A program made the position numbers and the translations under genes. Below the pieces are notes generated by a model, which was not told where the DNA came from, ran no database searches, and was given only the letters and a program-made list of their open reading frames with translations. From assembly GCF_014201145.1 (NCBI RefSeq), contig NZ_JACHDP010000001.1, positions 4,588,001 to 4,652,000 of the forward strand: a DNA stretch of 64,000 nucleotides, read 5' to 3'. Below, one piece after another: positions 1 through 64,000 of the stretch (the first letter of the stretch is position 1; the number at the start of each line of letters is the position of its first letter). The DNA is from Micromonospora parathelypteridis (GTDB lineage Bacteria > Actinomycetota > Actinomycetes > Mycobacteriales > Micromonosporaceae).

Positions 1-708
1 GGCCTGCCGGTGATCTACCACAACGACGGCAACGCGGCCGCGCTCTACGCCCACCACGAGCACTTCGGCGCCGACGCCATGAGCCGCTCGTCGGTCTCCG
101 CGATCGTCGGCACCGGCCTCGGTGGCGGTGTGGTCGGGAACGGCCGGGTGATCGCCGGCGCGGCCGGGATGGCCGGCGAGCTTGGCCACGTGCACATCCC
201 GCTGACCGGGCTGCTCGGCTCGGGGCAGGCGGAGCCCACCTGCGCCTGCGGCTTCACCGGGGACGTCGAGAGCATCGCCTCGCTGACCGGGATCGAGCGC
301 AACCTGCTGCCGTACTGGCTGACCCGGTATCCCGACCACCCGCTGGCCGCCGAGCCGTTGGCCCGGGCGGCCAAGTTGGTCCGGGGGTACGGCGAGCGGG
401 GAGACGCCCTCGCGCGGGACCTCTTCGCCCAGCAGGCGATGGCGCTGGGCCGACTGTTCACCGTGGCGGCGAACTTCACCGACCCGCACGCGTACTTCGT
501 CGGCGGTGGGGTGGTGGAGGCGGCGCCGGAGTTCCGCGACTGGTTCCTGGCGACGGTCCGCGAGCACACCGTGCTTCGCGAGGAGCAGGCGGCGGTGGCC
601 ACCTTCGCGCTGGTGCCGGACCGGGACATGGCCGGTGCCCGGGGTGTGGCAATCGCCGCGCTGGAGTCGCTGCGTACCGTCGGGGAGCCCCGCCCGCTGG
701 TCGCCTGA
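1..708 (+). CDS. ROK family protein (sugar kinase or regulator), 5' truncated
   Basis: The frame is open from base 1, so the amino end lies before the window; about 235 carboxy-terminal residues are present. ROK proteins are sugar kinases such as glucokinase or sugar-responsive repressors. The phosphate-binding GTGLGGGVV stretch and the E-x-G-H motif (GELGH), whose His helps bind zinc and substrate, are visible. The family zinc motif C-x-C-G-x-x-G-C-x-E reads CACGFTGDVE here, so the third Cys is Asp. Kinase and repressor cannot be separated without the missing amino end, where any winged helix would be. Confidence 0.85.
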   Translation, partial: GLPVIYHNDGNAAALYAHHEHFGADAMSRSSVSAIVGTGLGGGVVGNGRVIAGAAGMAGELGHVHIPLTGLLGSGQAEPTCACGFTGDVESIASLTGIERNLLPYWLTRYPDHPLAAEPLARAAKLVRGYGERGDALARDLFAQQAMALGRLFTVAANFTDPHAYFVGGGVVEAAPEFRDWFLATVREHTVLREEQAAVATFALVPDRDMAGARGVAIAALESLRTVGEPRPLVA

Positions 709-815
709 GCTGCGGTCCGCCCTGTCCCGGCCGCCGCGCGGCGCGTTCGGCGACGCGGCGGCCGGTTCAGCGGCGGGGTGGTGCGTCCGGTCAGGTCAGC
801 GATGCGGCCGCCCTG

Positions 816-1016
816 TCAGTGGCGGGGTGGTGCCTGGGCGAAGGTGGCCCAGGCGGCCGGCGGAAACAGCAGGGCCGGGCCGGACGGGTCCTTGGAGTCG
901 CGGACGGCCACCAGCCGCGGGATCGCGGCCACCTCCACGCAGGCGCCCTCGTCGCCGCTGCGGCTGCTCTTGCGCCACGCCGCCGCGGCCAAGGCCGCTG
1001 TGATCGTCGGTGTCAT
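816..1016 (-). CDS. DUF397 small protein, partner of the upstream XRE regulator
   Basis: A 66-residue protein that is almost entirely one DUF397 domain: it has the typical WRKSSRSG start, a central CVEVA strand and the VRDSKDP...LLFPPAAWATF end. It starts with ATG 5 bp after the XRE/DUF5753 gene, so the two are surely co-transcribed. DUF397 proteins are numerous in actinomycetes and nearly always sit beside such a regulator; pairs of this kind have been linked to development and antibiotic control in Streptomyces and proposed to act like toxin-antitoxin modules. The target of this pair cannot be told from the sequence. Confidence 0.9.
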   Translation of the reverse strand: MTPTITAALAAAAWRKSSRSGDEGACVEVAAIPRLVAVRDSKDPSGPALLFPPAAWATFAQAPPRH

Positions 1017-1021
1017 CGGTC

Positions 1022-1867
1022 CTACCGTCCCTTCAGGACTGTCAGGAGCATCCCGCGGCTGTCGGCCGGGCTGAGGGCCACACTCCGGAGATGCTCCATG
1101 ATCTTGGTGCAGGTACGCGTCTCGCCGGCCCGATCGAGGATCATCTGACCGGCGACGGTCTCCACCGACGCGATGATCGGATCCTCCGGGTCGGCGAACT
1201 CGAGGATGTGCAGTGAGCCCCGGGTGCCCCGGTGGTAACCGGCGGAGAGCGGGATCACCTGAACGGTGATGTTCGGCAACTCGGCCATCTTGACCAGGTG
1301 CCGCAGTTGCCCGTCCATCACCGACTGGTCGCCGACCGGGCGCAGCAGCGCGCCCTCGTCGATGATCGCGTCGAGGATGGGCGGGTCGTCGCCGGTGAGC
1401 CGCTGCTGCCGGTCGAGCCGGACCTTGACCCGCTGCTCCACCAACTCGTCGCCGAGGGTGTGCGGGCCACCGCGCATGACGCCACGGATGTAGTCGGCGG
1501 TCTGCAGCAGGCCGGGCACCACCGACGGCTCGAAGTTGGCGATGGCGGTCGCCTCGGCTTCCAGTGCGATGAAGTCGATGGTGCGTGGATCCAGCAGGTA
1601 TGAGTACGAGACCCACCAGCCCGGCTTGCGGGCGTCCTTGGCGAGCTGCACCGCGGCGGCCACCTCCTCGGAACCCACCCCGTACGACGTGAGCAGGGCG
1701 CGCACGGTGGCCGGAGTGATCAGGGTCTGGGCGTTCTCGTACCGGGAGAGGGTGCTGCGGGTGCTGTTGATCTCATCCGCCGCGGTCTCCAGCGTCAGTC
1801 CGGCGGCTTCCCGGTGGTGGCGCAGGGCGATACCGAGCCGGCGGGCACGGGCTGTCTTCGGGGCCAT
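1022..1867 (-). CDS. XRE-family helix-turn-helix regulator with DUF5753 domain
   Basis: A 281-residue cytoplasmic DNA-binding regulator. Residues about 8-62 form the XRE helix-turn-helix (LGIALRHHREAAGLTLETAA, then STRSTLSRYENA). Residues about 100-270 are the DUF5753 sensor domain (FEPSVVPGLLQTADYIRGVM is characteristic). I start it at ATG 1867 (MAPKTARARRL); the frame runs 21 codons further upstream without family resemblance. The DUF397 gene follows after 5 bp. Such regulators often control their own operon; a TTGACA hexamer lies upstream on this strand. Confidence 0.9.
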   Translation of the reverse strand: MAPKTARARRLGIALRHHREAAGLTLETAADEINSTRSTLSRYENAQTLITPATVRALLTSYGVGSEEVAAAVQLAKDARKPGWWVSYSYLLDPRTIDFIALEAEATAIANFEPSVVPGLLQTADYIRGVMRGGPHTLGDELVEQRVKVRLDRQQRLTGDDPPILDAIIDEGALLRPVGDQSVMDGQLRHLVKMAELPNITVQVIPLSAGYHRGTRGSLHILEFADPEDPIIASVETVAGQMILDRAGETRTCTKIMEHLRSVALSPADSRGMLLTVLKGR

Positions 1868-1945
1868 ACATCGATGGTCGCACACATCTGCGGGAACGTC
1901 TGCATGAGAGAACGTCGATGAGAGTTGCATTCACGGCTGTACACG

Positions 1946-1951
1946 TGTCAA
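1946..1951 (-). promoter_or_regulatory. Candidate -35 (TTGACA) for the XRE-DUF397 operon
   Basis: A perfect TTGACA on the minus strand, overlapping an 8-bp palindrome ACACGTGT at 1941-1948. The -10 is less clear (GCAACT at 17 bp). The palindrome could be an autoregulatory operator, but that is inference. Confidence 0.35.
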
Positions 1952-2099
1952 TCTGTTATCGCGTCCTCACCGCCGGTTGTCGTGGCGACGGTGGTGGTGA
2001 GCGACCGGAGGGGATGGGGCGCGCGGCGATCGGGTTTCTCCCCCGTACCCGATCGTCGCGTGCCGCCGCCATCCCGGCCCGCCGGAAGGAGACGACGAC

Positions 2100-2150
2100 G
2101 TGCGTAACGGTTCGGAGCCCTCCGCCGTGCATCCGGCCGGCCCTCGATGA
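2100..2150 (+). CDS. 16-codon leader ORF coupled to the next gene
   Basis: GTG at 2100 has an excellent Shine-Dalgarno, GGAAGGAG at 2084-2091, with an 8-nt spacer. It encodes MRNGSEPSAVHPAGPR and stops at TGA 2148-2150, overlapping the ATG at 2147 as ATGA. The downstream 72-aa gene has no ribosome site of its own, so it probably depends on translation of this leader. The leader has no run of one amino acid that would suggest classical attenuation. It is the only SD-led case of four similar leader ORFs in this window. Confidence 0.55.
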   Translation: MRNGSEPSAVHPAGPR

Positions 2151-2365
2151 CCCGCTTCCTGGTGGTGCTCACCGACGTGCGTGCCGTCGAGGGCGTCGAC
2201 CGCGACGAGCGGACCGCGCCGGAGCGGCGACGTCAGGTGGTCGGCGCCAGCAGTCGGGAGGCCGCCGACCGGATCGCCGGAGCGTTCATGGCGCTGGGCA
2301 TGGTGCGGGCCGGTCGGCAGCGGGTGAAGGTGATCGCGGTCGGCCGTCGGCACTCCCGCGACTGA
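2147..2365 (+). CDS. Small protein of unknown function, 72 aa
   Basis: Not recognised. A compact 72-residue basic protein with an alternating pattern: strand (TRFLVVLTDVRAVEG), helix with Ala and Arg (SSREAADRIAGAFMALGM), strand (RQRVKVIAVGRR). There is no signal peptide or membrane segment. It begins at ATG 2147 inside the stop of a 16-codon leader, so coupled translation is likely. It lies upstream of ddl in the same direction, but ddl appears to have its own promoter at 2492. Codon use is strongly GC3-biased, which supports it being real. Confidence 0.55.
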   Translation: MTRFLVVLTDVRAVEGVDRDERTAPERRRQVVGASSREAADRIAGAFMALGMVRAGRQRVKVIAVGRRHSRD

Positions 2366-2491
2366 GCGGGCTCAGGCCGCTGACCTGCGGCACCGCAACA
2401 GTCCCGTCACGCACCGTATATCCTCTGATGACCGATTGCCGTGTCGTGCCGTGGCTCGCCGGGTATCGCCTCGTCTTACCGCCACGCACAG

Positions 2492-2497
2492 TAAGGT
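2492..2497 (+). promoter_or_regulatory. -10 box TAAGGT of the ddl transcript
   Basis: TAAGGT fits the actinobacterial TANNNT -10 and lies exactly 7 nt before the GTG at 2505. That is the geometry of a leaderless transcript beginning at or beside the start codon of the short leader ORF. Confidence 0.5.
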
Positions 2498-2504
2498 CAA
2501 CCGG

Positions 2505-2555
2505 GTGAGCGCCACCGGCGAGCACGACCAGCCGCAGTCGCGTACGAAGAGGTGA
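2505..2555 (+). CDS. 16-codon leaderless leader ORF overlapping ddl
   Basis: GTG at 2505 lies 7 nt after TAAGGT. The ORF reads [16 protein letters not shown] and stops at TGA 2553-2555, which overlaps the ddl GTG (2552) as GTGA. This suggests ribosomes load on a leaderless mRNA, translate 16 codons and re-initiate at ddl. No homology was recognised; the peptide itself may have no function. Confidence 0.5.
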
Positions 2556-3661
2556 CCGGAGTGACCACCCCAGGCAAAACCCGCGTGGCGATCGTCTTCG
2601 GCGGCCGCAGCCCGGAGCACGGCATCTCCTGCGTCAGCGCCGGCAGTGTGTTCGGCGCGCTCGATCCGGATGAGTTCGAGGTGGTGCCCGTCGGCATCAC
2701 CCGCGCCGGCCAGTGGGTGCTGACCAGCGGAGATCCCGCCCAGCTGGCGATCAACGCCCGTGAGCTCCCGGAGATCACCGCCGACTCCGGCGACGACATC
2801 GTGCTGCGTGCCGACCCCACCGGCAACGGGCTGATGGTGCTCGACCCGACCGAGGGCCCGCGGGTCCTGGCCGACGTGGACGTGGTCTTCCCGGTGCTGC
2901 ACGGCACGTACGGGGAGGACGGCACCATCCAGGGAATGCTGGAGATGGCCGGCATCCCCTACGTCGGGGCGAACGTCTTCGCCTCCGCGGCCGCCATGGA
3001 CAAGGAGTTCACCAAGAAGCTCTGCGCCGTCGAGGGCATTCCGGTCGGCACGTACGCCGTGCTGCGCAACGGGATGACCCTCAGCGAGCAGGACAAGGAG
3101 CGGCTCGGCCTGCCAGTCTTCGTCAAGCCGTCCCGGGCCGGGTCGTCGTTCGGCGTCAGCAAGGTCACCGACTGGGCGCAGTTGGACGACGCGGTCGCCG
3201 CCGCCCGACAGTTCGACCCGAAGGTCATCATCGAGGCCGCGATCGTCGGCCGCGAGATCGAGTGCGGCGTGTTGGAGGGCGAGGCCGGTGGCGCGCCCGA
3301 GGCGTCCGTCCTGGCCGAGGTGCGGGTCGTCGCCGACCACGATTTCTACGACTTCGAGGCGAAGTACCTCGACGACTCCTGCGAGTACGACATCCCGGCC
3401 AACCTGCCGGAGCGGGTGACCCGTCAGGTGCAGGAGTACGCGGTGCGCGCGTTCACCGCGTTGGACTGCGCCGGCCTGGCCCGGGCCGACTTCTTCGTCA
3501 CCCCCGAGCTGGACGTCTACCTCAACGAGATCAACACGATGCCCGGGTTCACCCCGACGTCGATGTTCCCGCGGATGTGGGCGGCCTCCGGCCTGGAGTA
3601 TCCGAAGTTGGTCAACCGGCTCATCCGCACCGCCCAGCGGCGCGGCGTCGGCCTGCACTGA
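2552..3661 (+). CDS. ddl: D-alanine--D-alanine ligase
   Basis: ATP-grasp ligase joining two D-alanines to make the dipeptide that ends the peptidoglycan stem; cytoplasmic, essential for wall synthesis and the target of D-cycloserine. The 369 residues match the usual length. Visible features are the amino-terminal [17 protein letters not shown] motif, the [18 protein letters not shown] lid segment, the ATP-grasp [14 protein letters not shown] region and the metal/ATP motif [18 protein letters not shown] start at GTG 2552, which overlaps a leader ORF; GTG 2561 is an in-frame alternative. It stands alone, followed by a convergent DUF3515 gene. Confidence 0.95.
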
Positions 3662-3715
3662 GCCACCCCGCCCCGCCCGCCGGCCCAGCGCGGTCAGCCG
3701 GCCCGCGAGGCCGGT

Positions 3716-4384
3716 TCAGCGCTGGCAGCCGGACGGGACGGCGCCGCCGGAGGGCACGGCCGCCACGATCGTGCTGGAAATCGTCGGCACCCACTGCAAC
3801 GGCTGCTCGTACGAGCGCGGGACACGGACCGTGATCAGCGTCTCCCGGTCGACCGTGGTGAGGACGTTCGCCTCGGCCTCCTCGGCCAGGTGCCAGCAGA
3901 CCCGGTTGACCGTCCAGACCTCGTCGGTGCTGGGGAAGGTCGGCTCGGTGCCGCCACAGGCAACGGTGAGCGCGGGGTCGCCGTACGCGGCGTTCTGCTC
4001 CGGGCCGGCGGTGACCGGCCGCTGGGTCAGGTCGCGGATGCCCGTCGGCAACTGGGAGAGCAGGGCCCGGCAGACCGTGGCCGGGCGGGCGGCGAGAGCC
4101 GGGGCGGCCATCTGCACCGGGTCGGTGGACTGCACCCGGGCGGTGGTCGCGGAGGGGGTCGGCGCGGCGGCCGGCGTGTCCGGGGTGAGCTTGGTGAACG
4201 CGAGCAGGGCCACCAGCAGCGTGATCGGCAGCGCGATCAGCGTGGCCAGCAGAGCGGCGCCGCGAATGGTCCGGTCCCGGCCGACCGGCGCGGCGGCGGC
4301 TGGATCGACCGGCTCGCCGGTACCGTCAGCCGGCTCGCGCGTGTCGTCGTCGAGAGCTGCGGAGGAAGTCTTCATCTCGTCCAC
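3716..4384 (-). CDS. DUF3515 family membrane-anchored protein
   Basis: A 222-residue protein with a short polar amino end, one transmembrane helix at about residues 42-65 (GAALLATLIALPITLLVALL) and an extracytoplasmic domain with conserved Cys residues (CRALLSQLP, VACGG, RVCWHLA) typical of DUF3515. In actinobacteria this family is often found between ddl and thiL; its function is unknown. The GTG start immediately follows the TAA of the Lrp-domain gene, so the two are translated from one mRNA. ATG 4375 is an alternative start. Confidence 0.85.
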   Translation of the reverse strand: MDEMKTSSAALDDDTREPADGTGEPVDPAAAAPVGRDRTIRGAALLATLIALPITLLVALLAFTKLTPDTPAAAPTPSATTARVQSTDPVQMAAPALAARPATVCRALLSQLPTGIRDLTQRPVTAGPEQNAAYGDPALTVACGGTEPTFPSTDEVWTVNRVCWHLAEEAEANVLTTVDRETLITVRVPRSYEQPLQWVPTISSTIVAAVPSGGAVPSGCQR

Positions 4385-4618
4385 TTACAGCCGCACCACC
4401 GAACACGTGAGGGTACGAGTGATGCCGGGCACCATCTGCACCTTGCTCACGATGAGCTTGCCGAGTTCGTCGACGGTGTTCGCCTCGGTGAGGACGACCA
4501 CGTCGTACGGCCCGGTGACGGCGTCGACGCGTACCACGCCGGTGATGTCCGCAATGAGACCCGCCACGTCACGTGCGCGGCCGACCTCGGTCTGGATGAG
4601 GATGTACGCCTGTACCAC
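4385..4618 (-). CDS. Lrp/AsnC ligand-binding (RAM) domain protein without DNA-binding domain
   Basis: A 77-residue stand-alone RAM domain (MVQAYILIQTEVGRARDVAG..., ending in GITRTLTCSVVRL). It is the effector-binding half of Lrp/AsnC regulators with no helix-turn-helix. Such SraA-like proteins form ring oligomers that bind amino acids and may modulate full-length Lrp proteins. Start GTG 4618 has GGAGG 7 nt upstream. Its TAA abuts the GTG of DUF3515. It is divergent from thiL, sharing a roughly 95-bp promoter region. Confidence 0.9.
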   Translation of the reverse strand: MVQAYILIQTEVGRARDVAGLIADITGVVRVDAVTGPYDVVVLTEANTVDELGKLIVSKVQMVPGITRTLTCSVVRL

Positions 4619-4714
4619 GACTCGACCTCCGTCCGTCGCCGCCCGGGAGCGGCCCGAAGGGTGAAAGTACCTTACGGACCAGGTCTGATCCCTATCGGTG
4701 GTCAAGGAGCAGCG

Positions 4715-5707
4715 GTGAGCGAGCACGGCGGAGCCGGGCAGCAGCACGGGCGGAACGCCGGCGGCGGTGCCAGCGTGTCCGGGATCGGGGAGTTCGGGCT
4801 GATTGGAAAGATCACCGCTCGACTGTCGTACGGACCGACGACCCTGCTCGGCCCGGGCGACGACGCGGCGGTGGTGGCCGCGCCGGACGGCCGGGTGGCG
4901 GCCTCCACCGACGTGCTGGTCGACGGGCGGCACTTCCGGCGGGACTGGTCCTCCGCCCGCGACGTCGGGCACCGGGCGGCGGCGGCCAATCTGGCCGACA
5001 TCGCGGCGATGGGTGCCACGCCGACGGCGCTGCTGGTCGCGCTCTGCATGCCGGCCGACCTGGACACCGGCTGGGCGGAGGAGTTGGCCGACGGGCTCGC
5101 CGCCGAGGCGGCGACGGTCGGCGCGAGCGTCGTCGGCGGGGACATGTCGTCGAGCCCGACCCTGACCGTTGCGGTCACCGCCCTGGGCGACCTGGAGGGC
5201 CGACCGCCCGTGCTGCGCTCGGGTGCCCGTCCGGGGGACGTGCTCGCCCTGGCCGGGCGCACCGGGCACGCGGCGGCCGGGCTGACCGTGCTCACCCGGG
5301 GCTTCCGCACCCCCCGGTTGCTGGTCGAGGCGTACCGGCGGCCGCAGGTTCCCTACCAGGCCGGCCCGCAGGCCGCCCGGCTCGGTGCCACCTCGATGAT
5401 CGACGTGTCGGACGGGCTGCTCGCCGACCTCGGACACGTGTCGGCGGCCAGCGGGGTCGCGATCGATGTGCGCCGGAACGCCTTCGAGGTGCCCCGGCAG
5501 ATGGCTGACGCGGCGCAGGCGCTCGGCGTCGACCCGTACACCTGGATCCTCTCCGGTGGCGACGACCATGCGCTGGCCGCGACCTTCCCCCCGGCGGTGG
5601 TGCTGCCGCCGGACTGGCGGCCGATCGGCGTGGTGACGGACGGTGGCGGGGTGACGGTCGACGGCGCACCCTACGAGGGCGCGACCGGCTGGGACCACTT
5701 CCGGTGA
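4715..5707 (+). CDS. thiL: Thiamine-monophosphate kinase
   Basis: Phosphorylates thiamine monophosphate with ATP to make the cofactor thiamine diphosphate, the last step of the pathway. The 330-residue protein belongs to the PurM/AIR-synthase superfamily. Motifs: LLGPGDDAAVV near residue 47 (metal-ATP Asp pair), STDVLVDGRHFRRDW, an ADIAAMGATPTALLVAL helix, a GGDMSSSP loop and SGGDDHALAATFP at the end. GTG 4715 has AAGGAG 5 nt upstream and is preceded by about 25 residues of low-complexity Gly/Ala sequence. I saw no thi-box riboswitch before it. Confidence 0.93.
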   Translation: MSEHGGAGQQHGRNAGGGASVSGIGEFGLIGKITARLSYGPTTLLGPGDDAAVVAAPDGRVAASTDVLVDGRHFRRDWSSARDVGHRAAAANLADIAAMGATPTALLVALCMPADLDTGWAEELADGLAAEAATVGASVVGGDMSSSPTLTVAVTALGDLEGRPPVLRSGARPGDVLALAGRTGHAAAGLTVLTRGFRTPRLLVEAYRRPQVPYQAGPQAARLGATSMIDVSDGLLADLGHVSAASGVAIDVRRNAFEVPRQMADAAQALGVDPYTWILSGGDDHALAATFPPAVVLPPDWRPIGVVTDGGGVTVDGAPYEGATGWDHFR

Positions 5708-5723
5708 GGTCTGCCAGCCGCCG

Positions 5724-5729
5724 TATTCT
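5724..5729 (+). promoter_or_regulatory. -10 box TATTCT, leaderless GNAT transcript
   Basis: TATTCT is followed by 7 nt and the GTG at 5737. This spacing puts the transcription start on the start codon, and no Shine-Dalgarno is visible. Confidence 0.55.
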
Positions 5730-5736
5730 GGACACC

Positions 5737-6198
5737 GTGAGTGAGATCGAGATCCGGGCGGTGCGGTTCGACGCGCCGGTGGCGCAGCAGTTGATCAGTG
5801 CCGCACTGGCCGACCTGGGTGCCCGCTACGGTGGCTCCGGCGACGACACCCCGGTGGACGCGACCGAGTTCGAGTCGCCCGACGGGGCGTTCCTCGTCGC
5901 CTACCTGGCCGGCGAGCCGGTGGGCTGCGGTGGCTGGCGCAGCCACGGTGCGGACACCGCGGAGCTGAAGCGGATGTACACGGCCCCGGCGGCGCGTGGG
6001 CGGGGCGTGGCCCGCACGGTGCTGGCAGCCGTCGAGCGCTCGGCTCGCGAGCAGGGCCGCAAGCGGGTGGTCCTGGAGTGCGGCGACAAGCAGCCCGAGG
6101 CCATCGCCATGTACGGCTCCGCCGGCTACGAGCGGATCCCGAACTTCGGCTTCTACAAGGACGAGGAGGGCTGCGTCTCCTTCGGCCGCACCCTCTGA
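5737..6198 (+). CDS. GNAT-family N-acetyltransferase
   Basis: A 153-residue single-domain acetyltransferase using acetyl-CoA; the substrate is unknown. The acetyl-CoA pyrophosphate loop is seen as PAARGRGVARTV (Q/R-x-x-G-x-G/A), preceded by strand AELKRMYTAP and followed by RVVLECGDKQPEAIAMYGSAGY, the usual end with a Tyr. I start at GTG 5737, 7 nt after a TATTCT box. An in-frame GTG at 5704 would overlap thiL but adds only unconserved residues. Confidence 0.88.
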   Translation: MSEIEIRAVRFDAPVAQQLISAALADLGARYGGSGDDTPVDATEFESPDGAFLVAYLAGEPVGCGGWRSHGADTAELKRMYTAPAARGRGVARTVLAAVERSAREQGRKRVVLECGDKQPEAIAMYGSAGYERIPNFGFYKDEEGCVSFGRTL

Positions 6199-6294
6199 CC
6201 TGCGGTCGCCGACAGCTCCGGGCGCGGCCAGCGGTATCCGAGCGCGGCCTGCGGCTCCGGGCCCGCCCTGCGGCAGGCGACGTGGACACGACAG

Positions 6295-6322
6295 AGCCGG
6301 CGGACCTCAGGGTCCGCCGGCT
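6295..6322. terminator. Perfect 12-bp hairpin between convergent genes
   Basis: AGCCGGCGGACC and its exact complement flank a 4-base TCAG loop, midway between the ends of the GNAT and rpmB genes. There is no T-run, as is common for actinobacterial terminators. It would fold on both transcripts, so it is probably bidirectional. Confidence 0.7.
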
Positions 6323-6352
6323 GAGCCGAACGAGAAGTTTGGTGCTGCCGCG

Positions 6353-6544
6353 TCAGGCGCGGGTGACCTTGCCGGCCTTGATGCACGAGGTGCAGACCTG
6401 CAGCTTCTTGGTGTTGCCGCCACCGGCCGGGGTGCGCACCGACTGGATGTTCGGGTTCCAGCGGCGGTTGGTCTTCTTCTTGGACCAGGGCACGTTGTGG
6501 CCGAAGCCCGGCCCCTTGCCACAGACGTCGCACACGCTAGCCAC
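6353..6544 (-). CDS. rpmB: 50S ribosomal protein L28, zinc-binding form
   Basis: A 63-residue large-subunit ribosomal protein: MASVCDVCGKGPGFGHNVPW at the amino end and CTSCIKAGKV near the carboxy end. The two C-x2-C pairs make it the zinc-containing (C+) form; actinobacteria often keep a zinc-free copy elsewhere under Zur control. Start GTG 6544 has CAGGAG 7 nt upstream. A TAGGCT -10 at 6611-6616 (minus) implies a leader of about 60 nt. Confidence 0.97.
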   Translation of the reverse strand: MASVCDVCGKGPGFGHNVPWSKKKTNRRWNPNIQSVRTPAGGGNTKKLQVCTSCIKAGKVTRA

Positions 6545-6610
6545 GGGATACTCCTGGGATTGAAACGTTCATGAGGTAGCCGGCAGAGGTGCTGCACGGG
6601 CAACCGGCTC

Positions 6611-6616
6611 AGCCTA
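6611..6616 (-). promoter_or_regulatory. -10 box TAGGCT of rpmB
   Basis: TAGGCT on the minus strand about 70 bp before the rpmB start. The resulting leader contains a possible AGCCGG...CCGGCT stem. No clear -35 was found. Confidence 0.4.
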
Positions 6617-6832
6617 CCCGATGCCCCACCGGCGGGACCAACCGCCCTGGCCCGGTGACCAGCCGCGCCCCCGCCAGCGGATGGTGGGTCGGCCCGCCGG
6701 GTGAAGGGGGGTGGTTCCGGCGGCAACTGTACCCGTAGGGCAGGTCCAGCCTGCGACCCGGCGAAGGAGCGCCACCCGGTGCGGGGCAACCGGACACGCC
6801 GGACGAGTCCGACGCGTGTCGGTGCGCGCCAG

Positions 6833-6838
6833 TAGGCT
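6833..6838 (+). promoter_or_regulatory. -10 box TAGGCT, leaderless DAK2 gene
   Basis: TAGGCT is followed by exactly 7 nt and GTG 6846, with no Shine-Dalgarno in between. This fits leaderless transcription of the DAK2-recG operon. Confidence 0.55.
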
Positions 6839-6845
6839 TCTGGCC

Positions 6846-8459
6846 GTGCTGGACACCCTCGACGCCGCCGCGGTCCGCCGTTGGTGCGCGGGTGGGCTGG
6901 CCGCACTGAAGCGGCACCAGGGCGAGATCGACCAGCTCAACGTCTACCCGGTGCCCGACGGCGACACCGGCACCAACCTGGTGCTCACCCTCACCTCGGC
7001 CCAGCAGGCCCTCGCGATGGATCTGGACACTCTCCCCGACAGCGGGCCGACCGCGCACGGGCACGCGCTGCGGCTGATGGCCCAGGGCGCGCTACTCGGC
7101 GCGCGGGGCAACTCCGGGGTGATCCTCTCGCAGATCCTGCGGGGCTTCGCCGACGAGGTCGCCGTGGTCCCGGCGGTGCGCGGCCGGGAGTTGGCCGCCG
7201 CGCTGCGGTCCGGCGCCACCGCCGCGTACACCGCGGTTGCCCGGCCGGTCGAGGGCACCCTGCTCACCGTGGTCGCGGCGGCCGCCGCCGCGGCCGAACG
7301 GGCGGACAGCGGCGACCTGCCGGCGGTGGCCCGCGTCGCGGCCCGGGCGGCGGCCGAGGCACTCGCCCGGACCCCGGAGCAACTGCCGGCCCTGGCCCGC
7401 GCGGGCGTGGTCGACGCGGGCGGCCGAGGGCTCTGCGTGCTGCTCGACGCCCTGGTCGAGGTGCTCACCGGGGAGAGCGCCGCCCGGCCCGCACCGACGC
7501 CGCGCTCCGCCCGTCCGGCGGCCACCGTCGCCCGCGAGGCCGGTTCCGACGAGTACGCGTACGAGGTGCAGTTCCTGCTCGACGCCCGGGCCGAGGCGGT
7601 GGCCGGGATGCGGCAGGCACTGGACGCGCTGGGTGACTCGCTCGTCGTCGTCGGCGACGGGCGTGAGCCGGAGAGCACCTGGAACGTCCACGTGCACGTC
7701 AACGACGTGGGCGCGGCGGTCGAGGCGGGCGTCGCCGCCGGCCGCCCGTACCGGATCTCGGTGACCCGCTTCGCCGACCAGCCGGAGCCGCCCCGCGGCC
7801 CGGTCGCGGACGGCCGGGCCGCGGTGGTGGTGGCCACCGGCGGCGGCATCGCCGAGCTGTTCGCCGCGGAGGGGGCAACCGTGGTGCCGGGCAACCCGTC
7901 CACGGGTGAGCTGCTGGACGCGGTCCGCGGCACGGGCGCGGCCCGGGTGGTGGTGCTGCCCAACGACCCCAACACCGAGGCGGTGGCGAGCGCGGCGGCC
8001 CGCGAGGCCCATCGGTACGGCATCAAGGTGAGCGTGGTGCCGACCCGCTCGCCCGTGCAGGCGCTGGCCGCCCTCGCGGTCCGCGACGGTGACCGCCGCT
8101 TCGAGGACGACGTCATCGCGATGGCCGAGGCTGCCGGGGCCTGCCGTTACGCCGAGGTCTGCCATGCCAGCCGGGAGGCGCTGACGGTGGCCGGCCCGTG
8201 TCGTCCGGGCGACGTGCTGGCGCTGGTGGAGGGGGAGGTGCACCTGATCGGCACCGACCTCACCGACACCTGCGCGGCCGTGGTCGACCGGATGCTCGGC
8301 GGCGGTGGCGAGATGGTCACCCTGCTGGCCGGGGCGGACGCCCCGGCCGGGCTCACCGATGCCGTCCGCGCGCACGTCGCGAGGCGCTGGCCGTTCGTCG
8401 AGGTGCACACGTACCCGGGCGGCCAGCCGTTTTATCCGCTCCTGGTAGGGATCGAATGA
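6846..8459 (+). CDS. DAK2-domain protein, fatty acid kinase A-like
   Basis: A 537-residue cytoplasmic protein related to YloV/FakA, which with FakB phosphorylates fatty acids. The DhaL/DAK2 ATP-binding domain occupies residues 1 to about 200: NVYPVPDGDTGTNLVLTL (Mg-ATP Asp cluster, about residue 32) and GARGNSGVILSQILRGF (about residue 83). The rest is the middle domain and a DegV-like carboxy domain. The start is GTG 6846, placed by a TAGGCT box 7 nt upstream. The stop overlaps recG as ATGA, the usual pairing in actinobacteria. No FakB is adjacent. Confidence 0.85.
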   Translation: MLDTLDAAAVRRWCAGGLAALKRHQGEIDQLNVYPVPDGDTGTNLVLTLTSAQQALAMDLDTLPDSGPTAHGHALRLMAQGALLGARGNSGVILSQILRGFADEVAVVPAVRGRELAAALRSGATAAYTAVARPVEGTLLTVVAAAAAAAERADSGDLPAVARVAARAAAEALARTPEQLPALARAGVVDAGGRGLCVLLDALVEVLTGESAARPAPTPRSARPAATVAREAGSDEYAYEVQFLLDARAEAVAGMRQALDALGDSLVVVGDGREPESTWNVHVHVNDVGAAVEAGVAAGRPYRISVTRFADQPEPPRGPVADGRAAVVVATGGGIAELFAAEGATVVPGNPSTGELLDAVRGTGAARVVVLPNDPNTEAVASAAAREAHRYGIKVSVVPTRSPVQALAALAVRDGDRRFEDDVIAMAEAAGACRYAEVCHASREALTVAGPCRPGDVLALVEGEVHLIGTDLTDTCAAVVDRMLGGGGEMVTLLAGADAPAGLTDAVRAHVARRWPFVEVHTYPGGQPFYPLLVGIE

Positions 8460-10654
8460 GCGAACCAGCCACCGTGGACACTCCGCTGAAGAAGCTGGTC
8501 GGGGACAAGACAGCCAAGGCGCTGGCCGCGCACCTCGACCTGCACACCGCGGGTGACCTGGTCTACCACTTCCCGCGTCGCTACGACGAGCGCGGCGAGC
8601 ACACCGACATCCGCTCGCTGGACGTCGGCGAGCAGGTCACCGTGCTGGCCCAGGTGCAGCGCACCGCCGTGCGCCCGATGCGGCAGCGGCGCGGCAACCT
8701 GCTGGAGGTGACCGTCGGCGACGGCTCCGGCGGGCTGCTGACGTTGACGTTCTTCGGCAACCAGGCGTGGCGCGAGCGGGAGCTGCGCCCCGGCCGGTGG
8801 GGGCTGTTCGCCGGCAAGGTCACCGAGTTCCGGGGCAAACGGCAGCTCAACGGCCCGGAGTACGTCCTGCTCGGCGAGGGTGGTGACGGCGAGGCGGCGG
8901 TCAACGACGAGATCGAGGAGTTCGCCGGCGCGCTGATCCCCGTCTACCCGGCCGCCGCGGCCGTGCCGACCTGGGTAATCGCCCGCTGTGTGCGGGTCGT
9001 GCTGGACACGTTCACTCCGCCGGACGATCCGCTGCCGGGCAGCGTGCGGGCCAGCCGCAAGTTGGTCGGGCTCGGCAAGGCCCTGCAGGAGATCCACCGG
9101 CCCACCAGCAAGGAGGAGCTGCACCGGGCTCGGCGTCGGCTCAAGTGGGACGAAGCGTTCGCCGTCCAGTTGACCCTGGTGCAGCGCAAGCACCGGGCCG
9201 CGGACTGGCCGGCCCGGCCCCGCCCGGCGCACCCGGGCGGGCTGCTGGACGCCTTCGACGCCCGACTTCCGTACGAGCTGACTACCGGTCAGCGCGACGT
9301 CGGTGTGGAGATCGCCGCGGATCTGGCCGCCCCGCACCCGATGCACCGGTTGTTGCAGGGTGAGGTCGGCTCGGGCAAGACGGTGGTGGCGTTGCGGGCG
9401 ATGCTCCAGGTGGTCGACGCGGGAGGGCAGGCCGCGCTGCTGGCGCCGACCGAGGTGCTGGCCGCTCAACACCACCGCGGCATGCTCGACCTGCTCGGGC
9501 CGCTCGGGCAGGCCGGCGAGTTGGGTTCCGCCGACCACGCCACCCGGGTCGAGCTGGTCACCGGCTCGCTGGGCGCGGCAGCTCGTCGACGGGCGCTCGG
9601 CGAGGTGGCCAGTGGCGCCGCCGGCATCGTGCTCGGCACCCACGCCCTGCTCTACGAGGGCGTCGACTTCGCTGATCTCGGCCTGGTGGTCGTCGACGAG
9701 CAGCACCGCTTCGGCGTCGAGCAGCGCGACGCTCTGCGGGCCAAGGCCGACCAGCCGCCGCACGTGCTGGTGATGACGGCCACCCCGATCCCGCGCACGG
9801 TGGCGATGACCGTCTACGGCGATCTGGAGGTCTCCACCCTCTCCCAGTTGCCCCGTGGTCGATCGCCGATCGCCTCGCACGTGGTGCCGGCCGCCGAGAA
9901 GCCGGCCTACCTGGACCGGGCCTGGCGACGGGTGCGCGAGGAGGTGGCCGCCGGCCATCAGGCGTACGTGGTGTGCCCGCGAATCGGGGAGGGGCCGGCA
10001 GCGGACGAGGAGCCGCCGCCCGAGGACGACAACGGCCGACGGCCGCCGCTGGCGGTGACCGAGGTCGCACCGCTGCTGGCCGAGGGGCCGCTGCACGGCC
10101 TGCGGATCGGGGTGCTGCACGGTCGCCTGCCGGCCGACGAGAAGGACGCGGTGATGCGGTCCTTCGCCGCCGGTGACCTGGACGTCCTGGTGGCGACCAC
10201 CGTGATCGAGGTCGGCGTGGACGTACCGAACGCGACCGTCATGATCGTGCTGGACGCCGACCGGTTCGGTGTCTCCCAACTGCACCAGCTCCGCGGCCGG
10301 GTCGGCCGTGGCGCCGCTGCCGGGCTCTGCCTGCTGGTCAGCGAAGCGGCCGAGGGTTCGTCGGCACGGGAACGCCTGGACGCGGTGGCGTCCACCAGCG
10401 ACGGTTTCAAGCTCGCCGAACTTGATCTGGAACAGCGCCGCGAGGGCGACGTGCTCGGTGCCACCCAGTCCGGGCACCGCTCGCACCTGCGGCTGCTGTC
10501 CCTGCGTCGCGACGCCGACCTGATCCGCGACGCCCGCGCCGAGGCGATCACCCTCGTCGAGGAGGACCCGGAGCTCACCCGCAACCCGGCGCTGGCCGCC
10601 TCGGTCGCCGCGCTGGTCGACGAGGACCGAGCGGAGTATCTGGAGAAGGGCTGA
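8456..10654 (+). CDS. recG: ATP-dependent DNA helicase RecG
   Basis: A 732-residue branch-migration helicase that rewinds stalled forks and Holliday junctions. In order: an amino-terminal wedge/OB domain (about residues 60-160), Walker A GEVGSGKTVVAL near residue 302, Walker B VVDEQHRFGVEQRD, motif III TATPIPRT, then helicase motif V TTVIEVGVDVPNA and motif VI QLRGRVGRGA, and the RecG carboxy domain. ATG 8456 overlaps the DAK2 stop by 4 nt, so translation is coupled. A strong intrinsic terminator follows at 10744. Confidence 0.96.
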   Translation: MSEPATVDTPLKKLVGDKTAKALAAHLDLHTAGDLVYHFPRRYDERGEHTDIRSLDVGEQVTVLAQVQRTAVRPMRQRRGNLLEVTVGDGSGGLLTLTFFGNQAWRERELRPGRWGLFAGKVTEFRGKRQLNGPEYVLLGEGGDGEAAVNDEIEEFAGALIPVYPAAAAVPTWVIARCVRVVLDTFTPPDDPLPGSVRASRKLVGLGKALQEIHRPTSKEELHRARRRLKWDEAFAVQLTLVQRKHRAADWPARPRPAHPGGLLDAFDARLPYELTTGQRDVGVEIAADLAAPHPMHRLLQGEVGSGKTVVALRAMLQVVDAGGQAALLAPTEVLAAQHHRGMLDLLGPLGQAGELGSADHATRVELVTGSLGAAARRRALGEVASGAAGIVLGTHALLYEGVDFADLGLVVVDEQHRFGVEQRDALRAKADQPPHVLVMTATPIPRTVAMTVYGDLEVSTLSQLPRGRSPIASHVVPAAEKPAYLDRAWRRVREEVAAGHQAYVVCPRIGEGPAADEEPPPEDDNGRRPPLAVTEVAPLLAEGPLHGLRIGVLHGRLPADEKDAVMRSFAAGDLDVLVATTVIEVGVDVPNATVMIVLDADRFGVSQLHQLRGRVGRGAAAGLCLLVSEAAEGSSARERLDAVASTSDGFKLAELDLEQRREGDVLGATQSGHRSHLRLLSLRRDADLIRDARAEAITLVEEDPELTRNPALAASVAALVDEDRAEYLEKG

Positions 10655-10743
10655 GCCCCGCTGGCTGGTCCTGTCAGGACTCAGCCCTGCCGGCTGGTCC
10701 TGGCGGACAGCCGCTTCCCCGTACTGATCACTTGCGGAATGGG

Positions 10744-10786
10744 CTGAGGGCGCGCCGACCGGATGGTCGACGCGCCCTCAGTTTTT
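10744..10786 (+). terminator. Intrinsic terminator after recG
   Basis: CTGAGGGCGCG pairs with CGCGCCCTCAG around an inner CGACC/GGTCG stem with one mismatch and a GGAT loop, then TTTTT follows directly. It is the best classical terminator in the window and acts on the plus strand. Confidence 0.92.
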
Positions 10787-10802
10787 GTCAGAGCGGGTTG
10801 TC

Positions 10803-11816
10803 TCAGGCGGTGAAGCGCACCCGACGACGACGCGCCATCACGAACAGGCCAGCACCAGCGGCGAGCAGCACCACGGCGCCAGCGATGATCCCGCCGGTCG
10901 CGGCACCGGTCAGCGGCAGAGCGGGCTCGTCCTTGTCGCCGCCACCCTGACCCGGGGTGCAGTCGGCCGGCTTGACCCACTTCACGGCCTCGGCCGGGTC
11001 GCTCTGCTCACCCTCGATGCTCGGGGTGACGGTCAGACCCTCGTATGCCTCGAAGGAGACCTCGGTCTTCTTGCCCGGGACCAGCTCGAGCTTCTTGACG
11101 ACGTTCTTCTCCGAGGTCAGCACGACGGTCTCGGCGACGCCGTCGGCCGGGTTGTCGGCGGTGACGACCAGCGAGTCACAGTCGAAGATGATCTCGAACA
11201 CCGGAGCGTTCGGCTCCTCCGGCACCAGCGGGCCGGTCGGCTCGCTCGGCTGCGGGGTCGGGCTGGTCGGGACCGGGCTGGTCGGGACCGGAGTGGTGGG
11301 GGCCGGGGTCGTCGGCGCCGGGCTGGACGGCTGGACGGTCGGCGTCACGGTCGGCGACGGCGTGGGCGTCGTCGGCGACGGCGTCGGGGAGGCCGTCGGC
11401 GGCTTGGTGCACTTCTTGCTCACCTCGGCGGTGCCGCTGGCCGTGTTGGTGATCCGCTTACCGTCGCGGATCCACTCGGCGGTGACCTTCAGGTCGAGCT
11501 TGGAGTTCTTGGTGGTGGTCTGAACGCCGGTCACCTTGCCGTTGGCCGGCAGCTTGCGGCCCGCGGCGATGCCATCGATGGCGGTGCCGGACGGGGTCCA
11601 CACCTTGGTGATGGTGGCTTCGAGGTCGCGCTCGCTGTTCACCACCTTCCAGTCAACGAGGTACACGCCCTTCGTGGCCGTGGCGCAAGCGGTGCCGGAG
11701 ACGGTCGTGTGGTGCGCGAGTGCCGGGGTGGCGAACGTCGCTGCACCGGTGAGGCCGATCAGTGCGCCGGCGGCGATGGCCGCGACGCGCCGCAACGGAG
11801 ACTTGGGGAGGTTCAA
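10803..11816 (-). CDS. LPXTG-type cell-wall-anchored protein
   Basis: A 337-residue exported protein. A signal peptide (LRRVAAIAAGALIGLTGAA, then ATPALA) is followed by an approximately 95-residue beta-rich domain with two Cys, a roughly 55-residue Pro/Thr/Ser wall-spanning linker, a second domain of about 90 residues, and a sorting signal: LPLTG, a hydrophobic helix and RRRRVRF at the end. Sortase should cleave in LPLTG and join it to peptidoglycan; no sortase lies in the window. I choose TTG 11816 because AGGAG lies 6 nt upstream and it begins right before the signal peptide. The ligand is unknown. Confidence 0.87.
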   Translation of the reverse strand: MNLPKSPLRRVAAIAAGALIGLTGAATFATPALAHHTTVSGTACATATKGVYLVDWKVVNSERDLEATITKVWTPSGTAIDGIAAGRKLPANGKVTGVQTTTKNSKLDLKVTAEWIRDGKRITNTASGTAEVSKKCTKPPTASPTPSPTTPTPSPTVTPTVQPSSPAPTTPAPTTPVPTSPVPTSPTPQPSEPTGPLVPEEPNAPVFEIIFDCDSLVVTADNPADGVAETVVLTSEKNVVKKLELVPGKKTEVSFEAYEGLTVTPSIEGEQSDPAEAVKWVKPADCTPGQGGGDKDEPALPLTGAATGGIIAGAVVLLAAGAGLFVMARRRRVRFTA

Positions 11817-11984
11817 CGCCTGCTCCTGGTGAGGGGGTACGGATCGCGTGCGGGAGGTCGGGAGGCCTGGCGACCGGACGGATCGTCTGCTCACCGGGAC
11901 GTCGCGCAACGCGGGGGTGTTCCCGCGCGAAGCGGGGACAGGGGGTGACTGTACTGGCGGGTCACGAATGAAGGGAGTTCATGT

Positions 11985-12002
11985 CATTGCCATCAGGCAA
12001 TG
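11985..12002. promoter_or_regulatory. Inverted repeat CATTGCC-N4-GGCAATG, operator-like
   Basis: Perfect 7-bp arms around ATCA. The repeat overlaps the TACATT -10 and the expected start of the LPLTG gene transcript, a typical repressor position. Which protein would bind is unknown. Confidence 0.45.
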
Positions 12003-12221
12003 TAATCTATTTGTGATCTTTGATGAACGGGTCGTGCTGATCTGATCACTGAGGATCTGCGATGTGGACGGTCGGACGGGGTTCCGCAGTGGACCCGGAG
12101 CTTCCGAGGATGCTCCGACCAGCCGGTCGACGACATGCGAGATCGCTGATACCCGAATAGCGATCATTTGCCCGGCCCCGGCGATGCGGGCGGTGTCGGT
12201 CGTGGTCCGCGCCGGCTCGCG

Positions 12222-12227
12222 TAGCGT
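12222..12227 (+). promoter_or_regulatory. -10 box TAGCGT before the rsmD leader ORF
   Basis: TAGCGT lies exactly 7 nt before ATG 12235, the geometry of a leaderless transcript. Confidence 0.5.
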
Positions 12228-12234
12228 CGCGGGC

Positions 12235-12255
12235 ATGAGCAGGTGGAAACGGTGA
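12235..12255 (+). CDS. 6-codon leaderless leader ORF overlapping rsmD
   Basis: ATG 12235, 7 nt after TAGCGT, encodes MSRWKR and stops at TGA 12253-12255, overlapping the rsmD start GTG 12252 as GTGA. Because the leaderless ATG is out of frame with rsmD, rsmD would be reached by termination-reinitiation. Confidence 0.5.
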   Translation: MSRWKR

Positions 12256-12815
12256 CCCGGATCGTGGCCGGGACGCTCGGCGGTCGGCGAATAGCCGCGC
12301 CTCCCGGCGCCGGCACCCGACCGACGTCCGACCGGGTGCGGGAGGCGCTGTTCAGTGCCGTCCAGGCCGAGGTCGACCTCGACGGCGCCCGCTTCGCCGA
12401 CCTGTACGCCGGTTCCGGCGCGGTCGGGCTGGAGGCGCTCTCGCGGGGGGCCCGGCACGTGCTGCTTGTCGAGTCCGACCCGAGGGCGGCCCGGGTGATC
12501 CGGGAGAACGTCGCGGCCCTGCGCGCCGGCCCGGCCGCCCGCCTGGTCACCGGCAAGGTGGCGACGGTGCTGGCCGCTGGCCCCGGCGGCGAGACCTACG
12601 ACGTCGTCTTCGCCGACCCGCCGTACGCGGTGCCGGGCGAGGAGATCACCGCGCTGCTGGCCGCGCTCGTCGATGGTGACTGGCTGGCCAGCGACGCCAT
12701 GGTGGTGGTGGAGCGGTCCAGCCGCAGCGGGCCGGTCGACTGGGTGGACGGGATCACCGCCGAGCGCAGTCGCCGGTACGGCGAGACCACCCTTTGGTAC
12801 GGTCGCCGATCATGA
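12252..12815 (+). CDS. rsmD: 16S rRNA (guanine(966)-N2)-methyltransferase RsmD
   Basis: A 187-residue SAM-dependent enzyme that methylates G966 of 16S rRNA during 30S assembly. It shows IVAGTLGGRRIAAPPG at the amino end, the SAM-binding FADLYAGSGAVGLEALSRGA near residue 50, and the catalytic NPPY-type motif VVFADPPYAV near residue 118 (the family usually has DPPY). I start at GTG 12252, coupled to a 6-codon leader; GTG 12243 is the alternative. The stop overlaps coaD as ATGA, a conserved actinobacterial pair. Confidence 0.93.
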   Translation: MTRIVAGTLGGRRIAAPPGAGTRPTSDRVREALFSAVQAEVDLDGARFADLYAGSGAVGLEALSRGARHVLLVESDPRAARVIRENVAALRAGPAARLVTGKVATVLAAGPGGETYDVVFADPPYAVPGEEITALLAALVDGDWLASDAMVVVERSSRSGPVDWVDGITAERSRRYGETTLWYGRRS

Positions 12816-13294
12816 GACGTGCGGTGTGCCCCGGTTCGTTCGACCCGGTCACCAACGGACACCTCGACATCGTCGGGCGGGCCAGCAGGCTCTTCGATGA
12901 GGTGATCGTCGGTGTGTTGGTGAACCAGTCCAAGAGTGGCTTGTTCACCATCGAGGAGCGGATCGACATGCTCCGCGAGGTGACCTCCTCGTACGGGAAC
13001 GTGCGGGTCGAGTCGTTCCGCGGGCTGCTGGTGGACTTCTGCCGGGCCCAGCAGGCGAGTGTGCTGATCAAGGGCCTGCGGGCGGTCAGCGACTTCGACT
13101 ACGAGTTGCAGATGGCCCAGATGAACATCGGGCTGGCCGGCGTCGAGACGCTCTTCATGCCGACCAACCCGCTCTACTCGTTCCTCTCCTCGAGTCTGGT
13201 CAAGGACGTGGCCAAGTGGGGCGGCGACATCTCCGCCCATGTGCCCGATCCGGTCCGCGAAGCCCTGCAGTCCCGCCTGGGCCCCCGCCCCTGA
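12812..13294 (+). CDS. coaD: Phosphopantetheine adenylyltransferase
   Basis: Transfers AMP from ATP to 4'-phosphopantetheine, the fourth step of coenzyme A synthesis. The 160 residues fit the family. The nucleotidyl-transferase motif CPGSFDPVTNGHLDIV (T-x-x-H type) is at residues 5-20, LIKGLRAVSDFDYELQMAQM lies mid-protein, and YSFLSSSLVKDVAKWGGD near the end contains the ISSTxVR-like ATP motif. It is translationally coupled to rsmD by a 4-nt overlap. A long inverted repeat follows its stop. Confidence 0.97.
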   Translation: MRRAVCPGSFDPVTNGHLDIVGRASRLFDEVIVGVLVNQSKSGLFTIEERIDMLREVTSSYGNVRVESFRGLLVDFCRAQQASVLIKGLRAVSDFDYELQMAQMNIGLAGVETLFMPTNPLYSFLSSSLVKDVAKWGGDISAHVPDPVREALQSRLGPRP

Positions 13295-13328
13295 CCTAAC
13301 CCCCTCCCGTACCCGCTCCCGCTCCCCG

Positions 13329-13398
13329 CGATCTTGCACTTGTGGTCCCCGGATCGCCCCTTTCGGGGTGGTTTGGCGCGACCGAAAGTGCAAGATCG
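13329..13398. repeat. Inverted repeat with CGATCTTGCACTT arms (copy A)
   Basis: Perfect 13-bp arms at 13329-13341 and 13386-13398, with an inner CCCC-TTTC-GGGG stem-loop. A C-rich tract on the left and a G-rich tract on the right extend the pairing imperfectly. The same 13-bp arm occurs in the element at 39220-39288. It lies between coaD and the SepIVA-like gene and may terminate coaD transcription. Confidence 0.75.
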
Positions 13399-13575
13399 GC
13401 GTGGGGGAGGGGCGCGGGAGGGGTGCGGGAGGGGTGCGGGGTGACGATGTCGCGACGCGCCGGGTTGGGGCGGATGGGGCCGGTGTGGGGTTCGCACGAC
13501 ATGATTGGTGGCGCGGGGAACGGCCGTAGCCCGCATCATGGAGGTCGGCCGACGAACGACAGGAGTGAGGTACCG

Positions 13576-14073
13576 GTGGACCCGCTCGATCGCATCGACG
13601 AACTGATCACCATGGTGGAGCAGGCCCGCTCCGTCCCGATGTCGCGCAACAACTGCATGGTCGACCGGGGCGAGATGATCGCTGCCCTCGACGAGATGCG
13701 CGCCGACCTCCCCGCCGACCTGCGTCGCGCCGCCGCGCTCCTAGAGGAGCGCGACAAGATCATGGAAGCCGGCAAGCGCGAGGCAGACCGGATCATCAGC
13801 GAGGGTGAGGCAGAACACGCCCGCCTGGTCTCGGTGAACGAGATCACCGTGTCGGCCGAGCACGAGGGTGCCCGGATCATCGCCGAGGCGCGGGCCGAGG
13901 CGCAGCGCCTGCGCGAGGAGGTCGACGACTACGTCGACACCGCGCTGGCCAACTTCGAGCAGTTCCTCACCCGGGCGTTGGCCTCGATAGAGCGTGGCCG
14001 AGACAAGATGCACGCACTACGGGAGATCGGCACCTTCGGTGGGGATGAGGCGGATCGCCCGCTACCCTTCTGA
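13576..14073 (+). CDS. SepIVA/DivIVA-like coiled-coil cell division protein
   Basis: A 165-residue, highly charged protein. The amino end DPLDRIDELITMVEQARSVP is followed by a conserved NNCMVDRGEMIAALDEM segment and a long continuous helix (about residues 50-150, rich in Glu, Ala and Arg) resembling DivIVA or ATP-synthase b subunits. Order coaD - this gene - DUF177 - rpmF - rnc - mutM matches mycobacterial sepIVA (Rv2927c region), which supports a septum and intracellular-membrane-domain role. I start at GTG 13576, where conserved sequence begins; the frame is open far upstream through repeat DNA. Confidence 0.8.
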   Translation: MDPLDRIDELITMVEQARSVPMSRNNCMVDRGEMIAALDEMRADLPADLRRAAALLEERDKIMEAGKREADRIISEGEAEHARLVSVNEITVSAEHEGARIIAEARAEAQRLREEVDDYVDTALANFEQFLTRALASIERGRDKMHALREIGTFGGDEADRPLPF

Positions 14074-14143
14074 GCGGCACCTCACCAGCCGACATTCTCA
14101 GGCGGGCGTCGCCCCCGGTTCGACGGTCCGGCGGTCGCCCAGG

Positions 14144-14149
14144 TAACCT
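14144..14149 (+). promoter_or_regulatory. -10 box TAACCT before the DUF177-rpmF operon
   Basis: TAACCT followed by a T-run, about 35 bp before the DUF177 start. TTCGAC at 14119-14124 could be the -35 with a 19-bp spacer. Confidence 0.4.
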
Positions 14150-14183
14150 TTTTTGTCGGCCTCTCACCGGCCGGAGTCTGACT

Positions 14184-14747
14184 ATGCCCAAGCACTCGCC
14201 ATCGACACTCAACCCCAGGTCGCCGCTGGTCCTCGACACGAGGGACCTGCCGCGCCGACCTGGCGCGTTGCGTGAGGTCCAGCGGGTCGTGCCGGCACCG
14301 GCGGACCTCGGTGTGGAGTTGATCGGCGTGCCGGAGGGCGCGGACCTCGACCTCGATCTGAGGTTGCAGTCGGTGTCCGAGGGCGTGCTCGTCTCCGGGA
14401 CCATCACCGGTCCCGTCCGGGGCGAGTGCGGCCGTTGCCTGCGCGAGATCAACGACTCGATGGGCGTGACGATCCAGGAGCTGTACGCGTATGAGGACAG
14501 CACCACGGACGCCACGACCGACGAGGACGAGGTGGGCCGGATGCAGGGCGATCTGATCGACCTGGAGCCGGCGCTGCGGGACGCGTTGGTGCTCACGCTG
14601 CCGACCAACCCGCTCTGCCGGGAGGACTGCCCAGGGTTGTGCCCCGAATGCGGGGCGCACTGGGATGATCTGCCGGCCGACCACAGTCACCAGCAGATCG
14701 ACCCGCGTTGGGCGGGCCTGTCGCAACTGACCGTTACAGAGGAGTAA
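14184..14747 (+). CDS. DUF177 (YceD) family protein
   Basis: A 187-residue protein of the YceD family, nearly always encoded just before rpmF and implicated in 23S rRNA processing or accumulation. The conserved core [14 protein letters not shown] and a carboxy-terminal Cys cluster ([17 protein letters not shown]), probably zinc-binding, are visible, with an acidic stretch between. It begins at ATG 14184. The rpmF start follows 5 bp after its stop, preceded by AGAGGAG within its last codons. Confidence 0.92.
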
Positions 14748-14752
14748 GAACC

Positions 14753-14926
14753 GTGGCCGTCCCGAAGCGCAAGATGTCGCGCAGCAACACCCGGTCCCGC
14801 CGGGCGAACTGGAAGGCGACCGTGGTCGCGACCGTCGCGTGCCCGCAGTGCAAGTCCCCGAAGCTGCCGCACGCTGCCTGCTCCGTCTGCGGCACCTACA
14901 ACGGCCGCCAGGTTCTCGAGGTCTGA
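14753..14926 (+). CDS. rpmF: 50S ribosomal protein L32
   Basis: A 57-residue ribosomal protein with the standard [20 protein letters not shown] amino end and a zinc ribbon formed by [14 protein letters not shown] and CSVCG. The GTG start is 5 bp after DUF177, so the genes are co-transcribed. Confidence 0.97.
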
Positions 14927-14938
14927 CCTGGACGCCGA

Positions 14939-16027
14939 GTGACGCCCCCGACCTCAGGTCGGGCGCCGCGCGCATCCTGGCATTCGCCCGGTGCCCCGGC
15001 TTCCTCCGACGCTGGCCGGCCCACTCCGGTCGGCGTTCCGGTGGAGCCGGGCACCGCGCGGATCGCCGTTGACCTCCTCGGCGGGGACGACGCTCCCGCC
15101 GTCGTGGTTGACGGCGCTCTGCGGGCCATGCGCGCCGACCCTGACCTGCACCTGCTCCTCGTCGGCCCGGCCGAGGTCGCCGACGAGTTGATCGCTGCCC
15201 TCGATCCGGCGCAACGCGCCCGGATCACAGTGCGGCCCGTCCGCGTTGTCGTCGGCATGGCCGACCATCCCATGGCCGCCCGCGCGCAGAGCACGGTCCG
15301 GGCCGCGGTCACCGCCGTCCGCGACGGCACCGCCGACGCCCTGGTCTCTGCCGGCGCCACCGGCGCCACCGTCACTGCGGCCGTGCTCGGCCTCGGCCGC
15401 TGGCCGGAGATCCGCCAACCTGCGCTTGTCGCCACCCTGCCCGCCGTGGCGGGGCCGGTCGTGCTTCTTGACGTCGGCGGCTCGCTGGAGCCCCGCCCGG
15501 CCACCCTCGCCCGCCACGCCGTGCTCGGTGCCGCCTACGCCGCGGTGGCGCACTCGATCGCCGCGCCGCGCGTCGGGTTGCTCTCGGTCGGCACCGAGGC
15601 CGGCAAGGGCGACCGGGTCCGCCGGGCCACCGACCCGTTGCTCGCCGTTGAGCCGCTGCCCGGTGGGGCGCGCTACGTCGGGCTGGTCGAGGGGTACGAC
15701 GTGACCCTCGGCGCGCGCGTCGATGTGGTCGTCACCGACGGCTTCACCGGTAACGTGCTGCTCAAGGCCATCGAGGGCGCGTACGCGATGGCCGGCGGCC
15801 CACCTGCCGAGGGCGGTGCGCCCCGGGCGGCCGCCCTGCTGGGCGTCGCGGGGACGGTGGTCGTCTGCCATGGTTCCGCTCGTGCCGACGACGTCGCCTC
15901 CGGCATAGCCTTCGCCGCCCACCTGTGGCGGCGGCGCGCCACCGATTTGGTCTCGGCGTTGCTCGACGGCGACGCCGCGACGAACCGCACCGACCGCTCC
16001 ACCGACACCGAGGTACGCACATCATGA
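14939..16027 (+). CDS. plsX: Phosphate acyltransferase PlsX
   Basis: Converts acyl-ACP to acyl-phosphate for phospholipid synthesis; a peripheral membrane protein. Motifs: [21 protein letters not shown] (first strand, usually VDAMGGD), [28 protein letters not shown] and [20 protein letters not shown], all diagnostic. It lies in the usual rpmF-plsX-rnc order. I list GTG 14939, but the first roughly 35 residues are unconserved, and GTG 15041 ([13 protein letters not shown]) may be the true start. The stop overlaps rnc as ATGA. Confidence 0.9.
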
Positions 16028-16974
16028 GCAACGACAAGCGGCGGCGGGCGTCCGTCGGTCACCTGGAAGCCGCGTTCGGCGTGAGCCTGGAACCCGAGCT
16101 GCTGCAGCGTGCGCTGACCCACCGCTCGTACGCGTACGAGAACGGCGGGCTGCCGACCAACGAGCGGCTGGAGTTCCTCGGCGACTCGGTGCTCGGCGTG
16201 GTGATCACCACCGCGCTCTTCCACAACCACCCGGACCTGCCCGAGGGGCAGTTGGCCAAGCTGCGCGCCAGCGTGGTCAACATGCGGGCGCTCGCCGACG
16301 TGGCCCGTGGCCTGGGCCCGGACGGCCTCGGCGCGTACCTGCTGCTCGGCAAGGGCGAGGAGACCACCGGCGGCCGGGACAAGGCGAGCATCCTCGCCGA
16401 CACGCTGGAGGCGCTGCTCGGCGCGATCTACCTGCAGTACGGGCTGGACACCACGGGGATCGTCATCCACCGGCTCTTCGACCCGTTGATGGCCGAGTCG
16501 GCCGGCCGGGGCGCCGCCCTGGACTGGAAGACGAGCCTGCAGGAGCTGACGGCGGCGCTCGGGCTCGGCGTGCCGGAGTACCGGATCGAGGGCACCGGCC
16601 CGGACCATCTCAAGACCTTCACCGCCTGGGTGGTGGTGGCCGGCAACCGGTACGGCGGCGCCGAGGGGCGCAGCAAGAAGGAGGCCGAGCAGCGGGCCGC
16701 CGAGGCCGCCTGGCGAACGCTCGCCGAGCAGAACGGCCAAGCCGGCGACGACGGCCAGGACGGGCGGGCCGGCGACGACGGCCAGGACGGGCGGGCCGGC
16801 GATGAGCGCCCGGACCAGCCGATCGACCCGGACGACGCCGCCGACCGGGACGAGCCGTTCGGGCCGCTGGAGCGCGCCGAGCGGGCGGCCGAGACCGAGC
16901 AGGCCGACCACCTGGCGCAGGCTCTGCCGGCCGGGGGTGCCGACGGCCACGAGACGGGGTTGCGGCGTGCCTGA
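16024..16974 (+). CDS. rnc: Ribonuclease III
   Basis: Double-strand-specific endoribonuclease that processes rRNA precursors and mRNAs. The RNase III signature [13 protein letters not shown] at about residue 44 carries the metal-binding acidic residues; the second acidic pair is in [12 protein letters not shown]. The dsRNA-binding domain follows at about residues 163-232 and ends [17 protein letters not shown]. The protein is 316 residues because of an acidic tail of about 80 residues that includes a perfect duplication of [12 protein letters not shown] 16024 overlaps plsX; its end overlaps mutM by 8 nt. Confidence 0.96.
16744..16797 (+). repeat. 27-bp tandem duplication inside rnc
   Basis: Two identical 27-bp units (16744-16770 and 16771-16797), each encoding GDDGQDGRA in the disordered tail of RNase III. 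The reading frame is kept. Confidence 0.95.
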
Positions 16975-17824
16975 GCTACCCGAGGTGGAGACGGTCCGGC
17001 AGGGGCTGGCCCAGTGGGTCATCGGTCGCCGGATCGCCTCGGTGGAGGTCCGTCACCCGCGTGCGGTTCGCCGGCACGTCCTGGGCGGCGTGCACTTCGC
17101 CGACGTGCTCGCTGGCCGGACCGTGCTGGACGCCCGCCGTCGCGGCAAGTACCTCTGGTTGCCGCTGGACAGCGGCGACGCGATCATCGGGCACCTCGGT
17201 ATGTCCGGTCAGCTCCTGATCCAGCCGCCGGGCACCGCGGACGAGACCCATCTGCGGGTCCGGTTCCGGTTCGCCGACGACGGGCCGGAGCTGCGCTTCG
17301 TCGACCAGCGCACGTTCGGTGGGCTCTCGGTGAGCGAGGGCGGCGCCGAACTGCCCGACGAGATCGCGCACATCGCCCGTGACCCGATGGACCCGGAGTT
17401 CTCCGACGCGGCGTTCGTCGCCGCGTTGCGCCGGCGGCACACCGAGGTGAAGCGGGCACTGCTCGACCAGACGCTGATCTCCGGGGTGGGCAACATCTAC
17501 GCCGACGAGGCGCTCTGGCGCGCCGGGCTGCACGGCGGACGCCCCACCGACGCGCTGACCGGCCCGGCCGCACAGCGCCTGCTCGGCCACGTCCGCGACG
17601 TGCTCGCCGAGGCGATCAAGGTGGGTGGGACCAGCTTCGACGCCCTCTACGTCAACGTCAACGGGGAGAGCGGTTACTTCGACCGAACGCTGAACGCCTA
17701 CGGCCGTGAGGGCGAGCCGTGCCGTCGGTGTGGGGCGCCGATCCGCCGCGAGGCGTTCATGAACCGGTCCTCGTACAGCTGCCCGCACTGTCAGCCACGG
17801 CCCCGGGGCTCCCTTCGGGGATGA
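16967..17824 (+). CDS. mutM: Formamidopyrimidine-DNA glycosylase
   Basis: Excises 8-oxoguanine and formamidopyrimidines and nicks the strand. The 285-residue protein begins [14 protein letters not shown]; the amino-terminal Pro (after Met removal) and Glu are catalytic. [18 protein letters not shown] is the helix-two-turn-helix, and the carboxy-terminal zinc finger has four Cys (CRRCGAPI ... CPHCQ) with the DNA-probing Arg in between. GTG 16967 lies inside the end of rnc, so translation is coupled. Confidence 0.97.
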
Positions 17825-17844
17825 CCCGGAGCCGGCTCCGGGTC
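17823..17844. terminator. Perfect 22-bp palindrome over the mutM stop
   Basis: GACCCGGAGCC and its exact complement are adjacent without a loop, covering the mutM stop codon. A CCCCG...CGGGG stem lies just upstream. There is no T-run; it is probably a terminator or 3' protecting hairpin. Confidence 0.5.
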
Positions 17845-18045
17845 GGTCCCGGCGGGTCGTGGCCGGACGCTCCGGGCTGGCCCCCGGGAACTGTCCGAAT
17901 CACGGGTTACCGCCCGCCGGGCGGGCCCGCTGCCATGGTGTGCGGGTTCCGGGGCGGGCCAGGGCCGTTCCCCGATGTGACCGCCTCGTCACGTCCCTAA
18001 CGTCAGCACCGTTGACAGGGGGTTGACGTGACAGGGGGACCCGAG

Positions 18046-20265
18046 ATGGGCAACAGACCGGTGACGGTGCGGTTGGCGCGGTGGAGCGCCGAACACCCGT
18101 GGCGGGCGATCGCACTGTGGGCTGTGTTCGTGGCGGTGTGCTTCGTCGGTGGCAACGCCGCCGGCCTCAACGAGGCCACCAGCGCCGACCAGGCGATCGG
18201 CGAGGCGGGGCGGGCCAGCCTCATCGTGGACGCCGCCGACTTCGACGACCCGGCCGTGGACAACGTCCTCATCACCTCGCGGGGCGGCGCGCTGGACCAG
18301 ACGGCAGCGAAGGCAGCGGCAGACGACGCGGCCGCCCGGCTGCGTACGGTCACCGGCGTCGGCGAGGTGGGTCAGCCGATCACCGCCCGGGACGGCTCCG
18401 CGCTGCTGCTGCCGATCACCATGTCCGGTGACCCGGAGACCGCCTCGGACCGGGTGCAGCCTCTGCGCGACGCCACCGCCAGCGTGCAGGCCGCGCACCC
18501 GCAGCTGCGCATCGAGCAGGTCGGCGGGCCGTCGATCGGCCAGGCTCTCGACGACACCCTGGGCAAGGACTTCAAGCGCGCCGAGTTGCTCAGCCTGCCG
18601 GTCACCCTGGCGATCCTGATCATCGCGTTCGGCGCGCTGATCGCGGCCAGCGTGCCGGTGCTGCTGGCGCTCTCCTCGGTCGCCGCCGCGATGGGCCTCT
18701 CCACGCTCGCCTCGCACCTGGTGCCGGCCACCGACACGACGGCACCCGTGATCCTGCTGATCGGCATGGCGGTCGGGGTCGACTACTCGCTGTTCTACAT
18801 CCGCCGGGAGCGGGAGGAACGGGCCAAGGGTCGCTCCGGCCTGGACGCGGTGGAGATCGCCGCCGAAACCTCCGGGCACGCCGTGGTGGTCTCCGGTTTC
18901 GCGGTGATCATCGCGATGGCCGGGCTGCTGCTCGCCGGTGACGTGGTCTTCTCGTCCCTGGCGATCGGCTCGATCCTGGTGGTCGCCGTCGCGGTGACCG
19001 GCTCACTGACCGTGCTGCCCGCCCTGCTGGCGAGGCTCGGCCGTTGGGTCGACCGGCCCCGGGTGCCGCTGCTCTGGCGGTTGACCGCGCCGCGCACGGC
19101 CCGGCACGGCGAGCCGCGCGCGCCCCGGCTCTGGCCCGCGGTGCTCCGGCCGGCGCTGCGCGCCCCGGTCCTGACGCTGGTCATCTCGGTCGGCCTGCTG
19201 CTCGCGCTGGCCGCGCCGGCGCTCGGCATGAAGCTGAAGTTTCCCGGCATGGAGGACCTGCCGCGCACCACGCCGGCGATGCAGGCGTACGACCGGCTCA
19301 CCGCCGCCTTCCCGAGCACCGGCACCAACCACGTGGTTGCCGTCCGGGCGCCGGCCGAGCAGGCCGACCGGGTTCGCGCCGCCCTCACCGACCTCTCCAC
19401 CCGGGCCACCGCGGATCCGCTGTTCGCGCCGGCCGAGGCGGACGGCCCGAAGATCGAGGTGTCGGCCGACCGGCGGGTGTCGGTGCTGGACGTCGCCACC
19501 CCGTACTCCAGTCGGGACGACCGGTCGGTGCGGTCGCTGGAGAAGCTGCGCGGGGACCTGGTCCCGGCCGAGCTGCGGGGCATCCCCGGCATCGAGTACG
19601 CGGTGGGCGGCAGCGTGGCCGACAGTGAGGACTACGCGAAGCACGTCCGGAACAAGTTGCCGCTGGTGATGGGCTTCGTACTGGTGCTGACCTTCCTGGT
19701 CATGGTGCTCACCTTCCGGTCGGTGGTGGTTGCGGCAAGCTCCATCGCGTTGAACCTGCTCTCCGCCGGTGCCGCGTACGGGCTGCTGGTGCTGGTCTTC
19801 CAGGGCGAGTGGGCCGAAGGGCTGCTCGGCTTCACCTCGATGGGCGCGATCGTGTCCTGGCTGCCGTTGTTCCTCTTCGTGGTGCTGTTCGGTCTCTCGA
19901 TGGACTACCACGTGTTCGTGGTCAGTCGGATCCGCGAGGGAATCCGGGCCGGCATGCCCAACCGCGACGCCGTGTCGTACGGGATCACCTCCTCCGCGGG
20001 GGTGGTGACCAGCGCGGCGATCGTGATGGTCGGCGTCTTCTCGATCTTCGCCACGTTGAGCACGATCGACATGAAGCAGCTCGGCATCGGCCTGGCGGCG
20101 GCGATCCTGCTGGACGCCACGATCATCCGGGGAGTGGTGCTGCCGGCGTTGATGACCTTGCTCGGCGATGCCAACTGGTGGGCTCCGCGTTTCCTGCGCC
20201 AGCGCCCGGCACCCGCCCCCGCCGATCCGCCCGCACCTGCCCCGGAGTTGGTGCCGGTGTCCTGA
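18046..20265 (+). CDS. MMPL family RND-type transporter
   Basis: A 739-residue inner-membrane protein of the MmpL/RND class, which exports lipids or hydrophobic compounds using the proton gradient. Two halves each contain one membrane segment (ALWAVFVAVCFVGG; LVISVGLLLALAAP), a periplasmic loop and five more segments. The paired proton-relay Asp-Tyr motifs are VGVDYSLFYIRR and GLSMDYHVFVVSRIREG. The substrate is unknown and no lipid biosynthetic gene is adjacent. I use ATG 18046 (AGGGGGA 7 nt upstream); GTG 18028 also has a fair site. Confidence 0.9.
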   Translation: MGNRPVTVRLARWSAEHPWRAIALWAVFVAVCFVGGNAAGLNEATSADQAIGEAGRASLIVDAADFDDPAVDNVLITSRGGALDQTAAKAAADDAAARLRTVTGVGEVGQPITARDGSALLLPITMSGDPETASDRVQPLRDATASVQAAHPQLRIEQVGGPSIGQALDDTLGKDFKRAELLSLPVTLAILIIAFGALIAASVPVLLALSSVAAAMGLSTLASHLVPATDTTAPVILLIGMAVGVDYSLFYIRREREERAKGRSGLDAVEIAAETSGHAVVVSGFAVIIAMAGLLLAGDVVFSSLAIGSILVVAVAVTGSLTVLPALLARLGRWVDRPRVPLLWRLTAPRTARHGEPRAPRLWPAVLRPALRAPVLTLVISVGLLLALAAPALGMKLKFPGMEDLPRTTPAMQAYDRLTAAFPSTGTNHVVAVRAPAEQADRVRAALTDLSTRATADPLFAPAEADGPKIEVSADRRVSVLDVATPYSSRDDRSVRSLEKLRGDLVPAELRGIPGIEYAVGGSVADSEDYAKHVRNKLPLVMGFVLVLTFLVMVLTFRSVVVAASSIALNLLSAGAAYGLLVLVFQGEWAEGLLGFTSMGAIVSWLPLFLFVVLFGLSMDYHVFVVSRIREGIRAGMPNRDAVSYGITSSAGVVTSAAIVMVGVFSIFATLSTIDMKQLGIGLAAAILLDATIIRGVVLPALMTLLGDANWWAPRFLRQRPAPAPADPPAPAPELVPVS

Positions 20266-20309
20266 CCATGCGCTCTGGCCGGGCCGCGACCGCGGCCCGG
20301 CCAGTGGCA

Positions 20310-21152
20310 TCAGGGCAGCGGGCAGGCTTCCCGCCACGCGTCCAGGTCGCGGTCCTTCCGGATCGAGGCGAAGCCGTAGCCGACGGTGGTGACGCAGAAG
20401 TCGTCGGTCGCGCCGGTGTACTCGACGTGGAAGACCGGTTTGCCCGCGTCGGCGAACGGCAGCAGTTTGGCGCACTGGCGCAGCCGGACGCACTCCTCGT
20501 TGACCGCGAAGTCGAAGTCCGGGGCCAGCGCCGCGAGCTGCGGCACGTCGTTGACCAGCCCGGGGGAGAGGCTGAGTGAGCGGGCCAGCTGGGCGAGCCG
20601 GCGGTTGAACAGCAGTTGGTCGTCGAAGTCGAGCGGGAAGCCGGTCCGAGACGCGTACCCGTCGGCGTCGGCGAGCGCCACCGCACCGAAGCCCTTGCCC
20701 CGGCACAGCCGGAACCGGTCGGCCAGCACCGGCTCCAGCGCGTCCCAGCTCCGGACGTCCAGCCACCGGCTGTCGGGTCGGCGAGCGGCCGAGCCCTGCA
20801 CGATCTCCGGGAATCGACTGGCATCCGGGTCGGCGGAGCGAACCGAGCCGACGTGCACCTGACAGATCAACCGGCGGTCCCGGGAACGCAGCTCGGCGGT
20901 CTGCGCGGCGGTGGTGTCCACCGGGTCGAGCAGGAAGACGTCCGCGTCCACCGCAGGGTCGAGCGGGCCACTGAGCTGCCACTGCCACTGCCAGTGCCGC
21001 GCCTGTGCGGCCGGCCACGGGGTGGGCGCGCCGGGCGGGGTCAGCTCGGGTCGGCACCCGTACGCCGGCACCACCAGGACGAGCACGACGCCGGCCGACA
21101 GGACGCGGCGCAGTGGGCGTGCGGCGGTACGTCGCCGCGGCCGGATCCGCAT
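20310..21152 (-). CDS. GH114-like endo-alpha-1,4-polygalactosaminidase family protein, secreted
   Basis: A 280-residue exported protein with an amino-terminal hydrophobic segment (LSAGVVLVLVVPAYGC); the Cys could be a lipoprotein site, although AYGC is a weak lipobox. The rest resembles the TM1410/GH114 barrel: HWQWQWQ, RLICQVHVGS, a RWLDVRSWDALEPVLADR stretch, KGFGAVALADADGY, the Gly-Phe-Pro-Leu loop and FDFAVNEECVRLRQC. Where I expect the acidic E-P-D-N motif of active members it reads A-L-A-D, so activity is uncertain. Gene boundaries are clear; it stands alone before the CAP gene. Confidence 0.75.
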   Translation of the reverse strand: MRIRPRRRTAARPLRRVLSAGVVLVLVVPAYGCRPELTPPGAPTPWPAAQARHWQWQWQLSGPLDPAVDADVFLLDPVDTTAAQTAELRSRDRRLICQVHVGSVRSADPDASRFPEIVQGSAARRPDSRWLDVRSWDALEPVLADRFRLCRGKGFGAVALADADGYASRTGFPLDFDDQLLFNRRLAQLARSLSLSPGLVNDVPQLAALAPDFDFAVNEECVRLRQCAKLLPFADAGKPVFHVEYTGATDDFCVTTVGYGFASIRKDRDLDAWREACPLP

Positions 21153-21269
21153 CGGCAGCTCCCGGGTCCCGGACGGCCCGTCGCCGCCCGCACCGGTACG
21201 CCGCCCCCACGCTCCGGCCCGGCGTACCTCACCGGGTCAAACGAGCGCGGGGGCGCGAACGACGCGCGG

Positions 21270-22484
21270 TCAGCGCGGCGCCGCGAAGACCTGGGTCCAG
21301 TACGGCCCGTTGCTGCTGGCGATGCCGACGCCGATTTCGGTGAAGGCGCAGTTCAGGATGTTGGCCCGGTGGCCGGAGCTGTTCATCCAGGCGTCCATCA
21401 CCGCGGCCGGGGTCTTCTGGTTCCAGGCCACGTTCTCGCCGTAGGTGCGCCAGGCGTAGCCGACCCGGTCCAGCCGGACGCCGGAGTTGCTGCCGTCGCT
21501 GCCGGTGTGGGACATGTTCTGGTGGTCGGCCTGATCCTGGCTGTGCCGCTGGGCGGCGGTCATCAGCTTGTCGTCGATGCTCAGAGCGTTGCAGCCGGCC
21601 TTGGCCCGCTCGGCGTTGACCAGGTCCACCACCTCGCGGGCCTGGGCGCTGACGGTGCCGCTGGAACCGCCGGAGCCGCTGCTGGTACTCGGCGCGCTGG
21701 TACGCGGAGTGCTGCGGCGCGACGCGGCGGTGGAACGCGACGACTCCGGGGTGGGCTTGACGGTCCTGCTCGGTGACGGGCTCGGCGGGGTCGAGCTGGG
21801 CGTGCTGGTCGGGGAGGGTGCGGCGAGGGTGTCGAGGGCCGGCGTCTCGCTCGGTGCCGCCGACGCGGCGAAGGTGTCGTCCACCGCCGTCGGCTGACTG
21901 GCCCCGTCGTCACCGCCGGGCATCGCGAGCGCGCCGACGCCGAAACTCACCACGAGGGTGGCCGCCGCGGCGGCGCCACCGATCATCAGCGGCCGTCGCC
22001 AGCGGCGGGGGGAGCGGTGCCGCCCCTCGCCGGACCGGCCCGCACCGGCGCGCCAGCCATCGGTCGTCTCCGGATCGGTGTCGGCCCGCCAACCACCGGT
22101 CGTGTCGGCGTCGTTCCGCCAGCCATCGGTCGGGTCCGGGTCGACGTGCCAGGTGCCGGTGGTCGCCTCGGCCGGGCCGCTGCCGTGCCAGCCGTCGGTG
22201 GTCGCCTCGGCCGGGCCACTGTGGTGCCAGTCACCGGTCGGCTCGTGATCCGGCCGGTGTGCCGGCCACGCGGCGGTGTGGGCGTCGGCTGATCCCGCGC
22301 GGGTCGCCGGGCCCGGCGGGGGCTGCTCCCGGTGCCACTCCTCGCCGGGCTGATCGGGGCCGTCACCGAACAGGTAGGCCGAGCGGGGCTCCGGGCGGTC
22401 GTGCAGCCAGGCCGGCTCGTCGGTCGGCCGCTCGGCGCGCCGGGGGGCGCCGTTCGGGTCCATCGGGTCGGTCCAGCCGTACAC
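21270..22484 (-). CDS. CAP-domain (SCP/PR1-like) membrane protein
   Basis: A 404-residue type II membrane protein. Residues 1 to about 165 are polar, Trp/Gly/Asp-rich and cytoplasmic, with about six degenerate units such as TDGWHGSGPAEAT and TGGWRADTDPE. One transmembrane helix (about 170-195, LMIGGAAAAATLVVSFGVGA) leads to a Ser/Thr/Pro linker and a CAP domain at about residues 280-404 (VVDLVNAERAKAGC, HSQDQADHQNMSH, WRTYGENVAWNQ, WMNSSGHRANILN, FTEIGVGIA). CAP domains of this bacterial type are extracellular, with unclear ligands. GTG 22484 has GGAGG 7 nt upstream. Confidence 0.88.
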   Translation of the reverse strand: MYGWTDPMDPNGAPRRAERPTDEPAWLHDRPEPRSAYLFGDGPDQPGEEWHREQPPPGPATRAGSADAHTAAWPAHRPDHEPTGDWHHSGPAEATTDGWHGSGPAEATTGTWHVDPDPTDGWRNDADTTGGWRADTDPETTDGWRAGAGRSGEGRHRSPRRWRRPLMIGGAAAAATLVVSFGVGALAMPGGDDGASQPTAVDDTFAASAAPSETPALDTLAAPSPTSTPSSTPPSPSPSRTVKPTPESSRSTAASRRSTPRTSAPSTSSGSGGSSGTVSAQAREVVDLVNAERAKAGCNALSIDDKLMTAAQRHSQDQADHQNMSHTGSDGSNSGVRLDRVGYAWRTYGENVAWNQKTPAAVMDAWMNSSGHRANILNCAFTEIGVGIASSNGPYWTQVFAAPR

Positions 22485-22857
22485 GCCTATGCCTCCATGG
22501 GTTCGGTTACGGGCCGGGCTGACGCTACGGCGCGCCCGCGACCTGCGGCAACGTGGCTAAGGAAGAGTTAAGGGGAAGTCGGACGCCAGGGTGCGGACTT
22601 CCGCGGATCCGGGCGTACAGTAAAGGTGTCCGGACAGAGAGTGTCCGTGCCTTTGCGGCAGCCCCCCGACAAGTGGACAGGTCGACGTGGAGATGATCTA
22701 CGGCCTGCGAGAACTTGACGAAGGAGGGGTTTGCGGCTCAATATATAGGTGTCGCCAGTCGCGCCCGGTCATGCCCAGATACAGCCTGGAATGACAGCCG
22801 CGTACAAATGGGCGCGCGTTGGCCGGCCTTTCCGGCAGCGCATATCAAGGAGTCAGC
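22485..22857. other. Divergent promoter region, CAP gene and small coiled-coil gene
   Basis: 373 bp. On the minus strand TTGCCG (22546-22551) and TAGCGT (22522-22527), with an 18-bp spacer, make a good promoter for the CAP gene. On the plus side there is an inverted repeat at 22631-22647, TTGACG at 22715-22720 and an ATATATA stretch at 22741-22747. The plus-strand gene would have a leader of about 100 nt. Confidence 0.5.
22631..22647. promoter_or_regulatory. Inverted repeat CGGACA-N5-TGTCCG
   Basis: Perfect 6-bp arms with a GAGAG spacer, between the divergent CAP and coiled-coil genes. Possible operator; the binding protein is unknown. Confidence 0.3.
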
Positions 22858-23052
22858 ATGGCGAAGGCCCTCTACGGCCACGTAGGTGCAGCGCCCGATC
22901 GGCGTCTGCTCGACGAGGTCACCCGACTGCGTGCCAGGGTTCAGGCGCTGGAGTTCGAGATCACGCGTCTGCGTGCCGACAACGATCGGCTCGCGGCGGC
23001 TGCGGCGGAGGCGGACGATCTGCTCCGTCTGGCCGAGCCGGCGCTGACCTGA
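22858..23052 (+). CDS. Small coiled-coil protein, 64 aa
   Basis: Starts MAKALYGHVGAAPDRRLLDE and continues as one amphipathic helix of about 40 residues with Leu/Val heptads (VTRLRARVQALEFEITRLRA, then DNDRL), ending in acidic residues. It resembles small actinobacterial leucine-zipper proteins that begin MAKALxGHVG; I know of no assigned function. AAGGAG lies 7 nt before ATG 22858. The helix suggests a dimer, perhaps a partner of a division or DNA-associated protein; it stands alone upstream of smc. Confidence 0.75.
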   Translation: MAKALYGHVGAAPDRRLLDEVTRLRARVQALEFEITRLRADNDRLAAAAAEADDLLRLAEPALT

Positions 23053-23388
23053 TCTTCGCGTCGAAAAAACTGAATCGCACTATCGCAAAAATGCGCGCCG
23101 ACACGTCTGTGCCGGCGCGCAACACTGTCCGGCCCCTTTCGGCGTCGACGATTTATGATCTTGTCGTCGGCCCGCGCCGACGGTAACCGAATAGCGTGCC
23201 GCCGGATAAGCCGATCATGAACGGTCCTTGTCTTTTTCGCGGCCGACGGAACAACAGCGCGCCCTCGACCGACGCGACCCGGGGCGGGTCGCGTGCCGGC
23301 CCGCTTCCACCTCCGGGTTAGTCTGCGAGTTCACCCAGGTCCCCACAGCCGGCGACGGTACGGCGGCCACCGGACGAGGATCGAGAAG
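23053..23388. other. Intergenic region upstream of smc
   Basis: 336 bp with no gene. A hairpin near 23094-23122 (CGCGCCG/CGGCGCG with one mismatch) follows the coiled-coil gene and may terminate it; a short T-run is found only on the minus strand. TAGTCT at 23319-23324 is a likely -10 for smc, with a leader of about 58 nt. The first half is unusually AT-rich for this genome. Confidence 0.45.
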
Positions 23389-26300
23389 GTGTATCTCAAG
23401 AGCCTGACGGTGAAGGGGTTCAAATCCTTCGCCTCCGCCACGACGTTGAAGCTGGAGCCCGGGATCACCTGCGTGGTGGGCCCGAACGGCTCGGGCAAGT
23501 CCAACGTCGTCGACGCCATCGCCTGGGTCCTCGGCGAGCAGGGCGCCAAGGCCCTTCGCGGCGGCAAGATGGAGGACGTCATCTTCGCCGGCACCGCCGG
23601 CCGGGCACCGCTGGGTCGCGCCGAGGTCACCCTCACCATCGACAACACCGACGGCGCGCTGCCGATCGAGTACACCGAGGTCTCCATCACCCGCCGGATG
23701 TTCCGCTCCGGCGAGAGCGAGTACGAGATCAACGGCAACACGTGCCGGTTGCTCGACATCCAGGAGCTGCTCTCCGACTCCGGCATCGGCCGGGAGATGC
23801 ACATCATCGTCGGGCAGGGCCGACTCGACGGCATGCTGCACGCCAAGCCGGAGGACCGCCGGGCGTTCATCGAGGAGGCGGCCGGCGTCCTCAAGCACCG
23901 CAAGCGCAAGGAAAAGGCCCTGCGCAAGCTCGACGCGATGCAGACCAACCTCAACCGCCTCACCGACCTCACCGCCGAGCTGCGCCGCCAGCTCAAGCCG
24001 CTGGGCCGGCAGGCGGAGGTGGCCCGGCGCGCCGCCGCCATCCAGGCCAACCTGCGCGACGCCCGGCTGCGCCTGCTCGCCGACGACCTGGCCACCCTGC
24101 GCACCACCCTCGACCGGGAGATCGCCGACGAGACGGCGCTACGGGAGCGGCGCGAGCAGATCGAGGGCGAGCACGCCGAGGTGCAGGGCCGGCTCGGCGA
24201 GCTGGAGGCCGCGCTGGCCGAGGACGCGCCGCTGCTCGCCGCTGCCCAGGACACCTGGTACAAGCTGTCGGCCCTGCAGGAACGCTTCCGCTCGATCGAG
24301 CAGTTGGCCCGGGAACGACTGCGGCACCTCAGCGCCAGCGGTGACGACGAGCGGCCCGGCCGCGACCCGGACCAGCTGGAGGCCGAGGCGGAACGTGTCC
24401 GCGAGCAGGAGGAGGAGCTGCGCGCGGCGCTCACCGACGACCAGATCCGGCTGGCCGAGGCGGTCGAGCACCGCCAGGAGCTGGAACGGCAGCTCGCCGC
24501 CGCCGAGCGGGAGCTGGTCGCCGCGGCCAAGGCCATCGCCGACCGGCGGGAGGGGATGGCCCGGCTCACCGGCCAGGTCAACTCGGCCCGAGCCCGGACC
24601 ACCAGCGCCGGTGAGGAGATCGAACGGCTCGCCGTCGCGCACGCCGACGCGTTGGGCCGCGCCGAGCAGGCGCAGGCCGACCTGGACGCGGTAGCCGCCC
24701 AGTCCACCGAAGCCGACCGGGACAACGCGGACCTGGACGCCCGGCACGCCGAGGCGGTCGCCGTGCAGGAGCGGGCGCAGGCCACCGTGCGATCGCTGGC
24801 CGACGCCGAGCGGACGGCGGAGAAGGACGCCGCCACCTGGAAGGCCCGGGAGGAGGCGCTCGCACTCGGTCTGCGGCGCAAGGATGGCGCGGGGGCGCTG
24901 CTCTCCCGCGCCGGCGACGTGCCCGGCCTACTCGGCAGCCTCGCCGGGCTGCTCACCGTCGCGCCGGGCCACGAGGCCGCGCTGGCCGCCGCGCTCGGCG
25001 GCCTCGCCGACGCGGTCGCCATCAGTGGGGTGGACGAGGCCGTCGAGGCTATGCGGCTGTTGAAGATCTCCGACGCTGGCCGGGCCGGCCTGCTCGTCGG
25101 CAGCCCGGCGGGGCCCGGCATGACCGGCTCCGCGGACGCCCTGCGCCCAAAGCTGCCCGACGAGGCCCGGTGGGCACCCGACCTGGTGGAGTGCAGCGCC
25201 GAGCTTCGTCCGGCGGTGCACCGTGCGCTGCGGGACGTGGCCCTCGTCGACGATCTCGCCGCCGCGGCCGAGTTGGTCGCCAGCAACCCCGAGCTGCGGG
25301 CGGTCACCCCGGACGGTGACGTGGTCGGGGCGTACGCGGCGGCTGGCGGGTCGGCCAAGGCCCCCAGTTACATCGAGGTGCAGGCGGCCGTCGAGGAGGC
25401 CCGCGCCAACCGGTCCACCGCCGAGCGCGGTGGAGCGGAGCTGCGTGACCAGCTCGTCGAGGCGCGCGCCGAGGTGGCCGCCGCCAAGGAGGCCGTGCAG
25501 CACGCCGCTGCCGAGAAGCGCGAGGCGGAGAGCCACCGCAACGCCGCCGCCCGTCGGCTGGCCGAGCTGGGCGCGGCAGCACGTTCCGCGAAGGCGGAGA
25601 CCGACCGCCTCGGCGAGTCCCGAGCCCGCGCAGAGGCGGCCCGGCAGCGGGATCTCACCGCGCTCGACGAGTTGGAGGAGCGGCTGCGGCTGGCCGAGGA
25701 GACCCCGGTCGACGCCGAGCCCTCCGCCGAGGAGCGGGACCAGCTCGCCGCCATGGTGCCGCAGGCGCGGCAGAACGAGATGGAGGTCCGGCTCGCGGTG
25801 CGTACCGCCGAGGAGCGTGTCTCCTCGATCGCTGGCCGGGCCGACTCGCTGGCCCGGCAGGCCACCGCGGAGCGGGCCGCCCGGGAACGCGCCGCGGCCC
25901 GGCGGGCAGCGCGGACGCGGGGCGCGGGCATCGCCCGGGCCGTCGCCGGCGGCGCCCGGGAGGCGCTCACCCGGCTCACCACCTCGATCGCGACGGCCGA
26001 GGAGCACCGCGACGCGGTCGCCCTGGAACGCGCCGCACGCGAGGCGGAGCTGCAGGAGGTACGCGGGGCGGCCAAGCGGCTCGGCGCGGAGTTGGAGCGG
26101 CTGACCAGCCAGGTGCACCGCGACGAGGTCGCCCGTGCCGAGCAACGGCTGCGCATCGAGCAGTTGGAGGCGAAGGCTGCCGAGGACTTCGGGTTGGACG
26201 TGGAGACGCTTGTCGCCGAGTACGGCCCCGCGCAGCCAGTCCCGCCGACCCAGGTCGATGTCGCGGCGGCCGAACGCGACGGCCTGCCGGTGCCGGAGCC

Positions 26301-27003
26301 GGTGCGCTACGAGCGGCCGGTGCAGGAGAAGCGGGCCGCCAAGGCGGAACGGGAGCTGACCCTGCTCGGTAAGGTCAACCCGCTCGCGCTGGAGGAGTTC
26401 GCCGCGCTGGAGGAGCGCTACAAGTTCCTTTCCGAGCAGTTGGAGGATCTCAAGGCCACCCGTCGGGACCTGCTCACCGTGGTCAAGGACGTGGACGAGC
26501 GGATCCTGGAGGTCTTCGCCAACGCGTTCGAGGACACTGCGCGGGAGTTCGAGCAGGTGTTCACCGTGCTCTTCCCCGGTGGCGAGGGCCGGCTGATCCT
26601 CACCGACCCCGACGACCTGCTCACCACCGGTGTCGAGGTGGAGGCCCGCCCGCCGGGGAAGAAGATCAAGCGACTGTCGCTGCTCTCCGGTGGCGAGCGG
26701 TCGCTGACCGCGGTGGCCATGCTGGTGGCGATCTTCCGCGCCCGGCCCAGCCCGTTCTACATCATGGACGAGGTGGAAGCGGCCCTGGACGACGTGAACC
26801 TGGGCCGGTTGATCACGCTGCTGGCACAGTTGCGGGAGAAGAGCCAGCTGATCGTCATCACGCACCAGAAGCGGACGATGGAGATCGCCGACGCGCTCTA
26901 CGGCGTGACCATGCGCAGCGGGGTCACGCAGGTGATCAGTCAACGGCTCAACCGGGCCGACGAGGACGACCAGCGGCACAGCCGCGGCGAGGAGAACGGG
27001 TAG
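23389..27003 (+). CDS. smc: Chromosome segregation protein SMC
   Basis: A 1204-residue condensin ATPase that loads at ParB/parS and aligns chromosome arms. Walker A GPNGSGKSNVVDAI at about residue 32, coiled coil to about residue 505, hinge at about 515-660 (with a GSLAGLLTV start), returning coiled coil, signature LSGGERSLTAVAMLVAIF and Walker B PFYIMDEVEAALDDVN near the carboxy end. GTG 23389 gives the conserved MYLKSLTVKGFKSF; upstream codons are not family-like. A HAD hydrolase gene begins on the last base of its stop. ScpA and ScpB are not in the window. Confidence 0.97.
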   Translation: MYLKSLTVKGFKSFASATTLKLEPGITCVVGPNGSGKSNVVDAIAWVLGEQGAKALRGGKMEDVIFAGTAGRAPLGRAEVTLTIDNTDGALPIEYTEVSITRRMFRSGESEYEINGNTCRLLDIQELLSDSGIGREMHIIVGQGRLDGMLHAKPEDRRAFIEEAAGVLKHRKRKEKALRKLDAMQTNLNRLTDLTAELRRQLKPLGRQAEVARRAAAIQANLRDARLRLLADDLATLRTTLDREIADETALRERREQIEGEHAEVQGRLGELEAALAEDAPLLAAAQDTWYKLSALQERFRSIEQLARERLRHLSASGDDERPGRDPDQLEAEAERVREQEEELRAALTDDQIRLAEAVEHRQELERQLAAAERELVAAAKAIADRREGMARLTGQVNSARARTTSAGEEIERLAVAHADALGRAEQAQADLDAVAAQSTEADRDNADLDARHAEAVAVQERAQATVRSLADAERTAEKDAATWKAREEALALGLRRKDGAGALLSRAGDVPGLLGSLAGLLTVAPGHEAALAAALGGLADAVAISGVDEAVEAMRLLKISDAGRAGLLVGSPAGPGMTGSADALRPKLPDEARWAPDLVECSAELRPAVHRALRDVALVDDLAAAAELVASNPELRAVTPDGDVVGAYAAAGGSAKAPSYIEVQAAVEEARANRSTAERGGAELRDQLVEARAEVAAAKEAVQHAAAEKREAESHRNAAARRLAELGAAARSAKAETDRLGESRARAEAARQRDLTALDELEERLRLAEETPVDAEPSAEERDQLAAMVPQARQNEMEVRLAVRTAEERVSSIAGRADSLARQATAERAARERAAARRAARTRGAGIARAVAGGAREALTRLTTSIATAEEHRDAVALERAAREAELQEVRGAAKRLGAELERLTSQVHRDEVARAEQRLRIEQLEAKAAEDFGLDVETLVAEYGPAQPVPPTQVDVAAAERDGLPVPEPVRYERPVQEKRAAKAERELTLLGKVNPLALEEFAALEERYKFLSEQLEDLKATRRDLLTVVKDVDERILEVFANAFEDTAREFEQVFTVLFPGGEGRLILTDPDDLLTTGVEVEARPPGKKIKRLSLLSGGERSLTAVAMLVAIFRARPSPFYIMDEVEAALDDVNLGRLITLLAQLREKSQLIVITHQKRTMEIADALYGVTMRSGVTQVISQRLNRADEDDQRHSRGEENG

Positions 27004-27623
27004 TGGCTCGGGAACGCGCGACGGCGCTCCTGCTGGATCTGGACGGCGTGCTGCGCCGGTTCGACCCGGCGGTCGCCGCCGGGGTGGAGCGGGATTACGG
27101 CCTCGCCGACGGTGTTCTCACCGAGATCGCCATGCAGTGGGGCCGGCTCCAGCCGGTGCTCACCGGCCAGGTCAGCCACGACGAGTGGGTGAGCAGCGTG
27201 GCCGACGCGCTCGCCGAGCCGGCCGGCGGTGCGGACCGGGCCCGGGCGGCGGTGGAGCAGTGGCAGCGGTACCGGGGCGAGGTGGACACCGAGGTGCTCG
27301 ACCTGGTCCGGGAGGTGCGCGCCGCCGGGATCAAGGTCGGCCTGGGCACCAACGCCACCGACCTGCTCGACGCCGACCTGGCCGCCCTCGGCCTGGTCGG
27401 CGAGTTGGACGTGGTGGTCAACTCGTCGACGCTCGGGGTGCACAAGCCCGCCCCGGAGTACTTCCAGGCCGCCTGCGCGGCCCTGGCCACCCCACCGGCC
27501 CGGGTCCTTTTCGTCGACGACGAGGACTGGGCCGTGCGGGGCGCCCGGTCGGCAGGGCTGTCGGCGCACCGCTGGGGCGGCCACGCCGACCTGCGTTACC
27601 TGCGGGCGGCGCTGAACTACTGA
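27003..27623 (+). CDS. HAD-superfamily hydrolase (IA type)
   Basis: A 206-residue phosphatase-like protein, substrate unknown. Motif I is LLDLDGVLRRFDP (nucleophile Asp and acid/base Asp), motif II GLGTNATD, motif III Lys in HKPAPEYFQAA, motif IV RVLFVDDEDW. A helical cap lies between motifs I and II. GTG 27003 shares a base with the smc TAG, so the pair is coupled; this arrangement does not by itself link it to chromosome work. Possible substrates are small phosphorylated metabolites. Confidence 0.88.
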   Translation: MARERATALLLDLDGVLRRFDPAVAAGVERDYGLADGVLTEIAMQWGRLQPVLTGQVSHDEWVSSVADALAEPAGGADRARAAVEQWQRYRGEVDTEVLDLVREVRAAGIKVGLGTNATDLLDADLAALGLVGELDVVVNSSTLGVHKPAPEYFQAACAALATPPARVLFVDDEDWAVRGARSAGLSAHRWGGHADLRYLRAALNY

Positions 27624-27630
27624 GCTCCGG

Positions 27631-28152
27631 TCACTCGCCGGTGACGCCGTCGATGCGTTCCCGGATCAGGTCGGCGTGGCCGTTGTGCCGGGCGTACTCC
27701 TCGATCATGTGCACGTACACCCAGCGCAGGTTGAAGGTGCGCTTCTTGGCGCTGACCTCGGTGAACGTCTCGTCGAGTGAGTGACCCGCAGCGGCCTCGC
27801 GGGCCAGTGCCACCTCGCGGTGGAAGATGGCGAAGTCGGCCTCGGCGTCAGCGTCGCTGACGTCGTGGTCGGCGTCCGGCGTCTCCGGGGTGAAGTACGG
27901 GTAGTCGACCTGCTCGCCGGCGAAGTTCTCCCGGAACCACCAGATCTCTACCTCGGCAAGGTGCCGGACCAGACCGAGCAGCGTCAGGCCGGATGGCTCC
28001 ACGCTCGGCGTCCGCAACTGCTCCTCGGTCAAACCGGCGCACTTGAGCAGGAGTGTCTGACGGTGGTAGTCGAGCCAGCCGTCGAGCATGGTGCGCTCGT
28101 CGCCGACGTACGGTTCGGGGGTCCGGGTGATCTCCGGTGCGATCCAGGTCAT
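27631..28152 (-). CDS. DinB-like / DUF664 family protein
   Basis: A 173-residue four-helix-bundle protein. Helix 1 carries LDGWLDYHRQTLLLKC, helix 2 LVRHLAEVEIWWFRE and the last helix VYVHMIEEYARHNGHADLI. The three His positions (YH, RH, RHNGH) match the metal site of DinB/DUF664 proteins, a superfamily that includes mycothiol- or bacillithiol-dependent transferases. A thiol-transferase role is plausible because actinobacteria make mycothiol, but the substrate is unknown. Convergent with the HAD gene (7 bp apart). ATG 28161 is an alternative start. Confidence 0.85.
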   Translation of the reverse strand: MTWIAPEITRTPEPYVGDERTMLDGWLDYHRQTLLLKCAGLTEEQLRTPSVEPSGLTLLGLVRHLAEVEIWWFRENFAGEQVDYPYFTPETPDADHDVSDADAEADFAIFHREVALAREAAAGHSLDETFTEVSAKKRTFNLRWVYVHMIEEYARHNGHADLIRERIDGVTGE

Positions 28153-28196
28153 GCCGCGCATCCTGCCCGGCGACCCCGACATGCCGCGACGGGTTA

Positions 28197-28691
28197 TCAG
28201 GGCACCACGACGACGGGCCAGCGGCCGGTGCGGACCAGGCGGGTGGCGACCGAGCCGACCAGCCGGTGGCCGGCCTGCTCGGAGGCGCCCACCACCACCA
28301 TGTCGGCTTGGAACTCGTCCGCCGCCGTGCACAGCTCGCCGTACGCGTCGCCGCGCCGGACCACCAGGGTCACCGGAATGCCCCACTGCTCGGCCCCACG
28401 CCGGCACGCCTGGCGTAGCTCGTCGGCCAACTCGTCGTGGGTGCGCTGCACCGCGCCGGCGTCCATGCCGGGAACCAGGGCGGTCAGCCCGCTCGCCGAG
28501 CTGACGAAGACCACCACCAGGGCGGCGCCCTGGCGGCGGGCCAGGCCTACGGCGTAGAAGCCGGCCCGCTCGGAGGTGCGGGTGCCGTCGACACCCACCA
28601 TGATCACCCGAGGACCGTCCGTGCCCCGTTCGAAGGGCAGCGGGCGGGTCCTGGGGCCGTACTCCTCGCGGTCCGGTGCTCCCACGCCCAT
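28197..28691 (-). CDS. Universal stress protein (UspA family)
   Basis: A 164-residue single Usp domain: VIMVGVDGTRTSERAGFYAV at the start of the Rossmann-like fold, and DMVVVGASEQAGHRLVGSVA with RWPVVVVP at its end. The glycine-rich carboxy loop is close to the ATP-binding type but not a perfect G-x2-G-x9-G-S/T. The first 25 residues are an unconserved charged extension. It lies 9 bp downstream of the MFS exporter on the same strand, so it may share that MarR-controlled mRNA. Confidence 0.88.
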   Translation of the reverse strand: MGVGAPDREEYGPRTRPLPFERGTDGPRVIMVGVDGTRTSERAGFYAVGLARRQGAALVVVFVSSASGLTALVPGMDAGAVQRTHDELADELRQACRRGAEQWGIPVTLVVRRGDAYGELCTAADEFQADMVVVGASEQAGHRLVGSVATRLVRTGRWPVVVVP

Positions 28692-28700
28692 GGCTCTACC

Positions 28701-30320
28701 TCACCTCTGCTCGCCGGTACGGACCACTGCGGCGCCAGCGCCGGCGGCGACTGTCGATTCCCGCTCGACCTCGTCGGAAACCGGATCGCCGTTGTGCTGC
28801 CGCAGGGGAACCTCCTTGATGAAGATCACCGCGATCAGCGCGATCAGCGCGAAGGGGGCGGCGACCAGGAAGATGTCACCGGCGCCATGGCCGTACGCGC
28901 TCTCCACCACCGCCCGCAGCGGGCCGGGCAGGGTGTGCACGTCGGGCAGGGTGCCGCCGCTGCCCGAGCTGGACGCGGGGATGCCGAGTTGGGACAGCCC
29001 CTCGGCGGTGTAGTCCTTGACCTTGTGGGCGAGCACCGCTCCGAGTGCCGAGACGCCGATCGCGCCGCCCAGGCTGCGGAAGAATGCCACCACCGAACTG
29101 GCCGCGCCGAGCTCGTGCGGGCCGACGGTGTTCTGCACGGCGAGGACCAGGTTCTGCATGGTCAGACCCAGGCCGACGCCGATCAGCACCATGTAGACGC
29201 TGAGCACGGTGAAGCTGGTGTCCGCGCGCAGTGTGCCCATCAGCGCGAAGCCGATGGTGAGCAGCGCCGAGCCGATCACCAGGAACCGCTTCCACCGGCC
29301 GGTCTTGGTGATGATCCGCCCGCCCACCGTGGAGGCGACCAGCAGGCCGAGGATCATCGGCAGGGTCATCAGGCCGGACATGGTCGGGGTCTCGCCACGG
29401 CTGATCTGGAAGTACTGGCCGAGGAAGATCGACGCACCGAACATGCCCACGCCGACCGCGATGCTCGCGATGACGGCGAGGGTGATGGTGCGGTTGCGGA
29501 ACAGCCGCGGCGGGATCATCGGCTCGGCCGCCCGGGTCTCGACCCGGATCGCCAGCGCGCCGAGGAGCAGGGCGCCGACCACCATGACGGCGGTCTGCCA
29601 GGAGGCCCAGGCGAACTGGTCGCCAGCGAGCGAGACCCAGATCAGCAGCACCGAGACGGCCGCGGTGATCAGGGTGGCGCCCCACCAGTCGATCTGCGCC
29701 TTCCGCTTGACCACCGGCAGGTTCAGGGTCTTCTGCAGCACGATCAGCGCGAGGATGGCGAACGGCACGCCGACGTAGAAGCACCAGCGCCAGCCGAGCC
29801 AGGAGGTGTCGACGATCACGCCGCCGATCAGCGGGCCGCCGATGGTGCCGACGGCCATCACGGCGCCGAGGTAGCCGCTGTAGCGGCCCCGCTCGCGCGG
29901 CGCGATCATCGTCGCCATGATCACCTGGGCGAGCGCGGTGAGGCCACCGGCGCCGACGCCCTGCAGCACGCGGCAGGCGATCAGCTCGCCGGTGCCCTGC
30001 GCGAGGCCGGCTAGCACCGAGCCCAGCACGTAGATCCCCAGGGCGAGTTGAACGAGCGTCTTCTTGCTGGTGAGGTCGGCCATCTTGCCCCAGATGGGGG
30101 TGGTCGCGGTGGTCGCGAGCAGGGCCGAGGTCACCACCCAGGTGTACGCGGACTGGCCGCCGTGCAGTTCGGTGATGATCCGCGGCAGCGCGTTCGAGAT
30201 GACCGTCGAGGAAAGGATCGCAACGAACAGGCCCAGCAGCAGGCCGGAGAGCGCCTCCAGGATCTGCCGGTGGGTCATGTTGACGGCGGTCGCCTGGGTG
30301 GGCGCTGTCGCCTGGCTCAT
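28701..30320 (-). CDS. MFS drug exporter, DHA2 (EmrB/QacA) family
   Basis: A 539-residue, 14-transmembrane proton-coupled exporter. The DHA2 features ILEALSGLLLGLFVAILSST in the first helix, the motif-A loop GKMADLTSKKTLVQLAL, and motif C GGPLIGGVIVDTSWLGWRWC are visible. Likely substrates are drugs or toxic metabolites. ATG 30320 follows GGAGG. The upstream region carries two GTTGC-N5-GCAAC repeats, and a MarR gene on the same strand lies just before it, the usual exporter/repressor arrangement. Confidence 0.92.
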   Translation of the reverse strand: MSQATAPTQATAVNMTHRQILEALSGLLLGLFVAILSSTVISNALPRIITELHGGQSAYTWVVTSALLATTATTPIWGKMADLTSKKTLVQLALGIYVLGSVLAGLAQGTGELIACRVLQGVGAGGLTALAQVIMATMIAPRERGRYSGYLGAVMAVGTIGGPLIGGVIVDTSWLGWRWCFYVGVPFAILALIVLQKTLNLPVVKRKAQIDWWGATLITAAVSVLLIWVSLAGDQFAWASWQTAVMVVGALLLGALAIRVETRAAEPMIPPRLFRNRTITLAVIASIAVGVGMFGASIFLGQYFQISRGETPTMSGLMTLPMILGLLVASTVGGRIITKTGRWKRFLVIGSALLTIGFALMGTLRADTSFTVLSVYMVLIGVGLGLTMQNLVLAVQNTVGPHELGAASSVVAFFRSLGGAIGVSALGAVLAHKVKDYTAEGLSQLGIPASSSGSGGTLPDVHTLPGPLRAVVESAYGHGAGDIFLVAAPFALIALIAVIFIKEVPLRQHNGDPVSDEVERESTVAAGAGAAVVRTGEQR

Positions 30321-30384
30321 CGTTGTTGCCTCCGAGCGGGGTAGAGGGGAGCGGCGGCGGGCGGCTTGCGCGGCTCGCCTGAGA

Positions 30385-30425
30385 GTTGCCTGAAGCAACC
30401 GTATGCCTTGGTTGCCTAGAGCAAC
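30385..30425. promoter_or_regulatory. Twin MarR-type operator before the MFS gene
   Basis: Two perfect inverted repeats, GTTGC-CTGAA-GCAAC (30385-30399) and GTTGC-CTAGA-GCAAC (30411-30425), centred 26 bp apart. On the minus strand TACGGT lies between them as a -10 and TTGCTC as a possible -35 with a 15-bp spacer. The position between the MarR gene and the exporter makes MarR the likely ligand. Confidence 0.75.
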
Positions 30426-30465
30426 AACTTGTGTGGGCGGCGCCCTATTCCCTGCTCATGGGGCG

Positions 30466-30906
30466 TTACTGCCAGGAGTCGTTGAAGCGGCCGAGCAACC
30501 GCGCGAACTCCTCCACGTCCCGGTCCGGCCAGCCGTCCAGAGCGCGTACGAATTCGCCCAACCGGGCATACCTGGCCACATCGAACCGGCGCTGGCCCTC
30601 GTCGGTGAGGCTGATCTGGGCGGCCCGCCGGTCGCTCGGATCCGGGTCGCGGTGGACCAGGCCGAGCACCTCCAGTGCGTTGATCTGCCGGCTCAGCGTC
30701 CCCTTGCCCACACCGAGCCGCGACGCCAACTCGGTCAACCGGATCGACCCACTGCGGCGCAACCAGAGCAGCAGCCCGTAGGTGTTCGGCTCGAGAGTCG
30801 GGTGCACCTCTCGGGCGATTTCCCACGAAACCGCCCGCCCACGACGCAGCAGAGCGGTCAACTCGTGCTCGACTGCCCGGATCGGTTCCGGGAGGTGCTC
30901 GTCCAC
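30466..30906 (-). CDS. MarR family transcriptional regulator
   Basis: A 146-residue winged-helix repressor: YGLLLWLRRSGSIRLTELAS leads into the recognition region RLGVGKGTLSRQINALEVLG and the wing VHRDPDPSDRRAAQISLTDEG, which has the family DxRxxxxxLT pattern. It probably represses the neighbouring MFS exporter through the twin repeats downstream of its own gene. I start it at GTG 30906, 7 nt after a TAGTCT -10; GTG 30942 is an in-frame alternative inside phoD. Confidence 0.9.
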   Translation of the reverse strand: MDEHLPEPIRAVEHELTALLRRGRAVSWEIAREVHPTLEPNTYGLLLWLRRSGSIRLTELASRLGVGKGTLSRQINALEVLGLVHRDPDPSDRRAAQISLTDEGQRRFDVARYARLGEFVRALDGWPDRDVEEFARLLGRFNDSWQ

Positions 30907-30913
30907 GGCGTAG

Positions 30914-30919
30914 AGACTA
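30914..30919 (-). promoter_or_regulatory. -10 box TAGTCT of the MarR gene, built on the PhoD stop codon
   Basis: Minus-strand TAGTCT lies 7 nt before GTG 30906. Its first three bases are the TAG stop of the PhoD gene, so promoter and stop codon share bases. Confidence 0.5.
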
Positions 30920-32644
30920 CGGCGATGTTGCTCGATCGGCACCGGAGAGCCGGCGGTGCATCACCGGCCGTAGGTGACCGTCACTCGTCGTGCCCTCGAT
31001 GGTCACCTCGGCCCCCCGACCCTGATGGGTCAGCGTGGCGACCGCATTGCCGAAGTAGGGGCCGGCCAGCTTGTGCCAGCGCACCCTGGGGCGGCGGACA
31101 CCCGCCGAGCGGGCCAGCGCCCGGGTGGCCCCCGCCGGGCCGGACGACCAGCCCAACCGCATCAGCGGACGGATGCCGGCCGGCACCTGGTTGTGGATCG
31201 GCGAACAGGTGAGCTGATGCACGGGAGTGACCACCGCCGGGTCGAGGAACCGGGCCCGAGCCACGTACGAGTGGTGCACATCCCCGGAGAGCACACTGAT
31301 CGACGCCGGCGGGGCGTACGCCGGACCGGCACCGACCCGTGCCCCGGACGGACTCGGGGTGCCGGTGCCGATGCGGGCGAAAGTCTCCGCGAGCGCCTCG
31401 AAGGAGCGTCGGAACGCCGCCCAGTGCTCCAGGTCCAGTGCGCGGCGCAGCTTCTCCGCCCCCTGTGCCACCCAGGGGCGACGCGATTCGGCCAGCTTCT
31501 CGTTCCACGCCTCGATGTGATGGATGCCCTGCGGGAGCAGCCAGGGCAGCGAAGCACCGACCACCAGGTGGTCGTAGACGCCGTGCGCCTGGTCGAGGAA
31601 CCAGGACCACTCGCCGGGCGGCAGCATGGCCCGACTGCCCCCATCGAGCACCCGGCTGCACCGGTTGTCCAGCATGACCAACCGGGTCCGGCCCAGGTCC
31701 AGTGCGTAGCTCCACTGGTACTGCACCGCGCGCCAGCGATCGGTGTCGTGTGCCAGGTCCGACTCCTGATCGACCCGGTGCCCGAACTCGCGCAGCAAGC
31801 CGGTGGCGTCCTCGGCGGCGGCGACCTTGGCGAAGACCGGATCGGCGGCGATCTCGTCGGGGGAGAGGTTGCCCAGGTGCTGGTAGACCCAGTACGAGGC
31901 GAGCCCACTGCCGATCCGCTCCTGCCACCACGGCTGTTCACGCACCTCCGCACGCCACGCGGCCGAGGTGTTCCAGTCGTCGATGATCTCGTGGTCGTCG
32001 AAGATCATCACGCTCGGAACGGTGGAGAGCAGCCAGCGGATCTCCGGATCACGCCAGGACTCCAGGTAGAGCTTGGTGTACTCGTCGAAGCTCACCACCT
32101 GGTCGGACGGGGCGCCCTTCGGACGCCGCCGCCGGCGACGCAGCAACCGGCGCACCGTCGGCGAGGTGACGTCGGCGTAGACCTGGTCACCGAGCAGCAC
32201 CAGCAGGTCGGGAAGCGGGTTCGATTCCGGGTCGGCCATCAACCGCCGGGCGTACGCGTCCAGGGCGTCCGGCGGCAGCTTCCGCGTGGTCGCGTGCTGG
32301 GTGGTCTCCCGACACGAGCCGAAGATCAGGCTGACCGGCTGGTCCCGGTCGTCGGCGGCCCGGGTGCGGATCACGCTCGGCGGGAAACCGGTGCTCGGCA
32401 CCGGCCAGACCAACTCGTCGTCGACCAGCACCTCGTAGGTGGTCTCGCTGTCCGGAGTGAGCCCCTCCACCACCACGAGGGCGTAGTGGTGGTCGTACGC
32501 CGAGAAGGTGGGCGCGGTGCCGGTGGCGCCGCCTGCGGTGCGGACGGTGACCACGGCGGGCGCGGCCGTCTCCACCCAGACGGTGGCCCGGGTGTCCACC
32601 ACTCGCCGCAGAAGTGGACCGATGAGGAGGTGTGCGGCGGACAT
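30917..32644 (-). CDS. PhoD-like alkaline phosphatase/phosphodiesterase
   Basis: A 575-residue metallophosphoesterase. An amino-terminal fibronectin-like domain (about residues 10-100, VWVETAAPAVVTVR) precedes the catalytic domain: LIFGSCRETT, DLLVLLGDQVYAD (metal Asp), VMIFDDHEIIDDWN (metal Asp/His) and LSGDVHHSYVARA (His pair). I see no signal peptide or twin-Arg motif at MSAAHLLIGPLL, unlike secreted PhoD, so this is the cytoplasmic PhoD-like class. Expected activity is hydrolysis of phosphomonoesters or diesters with Ca/Fe; the substrate is unknown. Confidence 0.85.
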   Translation of the reverse strand: MSAAHLLIGPLLRRVVDTRATVWVETAAPAVVTVRTAGGATGTAPTFSAYDHHYALVVVEGLTPDSETTYEVLVDDELVWPVPSTGFPPSVIRTRAADDRDQPVSLIFGSCRETTQHATTRKLPPDALDAYARRLMADPESNPLPDLLVLLGDQVYADVTSPTVRRLLRRRRRRPKGAPSDQVVSFDEYTKLYLESWRDPEIRWLLSTVPSVMIFDDHEIIDDWNTSAAWRAEVREQPWWQERIGSGLASYWVYQHLGNLSPDEIAADPVFAKVAAAEDATGLLREFGHRVDQESDLAHDTDRWRAVQYQWSYALDLGRTRLVMLDNRCSRVLDGGSRAMLPPGEWSWFLDQAHGVYDHLVVGASLPWLLPQGIHHIEAWNEKLAESRRPWVAQGAEKLRRALDLEHWAAFRRSFEALAETFARIGTGTPSPSGARVGAGPAYAPPASISVLSGDVHHSYVARARFLDPAVVTPVHQLTCSPIHNQVPAGIRPLMRLGWSSGPAGATRALARSAGVRRPRVRWHKLAGPYFGNAVATLTHQGRGAEVTIEGTTSDGHLRPVMHRRLSGADRATSP

Positions 32645-32748
32645 GCGGCCGAGCCTACCGCCGGTTCCTGGCACCGACCGGGTGCGGTAGCTGAGACTCC
32701 GGGCACCGCCCGGGGTGCGGTGGCTGGGACGCCGCCGCCCGCATCTGA

Positions 32749-32754
32749 CAGGAT
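32749..32754 (+). promoter_or_regulatory. -10-like CAGGAT before ftsY
   Basis: CAGGAT lies 6 nt before ATG 32761, close to the leaderless geometry. It lacks the first T of TANNNT. Confidence 0.35.
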
Positions 32755-32760
32755 TCCGGC

Positions 32761-33942
32761 ATGGCCGAATATCTCGTCCTCGCTCTGGTCCTGCTCGGTG
32801 TGCTGATCGCCGGCACAGTCGGGCTGGTCGTGCCGCGTTTGCGGCGGCGGCCCGAGCCTCCGCTGCCGCGCACCGAGGTCGACACCAGAGCTGAGGAAGA
32901 TCTCGCCGGCCCGCCGGTCGAGGCACCGGAGTCGGATCTGTCCACCGGTGTCCTGGTCGAGCCGCCACCGGTGCTCGAGGCACCCGTGGAGGTGCCCGAG
33001 CCGACCGCCGGGCGGCTGGTCCGGCTCCGCTCGCGACTGTCCCGCTCGCAGAACGTCTTCGGCAAGGGCCTGCTCGGCCTGCTCGCCCGCGACCACCTCG
33101 ACGAGGACGTCTGGGAGGAGATCGAGGACAGCCTGATCACCGCCGACGTCGGCGTCGACGCCACCCGCGACATCGTCGACCGGCTCCGCGAGCGCACCAA
33201 GGTGCTCGGCACCCGCTCGGCCGCCGAGCTGCGGGCACTGCTCGCCGCCGAATTGGTCAACGCGCTCGACCCGAGCCTGGACCGGTCGCTGCGGACCGCC
33301 CCGAAGGACGGCGTGCCGGCAGTGGTCCTGGTCGTCGGCGTCAACGGCGCCGGCAAGACCACCACCTGCGGCAAGATCGCCCGGGTGCTGGTGGCCGACG
33401 GCCGCAGCGTGCTGCTCGGCGCCGCGGACACCTTCCGGGCCGCCGCCGCCGACCAACTGGAGACCTGGGGCTCGCGCGTCGGCGCGGAGACCGTCCGTGG
33501 CCCCGAGGCCGCCGACCCCGCCAGCGTCGCCTTCGACGCGGTCAAGCGCGGCATCGACACCGGCGTGGACACCGTGCTCATCGACACCGCCGGCCGCCTG
33601 CAGAACAAGGTCGGCCTGATGGACGAGCTGGGCAAGGTCAAGCGCGTGGTGGAGAAGCAGGGCCCGATCGACGAGACACTGCTCATCCTGGACGCCACGA
33701 CCGGGCAGAACGGCCTGGAGCAGGCCCGGGTCTTCACCGACGTGGTCAACGTGACAGGTGTGGTGCTGACCAAGCTCGACGGCACCGCCAAGGGCGGCAT
33801 CGTGATCGCCGTCCAGCGCAAGCTCGGCATCCCCGTGAAGCTGGTCGGCCTCGGTGAAGGCAAGGACGACCTGGCCCCGTTCGACCCCGCGCAGTTCGTG
33901 GACGCGTTGCTGGGGACCGAGGCCACCGGACGGGACGCGTAG
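32761..33942 (+). CDS. ftsY: Signal recognition particle receptor FtsY
   Basis: A 393-residue GTPase that docks SRP-ribosome complexes at the membrane. An amino-terminal hydrophobic segment (YLVLALVLLGVLIAGTVGLV) anchors it, followed by an acidic/proline A region, the N domain (about 85-180) and the G domain: G1 GVNGAGKTTTCGKIA near residue 193, DTFRAAAADQL, G3 DTAGRLQNK, G4 TKLDGTAKGG. Its partner Ffh is at 41.3 kb in this window. The carboxy end is QFVDALLGTEA plus a short tail. Confidence 0.97.
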   Translation: MAEYLVLALVLLGVLIAGTVGLVVPRLRRRPEPPLPRTEVDTRAEEDLAGPPVEAPESDLSTGVLVEPPPVLEAPVEVPEPTAGRLVRLRSRLSRSQNVFGKGLLGLLARDHLDEDVWEEIEDSLITADVGVDATRDIVDRLRERTKVLGTRSAAELRALLAAELVNALDPSLDRSLRTAPKDGVPAVVLVVGVNGAGKTTTCGKIARVLVADGRSVLLGAADTFRAAAADQLETWGSRVGAETVRGPEAADPASVAFDAVKRGIDTGVDTVLIDTAGRLQNKVGLMDELGKVKRVVEKQGPIDETLLILDATTGQNGLEQARVFTDVVNVTGVVLTKLDGTAKGGIVIAVQRKLGIPVKLVGLGEGKDDLAPFDPAQFVDALLGTEATGRDA

Positions 33943-33955
33943 TCTCGGGTGACCA

Positions 33956-34027
33956 GTGACAACCGCGCCTACGCGGGCTGGCGCGAGCCCGGCCACCCTT
34001 CGCAGCGCCTCGGGAGACCGTACGTGA
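33956..34027 (+). CDS. 23-codon leader ORF overlapping the phosphotransferase gene
   Basis: GTG 33956 lies 10 nt after a TAGTCT box at 33940-33945 and opens a 23-codon frame ending at TGA 34025-34027, which overlaps GTG 34024 as GTGA. It is the fourth such arrangement in the window. Weaker than the others, because the phosphotransferase frame itself stays open upstream to GTG 33949 and has a fair GGGAG site. Confidence 0.35.
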   Translation: MTTAPTRAGASPATLRSASGDRT

Positions 34028-34812
34028 CTTCGCAGGAGATCCCGCTGCACGGCGGCAACGTGAGCACCGTCGTCCGCGTGGGCGACACCGTGCGCCGCAA
34101 CGCCGGGCCGTGGACACCGTCGGTGCACGCCCTGCTGCGGCACCTGGAGTACGTGGGTTTCACCGGCGCCCCACGAGCGCTCGGCATGGACGAGCGCAAC
34201 CGTGAGGTCCTGTCGTACCTGGAGGGGGAGTGCGGAGAATATCCGCTCGCCCCGCACTGGGTGACCGACGAGGCGCTGGTCACCGTCGCCACCATGCTGC
34301 GGATGTTCCACGACGCGCAGTACGGCTTCACCCCGCCACCGGGGGCGGTGTGGCGTTCGTTCGGGCCCCCACCACCGGACACCGAGGTGATCTGCCACCA
34401 CGACGCGGCTCCGCACAACGTGATCTGGCGACCGGACGGCACCCTCGGGCTGATCGACTTCGACCTCGCCTCGCCCGGAGCACGGATCTACGACGTGGCG
34501 TACGCGGCCTGGACCTGGGTGCCGATCTTCGCGGACCGGGACTCGATCACGCTGGGCTGGAAGCACCCGGACCGGCCGCGCCGGCTACGGCTCTTCGCCG
34601 ACGCGTACGGGCTGATCCCCCGGGACCGGCACCGGCTGATCCGGACCATCCGCAAGCGGATCGTGGACCACGTCGAGGGGATCCGCCGCATGGCCGCCGC
34701 CGGTGAGCCGGCGTTCGTCCGGATCGTGCACAAGGGCCACCTGCGCCGGCCGATGCGCGATCTGCGGCTGCTCGACTACGAGCGGCACGCCCTGGAGAAC
34801 GCCCTCCGCTGA
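34024..34812 (+). CDS. Phosphotransferase enzyme family protein (aminoglycoside phosphotransferase-like)
   Basis: A 262-residue kinase-fold protein. The amino lobe starts IPLHGGNVSTVVRVGDTVRR, and the catalytic loop ICHHDAAPHNVIW (H-D-x4-N) with the metal-binding LIDFDLASPG near residue 145 are clear. Such proteins phosphorylate small molecules; many in actinomycetes have no known substrate, and resistance activity should not be assumed. I choose GTG 34024 (GGGAG 7 nt upstream); GTG 33949 would add 25 unconserved residues but lies only 3 nt after a -10 box. Confidence 0.82.
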   Translation: MTSQEIPLHGGNVSTVVRVGDTVRRNAGPWTPSVHALLRHLEYVGFTGAPRALGMDERNREVLSYLEGECGEYPLAPHWVTDEALVTVATMLRMFHDAQYGFTPPPGAVWRSFGPPPPDTEVICHHDAAPHNVIWRPDGTLGLIDFDLASPGARIYDVAYAAWTWVPIFADRDSITLGWKHPDRPRRLRLFADAYGLIPRDRHRLIRTIRKRIVDHVEGIRRMAAAGEPAFVRIVHKGHLRRPMRDLRLLDYERHALENALR

Positions 34813-34835
34813 GCGTCGACCCGGTCGATGCTCGG

Positions 34836-34857
34836 CCGGTCCGGTCAAGCGGACCGG
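34836..34857 (+). terminator. Hairpin after the phosphotransferase gene
   Basis: CCGGTCCG and CGGACCGG flank a 6-nt loop, about 25 bp after the stop. There is no T-run; probable terminator insulating the nitrogen operon. Confidence 0.5.
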
Positions 34858-34939
34858 TCAATGGGTGCGGCCGGTCAGTCATCGACGTCCGCCGTCCGGG
34901 TGATCCACCACCGTCCATGCCGCTGACTGTGCGGACTTC

Positions 34940-34976
34940 GTGACACGTACGAAACAACCCGTCACGAAACGGAAAC
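34940..34976 (+). promoter_or_regulatory. GlnR-type operator upstream of amtB
   Basis: GTGAC-N6-GAAAC-N5-GTCAC-N6-GAAAC. Known actinobacterial GlnR sites follow gTnAc-n6-GaAAc in tandem with a 6-nt gap; both half-sites are perfect here, but the gap is 5. The site is about 110 bp before amtB, the standard GlnR target, and predicts activation under nitrogen limitation. Confidence 0.82.
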
Positions 34977-35088
34977 CCGCACGGGACCTCGGGTGAAACA
35001 GCCGGCCGCGAAGCTTCCGCGCAACCGGCCAACGGGCGACGCTGCCCCGGAAAGCCGCGAAGGAGGACTTCACCTTTAGGAGGCCAGC

Positions 35089-36865
<1,777 letters not shown>

Positions 36866-36882
36866 CCTGGACCACGACCGAC

Positions 36883-39159
36883 ATGACCTCGTTGATCAAG
36901 AAGAACGCGTCAGGGCACGCCGGCGACGGCGACGCGAACTTCTTGATCAACGAGGTCGTCGGCGTTCCCGGGGGGATCGGCGAGGCGGCTCGGCTGGCAC
37001 GGGCGGCGGCGTACGACGACTTCCTGCGGGGGTTGCTACCCGCTCAGGACGGGGTGGCACTGATCGCCGTAGGGGGGTTGGGCCGGCGGCAATGCTCCCC
37101 GTACAGCGACCTCGACCTGGTGTTGCTGCACGCCGGGGTGCCCGGCACGGACGAGTTGGCCGCCTCGATCTGGTATCCGATCTGGGACGCGGGCCTGCGG
37201 CTCGACCATTCGGTACGTACCGTCGCCGAGGCCCTCTCGGTCGCCCAGGACGACGTCAAGGTCGCCCTCGGGCTGCTCGACGCCCGGCTGATCGTGGGCG
37301 ACCAGGCGCTGGCCGACGCGTTGATCCGCACCGCTTCCGACCATTGGCGGCGCACCGCCGTACGTCACCTCCCCGGCCTGCGGGAGGTCACGGCCGCCCG
37401 CTGGCAGGCCCACGGTGAGCTGGCGTTCCTGCTGGAGGGCGACCTGAAGGAGGCCGCCGGTGGCCTGCGCGACGTGGGTCTGCTGCGGGCGATCGCCACC
37501 GCCGGCATCACCGACGCGCTGCGCCCGGCCGTGCGCGCCGCCCACCTGCGCCTGCTGGACACCCGGGACGCCCTGCACCAGCAGGTCGGCCGACGGGTCG
37601 ACCGGCTGGTCGCCCAGGAACGCGACGGAGTGGCTCGGCTCCTCGACCTGGACGACGGCGACGCCCTCCTGCGCCGGGTCGCCGGTGATGCCCGCACGGT
37701 CAGCCACGCTCTGGACGACGCCTTCCGTGCCGCCGAGCGGCTGCGCTCCGGCCGGTCCCGAGGCGGCAACGGTCGCCCGGCGCGCCGCCCGGTGGCCCGC
37801 GACGTGGTCGAGCACGACGGCGAGCTGGTGCTGGCCCGGACGGCGATCGGGGCACGTCCCGACCCGAGCCTCTCGCTGCGGGTGGCCGCCGCGGCGGCCA
37901 CGACCCGACTCCCGATCGCCCGGGCCACCTGTGAGTGGCTGGCGGCCTACTGCCCGCCGCTGCCCGCGCCCTGGCCGGCTGAGGCCCGGGCCGCGCTGAC
38001 CACCCTGCTCGGCGCCGGGCCCGGCCTGGTGCCGGCCTGGGAGACCTGCGATCGGTACGGGCTGGTCGACGGCTGGCTGCCCGAGTGGACCCGGCTGCGC
38101 AGCCTGCCCCAGCACAACCCGGTGCACCGCTACACCCTCGACCGGCACCTCGTGCAGGCAGCTCACGAGGCCAGCCGGCACGCCCGCGAAGTGGAACGCC
38201 CCGACCTGCTGCTCCTCGGTGCGCTCCTGCACGACATCGGCAAGGGCCTCGCCGGTGATCACAGCACCGTCGGTGTGCCACTGGCCCAGGCGGTGGCGAC
38301 CCGGATCGGTCTGCCACCCGGTGAAGTCGCGCTGATCGGCGCGCTGGTCCGGTTGCACCTGCTGCTGCCCGACGTGGCCACCCGCCGGGACCTGGCCGAC
38401 CCGGTCACCATCGCCTCGGTGGCCGAGGCGGTCGGCGACACCGGCACCCTCGACCTGCTGCACGCGCTGGTCCGTGCCGACGCGGCGGCGACCGGTCCGG
38501 CGGCCTGGTCGGACTGGAAGGGCCGGCTCGTCGCCGAGCTGGTCGCCCGGGTCCGCACCGCCCTGGACACCGGCGTGCTGCCCGAGCCCCCGGCTCCGGA
38601 CCCGGCTCTGCTGGCCGGGCCACTGCCAGTCGTCCACCTGACCGGGGACCGGGTGTCGGTCGCCGCGGCCGACCGGCGGGGCCTGCTCGCCACGGTTGCC
38701 GGCTGCCTCGCCCTGCACCGGCTGGAAGTGATCTCCGCGGACGCGTCCGTGGTCGACGGCCGTGCCCTGGTCGAGTGCCGGGTGCAACCCCGCTACGGCC
38801 TGCCGCCGGATCCGGTGTCGCTCCGCGCCGACCTGCGCCGGGCGGTCGGCGGTGACGTGTCGGTGACCCAGCGGCTGCGCGGCCGTGCGCTCGCCGCTCG
38901 CGGCGGCGGCGCTGCTCCCCGGGTCGTCTGGCACCGCGAGGCGGCCACCGACGCGGTGCTGCTGGAGTTGCGCGCGGCCGACGCCGCCGGGTTGCTCTAC
39001 CGCGTCACCTGCGCGCTCGACGACGCGGGCGCCCTGGTCCGGGCGGCCCGCATCTCCACTCTCGGCGCGGACGTGGTGGACGCCTTCTACCTCGTCGGCG
39101 GCTGGCCGGACGACGAAGCCCGAGCACGCCTCGAAGCCACAGTCCTCGCCGCCGTCTAA
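36883..39159 (+). CDS. glnD: PII nucleotidyltransferase GlnD
   Basis: A 758-residue sensor enzyme that adds or removes a nucleotide on PII according to glutamine; in actinobacteria it is usually an adenylyltransferase. In order: nucleotidyltransferase domain with GGLGRRQCSPYSDLDLVLL (G-R-x3-S-D-x-D type, about residue 64), helical region, HD domain with LLGALLHDIGKGLAGDHS (about residue 445), and two carboxy-terminal ACT domains (VSVAAADRRGLLATV; LLELRAADAAGLLYRV). The first 25 codons fall in a large inverted repeat; ATG 36883 and TTG 36943 are the possible starts. Confidence 0.92.
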   Translation: MTSLIKKNASGHAGDGDANFLINEVVGVPGGIGEAARLARAAAYDDFLRGLLPAQDGVALIAVGGLGRRQCSPYSDLDLVLLHAGVPGTDELAASIWYPIWDAGLRLDHSVRTVAEALSVAQDDVKVALGLLDARLIVGDQALADALIRTASDHWRRTAVRHLPGLREVTAARWQAHGELAFLLEGDLKEAAGGLRDVGLLRAIATAGITDALRPAVRAAHLRLLDTRDALHQQVGRRVDRLVAQERDGVARLLDLDDGDALLRRVAGDARTVSHALDDAFRAAERLRSGRSRGGNGRPARRPVARDVVEHDGELVLARTAIGARPDPSLSLRVAAAAATTRLPIARATCEWLAAYCPPLPAPWPAEARAALTTLLGAGPGLVPAWETCDRYGLVDGWLPEWTRLRSLPQHNPVHRYTLDRHLVQAAHEASRHAREVERPDLLLLGALLHDIGKGLAGDHSTVGVPLAQAVATRIGLPPGEVALIGALVRLHLLLPDVATRRDLADPVTIASVAEAVGDTGTLDLLHALVRADAAATGPAAWSDWKGRLVAELVARVRTALDTGVLPEPPAPDPALLAGPLPVVHLTGDRVSVAAADRRGLLATVAGCLALHRLEVISADASVVDGRALVECRVQPRYGLPPDPVSLRADLRRAVGGDVSVTQRLRGRALAARGGGAAPRVVWHREAATDAVLLELRAADAAGLLYRVTCALDDAGALVRAARISTLGADVVDAFYLVGGWPDDEARARLEATVLAAV
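36885..36957. repeat. Large inverted repeat at the start of glnD
   Basis: GACCTCGTTGATCAAGAAG (36885-36903) is repeated perfectly in reverse at 36939-36957; CGCGTC/GACGCG extends the stem after two mismatches, with a 19-nt loop (36912-36930). Each arm contains the palindrome TTGATCAA. It covers codons 2-25 of the glnD frame, so translation or a mobile repeat origin is in question. Confidence 0.85.
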
Positions 39160-39219
39160 CCCCCCCCACCCCCCCCGCGCCCCGCGCCCACGCCCCTCAC
39201 CCCGCCCGCACTCCCGCGT

Positions 39220-39288
39220 CGATCTTGCACTTTGTGTCCCCGCAAACTGCGCAAAGAACGCATAGCGGCGACACAAAGTGCAAGATCG
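39220..39288. repeat. Inverted repeat with CGATCTTGCACTTTGTGTC arms (copy B)
   Basis: Perfect 19-bp arms at 39220-39238 and 39270-39288. The outer 13 bp are identical to copy A at 13329. Like A, it has a C-rich left and G-rich right flank and lies just after a gene (glnD). The loop contains TGCGCAAAGAACGCA, a second small stem. Possibly a terminator or a dispersed repeat unit. Confidence 0.8.
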
Positions 39289-39385
39289 CGGGGGCGAGGG
39301 GCGGCGGGGACGGGGCGGGCGGGTACGTCTGGGGGCGTAGGGGCGGTGTCGCTTGTGGGCGCACGTCGCGGGGCGTTGGCGCGGG

Positions 39386-39391
39386 CAGAAT
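39386..39391 (+). promoter_or_regulatory. -10-like CAGAAT, leaderless histidine kinase gene
   Basis: CAGAAT lies exactly 7 nt before ATG 39399. No Shine-Dalgarno is seen before this ATG or the in-frame ATG 39390. Confidence 0.4.
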
Positions 39392-39398
39392 GACGGCC

Positions 39399-40565
39399 AT
39401 GCGACGAGGCGGGCAGTGGCGGTGGCCGGGGGTGGCGGCGGATGCCGCGCTCGCTCTGGTGCTGCTCGCGTTCGGGTTGCTCGCCACCGGTCTGGCCGGG
39501 GACAACCAGCCGGGGTCGCGGCCGGTGGACGCCGCCTGCCGGGTGCTGATCGCCGTCGCCGCGCTCGCTCTGCTGGTCCGGCGGCGTGCTCCGGTCGTCA
39601 CCCTCGCCGTGGTCACCGTGGCCACGTCGGCGTACCTGGTGCTCGGGTACCCGTACGGGCCGATCCTGCTCGCGTTCCTGATCGCGGTGTACACCGTCGC
39701 CGTGCGGCTGCCGGTGGCCCCGGCGGCCCGCGCCGCCGCCGGGGCGTTCGTGCTGTTGTTGGCGCACGTCTTCTTCTCCCGTGGCCCGGCCCCCGGATGG
39801 ACGGGAGTGCTGCCCGCTTCGGCCTGGGTGGTCGTACCGTTCGCGGTGGGGGTGGTGGTGCGGGTCAACCGCGAGGCTGCCGCGCGTGAGCGTGCCGACC
39901 AGGCCCGCAGCCGCGCCGAGGAGGCGCGACGGCAGGCCGACGAGGAGCGGTTGCGCATCGCGCAGGAGGTGCACGACGTGGTGGGGCACGGGCTTGCCGC
40001 GATCAGCATGCAGGCGGAGATCGCCCTGCACCTGCTGCCGAAGCGGCCGGAGCAGGCGGAGACCGCGCTCACCGCGATCAGCCGGACCAGCCGGGAGGCG
40101 CTGGACGAACTCCGGGTCACCCTGGGGGCGGTACGGCAGGGCGCGGAGCGTGGGCCGGTGCCCGGCCTGGCCCGGCTCGCGGCGTTGCGGGAGCGGCTCG
40201 CCGGGGCCGGTCTCGCCGTCGAGCTGCGCGTGGTCGGCGACCCTCGGGAGCTGCCGGCGGCGGTGGACCTGGCCGCGTACCGGGTGGTGCAGGAGGCGTT
40301 GACGAACGTGCTGCGGCACGCTGGGGTCTCCGACGCGGAGGTGACCGTCGACTATCGGGCCGACGAGCTGACCGTCGAGGTCACCGACCGGGGCACCGGC
40401 GCGGCCAGCGATGGGATCGATCTGGCCGCTGACGGCGTCGGCGGGCACGGTCTGGCCGGGATGCGGGAGCGGGTCGTGGCGCTGGGCGGGCGGTTGACCA
40501 CCGGGCCGCGTACCGGTGGCGGGTTCCGGGTCCACGCCCGGCTGCCCGTGGGGTCGACCACGTGA
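39399..40565 (+). CDS. Two-component sensor histidine kinase (HisKA_3 type)
   Basis: A 388-residue membrane kinase of the NarX/DesK class. Five or six amino-terminal transmembrane helices (residues about 10-150) without a large extracellular loop suggest sensing within or at the membrane. A short coiled coil leads to the dimerisation motif LRIAQEVHDVVGHGLAAISM with His192. The ATPase domain has the N box EALTNVLRHAGVSD and G boxes DRGTG and GVGGHGLAGMRERV. It overlaps its response regulator by GTGA. The signal is unknown. Confidence 0.92.
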   Translation: MRRGGQWRWPGVAADAALALVLLAFGLLATGLAGDNQPGSRPVDAACRVLIAVAALALLVRRRAPVVTLAVVTVATSAYLVLGYPYGPILLAFLIAVYTVAVRLPVAPAARAAAGAFVLLLAHVFFSRGPAPGWTGVLPASAWVVVPFAVGVVVRVNREAAARERADQARSRAEEARRQADEERLRIAQEVHDVVGHGLAAISMQAEIALHLLPKRPEQAETALTAISRTSREALDELRVTLGAVRQGAERGPVPGLARLAALRERLAGAGLAVELRVVGDPRELPAAVDLAAYRVVQEALTNVLRHAGVSDAEVTVDYRADELTVEVTDRGTGAASDGIDLAADGVGGHGLAGMRERVVALGGRLTTGPRTGGGFRVHARLPVGSTT

Positions 40566-41218
40566 TCCGGGTGCTGATCGCCGACGACCAGGACCTGGTC
40601 CGGCTCGGTCTGCGCGCGCTGGTGGAGAGCGAGGACGACCTGGCGCTGGCCGGCGAGGCGGCCGACGGGCTGCGGGCGGTCGAGCTGGCGCGTCGGGAAC
40701 GGCCGGACGTGGTGCTGATGGACATCCGGATGCCCGGCATCGACGGCATCGAGGCGACCCGGCGAATCGTCGCGGACCCTGACCTGACCGGTACGCGGGT
40801 GGTGGTGCTGACCACCTTCGAGCTGGACGAGTACGTCTTCGACGCGCTGCGGCACGGTGCGAGCGGGTTCCTCACCAAGGACACCCGACCGGCTGAGCTG
40901 CTACGCGCGATCCGGTTGGTCGCCGAGGGGGAGGCGCTGCTGTCGCCGTCGGTGACCCGACGGGTGGTGCGGGAGTTCGCCACCCGGCCGTCCCGGGTGC
41001 TTCGTCCGCACCCCCGGCTGGACGCGCTCACCGACCGGGAGCGCCAGGTCGTCGGCCTGGTCGGTGAGGGCCTGAACAACGAGGAGATCGCCGTACGGCT
41101 GGTGGTCAGCCCGGCGACCGCGCGGACCCACGTCAGCCGGGCGATGGGCAAGCTGGGAGCCCGGGACCGGGCCCAGCTCGTCGTCTTCGCGTACCAGTCG
41201 GGGTTGGTGTCGGAGTGA
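40562..41218 (+). CDS. NarL/LuxR-family response regulator
   Basis: A 218-residue regulator. The receiver domain has the acidic pair IADDQD at residues 6-11, phospho-acceptor Asp54 in VVLMDIRMPGIDG, Thr in VVVLTTFELDEY and Lys in FLTKDTRP. The carboxy-terminal LuxR-type helix-turn-helix is LTDRERQVVGLVGEGLNNEE followed by IAVRLVVSPATARTHVSRAM. Translation is coupled to the kinase. Target genes are not evident; nothing nearby looks like a dedicated output. Confidence 0.95.
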   Translation: MIRVLIADDQDLVRLGLRALVESEDDLALAGEAADGLRAVELARRERPDVVLMDIRMPGIDGIEATRRIVADPDLTGTRVVVLTTFELDEYVFDALRHGASGFLTKDTRPAELLRAIRLVAEGEALLSPSVTRRVVREFATRPSRVLRPHPRLDALTDRERQVVGLVGEGLNNEEIAVRLVVSPATARTHVSRAMGKLGARDRAQLVVFAYQSGLVSE

Positions 41219-41342
41219 CGGCCCCGGCGGGCCGGGCCGGGCGACAGCGGCCCCGCGGCCGGGCGGCTACCCTAGCGGTGGCCGGACTCCGCAGTGCCGG
41301 CCGCGTTGTGCCCGCCGGAACACTGACAAACGGGATGTTCGC

Positions 41343-42902
41343 GTGTTTGACACCTTGAGTGACCGCCTGTCCGGGATCTTCACCAAGCTCCGCGGCAAGG
41401 GGCGGCTCACCGACGCCGACATCGACGCCACCGCGCGCGAGATCCGCCTCGCGCTGCTGGAGGCGGACGTCGCGCTGCCGGTGGTCAAGGGCTTCATCGC
41501 GGCCGTCAAGGAGCGTGCCCGCAGCTCCGAGGTCTCCCAGGCGCTGAACCCGGCCCAGCAGATCATCAAGATCGTCAACGAAGAGCTGATCAACGTGCTC
41601 GGCGGCGAGGGGCGACGGCTCCAGTTCGCCAAGCAGCCGCCGACGGTGATCATGCTGGCCGGCCTCCAGGGTTCCGGTAAGACGACGCTGGCCGGCAAGC
41701 TGGCCCGCTGGCTCAAGGGCCAGGGGCACCAGCCGCTGCTCGTCGCCGCCGACCTCCAGCGCCCCAACGCCGTCGGGCAACTCCAGGTGCTCGGTGGTCG
41801 GGCCGGCGTCGAGGTGTACGCCCCGGAGCCCGGCAACGGCACCGGTGACCCGGTGCAGGTGGCCCGCGCGTCGATCGAGCACGCGAAGCGGGCGGCCCGT
41901 GACATCGTCATCGTCGACACCGCCGGCCGGCTCGGCATCGACGCCGAGATGATGCAGCAGGCCGCCGACATCCGCGACGCGGTCCAGCCGGACGAGGTCA
42001 TCTTCGTCATCGACGCGATGGTCGGTCAGGATGCCGTCCGCACCGCCGAGGCGTTCCGCGACGGCGTCGGCATCACCGGTGTGGTCCTCTCCAAGCTCGA
42101 CGGCGACGCCCGTGGTGGTGCCGCGCTGTCGGTGCGTGAGGTGACCGGGCAGCCGATCCTGTTCGCCTCCACCGGTGAGAAGTTGGAGGACTTCGACGTC
42201 TTCCACCCCGACCGGATGGCCAGCCGGATCCTCGGCATGGGCGACGTCCTCACTCTGATCGAGCAGGCCGAGCAGGCCTTCGACTCCGATCAGAAGGAGA
42301 AGATGACCGCCAAGCTGATGGGCGGTGAGCAGTTCACCCTGGATGACTTCCTCGACCAGCTCATCGCGGTGCGGCGGATGGGCCCGATCGCCAACGTGCT
42401 GGCCATGATGCCCGGCATGGGGCAGATGAAGGACCAGCTCTCCGAGTTGGACGACAGCCACTTCGACCGGGTCACCGCGATCATCCGATCGATGACCCCG
42501 GGCGAGCGAACCAATCCGAAGATCATCAACGGGTCCCGCCGGGCGCGCATCGCCAACGGCTCCGGGGTCACCGTGATGGACGTCAACCAACTGCTCAACC
42601 GCTTCGCCGACGCGCAGAAGATGATGAAGCAGATGGGCGGCATGATGGGCCTGCCCGGCGGTGGCCGGCGCAAGGCGACCAAGTCGCCGAAGAACAAGCG
42701 CAAGGGCACCAAGGGCGGCGGTCGTCCGCGTACCGGGGCGGGCGCCGGAATGCCGGGCGGCTTCCCCGGCGGCATGCCGCAGCTCCCGCCGGGCATGGAC
42801 CCGAACGACCTCGCCGGTGGCCAGGGCCTGCCGCCCGGCTTCAAGCTTCCGAAGATCGACTTCAACAAGCTCGGCAAGGGCGGCGACAACCGCCCCCGCT
42901 GA
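41343..42902 (+). CDS. ffh: Signal recognition particle protein Ffh
   Basis: A 519-residue GTPase that binds signal peptides and 4.5S RNA. N domain (MFDTLSDRLSGIFTKLRGKG), G1 AGLQGSGKTTLAGKLA near residue 105, DLQRPNAVGQL, G3 DTAGRLGID, G4 SKLDGDARGGAALS, then a methionine-rich M domain (about 300-440) with the RNA-binding motif GSRRARIANGSG. The tail is Gly/Pro/Met-rich. GTG 41343 lacks a strong ribosome site; a TACCCT box at 41268 implies a leader of about 65 nt. Confidence 0.97.
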   Translation: MFDTLSDRLSGIFTKLRGKGRLTDADIDATAREIRLALLEADVALPVVKGFIAAVKERARSSEVSQALNPAQQIIKIVNEELINVLGGEGRRLQFAKQPPTVIMLAGLQGSGKTTLAGKLARWLKGQGHQPLLVAADLQRPNAVGQLQVLGGRAGVEVYAPEPGNGTGDPVQVARASIEHAKRAARDIVIVDTAGRLGIDAEMMQQAADIRDAVQPDEVIFVIDAMVGQDAVRTAEAFRDGVGITGVVLSKLDGDARGGAALSVREVTGQPILFASTGEKLEDFDVFHPDRMASRILGMGDVLTLIEQAEQAFDSDQKEKMTAKLMGGEQFTLDDFLDQLIAVRRMGPIANVLAMMPGMGQMKDQLSELDDSHFDRVTAIIRSMTPGERTNPKIINGSRRARIANGSGVTVMDVNQLLNRFADAQKMMKQMGGMMGLPGGGRRKATKSPKNKRKGTKGGGRPRTGAGAGMPGGFPGGMPQLPPGMDPNDLAGGQGLPPGFKLPKIDFNKLGKGGDNRPR

Positions 42903-42943
42903 CGCTTGACGGTGGCGGCGTCGCCGACGACGAGGTGATCGGG

Positions 42944-42949
42944 TAGGAC
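42944..42949 (+). promoter_or_regulatory. -10-like TAGGAC, near-leaderless amidohydrolase gene
   Basis: TAGGAC is followed by 7 nt and ATG 42957. The final base is C rather than T. Confidence 0.35.
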
Positions 42950-42956
42950 TGTGCGC

Positions 42957-44036
42957 ATGGCTCTTCATGTGCGCGGTGTGCTGCTCCCCGACGACGAGGT
43001 CCGGGATCTCTGGCTGGTCGGCGACCGGGTGACCTTCACCCCGGTGCCCGGGGCGGAGACGGTCGTCGACGGCGGTTTCGTCCTGCCCGGGCTGGTCGAC
43101 GCGCACTGCCACATCGGCATCGCCCGTGGCGGCGCCCCGATCACCTCCCTCGACCAGGCCCGCGAGTTGGCCCACGTCGACCGGGACGCCGGGGTCCTGG
43201 CGATCCGCGACGCCGGCTCGCCGTACCCGTACCCCGAACTGGACGACGAGCCGGACCTGCCGCGACTGGCCCGCGCGGGCCGGCACGTCGCGCCGCCGAA
43301 GCGCTACCTGCGCGACATCGGGGTGGAGGTCGGCGCGGCCGAGGTGGCCGCGACGGTGGCCGCGCAGGCGCGGGCCGGCAACGGCTGGGTGAAGTTGGTC
43401 GGCGACTGGATCGACCGGGGCGTGGGCGACCTCGCGCCGGCCTGGGACGCGGACACCCTCACCGCGGCGGTGCGGGCCGCGCACGACGCCGGGGTACGCG
43501 CCGCGGTGCACACCTTCTCTGAGTCGGCCGTCGAGATCATGGTGCGGGCCGGGGTGGACTCGGTGGAGCACGGCACCGGGCTGAGCCTCGACCTGATCGA
43601 CGAGATGGCCCGCCAGGGCACCGCGCTGATCCCCACGATGATCAATATCGCGACCTTCGGGGGCATCGCCGAGCAGGCGCGGGCCAAGTTCCCCGGGTAC
43701 GCCGAGCACATGCTCGCGCTGCGCGACAACTTCCCCGAGGTGGTGCGTGCCGCCCACGAGGCGGGTGTGCCGATCTACGTGGGCACCGACGCCGGTGGTG
43801 GCATCGACCACGGCCTGGCCGCCGAGGAGATGCTGCTGTTGCACGAGCAGGCCGGCATGGCGCCGATCGACGTGCTCGCCGCCGCGTCCTGGGGTGCCCG
43901 GGAGTGGCTCGGCTTCCCCGGCCTCGTCGAGGGCGGCCTCGCCGACCTGACCGTCTACCCCGAGGACCCCCGCCGCGACCTGCGCGTCGTCCGCGCCCCC
44001 GCCCGCACGATCCTGCGCGGCAACGTGATCCGCTGA
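42957..44036 (+). CDS. Amidohydrolase family protein
   Basis: A 359-residue metal-dependent hydrolase of the imidazolonepropionase/prolidase-like amidohydrolase group. H-x-H is in PGLVDAHCHIGIARGG, further metal His in AAVHTFSESA and SVEHGTGLSL, and the catalytic Asp in YVGTDAGGG. The carboxy end EGGLADLTVYPEDPRRDL is the composite beta-sandwich typical of the family. The substrate, probably a cyclic amide or peptide-like compound, is unknown. ATG 42957 is preferred; GTG 42951 is an alternative. Confidence 0.87.
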   Translation: MALHVRGVLLPDDEVRDLWLVGDRVTFTPVPGAETVVDGGFVLPGLVDAHCHIGIARGGAPITSLDQARELAHVDRDAGVLAIRDAGSPYPYPELDDEPDLPRLARAGRHVAPPKRYLRDIGVEVGAAEVAATVAAQARAGNGWVKLVGDWIDRGVGDLAPAWDADTLTAAVRAAHDAGVRAAVHTFSESAVEIMVRAGVDSVEHGTGLSLDLIDEMARQGTALIPTMINIATFGGIAEQARAKFPGYAEHMLALRDNFPEVVRAAHEAGVPIYVGTDAGGGIDHGLAAEEMLLLHEQAGMAPIDVLAAASWGAREWLGFPGLVEGGLADLTVYPEDPRRDLRVVRAPARTILRGNVIR

Positions 44037-44037
44037 C

Positions 44038-44098
44038 CCGTCCCCGTCCCCGCCTCCGTCCCCGTCCCTGCCCCCGTCCCCGTCCCCGTCCCCGCCTG
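44038..44098 (+). repeat. CCGTCC simple-sequence repeat
   Basis: About ten imperfect CCGTCC/CCGCCT hexamers directly after the amidohydrolase stop, forming the C-rich left flank of inverted repeat C. Confidence 0.8.
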
Positions 44099-44116
44099 CC
44101 TGCTGAACCCGCTGCG

Positions 44117-44204
44117 GGCGGCAAGATCGCGCTCGATCCAGGAAGTAGTGGCCTCGGCGTTGTGGGATGCCACTACATCCATGATCGAGCGCGATCTTGC
44201 CGCC
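44117..44204. repeat. Long inverted repeat (copy C) between convergent genes
   Basis: 36-bp arms (44117-44152 and 44169-44204) with three mismatches around a 16-nt loop; the outer 22 bp are perfect. It contains GCAAGATCG, the core of copies A and B but in reverse orientation, so it is related or a different family. It lies between the amidohydrolase and the convergent TetR gene and could terminate both. Confidence 0.8.
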
Positions 44205-44238
44205 GGCGCGACCGGCGCGACCGGTACGTCGGGTGGGG

Positions 44239-44841
44239 TCAGCGGGTGGGGTGGGTCGCGGCGGCGAAGAGGCGTACGGCGAGGTCGGCGAGGGCCTCGG
44301 CGGTCTGCTCGATCGGGGTGCGGGGGAGCACGATGTGGCTCACCACCAGGCGGACGACGGTGTCGGCGGCGAAGGTCAGCGCGGCCCGGTCCGCCCCCGG
44401 CAGGTGGTCGTCGGCCCACTCGATGAGTGCGCCGGACGCCTCGGTGAGCACCACCTCGGCCCGGGTGGTGAGGTATGGGAGTAGCTCGTCCGAGCCGCCG
44501 CGAGCGCTGGTCAGGATCGCCTTGACCAGCGGATTGTCGGCAGCCGTGGCGAGGGTGTGCGCGATGGCCGCGTACGCGCCGGCCCGCACGTCGGAGCCGT
44601 GCGCGTCGAGCGCGGCACGGACGTCGCCGACGAACCGGTCCACCTCGGCGCGGGCGAGCGCCTCGGCCAGCCCCGCCTTGCTGCCGAACTCGTTGTAGAC
44701 GGTCTGCCGGCTCACCCCGGCCGTGGTGGCCACCCCGCCCATCCGGACCGCGTCCCACCCGGCGGCGATGGTCCGCGCGCGGGCCGCGTCCACGATCGTG
44801 TCCCGCAGTCGCTGGCGCGGCGAGTCCGTCGGCGTAGTCAT
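44239..44841 (-). CDS. TetR/AcrR family transcriptional regulator
   Basis: A 200-residue repressor. The amino-terminal helix-turn-helix is ARTIAAGWDAVRMGGVATTA and GVSRQTVYNEFGSKAGLAEA; the rest is a helical ligand domain with no recognisable ligand. TAGAAT lies 9 nt before ATG 44841 on the minus strand, so the mRNA has almost no leader. Divergent from proS across the 19-bp repeat array. No obvious target gene is adjacent. Confidence 0.92.
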   Translation of the reverse strand: MTTPTDSPRQRLRDTIVDAARARTIAAGWDAVRMGGVATTAGVSRQTVYNEFGSKAGLAEALARAEVDRFVGDVRAALDAHGSDVRAGAYAAIAHTLATAADNPLVKAILTSARGGSDELLPYLTTRAEVVLTEASGALIEWADDHLPGADRAALTFAADTVVRLVVSHIVLPRTPIEQTAEALADLAVRLFAAATHPTR

Positions 44842-44940
44842 GGTGGTCGAATTCTACTGGCGGGCCACCGCCCAGCCCAGCGCGGCCACGGCGGCCGACA
44901 GCCCGGCGGCACGCCGTGGGCGGCACGCCGGGCGGCGAGC

Positions 44941-45111
44941 GGCACGCCGAGGGGCCGGCGGCACGCCGAGGGGCCGGCGGCACGACGAGGGGCCGGCGGC
45001 ACGACGAGGGGCCGGCGGCACGCCGAGGGGCCGGCGGCACGCCGAGGGGCCGGCGGCACGCCGAGGGGCCGGCGGCACGCCGAGGGGCCGGCGGCACGAC
45101 GAGTGGGCGGC
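44941..45111 (+). repeat. Array of nine 19-bp tandem repeats (VNTR)
   Basis: Unit GGCACGcCGAGGGGCCGGC. Copies 1-8 (44941-45092) are identical except for one C/A position (pattern C C A A C C C C); copy 9 (45093-45111) and a copy at 44922 are degenerate. The unit is not a multiple of 3. The near-identity implies recent expansion by slippage or unequal exchange. Confidence 0.97.
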
Positions 45112-45178
45112 GCAGCGCGCGAGCGGTCCGCGAGACACGACGGCGACTCCCGGGCGCGGTGGCCGTCCGCGTGCCGCA

Positions 45179-45184
45179 TAGGAT
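45179..45184 (+). promoter_or_regulatory. -10 box TAGGAT of proS
   Basis: TAGGAT lies 8 nt before ATG 45193 with no Shine-Dalgarno, fitting a leaderless proS mRNA. It sits 68 bp after the end of the 19-bp repeat array. Confidence 0.5.
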
Positions 45185-45192
45185 GTGCGGTC

Positions 45193-46599
45193 ATGGCACG
45201 CGTGCTCACTCCCCGTGCGGAGGATTTCCCCCGCTGGTACCAGGACCTGATCGCCAAGGCGAAGCTGGCCGACAACGGCCCGGTCCGCGGCACCATGGTC
45301 ATCCGACCGGCCGGCTACGCCATCTGGGAGCGTATGCAGGCCGAGATGGACGCCCGGATCAAGGCGGCGGGCGCGGAGAACGCGTACTTCCCGCTCTTCA
45401 TCCCGGAGAGCTACCTCAAGCGTGAGGCCCAGCACGTCGAGGGCTTCTCGCCGGAGCTGGCGGTCGTCACCCACGGTGGTGGCAAGCCGCTCGCCGAGCC
45501 GGTGGTGGTGCGCCCGACCAGTGAGACGGTCATCGGCGAGTTCATGGCCAAGTGGATCGACTCGTACCGGGATCTGCCGCTGCTGCTCAACCAGTGGGCC
45601 AACGTGGTCCGGTGGGAGCTGCGCCCGCGGATCTTCCTGCGTACCAGCGAGTTCCTCTGGCAGGAGGGGCACACCGCGCATGCCACCCGCGAGGACGCCC
45701 GGGCGTACGCGCGGCGGATCCTGCACGAGGCGTACGAGGACCTGATGGTCAACGTGATCGGCATTCCGGTCGTGGTGGGCCTGAAGACGACGCGCGAGCG
45801 GTTTGCCGGCGCGACCGCCACGTACACCTGCGAAGGCATGATGGGCGACGGCAAGGCGCTGCAACTGGGCACCAGCCACGAGCTGGGCCAGAACTTCGCC
45901 AAGGCGTTCGACATCAGCTACTCCTCCAAGGAGGGCGGCCGGGAGCACGCCTGGACCACCTCCTGGGGCACGTCGACCCGGATGCTCGGTGGCCTGATCA
46001 TGGCGCACGGCGACGACAACGGTCTGCGCGTGCCGCCGAAGCTGGCGCCGATCCAGGCGTACGTCATGGTGGTCAAGGACGGCGACGGCGTGGGCGAGGC
46101 GGCGGCCAAGCTGCGCGACGGCCTGCGCGACGCCGGTGTCCGGGTCGCGCTCGACGACCGGACCGACACCCCGTTCGGCCGCCGGGCCGTCGACGCCGAG
46201 CTGCGCGGCTATCCGGTACGCGTCGAGGTGGGCCCCCGTGATTTGGCCGCCGGCAACGCGGTCGTGGTGCGGCGGACGGACGGCTCGAAGTCCCCGACGC
46301 CGGTGGCCGACGTGGTCGGCGCGGTGTTGGCCGCCCTGGAGACCGACCAGCAGGTGCTGCACGACCAGGCGCTGGCCAACCGCGAGTCGCGCACGGTCGA
46401 GGTGGCGACCCTCGCCGAGGCGATCGAGGCCGCCGCGACCGGCTGGGCCCGGGTGCCGTGGTCGGCGGTCGGCGTGGCCGGCGAGGCCGAGGCGAACGGT
46501 CAGGGCGTCACGGTGCGCTGCCTGCTGCGTGCCGACGGCTCGGTGCCGGACTCCGAGGACGAGCCCGACCTGATCGCCATCCTCGCCCGCGCCTACTGA
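45193..46599 (+). CDS. proS: Prolyl-tRNA synthetase, type 3 (archaeal/eukaryotic-like)
   Basis: A 468-residue class II synthetase charging tRNA-Pro. It is the short form without the bacterial editing insertion. Class II motif 2 is seen around NVVRWELRPRIFLRTSEFLW followed by QEGHTAH, motif 3 in TSWGTSTRMLGGLIMAHGDD, with an anticodon-binding domain (about 290-390) and the carboxy-terminal zinc-type domain ending in Tyr, typical of this form. ATG 45193 begins MARVLTPRAEDFPRWYQDLI. Type 3 ProRS is common in Actinobacteria. Confidence 0.96.
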   Translation: MARVLTPRAEDFPRWYQDLIAKAKLADNGPVRGTMVIRPAGYAIWERMQAEMDARIKAAGAENAYFPLFIPESYLKREAQHVEGFSPELAVVTHGGGKPLAEPVVVRPTSETVIGEFMAKWIDSYRDLPLLLNQWANVVRWELRPRIFLRTSEFLWQEGHTAHATREDARAYARRILHEAYEDLMVNVIGIPVVVGLKTTRERFAGATATYTCEGMMGDGKALQLGTSHELGQNFAKAFDISYSSKEGGREHAWTTSWGTSTRMLGGLIMAHGDDNGLRVPPKLAPIQAYVMVVKDGDGVGEAAAKLRDGLRDAGVRVALDDRTDTPFGRRAVDAELRGYPVRVEVGPRDLAAGNAVVVRRTDGSKSPTPVADVVGAVLAALETDQQVLHDQALANRESRTVEVATLAEAIEAAATGWARVPWSAVGVAGEAEANGQGVTVRCLLRADGSVPDSEDEPDLIAILARAY

Positions 46600-46600
46600 G

Positions 46601-47269
46601 GTGCGGCCGGGCAACCCTGTCGACCGGTTCGCGCCCGGTCGGCTGATCATGCATCGAAACGTGCGGCACGGTCGGATCGGGTGGGTTCGGCCGGCCCGTG
46701 TGGTCAGTGACGACGATCGAGGGTTGCTGGTGTGGATCGCCCGGGATTCGCCGGTGGCACACGAGGTGACCGAGGCGGGGCTGGGGATGCGGTCGATGCC
46801 GTTCGCCCAGTGGATCTCGTCGACGTACCGGCTGGCGGAGGGCCACTGGAACGGCCCGCCGCTGCTGAAGTTCCTGCCCACCGGCGCGGCCCACTCGGTC
46901 TGGTGGTTCCGTGACGCCCAGGGGCGCTTCCTGAGCTGGTACGTCAACCTGGAGGAGCCGGGCGTCCGGTGGGACGACGGCTCGGTGGCCGGGGTGGACG
47001 TGGTGGACCAGGACCTGGACGTGGTCGTCCACCCGGACCTCAGTTGGCAGTGGAAGGACGAGGAGGAGTTCGTCGAGCGGCTGGCCTTCGGTGCCGACTA
47101 CTGGGTGACCGACGAGGCCGCGGTACGCGCCGAAGGCAAGCGGGTGATCGGCCTCGCCGAGGCGGGCGTCTTTCCGTTCGACGGCACCTGGTGTGACTAC
47201 ACCCCGCCGCCGAACTGGGGCGTACCGGATGGGCTGCCTGCCGGCTGGGACCGCCCACCAGTTCGCTGA
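46601..47269 (+). CDS. DUF402 domain protein
   Basis: A 222-residue protein of the DUF402/FomD-like family, whose characterised members hydrolyse nucleotide conjugates or nucleoside di/triphosphates with metal. The conserved acidic core SWYVNLEEPGVRWDDG, DVVDQDLDVVVHPDLSWQWK and DEEEFVERLAFG carries the metal ligands. GTG 46601 is 1 bp after the proS stop, so it may be co-transcribed with proS. Substrate unknown. Confidence 0.85.
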   Translation: MRPGNPVDRFAPGRLIMHRNVRHGRIGWVRPARVVSDDDRGLLVWIARDSPVAHEVTEAGLGMRSMPFAQWISSTYRLAEGHWNGPPLLKFLPTGAAHSVWWFRDAQGRFLSWYVNLEEPGVRWDDGSVAGVDVVDQDLDVVVHPDLSWQWKDEEEFVERLAFGADYWVTDEAAVRAEGKRVIGLAEAGVFPFDGTWCDYTPPPNWGVPDGLPAGWDRPPVR

Positions 47270-47372
47270 CCTGCATCGATTACCCTGTGTCATCCTGCAG
47301 ACATAGAGGGTGTGCGAGCGGTGTGTCGGCCTAGGGTTTCAGGCAACGACACCCCCAGTGGTGGGAGGCCCG

Positions 47373-47939
47373 ATGGCCGACCAGATCAACACCTTCTCCG
47401 ACCTGCAGGCCCGCGCCGGCGTGATCCTCGCCCGGCTGAATGCCGCTCCCGCCGTCGCGATCGCGGCAGCCACGAATCCGCTGCTGGCCGTCGAGCACCT
47501 CGGCTACGAGTTCAACCCCGAGACCCGTACCGGCATCGGTGACCGCATCCGGCTCGGACCGGCCGCCGCCGAGAAGCTCGCCGACCTGCGTACGACGATC
47601 GCCCGGTTGGTCGACCGCCAGGTCGACCCCGACGACGGCCCCGCCGTCCGCCGTCTCCTGACCGACCTGGGCGTGTTGCCGTGCTCGGACGGCGATGAAC
47701 CGGACACCGACCCGCCGCGCTGGCAGCCCGGCGGTGCCGGCCCCGACCCGCTGGAACCGTTCCGGGACCGGCACCCGGTGATGGAACCGCTGTTGGAGTA
47801 CCGGAGGATCTCCGCCCGCCGGCCGAGGTTCGCGCCCCCGCAGGCCTTCGCCGCGATCCTCAGCGGCGCGGTGACCACACCGTTGACGGCCGCGAACGGC
47901 CGGCTCCAGTCGCCGGAACCCGACACCAACCCCCGCTGA
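47373..47939 (+). CDS. Unknown 188-aa protein, first gene of the PKD/protease/isoprenoid cluster
   Basis: Not recognised. An amino-terminal helical part (INTFSDLQARAGVILARLNA, residues about 5-100) is followed by a proline-rich, probably disordered region and a carboxy-terminal segment with VMEPLLEYRRISARRPRF. There is no signal peptide or membrane helix. GGGAGG lies before ATG 47373. The gene is on the same strand as the next five, 114 bp before the PKD gene, so it may head their operon; TAGGGT at 47332 is a possible -10. Confidence 0.7.
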   Translation: MADQINTFSDLQARAGVILARLNAAPAVAIAAATNPLLAVEHLGYEFNPETRTGIGDRIRLGPAAAEKLADLRTTIARLVDRQVDPDDGPAVRRLLTDLGVLPCSDGDEPDTDPPRWQPGGAGPDPLEPFRDRHPVMEPLLEYRRISARRPRFAPPQAFAAILSGAVTTPLTAANGRLQSPEPDTNPR

Positions 47940-48053
47940 CCATCGGGCGGCCCGTCGCGCGGCGACGGCCCCCGAGCATGTCCTGACGTCCGGTCCGGCA
48001 TCCGGCCGTCCACACCCTCCGGCCTCCACCACATCGGCCCCGAAGGGGGACCA

Positions 48054-51000
48054 ATGGCCGACACCCATGGCTTCGAGGTCGTCGTCGAGGCGACTTCGCC
48101 CGTTCTCCGCAAGGCCCTGCAGGGTGCCTGGAAGTCGGCCGAGTGCGGCGACACCAGCACCGACGAGGGACGCATTCCGCAATACCTGCCGGTCCCGGCC
48201 GGCCTCGGCATCGGCGGGTTCACCACGGCCGGTGGCCAGGTGGAGATCCCCCGCGACCAGCTCGACGCCACCCCACGACCCGACATCGACGGCTGCGAAC
48301 TCACCTTCGGCCTGGTCATCCAGGTGACCGTCGCCGACCCGCCGGTGCCATCCGCGCAACTGCTGGACCTCACCGCCACCGCGCACGCCGCCGTGCCGAT
48401 CGGGGTGCTGCCCGACTCGAAGAACGTGGGGCTGCGCTTTGACGGCCTGCCCCGCAGCGCGGTCACCGCGACCCTGACCAGCGGCGACCCTCTCGCCCCG
48501 AAACTCGTCCAGATCCTCGGGGAGTACATCCACTTCGCGTACGAGAACGGCGGCCCCGGGGGCGTGCTGCATCCCGGGATCCCGGCGATCCCGCACGAGC
48601 AGGACGACACCGGGCTGGTGCTGGGCCTCGGCGTCGGCAGTTACACCCTCGACACCCACCTGGAGATCTACGACGACCAGGCTGATCCCGCCCACCGGAT
48701 CGACGTCAGTCAGCCGGATCCGGGGCACGTCCTCATCAGCATGCCGATCTACCTGCGGATGTTCCACATCGTCGGCAGTGGTGCGGCACCCGCGCTGGCC
48801 GACCCGATGGCTGTGGAGACGCGGCTCGCCATCACGGTGCCGCTGGAGACCCCGCCGGGGGCGTACACGTTGCGCTTCGACACCGCGACCGTGGTGGCGG
48901 GGGCGATCAACCCGGCGCCCGGCATCGAGGGCACCCACTTCACCACCAACAACGCCACCCTCTTCGGGTTCCTCGACAACGCGCTGCAAGCCCAGCTCAA
49001 CCAGCAGGGGGCGGCGCTGGTGCACGGCTTCGGGTCGCAGAGCGTCGTGGTGCCCACCGTGGCGCAGATCGAGACGGCCATCGGCGACCTGCTCTTCGAC
49101 GACCTGGCCGCCCGGGGCTTCCTTGCCCTGTGGACGCCGGAGGTCGGTGGCGAGGTGTTCGAGGCCGACAACGTCGCCACCCGGGTCTTCGCCGACCTGC
49201 TGGTGATCGCGATCAACGCCGGCGAGGGCGCCGACATCGGGGCGATGACCAACGTCGTACCGGCCGGGCGGGACTTCGCCATCCTGCTCGACGGGACGAT
49301 CGTGCAGGAGAACATCGACTCCGCCCGGGTCACCAACGGTTGGGCGGACAGCGACCTGCCGCGCCGTGTCGACCAGGGCGACGACAAGGCGGACGTCCGC
49401 GAGCTGGACGTCGTACTCCGCGAGGGGTCGATCCGGATGACCGGGGAGTTGACCGTCATCGACGCGATCCTCGGCAGCATCGACGTCGACGCCAGCTTCC
49501 GGGCCGACGTGGGACTGCACTGGACCCCGAGCGGCGACCTCAACCCCGACGGCGTCCAGCGGATGGACAACCACCTGATCGGCGAACCGGACGTCGACCC
49601 CGAGGAGTCGGTCCTGTTCTGGGTCATCGCCGTCATCCTGGCGATCATCAGCTTCGGTGCCGGGAGCATCCTGATCGGGATCATCATCATCGTGGTCGCC
49701 GCGGTGGTCACGGCCGTGGTCAACAACATCGGCGGATCGCGCCTCGTCGACCCGATCACCGGAGCGGTCAGCGGCATCACCGGCTGGCCGCCCGAGCTGG
49801 CCCGGATCGGGCGGGTCAGGGCCGTCTTCTTCGACCCGATCGTGATCAACGCCGACGGCCTCGTCCTCGCCGGTGACCTGGAGGTGCTCAGCTCCTGTGA
49901 GAGCACCGAGGTACTCGCCGCCCGCAGCAGCGGACCGTACACCGGGACGGCCCAGTCGGCCCTGCTGTTGGCCGCCGGGCACACCAGCGCGGCGGCCGGC
50001 TACACCTGGCTGACCGGCGACGGCACGGCACCCGCCGCCACCGAGAACGTCAACCACGTCTACGCCGCCAGCGGCGCCTACCTGGCGGCGCACTCGTTGA
50101 CGATCAACCAGCCCGGCGGCGCCACCAGCCGCCACTTCGCGTTGGTGTACGTCGCCAACGTGCCGCCCACTGTCGACGCCGGCCCGGACCTCACCGTCGA
50201 CGAGGGCGAGATGGTCACACTCGTCGGCCGGTTCAGCGACGTCGAGTACGCCGACACCCACGAGACCACCTGGAACTTCGGCGACGCCCAACCCACCGAG
50301 CCGGGCACGGTCGTGGAGACCAACACCCCGCCCCGGGCCGAGGGCACCAGCACCGTCCAGCACGCCTGGTGCGACAACGGTGTGTACGAGGTGACCCTGC
50401 GGGTCCGGGACCAGAACGGTGGGATGGCGACCGACACCAGGACCGTGACGGTGCGCAACGTCCCGCCCGTGGTCGACGCCGGCCCCGATCTGTTCACCTA
50501 CCCCTGCACGGTCCTCACCCTCACCGCCCGGTTCACCGATCCCGGTTGGTGCGACACGCACACCGCCGTCTGGGACTTCGGCGACTGCACCCCGCCGCTT
50601 CCGGCCGTGGTCACCGAGACGCACGAGCCGCCGGCGGGCCGGGGGACCGCCGTGCTGTCCCACCGCTATCCGGACTGCGGCACGTTCCTGACCCGGTGCA
50701 CGGTGGTCGACGACGACGGTGGGACCGGGTTCGACGAGTTGGTGGTCCGGGCCATCGACGTGGTCAACCGGCACTTCGAGGACGGGTTCGCCCAGCGCAC
50801 CACCGGACAGGTCGCCAACGGCTGGGAGCCGTACGTGCTGGCCGGCTCGGCGGCCGGCGGCACCGGCCAACACGTCGCCAGCAACTTCGTGGTGCACGGT
50901 GGTCGCCGGGCCCAGGGGCTCGTGCCAGGTCCGCAGCAGCGGGTCGGCGTCCGGCAGCAGATCGGGGCCAACCCGGGCTGGGCCTACCAGCTCACCGCCT

Positions 51001-51827
51001 GGTACGACCTCGACCAGGCCGAGCCCGCGACGGCTCGGCTCGGCGTCGACCCCACCGGCGGCACCGACCCGACCTCCGCCGCCGTCGTCTGGACCGACGG
51101 CACGAGCGCCCAGCGGTGGAGCCCGCTGACGGTACGCGTCGCCGCCCAGGCCGCCGCGGTGACCGTCTTCCTGGAGGCCGCCGCCGGCGGGGGTGAACCC
51201 CGAAGGGGCGGCGGACGGGTGTGGTTCGACGACGTGGACCTGCTGGCGGCGCAGCCGTACTGCCCGCCGGAGCAGCCGCCGCCAAGGCCGCGCGACTGCC
51301 TCGACTTCGCCGGCCGTCAGCCCGGCACGCAGTACCCGGCGGAGTGGACCGACCACGAGTTCCTCATCCGTTCCCTGGACGGCGCCGGCCGGGTCGTCGT
51401 CGCGGTCGGGCTACCGACCGGCGGCGCGGCCCTCCAACTCGGCGCCGGCGTCCAGGTCGAACTGCCCCACCCGGCGGACCGGGTCGTCGTCACCCTGGCC
51501 AACCAGGGCGGCAAACCGGTCGAGCTGACCGCGCTCGACGACGACGGTACGCAGCTCGACCGCGTCGACGTGCCGGCGAACTCGCCACCGGGCCCGGCGA
51601 CGGTGACTCTCGTCGGCCCCGGCATCGTCGCCGTCCGGATCGTCGGACGGTCGGCGGAAGGGCTGCTGGTCCGGCTCTGTGCCGAGTACGACGACGACAC
51701 CGAGCCCGGCGACAACTCCGCTGACGACCACGGCGACCCCACGTCGCACCCCGCTCCGATCGACCCCGGTGTCACCGGTCCGACGCGTCGGACCGACCCG
51801 CCGCTCCGTGGTGGCTGCTGTGGTTGA
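48054..51827 (+). CDS. Large PKD-domain protein, 1257 aa, ending GGCCG
   Basis: No signal peptide. Residues 1 to about 520 are beta-rich and not recognised. A hydrophobic hairpin follows at about 523-560 (VLFWVIAVILAIISFGAGSI, then LIGIIIIVVAAVVTAVV). Two PKD domains begin at about 703 (PPTVDAGPDLTVDEGEMVTL) and 803 (PPVVDAGPDLF), each with the W-x-F-G-D strand. Then come a carbohydrate-binding-like beta domain (about 905-1065), a Pro-rich link and another beta domain. The last residues are RGGCCG. PKD domains usually occur in surface proteins. It overlaps the next gene by 8 nt. Confidence 0.8.
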   Translation: MADTHGFEVVVEATSPVLRKALQGAWKSAECGDTSTDEGRIPQYLPVPAGLGIGGFTTAGGQVEIPRDQLDATPRPDIDGCELTFGLVIQVTVADPPVPSAQLLDLTATAHAAVPIGVLPDSKNVGLRFDGLPRSAVTATLTSGDPLAPKLVQILGEYIHFAYENGGPGGVLHPGIPAIPHEQDDTGLVLGLGVGSYTLDTHLEIYDDQADPAHRIDVSQPDPGHVLISMPIYLRMFHIVGSGAAPALADPMAVETRLAITVPLETPPGAYTLRFDTATVVAGAINPAPGIEGTHFTTNNATLFGFLDNALQAQLNQQGAALVHGFGSQSVVVPTVAQIETAIGDLLFDDLAARGFLALWTPEVGGEVFEADNVATRVFADLLVIAINAGEGADIGAMTNVVPAGRDFAILLDGTIVQENIDSARVTNGWADSDLPRRVDQGDDKADVRELDVVLREGSIRMTGELTVIDAILGSIDVDASFRADVGLHWTPSGDLNPDGVQRMDNHLIGEPDVDPEESVLFWVIAVILAIISFGAGSILIGIIIIVVAAVVTAVVNNIGGSRLVDPITGAVSGITGWPPELARIGRVRAVFFDPIVINADGLVLAGDLEVLSSCESTEVLAARSSGPYTGTAQSALLLAAGHTSAAAGYTWLTGDGTAPAATENVNHVYAASGAYLAAHSLTINQPGGATSRHFALVYVANVPPTVDAGPDLTVDEGEMVTLVGRFSDVEYADTHETTWNFGDAQPTEPGTVVETNTPPRAEGTSTVQHAWCDNGVYEVTLRVRDQNGGMATDTRTVTVRNVPPVVDAGPDLFTYPCTVLTLTARFTDPGWCDTHTAVWDFGDCTPPLPAVVTETHEPPAGRGTAVLSHRYPDCGTFLTRCTVVDDDGGTGFDELVVRAIDVVNRHFEDGFAQRTTGQVANGWEPYVLAGSAAGGTGQHVASNFVVHGGRRAQGLVPGPQQRVGVRQQIGANPGWAYQLTAWYDLDQAEPATARLGVDPTGGTDPTSAAVVWTDGTSAQRWSPLTVRVAAQAAAVTVFLEAAAGGGEPRRGGGRVWFDDVDLLAAQPYCPPEQPPPRPRDCLDFAGRQPGTQYPAEWTDHEFLIRSLDGAGRVVVAVGLPTGGAALQLGAGVQVELPHPADRVVVTLANQGGKPVELTALDDDGTQLDRVDVPANSPPGPATVTLVGPGIVAVRIVGRSAEGLLVRLCAEYDDDTEPGDNSADDHGDPTSHPAPIDPGVTGPTRRTDPPLRGGCCG

Positions 51828-52056
51828 ACCTGACTCGCTCGACGCCGTCCGTGCCGTGCTGGCCGCGCACCGGGCCGACCTCACCCGACGGTTCGCCGCC
51901 GTCGGCACCGGCATCGGCCGGCCCGACCCGTCCGGCCCGTATGTCATCACCGTCTACGTCACCAACCCCGTGTTGGTGGCCCTCACCAGCGAGCGCGTCG
52001 ACGGTGTCGCGCTGCGCTTCGTGCTCACCGGGCCGTTCGAGGCCCGCCGAACCTGA
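51820..52056 (+). CDS. 78-aa protein resembling the protease's amino-terminal domain
   Basis: Not assigned to a family with certainty. It has a helix (SLDAVRAVLAAHRADLTRRF), a Gly-rich turn AVGTGIGRPD, a strand YVITVYVTNP and an end VALRFVLTGPFEARR. The next protein has a similar order: LAYGRREVSG, LVVYVVRKVP, then VVETGPFFA. It could be a stand-alone propeptide- or inhibitor-like domain for the protease. GTG 51820 overlaps the PKD stop; GTG 51808 and 51811 are alternatives. Confidence 0.6.
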   Translation: MVEPDSLDAVRAVLAAHRADLTRRFAAVGTGIGRPDPSGPYVITVYVTNPVLVALTSERVDGVALRFVLTGPFEARRT

Positions 52057-52089
52057 TCCATCACCCCGTTGCACCGGCAGGAGGCGGCC

Positions 52090-53682
52090 ATGTCCAATCC
52101 GAACGACGACAGCTACGTCAAGGCCCGGGCGTTGGCTCGGGCAGCCCGTCAAGGACCACTGGCCGGGCTGCTCGGCGACCCGAACGTCAGCGGGCTCGCC
52201 TACGGCCGACGGGAGGTCAGCGGCCGCCGCACGGACGAGCCGGCCCTGGTCGTGTACGTGGTGCGCAAGGTGCCGAGGCAGTTCCTGCCCACCACCCGGC
52301 TGCTGCCGCGGCGGGTCTACTTCGGGCCCGACTTCGTCGAGGTCGACGTGGTGGAGACCGGACCGTTCTTCGCCCAGGAGTTCACCGCCCGGGAACGTCC
52401 GGCACCCAACGGGGTGAGCGTCGCGCACATCGACGTCACGGCCGGCACGCTTGGCGCGCTGGTCACCGACAACACCGACGGTTCGCTCTGCATCCTGAGC
52501 AACAACCACGTGCTGGCGAATTCCAACGCCGGGGCGATCGGCGACGCGATCGTGCAGCCCGGCTCGTACGACGGCGGCACCGCGCCGGCCGACACCATCG
52601 CCACGCTCAAGCGATTCGTCATGATCAACCCGGCGGGCAACCGGGTGGACTGCGCGATCGGCCAGGTCGCCCAGCCCAACGACGTGATCGACCGGGTCAA
52701 GGACGACATCTTCCCGGTGGCCAGCAGCGACCATCCGGCGATCGGTCTGCTCTTCGCCGGCTCGTGCAACCGGACTTTGATCAATCCCATCGACGAGGTG
52801 CTGCGCCAACTCGACGTGACCTTCCTGAGCGGCGCGGGTGCGATCGCCGGCGTCGACATCGGCAGCAACGTGGAGAAGGTCGGCCGGACCACGGAGTACA
52901 CCACCTCCACGGTGACCGAGCTGGATGTCAGCGCGAGCATCGACTACGGCCCCGGCGTCGGCGTGGCCACCTTCGAGGGCCAGATCGCCACGGCCCACCT
53001 GTCCGAGGGTGGCGACTCCGGGTCGGTGGTCTACCTGGGCGGCGAGGGTGGCAACGAGAGCGCCTGCGGCTGCGCCTCCAGCAGCGCCGCCCGCCGGGTC
53101 CTGGACCGTGACGTCGACCTCGACGTGGCGGTCGAGAAGGAGTTCCGGCAGCGCTACCTGCAGCAGACCAGGGTCGGCCGGTTCGCTGTCGACACCTACT
53201 TCGCCAACGAGGACGCGCTGGTGGCCCGGGCCCGTGCGTCGAAGCTCTCCGACGCCGATCGGCGGCACCTGCAGAAGCTCTACGACACCTACGCCGAGAC
53301 GGCCCGTGCGGCACTGCTCCAGCCGCAGCGGTCCGAGGCGACGCTCACGACCGAGCACCTCGACGAGGCCCGCAAGACGCTGCGCCGCTTCGCGGACCGG
53401 ATGACCGCCGAGGAGGTCTCCGCCGCCGAGGAGGTGCTGGCGCTGGCGAACGACGCCGTCGGTCGTACTCCGGTGGAGATCCTGCGGATGCTCGACGACG
53501 AGCAACTGCTGCACAAGGCGCAGGAACTTGTCGAGCGGGTGCCGACGCTGTGTGCTCCGGGCAGTGGCCGGCGGGGCGACGGTGGTTGTGGCTGCGGTGG
53601 CGGTGGGAGCGGTGGTGACCCCGGCCAACCGGCGGCTGAGAAGCCCACCAAGCCCAAGCCGAAGCCGAAGCGGAAGCGGTGA
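52090..53682 (+). CDS. NAL1-like trypsin-fold serine protease with basic tail
   Basis: A 530-residue protein without signal peptide. Residues about 1-110 form an amino-terminal domain (LAYGRREVSG ... LVVYVVRKVP ... VETGPFF) seen in NAL1-like proteases. The catalytic triad is readable: His in SNNHVLANSNAG (about 140), Asp in RVDCAIGQV (about 195), Ser in EGGDSGSVVYLGG (about 309). A helical region (about 350-480) follows, then a Cys/Gly-rich stretch CGCGGGGSGG and a Lys/Pro tail. CAGGAGG precedes ATG 52090. Its stop overlaps the polyprenyl synthase start as GTGA. Confidence 0.82.
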   Translation: MSNPNDDSYVKARALARAARQGPLAGLLGDPNVSGLAYGRREVSGRRTDEPALVVYVVRKVPRQFLPTTRLLPRRVYFGPDFVEVDVVETGPFFAQEFTARERPAPNGVSVAHIDVTAGTLGALVTDNTDGSLCILSNNHVLANSNAGAIGDAIVQPGSYDGGTAPADTIATLKRFVMINPAGNRVDCAIGQVAQPNDVIDRVKDDIFPVASSDHPAIGLLFAGSCNRTLINPIDEVLRQLDVTFLSGAGAIAGVDIGSNVEKVGRTTEYTTSTVTELDVSASIDYGPGVGVATFEGQIATAHLSEGGDSGSVVYLGGEGGNESACGCASSSAARRVLDRDVDLDVAVEKEFRQRYLQQTRVGRFAVDTYFANEDALVARARASKLSDADRRHLQKLYDTYAETARAALLQPQRSEATLTTEHLDEARKTLRRFADRMTAEEVSAAEEVLALANDAVGRTPVEILRMLDDEQLLHKAQELVERVPTLCAPGSGRRGDGGCGCGGGGSGGDPGQPAAEKPTKPKPKPKRKR

Positions 53683-54668
53683 CAGTGGGCAACGCAACCG
53701 GCCCGGACTGGCTGGCCAGCGCCCGTACCCTTGAGGCGCTGGCCGGCCTGGACCGGCGGATGCGGGAGGCCGTCGCCGCGTCGGACCCGGCCTTGTGGGC
53801 GATGGCGACGGCACTGCAACGCCGTGGCGGCAAGCGGATCCGTCCCGCGCTGCTGCTGGTCGCGGCTGAATTCGGCACCGTCCGTCCGGCACACCTGCTC
53901 GACGTCGCCGCGGCGTTGGAGTTGCTGCACCTCGCCTCGCTCTACCACGACGACGTGATGGACCGGGCCGTCACCCGGAGGCACGGCCCCAGCGTCAACG
54001 CCGAATGGGGCGAGCCGGCGGCCGTGGTGGCCGGGACCTTCCTGGTCGCCCGGGCGATCGCCCTGCTCGCCGCCTTCGACGACCGGTACGGCCGGGAGGC
54101 GGCCGCCGCGCTTGTCGCGCTCTGCACGGGCCAGCTCCGTGAGACGGAGAACGCGTTCTACACCGGACTGACCGAGGCCGAGCACCTGGAGATCATCGCC
54201 GGCAAGACGGCGACCCTGTTCGAGTTGCCCTGCCGGTTGGGCGCGCTGCTCGCCGGGGCACCGCCGGCGACCGTGGAGGCGCTCGCCGGGTACGGCCACG
54301 ACCTCGGAGTCGCCTTCCAGCTCACCGACGACGCGCTCGATGTGCGCGGCAGCTACGCGGCACTCGGCAAGCGGCCGCTGACGGACGTACGGGAAGGGGT
54401 CTACACCATGTCGGTGCTGCGGTTGCTGGCCCGCGACACACCGGCGGCCGGGCGGGTGCGCGACCTCCTGGAGGTACGCGAACCCACTCCGGCGGAGCTG
54501 GCCGAGGTGGCCGACCTGGTGGTCGCCTCGGGTGCGGTGGACGAGGTCCTCGCCGAGGCCCGGAGCAGGGCCGCGCAGGCCGCCCGGCGCCTGGACGCGC
54601 TGCCGCCAGGCCCGGCCCGGGACTCGCTGGTCCGACTCGCCGACTACGCCGTCAGCCGGGCGGGCTGA
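53679..54668 (+). CDS. Polyprenyl diphosphate synthase (trans-isoprenyl type)
   Basis: A 329-residue isoprenyl synthase condensing IPP with allylic diphosphates. The first Asp-rich motif YHDDVMDRAVTRRHG (DDxxD, about residue 89) and the second QLTDDALDVRG (DDxxD, about residue 217) are intact, as are KRIRPALLLVAAE and the GKTATLFELPCRLGALLAG helix. Chain length cannot be read safely. GTG 53679 overlaps the protease stop, an unusual partner; the fused reductase follows 1 bp after the stop. A substrate-supply role for that reductase is likely. Confidence 0.92.
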   Translation: MTVGNATGPDWLASARTLEALAGLDRRMREAVAASDPALWAMATALQRRGGKRIRPALLLVAAEFGTVRPAHLLDVAAALELLHLASLYHDDVMDRAVTRRHGPSVNAEWGEPAAVVAGTFLVARAIALLAAFDDRYGREAAAALVALCTGQLRETENAFYTGLTEAEHLEIIAGKTATLFELPCRLGALLAGAPPATVEALAGYGHDLGVAFQLTDDALDVRGSYAALGKRPLTDVREGVYTMSVLRLLARDTPAAGRVRDLLEVREPTPAELAEVADLVVASGAVDEVLAEARSRAAQAARRLDALPPGPARDSLVRLADYAVSRAG

Positions 54669-54669
54669 G

Positions 54670-56748
54670 ATGGTCACGCCGACCCCGACGATGGTTCCGG
54701 ACCGGCTCGACGGCTTCGACGCGATCGTGGTGGGCGCCGGCCCCGGCGGTGCGGCCGCGGCGTACCGGCTGGCGGTGTTGGGCCGCCGGGTCCTGTTGAT
54801 CGACCGGCGCGAGTTCCCCCGCGACAAGTGCTGCGGCGACGGCCTGACCCGCAGCGCCGTGCGTCTGCTCGCCGGAATGGGAGTGCTCGACGAGCTGACG
54901 GGCGCCCAGCGGGTCGACGGGGTGCGGATCCGGATGCGCGGGCGAGGTGGGCGCGACTTCCACTACGAGGACTCCGACGGCACCGGGTACGGCATGGTGG
55001 TGCCCCGGCTGGAGCTGGACGCGGTGCTCTGCCGCCGGGCGGTACGCGCCGGGGCGGTGCTCTGGACCGGGGCACGCGCCACGCGGCTGCTCGGCGGCGC
55101 CGCCGGGGTCCACGGCGTGCAGGTCGAGTACGAGGGCCGCCGATTCGCGCTGCGTGCCCCGGCGGTGGTCGCCGCCGACGGGGCCTCCTCGCGGCTGGCT
55201 CACCAGGCCGGGTTGCGTAGTCCGGACCGGGAGTGGACCGGGTTCGCCGCCCGGGGCTACTTCACCCAGGTGGCGGACCTCGACGAGTTGCTGGAGATCC
55301 ACCTACCGCTGGCGGACGTAACGGACCGACGGGTGCTGCCCTCCTACGGCTGGGTGTTCCCGGTCGGCGACGGGACGGCCAACGTCGGCGTGGGCCTCTT
55401 CGACCCGGCCCACCGGGAGAACGTCCGGTTGCTGTACGAGCGTTTCGTCGCCGAGTTGGCGGCGACCGATCACCGGTTTCGGGCGGCCCGTCCGGCCGGA
55501 CCGATGACCGGTGCGCCGCTGCGGCTGGACTTCGACCCGTCCCGGTGCGGTGTGCCGGGCCTGCTGCTGGTCGGCGACGCGGCGGGGCTGGTAAGCCCGT
55601 TCACCGGCGAGGGCATCAGCTTCGCCCTGGAGTCGGGCCTGCTCGCCGCCGACCGGATCGACACGGCGCTCCGTCGCGCCGGAGCAGGACCGGTGGATCC
55701 AGCTCCGTACGCCCGGCAGTTGGCCGCCCGGCAGTCCGGCTATTTCGAGACCGGTCGGTACTCGGTGCGCCGGTACCTGCTCGCCTGGCGGGTGCTCGAC
55801 GCCACGTTCGACGACGACCGCCCACTCTTCGCCCTCTGCCGCCGGCTGGCGCTCTTCCCGGACGGGGCGCGGGCCGGTGTCCTGCTGGACCCGCTGCCCC
55901 GGCCGGCTCCGGAACTCGCCCGCGACCTGCGGCGCGATCTCCTGGCGGTGGGCGAACTGCTGGCCGGCTGTGTTCGGGAGGACTGGCCGATGTTCGTCCG
56001 GCTCGGCGGGGTGGACGAGGATCTGTCGACCCTCTCGCTGCGTCCGGCGGTGCTGCTGCTGGTCGCCGCAGCGGTCGGGGGCCGTGAACACTCGCTACGG
56101 CACGCCCTCGCCGCGGCGGTGGACCTGGGTCTGCTCGCCGGGTTGGCGGTGGACAGCGCCCGGGAGGAGACCCGGTCGGCCGGGCCCCGACCGACGCCGT
56201 GGGGCAACCGGTTCGCGGTGTTGGTCGCGGACTTCCTGTTGGCCCGCGCGTACGAGTTCGCCGCGCAGGGCGGTGGCCCGGTGGTCGCCGAGTTCGCCGA
56301 GGCGTTGACCGTGGCCTGTGAGGGTCGGGCTCTGGAGTTGCGTGACGACCCGTCGTCGGCCGGTGGTCCTGTCCTGGCCGGGCGGGCCGCCATCGCGTTC
56401 GAGTTGCCGTGTCGGCTCGGCGGTCGGCTCGGAGGCGCCCGGGTGCCGGTGGTGAACGCGTTGGCCGCGTACGGTCGCGAGGTCGGTGCGGCCTACGCCC
56501 TCGGCGAGCAGCTTCGGGAGCTGGCAGGGGCGTCCCGGTGGGGCGGGTCGGCGCAGCCCGGGGCGGCTACGCGCGACGACCCTCGGGTGGCCGGGCTGCT
56601 CGGCCTGGTCGCCGAGCACGCCCAACGGGCGCGCGAGGCGCTGCGGGTGGTGCCCGCCGGCCCGGCCCGCGAGCTGCTGGCTCGGCTGGCCGCCCCCGGG
56701 CTGCCGGGCCCCGTGGACCCCGAAGGCAGGGTGATGTCGGTCACGTAG
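54670..56748 (+). CDS. Geranylgeranyl reductase-family flavoprotein fused to a degenerate polyprenyl synthase domain
   Basis: A 692-residue protein in two parts. Residues about 18-415 are a GGR-type FAD oxidoreductase: FAD motif VVGAGPGGAAAAYRL, the diagnostic DKCCGDGLTRSAVRLL, and the second FAD segment LLVGDAAGLVSPFTGEGISF; such enzymes hydrogenate isoprenoid double bonds. Residues about 440-690 resemble the synthase next door (RPAVLLLVAAAVGG; AIAFELPCRLGGRLGG), but the first motif region reads LAVDSAREE and the second ALGEQLRELAG, so both DDxxD motifs are gone. I know of no described fusion of this kind. Confidence 0.85.
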   Translation: MVTPTPTMVPDRLDGFDAIVVGAGPGGAAAAYRLAVLGRRVLLIDRREFPRDKCCGDGLTRSAVRLLAGMGVLDELTGAQRVDGVRIRMRGRGGRDFHYEDSDGTGYGMVVPRLELDAVLCRRAVRAGAVLWTGARATRLLGGAAGVHGVQVEYEGRRFALRAPAVVAADGASSRLAHQAGLRSPDREWTGFAARGYFTQVADLDELLEIHLPLADVTDRRVLPSYGWVFPVGDGTANVGVGLFDPAHRENVRLLYERFVAELAATDHRFRAARPAGPMTGAPLRLDFDPSRCGVPGLLLVGDAAGLVSPFTGEGISFALESGLLAADRIDTALRRAGAGPVDPAPYARQLAARQSGYFETGRYSVRRYLLAWRVLDATFDDDRPLFALCRRLALFPDGARAGVLLDPLPRPAPELARDLRRDLLAVGELLAGCVREDWPMFVRLGGVDEDLSTLSLRPAVLLLVAAAVGGREHSLRHALAAAVDLGLLAGLAVDSAREETRSAGPRPTPWGNRFAVLVADFLLARAYEFAAQGGGPVVAEFAEALTVACEGRALELRDDPSSAGGPVLAGRAAIAFELPCRLGGRLGGARVPVVNALAAYGREVGAAYALGEQLRELAGASRWGGSAQPGAATRDDPRVAGLLGLVAEHAQRAREALRVVPAGPARELLARLAAPGLPGPVDPEGRVMSVT

Positions 56749-56967
56749 CGGCGACGGGCGGGCCCGCCTGGGGCTCCGGTGCGAGTGATCGGCGCTCCAT
56801 CTGGCAGAATGGGTCGCTGGTATCCGGCGCGCGTCCGGCGCCCTCTAACCCGGGCACGTCGCTAGTCCACCGAGTAGTCTCCGGCCCAACCCCACGGGTC
56901 CGGTCGGCGCTCACCCATGCACACCGCCCGTACGGGTCGGTGAGATCGCAACAGGAGCGAAACAACT

Positions 56968-57453
56968 GTGGCCGTAAAGATCCGGCTCCTGCGGATGGGC
57001 AAGATCCGCAACCCGCAGTACCGCATCGTCGTCGCCGACTCGCGCACCAAGCGTGACGGCCGGGCGATCGAGTTCGTCGGTGTGTACCAGCCGAAGGAAG
57101 ACCCTTCGATCATCGAGGTCAAGTCGGAGCGGGTCCAGTACTGGCTGTCCGTCGGCGCTCAGCCGAGCGAGGCGGTTCAGCGGCTGCTGGAGCTGACCGG
57201 TGACTGGCAGAAGTACAAGGGCCTGCCGGCCCCGCCGCCGCTCCTGGTCGCCCCCGAGCGGGCCGACCGCAAGGCGGCGTACGAGGCTGAGGCGAAGGCT
57301 GCCGCCGGGCTCGCCCCGGAGACCCCGGCCAAGCCGGCCAAGAAGGCCGCCAAGGCTGCCGAGGCTCCGAAGACCGAGGCTGCGGCTGAGGCGCCGAAGA
57401 CCGAGGCTCCGGCCGAGGCTCCCGCCGCTGCCGACGCCGGTGAGCAGGCCTGA
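56968..57453 (+). CDS. rpsP: 30S ribosomal protein S16
   Basis: A 161-residue protein; the first roughly 85 residues are S16 ([45 protein letters not shown]). The rest is an Ala/Lys/Pro/Glu-rich tail with repeated EAPKTEA units, common in actinobacteria and probably disordered on the ribosome surface. GTG 56968 follows CAGGAG. CAGAAT at 56805 is a candidate -10, giving a leader of about 150 nt. It heads the rpsP-khpA-rimM-trmD run. Confidence 0.96.
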
Positions 57454-57454
57454 C

Positions 57455-57688
57455 ATGCCTCTGCGTCCGGCGTTGGAGCACCTGGTCAAGGGCATCGTCG
57501 ACCACCCGGACGACGTCCGGGTGCGGATGGTCGATTCCCGTCGGGGCAAGCGGCTCGAAGTCCGCGTGCACCCCGAGGACCTCGGCACTGTGATCGGGCG
57601 GTCCGGCCGGACCGCCAAGGCGCTGCGCCAGGTGATCGGCTCCATCGGCGGGCGCGGGGTACGCGTCGACATCGTCGACTCGTACTGA
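57455..57688 (+). CDS. khpA: KH-domain RNA-binding protein KhpA
   Basis: A 77-residue single KH domain with the G-x-x-G loop in LGTVIGRSGRTAKALRQVIG. KhpA-type proteins bind RNA, often with KhpB, and affect cell size and division. ATG 57455 is 1 bp after rpsP, and its TGA overlaps the rimM ATG, so it is part of the ribosomal operon. Confidence 0.94.
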   Translation: MPLRPALEHLVKGIVDHPDDVRVRMVDSRRGKRLEVRVHPEDLGTVIGRSGRTAKALRQVIGSIGGRGVRVDIVDSY

Positions 57689-58239
57689 TGCAGCTCGTCG
57701 TCGGCAGGATCGGCAAGCCGCACGGTGTCCGCGGTGAGGTCACCGTGGAAGTGCGGACCGACGAGCCCGAAGCACGGTTCGCCCCCGGCACAGTGCTGCG
57801 CACTGAGCCGGGGGCGACACCCCCTCCTGCGGACGGACCCGGGGTGCTGTTCCGGGTTCCGGCGGAGCTGACCATCGAGGAAGCCCGCTTCCACCAGGGT
57901 CGGATGCTTGTCGCTTTCGAGGGCATCCTGGACCGCGATGGCGCCGAGGCGCTGCGCGGGACGCTGCTCGTGGTGGACAGCACCGACGTGGCCCCGCCGG
58001 ACGATCCGGAGGAGTTCCACGACCACCAGTTGGTCGGGTTGGCCGTGGTGACCCCGGCCGGCGAACGGCTGGGCGAGGTCGCTCGGATCGACCACGCACC
58101 CTCCTCCGACCTGCTGGTGCTGCGACGCCCCGAGGGGCGTACCGCGTTGATCCCGTTCGTCCGGGCGATCGTTCCGGAGGTCGACCTCGCCGGTGGACGG
58201 GTGATCGTCGACCCGCCGGCCGGACTGCTCGATCTTTAG
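57688..58239 (+). CDS. rimM: Ribosome maturation factor RimM
   Basis: A 183-residue 30S assembly factor that binds S19 and helps form the 16S head. The amino-terminal RimM domain ([20 protein letters not shown]) is joined to a carboxy-terminal PRC-barrel ([19 protein letters not shown], ending [20 protein letters not shown]). ATG 57688 overlaps the khpA stop. trmD begins 10 bp downstream. Confidence 0.95.
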
Positions 58240-58249
58240 GACCACCCCC

Positions 58250-59023
58250 ATGCGCGTCGACGTCGTGTCGATCTTTCCGGAGTACTTCGCCCCGCTGGAC
58301 CTGTCGCTGATCGGGCGGGCGCGGGCCAACGGCGTACTCCAGCTTGCCGTGCACGACCTGCGGACCTGGACCCACGACGTGCACCGCACGGTCGACGACA
58401 CCCCCTACGGCGGTGGGCCGGGGATGGTGATGCGCCCGGAGCCGTGGGGGGAGGCGCTGGACGCCCTCGCGCCGGCCGAGGCCCCGCCGCCCCGGCTGCT
58501 GGTGCCGTCGCCGGCCGGTGTGCCGTTCACGCAGGCCATGGCGTACGAGTTGGCCGCCGAGTCGCATCTGCTCTTCGCCTGCGGCCGTTACGAGGGAATC
58601 GACCAACGCGTGTTGGCGCACGCCGCCACCCGGATGCCGGTCACCGAGGTCTCGCTCGGTGACTACGTGCTCTTCGGCGGCGAGGTCGCGGTCCTGGTGA
58701 TGCTGGAGGCGGTCACCCGGCTGCTGCCGGGGGTGCTGGGCAACGCGGGCTCGTTGGACGAGGAGTCGCACGCCCACGGGCTGCTGGAGGCCCCGATCTA
58801 CACCAAGCCGCCGAGCTGGCGCGGGCACGACGTGCCGGAGGTGCTCCGCTCCGGCGACCACGGCAAGATCGCCCGCTGGCGGCGCGAGGAGGGTCTGCTG
58901 CGGACCGCCGCCCGGCGCCCCGACCTGCTCGCCGCGCTGCCCGCCGATCGGCTCGACAAACGGGACATCGCGGCACTGGACCGGGCCGGATTTCAGTCGT
59001 CACCGGGGGATGTGGCAAAGTAG
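58250..59023 (+). CDS. trmD: tRNA (guanine(37)-N1)-methyltransferase TrmD
   Basis: A 257-residue SPOUT-class enzyme making m1G37 in tRNAs, preventing +1 frameshifts. [32 protein letters not shown], the knot segments [12 protein letters not shown] and [20 protein letters not shown], and the carboxy-terminal [19 protein letters not shown] region are all present. It is in the conserved rimM-trmD-rplS order. Its stop is followed by a 143-bp structured leader to rplS. Confidence 0.97.
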
Positions 59024-59064
59024 GGGGGTTGCCGCATCCGCCCGCGCCCGTGGGCGGCTGCGAG

Positions 59065-59107
59065 GATCCCCGACCGGGGTCGGCTCGCCGACCACCACCC
59101 GGGGATC
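59065..59107 (+). promoter_or_regulatory. Nested stem-loop in the rplS leader
   Basis: GATCCCCG (59065-59072) pairs with CGGGGATC (59100-59107) and encloses GGTCGG-CTCG-CCGACC (59078-59093). The structure lies about 60 nt before the rplS ATG. It may be an autoregulatory L19-binding leader or an intergenic attenuator; I do not recognise a known motif. Confidence 0.55.
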
Positions 59108-59166
59108 AGAATCACCCACCCGCGCACCGAGTGACGGTGCGCCGTGAGCCTTACGAGGACGCAGCG

Positions 59167-59523
59167 ATGAACATCCTGGACGCCCTTGACGCCCAGTCGA
59201 AGCGGACCGACCTTCCCGACTTCCGGGCCGGTGACACCGTCAAGGTGCACGCCCGCGTCGTCGAGGGCAACCGGTCCCGTGTCCAGATCTTCCAGGGCGT
59301 CGTGATCCGCCGCCAGGGTGACGGTCTGCGCGAGACCTTCTCGGTCCGCAAGGTCAGCTTCGGTGTCGGCGTCGAGCGGACCTACCCGCTCAACGGCCCG
59401 GGCATCGACCGGATCGAGATCGTGACCCGCGGTGACGTGCGTCGCGCCAAGCTGTACTACCTGCGCGAGCTCCGCGGCAAGAAGGCCAAGATCAAGGAGA
59501 AGCGGGAGAAGCTGCCCAGCTGA
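59167..59523 (+). CDS. rplS: 50S ribosomal protein L19
   Basis: A 118-residue ribosomal protein at the subunit interface. [35 protein letters not shown] and [20 protein letters not shown], ending in [20 protein letters not shown], match the family throughout. ATG 59167 begins [21 protein letters not shown] just upstream is a modest ribosome site. It is preceded by a structured leader and followed by two hairpins. Confidence 0.97.
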
Positions 59524-59560
59524 CCCCCCGCTCGCCACGCCGCCTGACCTGCGCGTATGC

Positions 59561-59595
59561 CGTGACGACCAGACCGCACTACCCTGGTCGTCACG
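59561..59595. promoter_or_regulatory. 12-bp perfect inverted repeat with a -10-like loop
   Basis: CGTGACGACCAG (59561-59572) and CTGGTCGTCACG (59584-59595) flank an 11-nt loop. TACCCT, a -10-like hexamer, starts in the loop and runs into the right arm. It could be a terminator of rplS or an operator over a lepB promoter. Confidence 0.5.
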
Positions 59596-59643
59596 GGCGC
59601 AGCAAAGCGGCGGGCCCGCCCACGTGGCGGGCAGCCGTCCACT

Positions 59644-59690
59644 ACCGCCCGTGGAGCCTCGACGAGGCTCCCGGGCGGTGGTGTTTCTGT
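59644..59690 (+). terminator. Long hairpin terminator before lepB
   Basis: ACCGCCCG/CGGGCGGT and GGAGCCTC/GAGGCTCC form a 16-bp stem with one bulged T and a GAC loop, followed by GTGTTTCTGT. It probably ends the rpsP-rplS transcript, and it makes starts of lepB upstream of 59690 unlikely. Confidence 0.7.
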
Positions 59691-59706
59691 GGACCGGGGA
59701 GTGCGC

Positions 59707-60573
59707 GTGCAGACGCTTGACGAGGACGGCACCGTAGATCCGTGGCGCCGGCGGGCCCGCCGCAGCCGGCGGCAGATGCCCCTCTGGCAGGAGCTTCCGC
59801 TGCTGCTGGTCGTCGCGTTCTGCCTCGCGGTGCTGATCCGCACCTTCCTGCTGCAGGCGTTCTTCATCCCGTCCGGCTCGATGGAGGACACGCTCCTCAT
59901 CGGGGACCGGGTGCTGGTCAACAAGGTCGTCTACGACGTCCGTGACCCGGTACGCGGCGAGGTGGTGGTCTTCCGGGGCACCGACCGCTGGGCGCCGCAG
60001 GTCGACGAGCAGCCCGAGCCGGGCTTCGCCGGCAAGCTGACCCGGACCGTCGGCGACCTGGTTGGGGTGAGTCGCCCCGGTGAGAAGGACTTCATCAAGC
60101 GGGTGATCGGCCTACCCGGCGACCGGGTCAAGTGCTGCGACAGCCAGGGTCGGGTGACCGTCAACGGCACGCCGCTCAACGAGCCGTACGTCCTGCGGGA
60201 CTCTCCACTGGACCTGCCGCCCAACCCGTCGGAGTGCCGCTCCCGGCGCTTCGACGAGGTCGTCGTACCGCCCGGTCAGATCTTCGTGATGGGCGACCAC
60301 CGCGAGGTCTCCCAGGACGCCCGCTGCCAGGGCCCGGTGCCGATCGACAACGTGGTCGGCCGGGCCTTCATGGTGGTCTGGCCCTCGTCGCGGTGGAGTT
60401 CGCTGTCGGTGCCGTCGACGTTCGACGACGTGTCCGGGCCGGGCGCGGCATCCTCGGGCGCGCCCCCGGTGCGACCGACCCCACAGGGCGGTGTGCTGCT
60501 GATTCTCCCGTTGGCTGCCGCCCTACGGGGTTCCCGCGCGTTCCGGACGATGACGTCCAGTTCGGCAACGTAG
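59707..60573 (+). CDS. lepB: Type I signal peptidase (first of two)
   Basis: A 288-residue membrane protease cleaving Sec and Tat signal peptides outside the membrane. One amino-terminal transmembrane helix (ELPLLLVVAFCLAVLIRTFL) precedes the catalytic Ser in FFIPSGSMEDTLLIGDRVLV; the catalytic Lys is in DFIKRVIGLPGDRVKC and box E is VMGDHREVSQDAR. A 25-residue insertion lies before the Lys box, and the carboxy end has a second hydrophobic segment (LLILPLAAALRGS). GTG 59707 has GGGGAG 5 nt upstream; GTG 59689 falls in the terminator. Confidence 0.93.
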   Translation: MQTLDEDGTVDPWRRRARRSRRQMPLWQELPLLLVVAFCLAVLIRTFLLQAFFIPSGSMEDTLLIGDRVLVNKVVYDVRDPVRGEVVVFRGTDRWAPQVDEQPEPGFAGKLTRTVGDLVGVSRPGEKDFIKRVIGLPGDRVKCCDSQGRVTVNGTPLNEPYVLRDSPLDLPPNPSECRSRRFDEVVVPPGQIFVMGDHREVSQDARCQGPVPIDNVVGRAFMVVWPSSRWSSLSVPSTFDDVSGPGAASSGAPPVRPTPQGGVLLILPLAAALRGSRAFRTMTSSSAT

Positions 60574-60576
60574 GCT
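60571..60576 (+). promoter_or_regulatory. -10 box TAGGCT, leaderless second lepB
   Basis: TAGGCT overlaps the stop codon of the first lepB (its TAG is the stop) and lies exactly 7 nt before GTG 60584. Internal leaderless promoter. Confidence 0.6.
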
Positions 60577-60583
60577 CCTTGGC

Positions 60584-61219
60584 GTGATTGACGAGCAGAC
60601 CGACAAGCCGCGCAGCTCCTTCTGGAAGGAGCTGCCGATCCTGCTGGGTGTGGCGATCCTGGTCGCGGTGCTGGTCCGCGCCTTCGTGCTGCAGACCTTC
60701 TTCATCCCCTCCCCGTCCATGGAGAACACTCTCAAGATCGATGACCGGGTGCTGGTCAACAAGCTGGTCTACGACTTCCGATCGCCGCACCGCGGTGAGG
60801 TGATCGTCTTCAAGGCTCCGATCGAGTGGAGCGGCAACCCCAAGGGTGAGGACTTCATCAAGCGGGTGATCGGCATCCCCGGTGACCACGTGGTCTGCTG
60901 CGACCCGCAGGAACGGCTGATGATCAACGGCAAGTCGCTGGACGAGCCGTACATCTTCTCGATGGACGGGATCCGCGACAAGGCGGCCGACCAGGAGTTC
61001 GACATCACCGTGCCGAAGGGCCGGCTGTGGGTGATGGGTGACCACCGCTCCGCCTCGGGTGACTCACTGGAGCACTGGCAGCAGTCCGGGCAGAACATCA
61101 CCGAGGCCACGATCCCCGAGGACGAAGTGGTCGGGCGGGCATTCACCGTCTTCTGGCCGGTCAGTCGGGCCACCTGGCTGACGGTGCCCGACGAGTTCGA
61201 CGGCATTCCCAAGCCGTAG
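60584..61219 (+). CDS. lepB: Type I signal peptidase (second of two)
   Basis: A 211-residue paralogue of the preceding enzyme. A transmembrane helix (ELPILLGVAILVAVLVRAFV) precedes the catalytic Ser in FFIPSPSMENTLKIDDRVLV; Lys is in DFIKRVIGIPGDHVVC and box E is VMGDHRSASGDS. It lacks the insertion and carboxy-terminal hydrophobic end of its neighbour, so the two may differ in substrates. TAGGCT 7 nt upstream of the GTG indicates an independent leaderless promoter. Confidence 0.94.
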   Translation: MIDEQTDKPRSSFWKELPILLGVAILVAVLVRAFVLQTFFIPSPSMENTLKIDDRVLVNKLVYDFRSPHRGEVIVFKAPIEWSGNPKGEDFIKRVIGIPGDHVVCCDPQERLMINGKSLDEPYIFSMDGIRDKAADQEFDITVPKGRLWVMGDHRSASGDSLEHWQQSGQNITEATIPEDEVVGRAFTVFWPVSRATWLTVPDEFDGIPKP

Positions 61220-61266
61220 ACCGACGGGGCGTGGGCGATCCGCCATCGGTCTGGCAGGCTGGGGCG

Positions 61267-61752
61267 GTGACCGTCTACACCCCTCGACGCGCCGCCCGCG
61301 TGCTGCTCGTCGACGCGGCCAGCCAGGTCCTGCTGTTCGAGGGCTTCGACCCGGCCCGGCCAGGGCACCGCTACTGGTTCACCCCGGGCGGCGGGCTCGA
61401 CCCGGGGGAGTCCTCGGCGGCGGGCGCGGCCCGAGAGTTGGCCGAGGAGACCGGGCTGCGGCTCGACCCGGCCGAGCTGGGTGAGCCGGTCTGGTCCGAC
61501 ACGACCGAGTTCTCGTTCGACGGCACGTGGTACCGCCAGGAGCAGGACTTCTTCCTCCTTCGAGTGCAGTCCTGGCAGGTGGACACGGCAGGTTTCGACG
61601 ACATCGAGCAGCGCAGCATCGCCGGCCACCGCTGGTGGCTCCCCGACGAGCTGGCGGCCAGCGGGGAGCGGTTCTACCCCGCTGGGCTGCCCGCCCTGCT
61701 GAACCGGTTGGGGCAGGCGACCGCCGCCGACCTGGACGAGTCGTCGTGCTGA
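61267..61752 (+). CDS. NUDIX hydrolase
   Basis: A 161-residue pyrophosphohydrolase. The NUDIX box begins GGGLDPGESSAAGAARELAE and continues ETGLRLD (GX5EX7REUXEEXGU), at about residues 39-61. The substrate could be a damaged nucleotide, a sugar nucleotide or another diphosphate. GTG 61267 follows CAGGCT by 6 nt. Its end overlaps rnhB by 7 nt, so it probably travels with that gene. Confidence 0.9.
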   Translation: MTVYTPRRAARVLLVDAASQVLLFEGFDPARPGHRYWFTPGGGLDPGESSAAGAARELAEETGLRLDPAELGEPVWSDTTEFSFDGTWYRQEQDFFLLRVQSWQVDTAGFDDIEQRSIAGHRWWLPDELAASGERFYPAGLPALLNRLGQATAADLDESSC

Positions 61753-62558
61753 CCCCGCCGCGTACCGTCGTGCGCCGGGAGGCCGGGCTGTACGCCCTGG
61801 AACGGGCGCTGCAGCGGCGCGGCTTCCGGCACGTCGCCGGCGCCGACGAGGCGGGCCGGGGCGCCTGCGCCGGTCCCCTGGTCGCCGCCGCCGCGGTGCT
61901 GCCCGAAGGTCGGCGCGGCGAGATCGAAGGGCTGGCCGACTCGAAGTTGCTCACCCCTGCCAGCCGCGAACGGGTGTACGCGGAGGTCGTGGACCGTGCA
62001 CTCGCGTACGCCGTGGTGGTCATCCCCGCCGAGGAGGTCGACGCCCGCGGGCTGCACGTGTGCAACCTGGCCGCGATGCGCCGGGCGCTCGCCTCGCTCA
62101 CCACGCGGCCGGAGTACGTGCTGACCGACGGCTTCGGCGTGGACGGCCTGGGGGTGCCGGGGCTGGCGGTGTGGAAGGGCGACCGGGTGGCCGCGTGCGT
62201 CGCTGCAGCCAGCGTGCTGGCCAAGGTCACCCGAGACCGGATCATGGTGGAGATGGACGAGGTGTTCCCGGCGTACGGCTTCGCCGAGCACAAGGGCTAC
62301 ATCACTCCGGAGCACTCCGCGGCGCTGCGCGAGCACGGGCCGTGCCGGGAGCACCGGTTCTCGTACGTCAATGTCGCCGCGGTCTCCGGCCGCGACGGTC
62401 GGCCGCCGCGGGCCCGACGGCCCGGCGGTTACGGCCCGGAAGAGCCGATGGAGCGCTCCGGGGCGTCAGGGGGTACCGTCGGCGTGGCGTTGGGCGAGCA
62501 GCCTCGGCCTCAGACGCCGGTGGGGGAAGATGTGGCCATGGAAGGCGGAGTGCGATGA
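61746..62558 (+). CDS. rnhB: Ribonuclease HII
   Basis: A 270-residue enzyme removing ribonucleotides and RNA from DNA. Catalytic acids are in VAGADEAGRGACAGPLVAAA (D-E), further Asp in YVLTDGF and ASVLAKVTRDRIMVEMD. The substrate-sensing G-R-G and the carboxy-terminal Tyr region (HKGYITPEHSAALREHG) are present; about 45 extra residues at the end are low-complexity. GTG 61746 lies inside the NUDIX gene; the stop overlaps the DUF2469 ATG. Confidence 0.95.
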   Translation: MLTPPRTVVRREAGLYALERALQRRGFRHVAGADEAGRGACAGPLVAAAAVLPEGRRGEIEGLADSKLLTPASRERVYAEVVDRALAYAVVVIPAEEVDARGLHVCNLAAMRRALASLTTRPEYVLTDGFGVDGLGVPGLAVWKGDRVAACVAAASVLAKVTRDRIMVEMDEVFPAYGFAEHKGYITPEHSAALREHGPCREHRFSYVNVAAVSGRDGRPPRARRPGGYGPEEPMERSGASGGTVGVALGEQPRPQTPVGEDVAMEGGVR

Positions 62559-62878
62559 GCGCGGAAGATCTCGAGAAGTACGAGACCGAGATGGAGCTGC
62601 AGCTCTACCGGGAGTACCGCGACATTGTCCGCCAATTCTCGTACGTGGTGGAGACTGAGCGTCGGTTCTACCTGGCCAACCAGGTCGACCTGCACGTGCG
62701 CAACTCCGACGGCGAGGTCTACTTCGAGGTCGAGATGCACGACGCCTGGGTGTGGGACATGTACCGTCCGGCCCGCTTCGTGAAGAACGTCCGGGTGATG
62801 ACCTTCAAGGACGTCAACGTCGAGGAGCTCGAGAAGCCGGACATCTCGCTCCCGGCCGACTCCGGCTTCGGCGGCTGA
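62555..62878 (+). CDS. DUF2469 family protein
   Basis: A 107-residue actinobacterial protein, strongly conserved next to rnhB (MSAEDLEKYETEMELQLYRE, then RQFSYVVETERRFYLANQVD). Function unknown. The pattern is an amino-terminal acidic helix followed by alternating aromatic strands (EVYFEVEMHDAWVWDMYRPA). ATG 62555 overlaps the rnhB stop as ATGA. It closes the collinear run that began at rpsP. Confidence 0.95.
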   Translation: MSAEDLEKYETEMELQLYREYRDIVRQFSYVVETERRFYLANQVDLHVRNSDGEVYFEVEMHDAWVWDMYRPARFVKNVRVMTFKDVNVEELEKPDISLPADSGFGG

Positions 62879-62941
62879 TCGCACCCGTGCCGCCCGGCCG
62901 CGCCACGGGCCCCCCACCCGTGGCGTAGCACCTGCCGCTGG

Positions 62942-64000
62942 TCACTCGGCCGGCACCACGACCTCGACCCGCTGCACCAGGTTGTTGGCGAAGCCGCCAC
63001 GGTTCCACGGTTGCTCGACCGGCTGGGTCCGCCCGGACGCGTCGGTCGCCCGCGCGCCGAGCACGTACCGACCGGGCGTCGCGACCCACTCGTGTCGCCA
63101 GCGCCGCCAGGCGAAGTCCCCGCCGCCCGCCGGGTCCAGTTCGGCCGGGGTCCAGCTCTCCCCGCCGTCGGTGGTCACCTCCACGGCGACCACCGGCGCG
63201 TGCCCCGACCAGGCCCGACCATCCAGGGTGCACGGCCCGGGCCGCACCACCCGGCGACGGGACATGAAGTCCGGAAAACCGGGCGGTCGGACCAACGCCC
63301 GCGGCTCGATCCGGGTGACCGGCACGCCCGGGTCGTCGGCGTCACGGCGCACCCGGTAGGCCACCGCGTTCTGGTAGCCCTCGAAGGGTTCGGTCCGGAC
63401 CTCGATGGAGTGGACCCACTTGACGTGCGCCATGCCATACCAGCCCGGCACGATCAGTCGCAGTGGCGCGCCGTGCTGCGGCAGCAGGGGAGCACCGTTC
63501 ATCTCGTACGCCAGCAGCACCTCCTCGCGCAGCGCGTCGGCGACCGGCAGCGCCCGCTGGTAGTCCTGCTCGATCCCGCGCTCGACCCCGTGATCCGCGC
63601 CGGTGAAGACCACGTCCACCGCGTCCGGCCCGAGGCCCGCCTCCCGCAGCAACGGCGCCAGCGGGGTGCCGGTCCACTCGGCGTTCCCGACGGCCTCGAC
63701 CAGCCAGGGCTGGCTCACCGGCCGGGGGTGCAGCAGGGCTCGACCGTTGCCCGCGCACTCCAGGGTCACCTGATGGGTGACCCGGGGCCGCTCGCGCAGC
63801 TCGGCAAGAGTGACCGTCAGCGGCCGGTTCACCGCGCCGCCGATGGTCAGCGTGTGCGTCGCCGCGTCGACCTCTGGGATGTCGTAGTGGATCAGCAGGT
63901 AGTGCAGCCCGGCGGGAGTGACGTCGTAGCGCAGCGCCTCCAACGGGATGCCGTGGTTGCGGGCGGCGAGCTGCAACTCCTCGGCGCTGATCGCCTCGTC
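62942..64000 (-). CDS. Molybdopterin-dependent oxidoreductase, sulfite oxidase family, truncated by window edge
   Basis: 353 codons are visible; the frame is still open at the last base (DEAISAEELQLAARNHGIPL), so the start lies just outside or further upstream. The Mo-cofactor domain shows the Cys ligand in VTLECAGNGRALLHPRPVSQ and substrate-region motifs NAEWTGTPLAPLLREAG and GADHGVERG; PQHGAPLRLIVPGWYGMAHV is the conserved Arg/Tyr segment. The carboxy-terminal dimerisation domain (about 130 residues) ends WNRGGFANNLVQRVEV. Likely oxidises sulfite or an organic sulfoxide-type substrate. Confidence 0.9.
   Translation of the reverse strand, partial: DEAISAEELQLAARNHGIPLEALRYDVTPAGLHYLLIHYDIPEVDAATHTLTIGGAVNRPLTVTLAELRERPRVTHQVTLECAGNGRALLHPRPVSQPWLVEAVGNAEWTGTPLAPLLREAGLGPDAVDVVFTGADHGVERGIEQDYQRALPVADALREEVLLAYEMNGAPLLPQHGAPLRLIVPGWYGMAHVKWVHSIEVRTEPFEGYQNAVAYRVRRDADDPGVPVTRIEPRALVRPPGFPDFMSRRRVVRPGPCTLDGRAWSGHAPVVAVEVTTDGGESWTPAELDPAGGGDFAWRRWRHEWVATPGRYVLGARATDASGRTQPVEQPWNRGGFANNLVQRVEVVVPAE

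Follow-up and report, generated by a model that had tools for sequence, protein, structure and literature searches.

The window analyzed here, a 64-kb stretch of Micromonospora DNA, contains six plus-strand genes that place a giant PKD-domain protein and a serine protease beside two isoprenoid enzymes, and this raises the question of whether such a set forms one system and, if so, what that system makes. All six open reading frames were recovered at the coordinates and lengths given in the initial annotation, and profile matches upheld its family labels (PKD, NAL1_N, polyprenyl synthetase, and a reductase with a C-terminal polyprenyl_synt domain). The genes, designated g1 to g6, and their main domains are as follows.

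47373..47939, plus strand: g1, 188 aa
48054..51827, plus strand: g2, 1257 aa; predicted double TULIP, PKD domains and a C-terminal domain common to accessory protein X
48054..49883, plus strand: g2 residues 1-610, double TULIP (BPI/CETP/P47-like) fold in the predicted structure
49608..49733, plus strand: g2 residues ~519-560, hydrophobic helical hairpin (hydropathy and model)
49905..50150, plus strand: g2 residues 618-699, first PKD domain
50157..50453, plus strand: g2 residues 702-800, second PKD domain, the best PF18911 stretch
51820..52056, plus strand: g3, 78 aa; companion domain of the NAL1-type protease
52090..53682, plus strand: g4, 530 aa; NAL1-type trypsin-like serine protease
53679..54668, plus strand: g5, 329 aa; active-type polyprenyl diphosphate synthase
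54670..56748, plus strand: g6, 692 aa; FAD enzyme of the geranylgeranyl reductase family, with a degenerate polyprenyl synthase domain as its fused C-terminal part
56041..56499, plus strand: Pfam stretch of g6's degenerate synthase domain, in which neither Asp-rich motif survives

The junctions were also as first described, with an 8-bp overlap between g2 and g3, a 33-bp gap between g3 and g4, a 4-bp overlap (GTGA, 53679-53682) between g4 and g5 and a 1-bp gap between g5 and g6; the 114 bp separating g1 and g2 had gone unmentioned. At least two further gene pairs in the window overlap by 4 bp, and because 4-base overlaps are ordinary in this DNA the g4/g5 overlap alone means little. Terminator-like sites numbered 0 in 46500-57000 against a shuffle mean of 2.0, a weak result. 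It is cross-phylum conservation, not gene packing, that exceeds chance.

Linkage of the genes across phyla

When a 25-sequence g2 alignment, limited to two peptide patterns, was run against GTDB species genomes, 30 loci with g2 were identified; in 26 of these (L050-L074, L077) most of the gene's length is present. The loci carried the phylum labels Actinobacteria, Proteobacteria, Bacteroidota, Gemmatimonadota, Chloroflexi and others, representing at least six phyla. Named hosts were Micromonospora lupini, Micromonospora arborensis, Massilia (two), Bradyrhizobium, Ruegeria, Dyadobacter, Flavivirga, Lewinella, Marinilabilia, Pinibacter and a Mucilaginibacter MAG; other MAG hosts were labelled Gemmatimonadaceae, Anaerolineae, Deltaproteobacteria, Burkholderiales, Clostridia, Saprospiraceae and others. 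Among the 26 full-length-g2 loci, g1 lay directly 5' of g2 in every case, a polyprenyl synthase was present in 22 and a reductase in 18. The synthase was not found in L056 and L061, on contigs of 9.4 and 7.5 kb, or in the longer L059 and L065, where g1-g2 alone were seen; the reductase was not found in eight of the 26 within the DNA examined. All six genes were identified in Dyadobacter and Flavivirga, in the order g1-g2-g4-g5-g6-g3.

The protein database contained 140 g2 relatives with E <= 0.001; the 120 of these that were listed displayed 37-94% identity, and 114 of the 120 spanned at least 95% of the query. An exactly equal-sized contig was shared with one of these 120 by 25 of the 119 listed g6 relatives, compared with a mean of 0.3 and a maximum of 2 when sizes were jittered by up to 5% as a control. 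The cluster is a conserved system that travels together, and the multi-phylum linkage thus bears out the set proposed in the initial annotation. Separate occurrence of the genes in relatives, named there as counter-evidence, was not observed for g1-g2 and mostly not for the synthase, and was partly observed for the protease. Two genomes carried protease, synthase and reductase fusion near each other without g1 or g2.

Distance matrices of g1, g2, g5 and g6 were correlated across 22 loci including the window and L040-L042 (r 0.73-0.92), and in all six gene pairs the observed value exceeded every one of 999 permutations; for L073 a different synthase from the locus stood in for g5. Common descent would also produce such correlations, and host relatedness contributes to them.

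This analysis revealed two layouts. Layout A, represented by the window and 11 loci (L040-L042, L050-L055, L074, L077), runs g1-g2-(protease)-g5-g6, with g6 carrying the dead synthase domain. Layout B (16 of the 26 loci) combines g1-g2 with accessory proteins X (110-250 aa) and/or Y (about 240 aa), of which X was found in 16 loci and Y in 14, X matches inside g2 being excluded. The second half of X resembles the C-terminal part of g2, and Y gave weak Ig/NEW3-like matches. A synthase was identified in 14 of the 16 layout B loci and a reductase lacking the fused domain in 10, six of them with the reductase on the opposite strand; no protease was matched in any of the 16.

The genomic site was examined within the genus. 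Upstream, the window's cassette is preceded by genes for an amidohydrolase and a prolyl-tRNA synthetase (which exceeds the TIGR00408 cut-off) and by a DUF402/FomD-like gene (46601-47269); from their position, the downstream neighbours are taken to be rpsP (56968-57453), rimM (at 57688) and trmD (at 58250). The cassette is inserted between the DUF402 and rpsP genes. The DUF402 gene was present in all 61 same-genus genomes, and the site was surveyed at the 30 best DUF402 matches, the window's own among them. In 26 of the 30 loci rpsP followed about 230-350 bp past DUF402, corresponding to a cassette-free site, while g1 and the g2 start followed in four (the window's genome, L082, L083 and L106). 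Three Micromonospora-like genomes with another genus label (G048, G010, G068) carried g1-g2-g5-g6 at the same junction without g3 and g4, flanked by rpsP in two and by rimM and trmD in all three. The cassette's scattered presence within the genus and its relatives in other phyla suggest that it has spread horizontally.

Predicted functions of the core proteins

Residues ~60-152 of g1 share homology with the thumb region of Pol I, the family-A DNA polymerase. A g1 profile matched Taq with an E value of 9.8e-11, the match covering Taq residues 462-541 only, and PF00476 was matched by 15 of 23 g1 members. The N-terminal part is helical and contains NPLLAVEHLGY. Judged by homology, g1 is a descendant of part of DNA polymerase I. 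It shares the thumb with Pol I but stands alone at about 190 residues without the active-site motifs; neither polymerase catalytic motifs nor a complete palm-bearing polymerase domain was found in its 188 aa. A piece of DNA polymerase I would thus have been reused as a stand-alone partner protein.

The N-terminus of g2 is modelled as a two-lobed tubular lipid-binding (TULIP) fold, and its best fold matches include P47, OrfX3 and OrfX2, the Foldseek TULIP matches having low whole-length TM-scores. Lipid carrying by g2 is predicted from this fold, which does not prove which lipid is bound. The same double fold occurs in P47, OrfX2, OrfX3, BPI, LBP and CETP, with 8-13% identity between g2 and P47/BPI-type proteins in structural alignments; unlike those proteins, g2 adds PKD domains, the hairpin and a C-terminal domain and has prenyl-lipid-like enzymes as neighbours. 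A word search of PMC6791001 for PKD and prenyl found neither. The PKD region matched PF18911 at 4.3e-31, with three PKD_4 stretches reported by Pfam, and six cysteines were conserved in 96-100% of 25 g2 members. The best 19-residue Kyte-Doolittle mean within residues 515-565 exceeded 1.6 in 105 of 105 sequences (lowest 2.4), and the hairpin was modelled as helices 522-533 and 539-559 in a block with pLDDT of 64-78. A simple hydropathy test identified a hydrophobic or signal-peptide-like N-terminus in 0 of the 105. The surface or membrane assembly suggested initially gains from the predicted lipid-binding fold; a surface location is unproven, given that none of the 105 sequences has a hydrophobic N-terminus, though all have the internal hydrophobic stretch.

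The g5 protein matched PF00348 at 1.1e-57 and contains two DDxxD motifs, DDVMD (53949-53963) and DDALD (54327-54341). Both motifs were retained by 12 of 12 layout A synthases, the window included; in layout B, 12 of 14 loci had a synthase with one complete DDxxD motif only, the first. The best solved relatives of g5 are annotated as GGPP, nonaprenyl, octaprenyl and decaprenyl synthases. Residues AS at -5/-4 of the first motif mark a long-chain synthase, and g5 has AS; its product looks long-chain by these features. The best NCBIfam match of g5 was NF041169 (Family 2 encapsulin cargo polyprenyl transferase), at 211.9 against a cut-off of 450 bits, and a role as Family 2 encapsulin cargo was rejected on this score. 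No encapsulin shell model was among the matches listed for the six proteins (for g6, the best 25 of 108).

The N-terminal part of g6 (residues 16-330) matched the geranylgeranyl reductase superfamily model GG-red-SF TIGR02032 with 201.4 against a cut-off of 158.8 bits (2.5e-59) and carries the FAD motif GxGxxG as GAGPGG. Enzymes of this superfamily act on other substrates too. The enzymes for a reduced prenyl lipid, as the initial annotation envisaged, are present by prediction. The C-terminal polyprenyl_synt match (1.2e-7) covers residues 458-610. Analysis of 118 fused synthase domains, the window's included, revealed that the first DDxxD motif was incomplete in all 118 and the second intact in 11. 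Since the first motif is missing throughout, the fused domain is probably a dock for an active synthase, and in the window the synthase half of g6 is probably a dock for g5.

Heteromeric prenyl synthases, such as heptaprenyl synthase I + II, consist of a catalytic subunit and a partner; in the cassette a dead paralogue, joined in one polypeptide with a flavin reductase, would instead take the partner's place. There is a further likeness to the plant complex of GGPP synthase, GRP/SSU and geranylgeranyl reductase, in which an inactive homologue links synthase to reductase. In PMC9399743, rice GRP, an inactive synthase homologue, is described as pairing with GGPP synthase, raising its efficiency and directing it to a complex with geranylgeranyl reductase. 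In contrast to the plant complex, the inactive homologue of the cassette is fused to the reductase, the synthase looks long-chain, and a TULIP protein and a protease are added. The cassette looks like a bacterial gene-fusion counterpart of this synthase-recruiter-reductase complex, so that synthase-to-reductase channelling becomes testable with two proteins.

Exchangeable proteases and their companion domains

The slot between g2 and the synthase varied in layout A. It held a NAL1-type protease in the window, L050, L051, L052 and L074, a subtilase in L053, L054 and L055, and a HopA1-LanC protein in L077 (Massilia sp. Root335); no protein was matched in the slot of L040-L042. The initial annotation took the overlap to mean that protease and synthase are translated together; an obligate pairing of the two is not supported, given the three genomes without g3 and g4, the three subtilase loci and the protease-free layout B.

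Assignment of g4 to the NAL1 type follows from its NAL1_N match (1.2e-7, 31.8 against a cut-off of 27 bits), and it displayed 55% identity to a Dyadobacter protein and 50% to a Flavivirga protein. The catalytic triad, assigned by motif, is presumably H140 (52507-52509), D187 (52648-52650) and S310 (53017-53019); these residues were invariant in four of four aligned proteins. Two invariant cysteines adjoin a weak CFI-box match.

Either g3 or a relative was found in all five NAL1-type loci. The g3 profile matched the window, L050, L052 and L074 and none of the other seven sources searched, and the L051 relative was found by tblastn. The gene follows g2 in Micromonospora and ends the cassette in Dyadobacter and Flavivirga, where the protein has a hydrophobic start and a cysteine resembling a lipoprotein signal; three relatives (P0028, P0029 and P0035) carry it as a C-terminal extension of g2. 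At the subtilase loci the companion domain lies on the g2 end in L053 and L055 and in its own gene in L054. A profile of eight g2 tails matched the g2 end of L055 (7e-57) and L053 (2e-20) and the small gene of L054 (8e-19). It also matched the N-terminal region of the subtilase in L053 (9e-6) and L054 (8e-5), with no match to the L055 subtilase. Across the 11 sources searched, no cross-match was seen between a companion profile and loci of the other protease type. A copied prodomain or inhibitor would be expected to give this pattern. As far as these profiles tell, each protease type travels with its own companion domain. No profile match was found between g3 and the NAL1_N domain, nor any Pfam inhibitor match in the g2 tail, and an inhibitor role is therefore suggested for g3 by analogy. 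The proteases of the slot belong to the known NARROW LEAF 1-type and subtilisin-type families, but here they are interchangeable cassette parts with companions of their own, protease and companion apparently being swapped together.

A proposed lipid-carrier model and alternative explanations

Gene order, conservation, predicted folds, homologies, motif loss and protease/companion pairing were computed, and from here on we infer how this lipid is modified, how the synthase docks and the carrier is loaded, how the protease is inhibited and controlled, and what g1 does. We consider it rather probable that the cassette represents an undescribed multi-phylum system in which a Pol I-derived domain and a giant TULIP carrier form an invariant pair, are fed by a dedicated polyprenyl synthase and a reductase with a dead-synthase coupling domain, and are controlled by interchangeable proteases with companions at or next to the carrier. 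For the more specific proposal that it produces a long-chain polyprenyl lipid, partly reduced, for delivery to a dedicated TULIP carrier, we see an even chance. Points that weigh against it are the loci in which a reductase (8 of 26) or a synthase (4 of 26) did not turn up, the single complete motif of most layout B synthases and the opposite-strand reductases of that layout.

Under this proposal g5 would build a polyprenyl diphosphate, and the dead synthase half of g6 would pair with g5 as in heterodimeric synthases. Pairing would bring g5 to the reductase half of g6, which would saturate one or more isoprene units. The reduced chain would be held in the lipid tunnel of g2, with the hydrophobic hairpin seating g2 at the membrane and the PKD/C-terminal part acting as an interaction arm, and g1 might be a scaffold or nucleic-acid-binding partner of g2. 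One subtype would include a protease (NAL1-type or subtilase) in the set, with a companion domain (g3 or the prodomain-like copy) on the g2 C-terminus or in its own gene; this placement suggests a protease that is probably kept in an inactive state at or close to g2. It may mature g2, or be released, upon formation of the assembly. A bacterial TULIP protein would thereby gain a candidate ligand encoded next door. As far as searches of the open-access literature go, the components are known and the assembly is undescribed, and the initial statement that no described system has this set still stands within the literature searched.

We regard protein modification as an unlikely alternative. Here g5 and g6 would supply a prenyl donor attached to g1, g2 or the protease, with RiPP-like trimming by the protease. 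Single g1 members gave weak matches to RiPP leaders (leader_NHLP 0.047, mod_pep_NH_fam 0.12), but these were not significant, and g1, conserved throughout and resembling Pol I, is no short precursor. HopA1-LanC domains are known from lanthipeptide synthesis, and one lies between g2 and the synthase in Massilia sp. Root335, but in only 1 of the 26 loci. The invariant g4 cysteines beside the CFI-box match and the six conserved g2 cysteines would suit such chemistry; however, no separate prenyltransferase was recognized among the six proteins.

It is likewise improbable that the cassette encodes a secreted OrfX/P47-like conflict or delivery complex, in which g2 would carry lipid or bind target membranes and the protease would activate after release. 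The fold matches of g2 to P47, OrfX3 and OrfX2, the patchy cross-phylum spread, the protease with its companion domain and the hydrophobic stretch in 105 of 105 g2 sequences are all consistent with such a complex, but the six window proteins matched no toxin or OrfX family. A word search of the orfX-p47 paper PMC7020563 for PKD, polyprenyl and reductase found none of them. PADLOC-DB gave matches for none of g1-g6, X and Y, which also led us to reject a known anti-phage defence system; the subtilase of L055 alone matched, to the subtilase and IetS models.

Menaquinone or respiratory-lipid tailoring, with g5 and g6 as a second side-chain synthase/reductase set and g2 as a quinone carrier, appears quite improbable. 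Micromonospora menaquinones are partly saturated, which would fit, and g6 scored with the MenJ model NF045655, but its 158.6 bits lie far under the cut-off of 700 and g6 was rejected as a MenJ menaquinone reductase. The same genome also encodes a separate reductase (43% identity, G000:C1:3544807-3545892) and other synthases, one of them about 17 kb from that reductase. All 121 genomes sampled from the family had a reductase match, in contrast to the rare cassette (4 of 30 same-genus loci), and menaquinone tailoring gives no account of why g1 and the protease module are conserved. Finally, a chance insertion that brought unrelated genes together is scarcely credible: the cassette is rare, occupies one site in the genus and has protease genes that come and go, but linkage of the same genes under at least six phylum labels contradicts it.

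The cassette protease and its relatives

Analysis of the NAL1-type protease g4 identified a weak CFI-box-CTERM match at residues 343-385 (E 0.0021), within the following region:

53062-53244, + strand: g4 cysteine/CFI-box region (g4 residues 325-385)

Alignment of four cassette proteases revealed that cysteines 326 and 328 of g4 are invariant in all of them. Elsewhere in the genome of the window, a second, weak NAL1-type match was observed at G000:C1:5736304-5736735 (locus L027; E 5.1e-5, 31% identity).

A NAL1-type protease also lies close to a synthase and a GGR-synthase fusion in two further genomes from the family (L043:7737-13952 and L044:10550-20000). No match to g1, g2, g3 or the g2-tail profile was detected in these two loci by profile search. 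We also observed BTAD regulator genes close by in both genomes, in L043 and in L045, the stretch that follows L044 on the second contig.

Subtilase loci and accessory proteins of layout B

The subtilase loci of Bradyrhizobium (L054:15512-15964) and Massilia (L053:15501-15977) encode a conserved protein of 150-158 aa between the subtilase and the synthase; the two proteins are 47% identical and were assigned to no family. The Ruegeria cassette subtilase (L055:14265-15662) hit the PADLOC subtilase and IetS models, probably solely through the common S8 domain.

Layout B, in which g1 and g2 occur with X and/or Y and no protease match, contributed the following genes:

L064:5127-6616, plus equivalents in other loci: X and Y genes

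X shares its C-terminal half with the g2 C-terminus, and no Pfam match was identified among the X members scanned. Y gave weak Pfam matches only, and consists of a helical part and an Ig-like part.

The Massilia sp. Root335 locus

In Massilia sp. Root335, g2 is split over two reading frames, and between g2 and the synthase lies a gene (L077:14800-17508) whose 902-aa product combines HopA1 and LanC domains.
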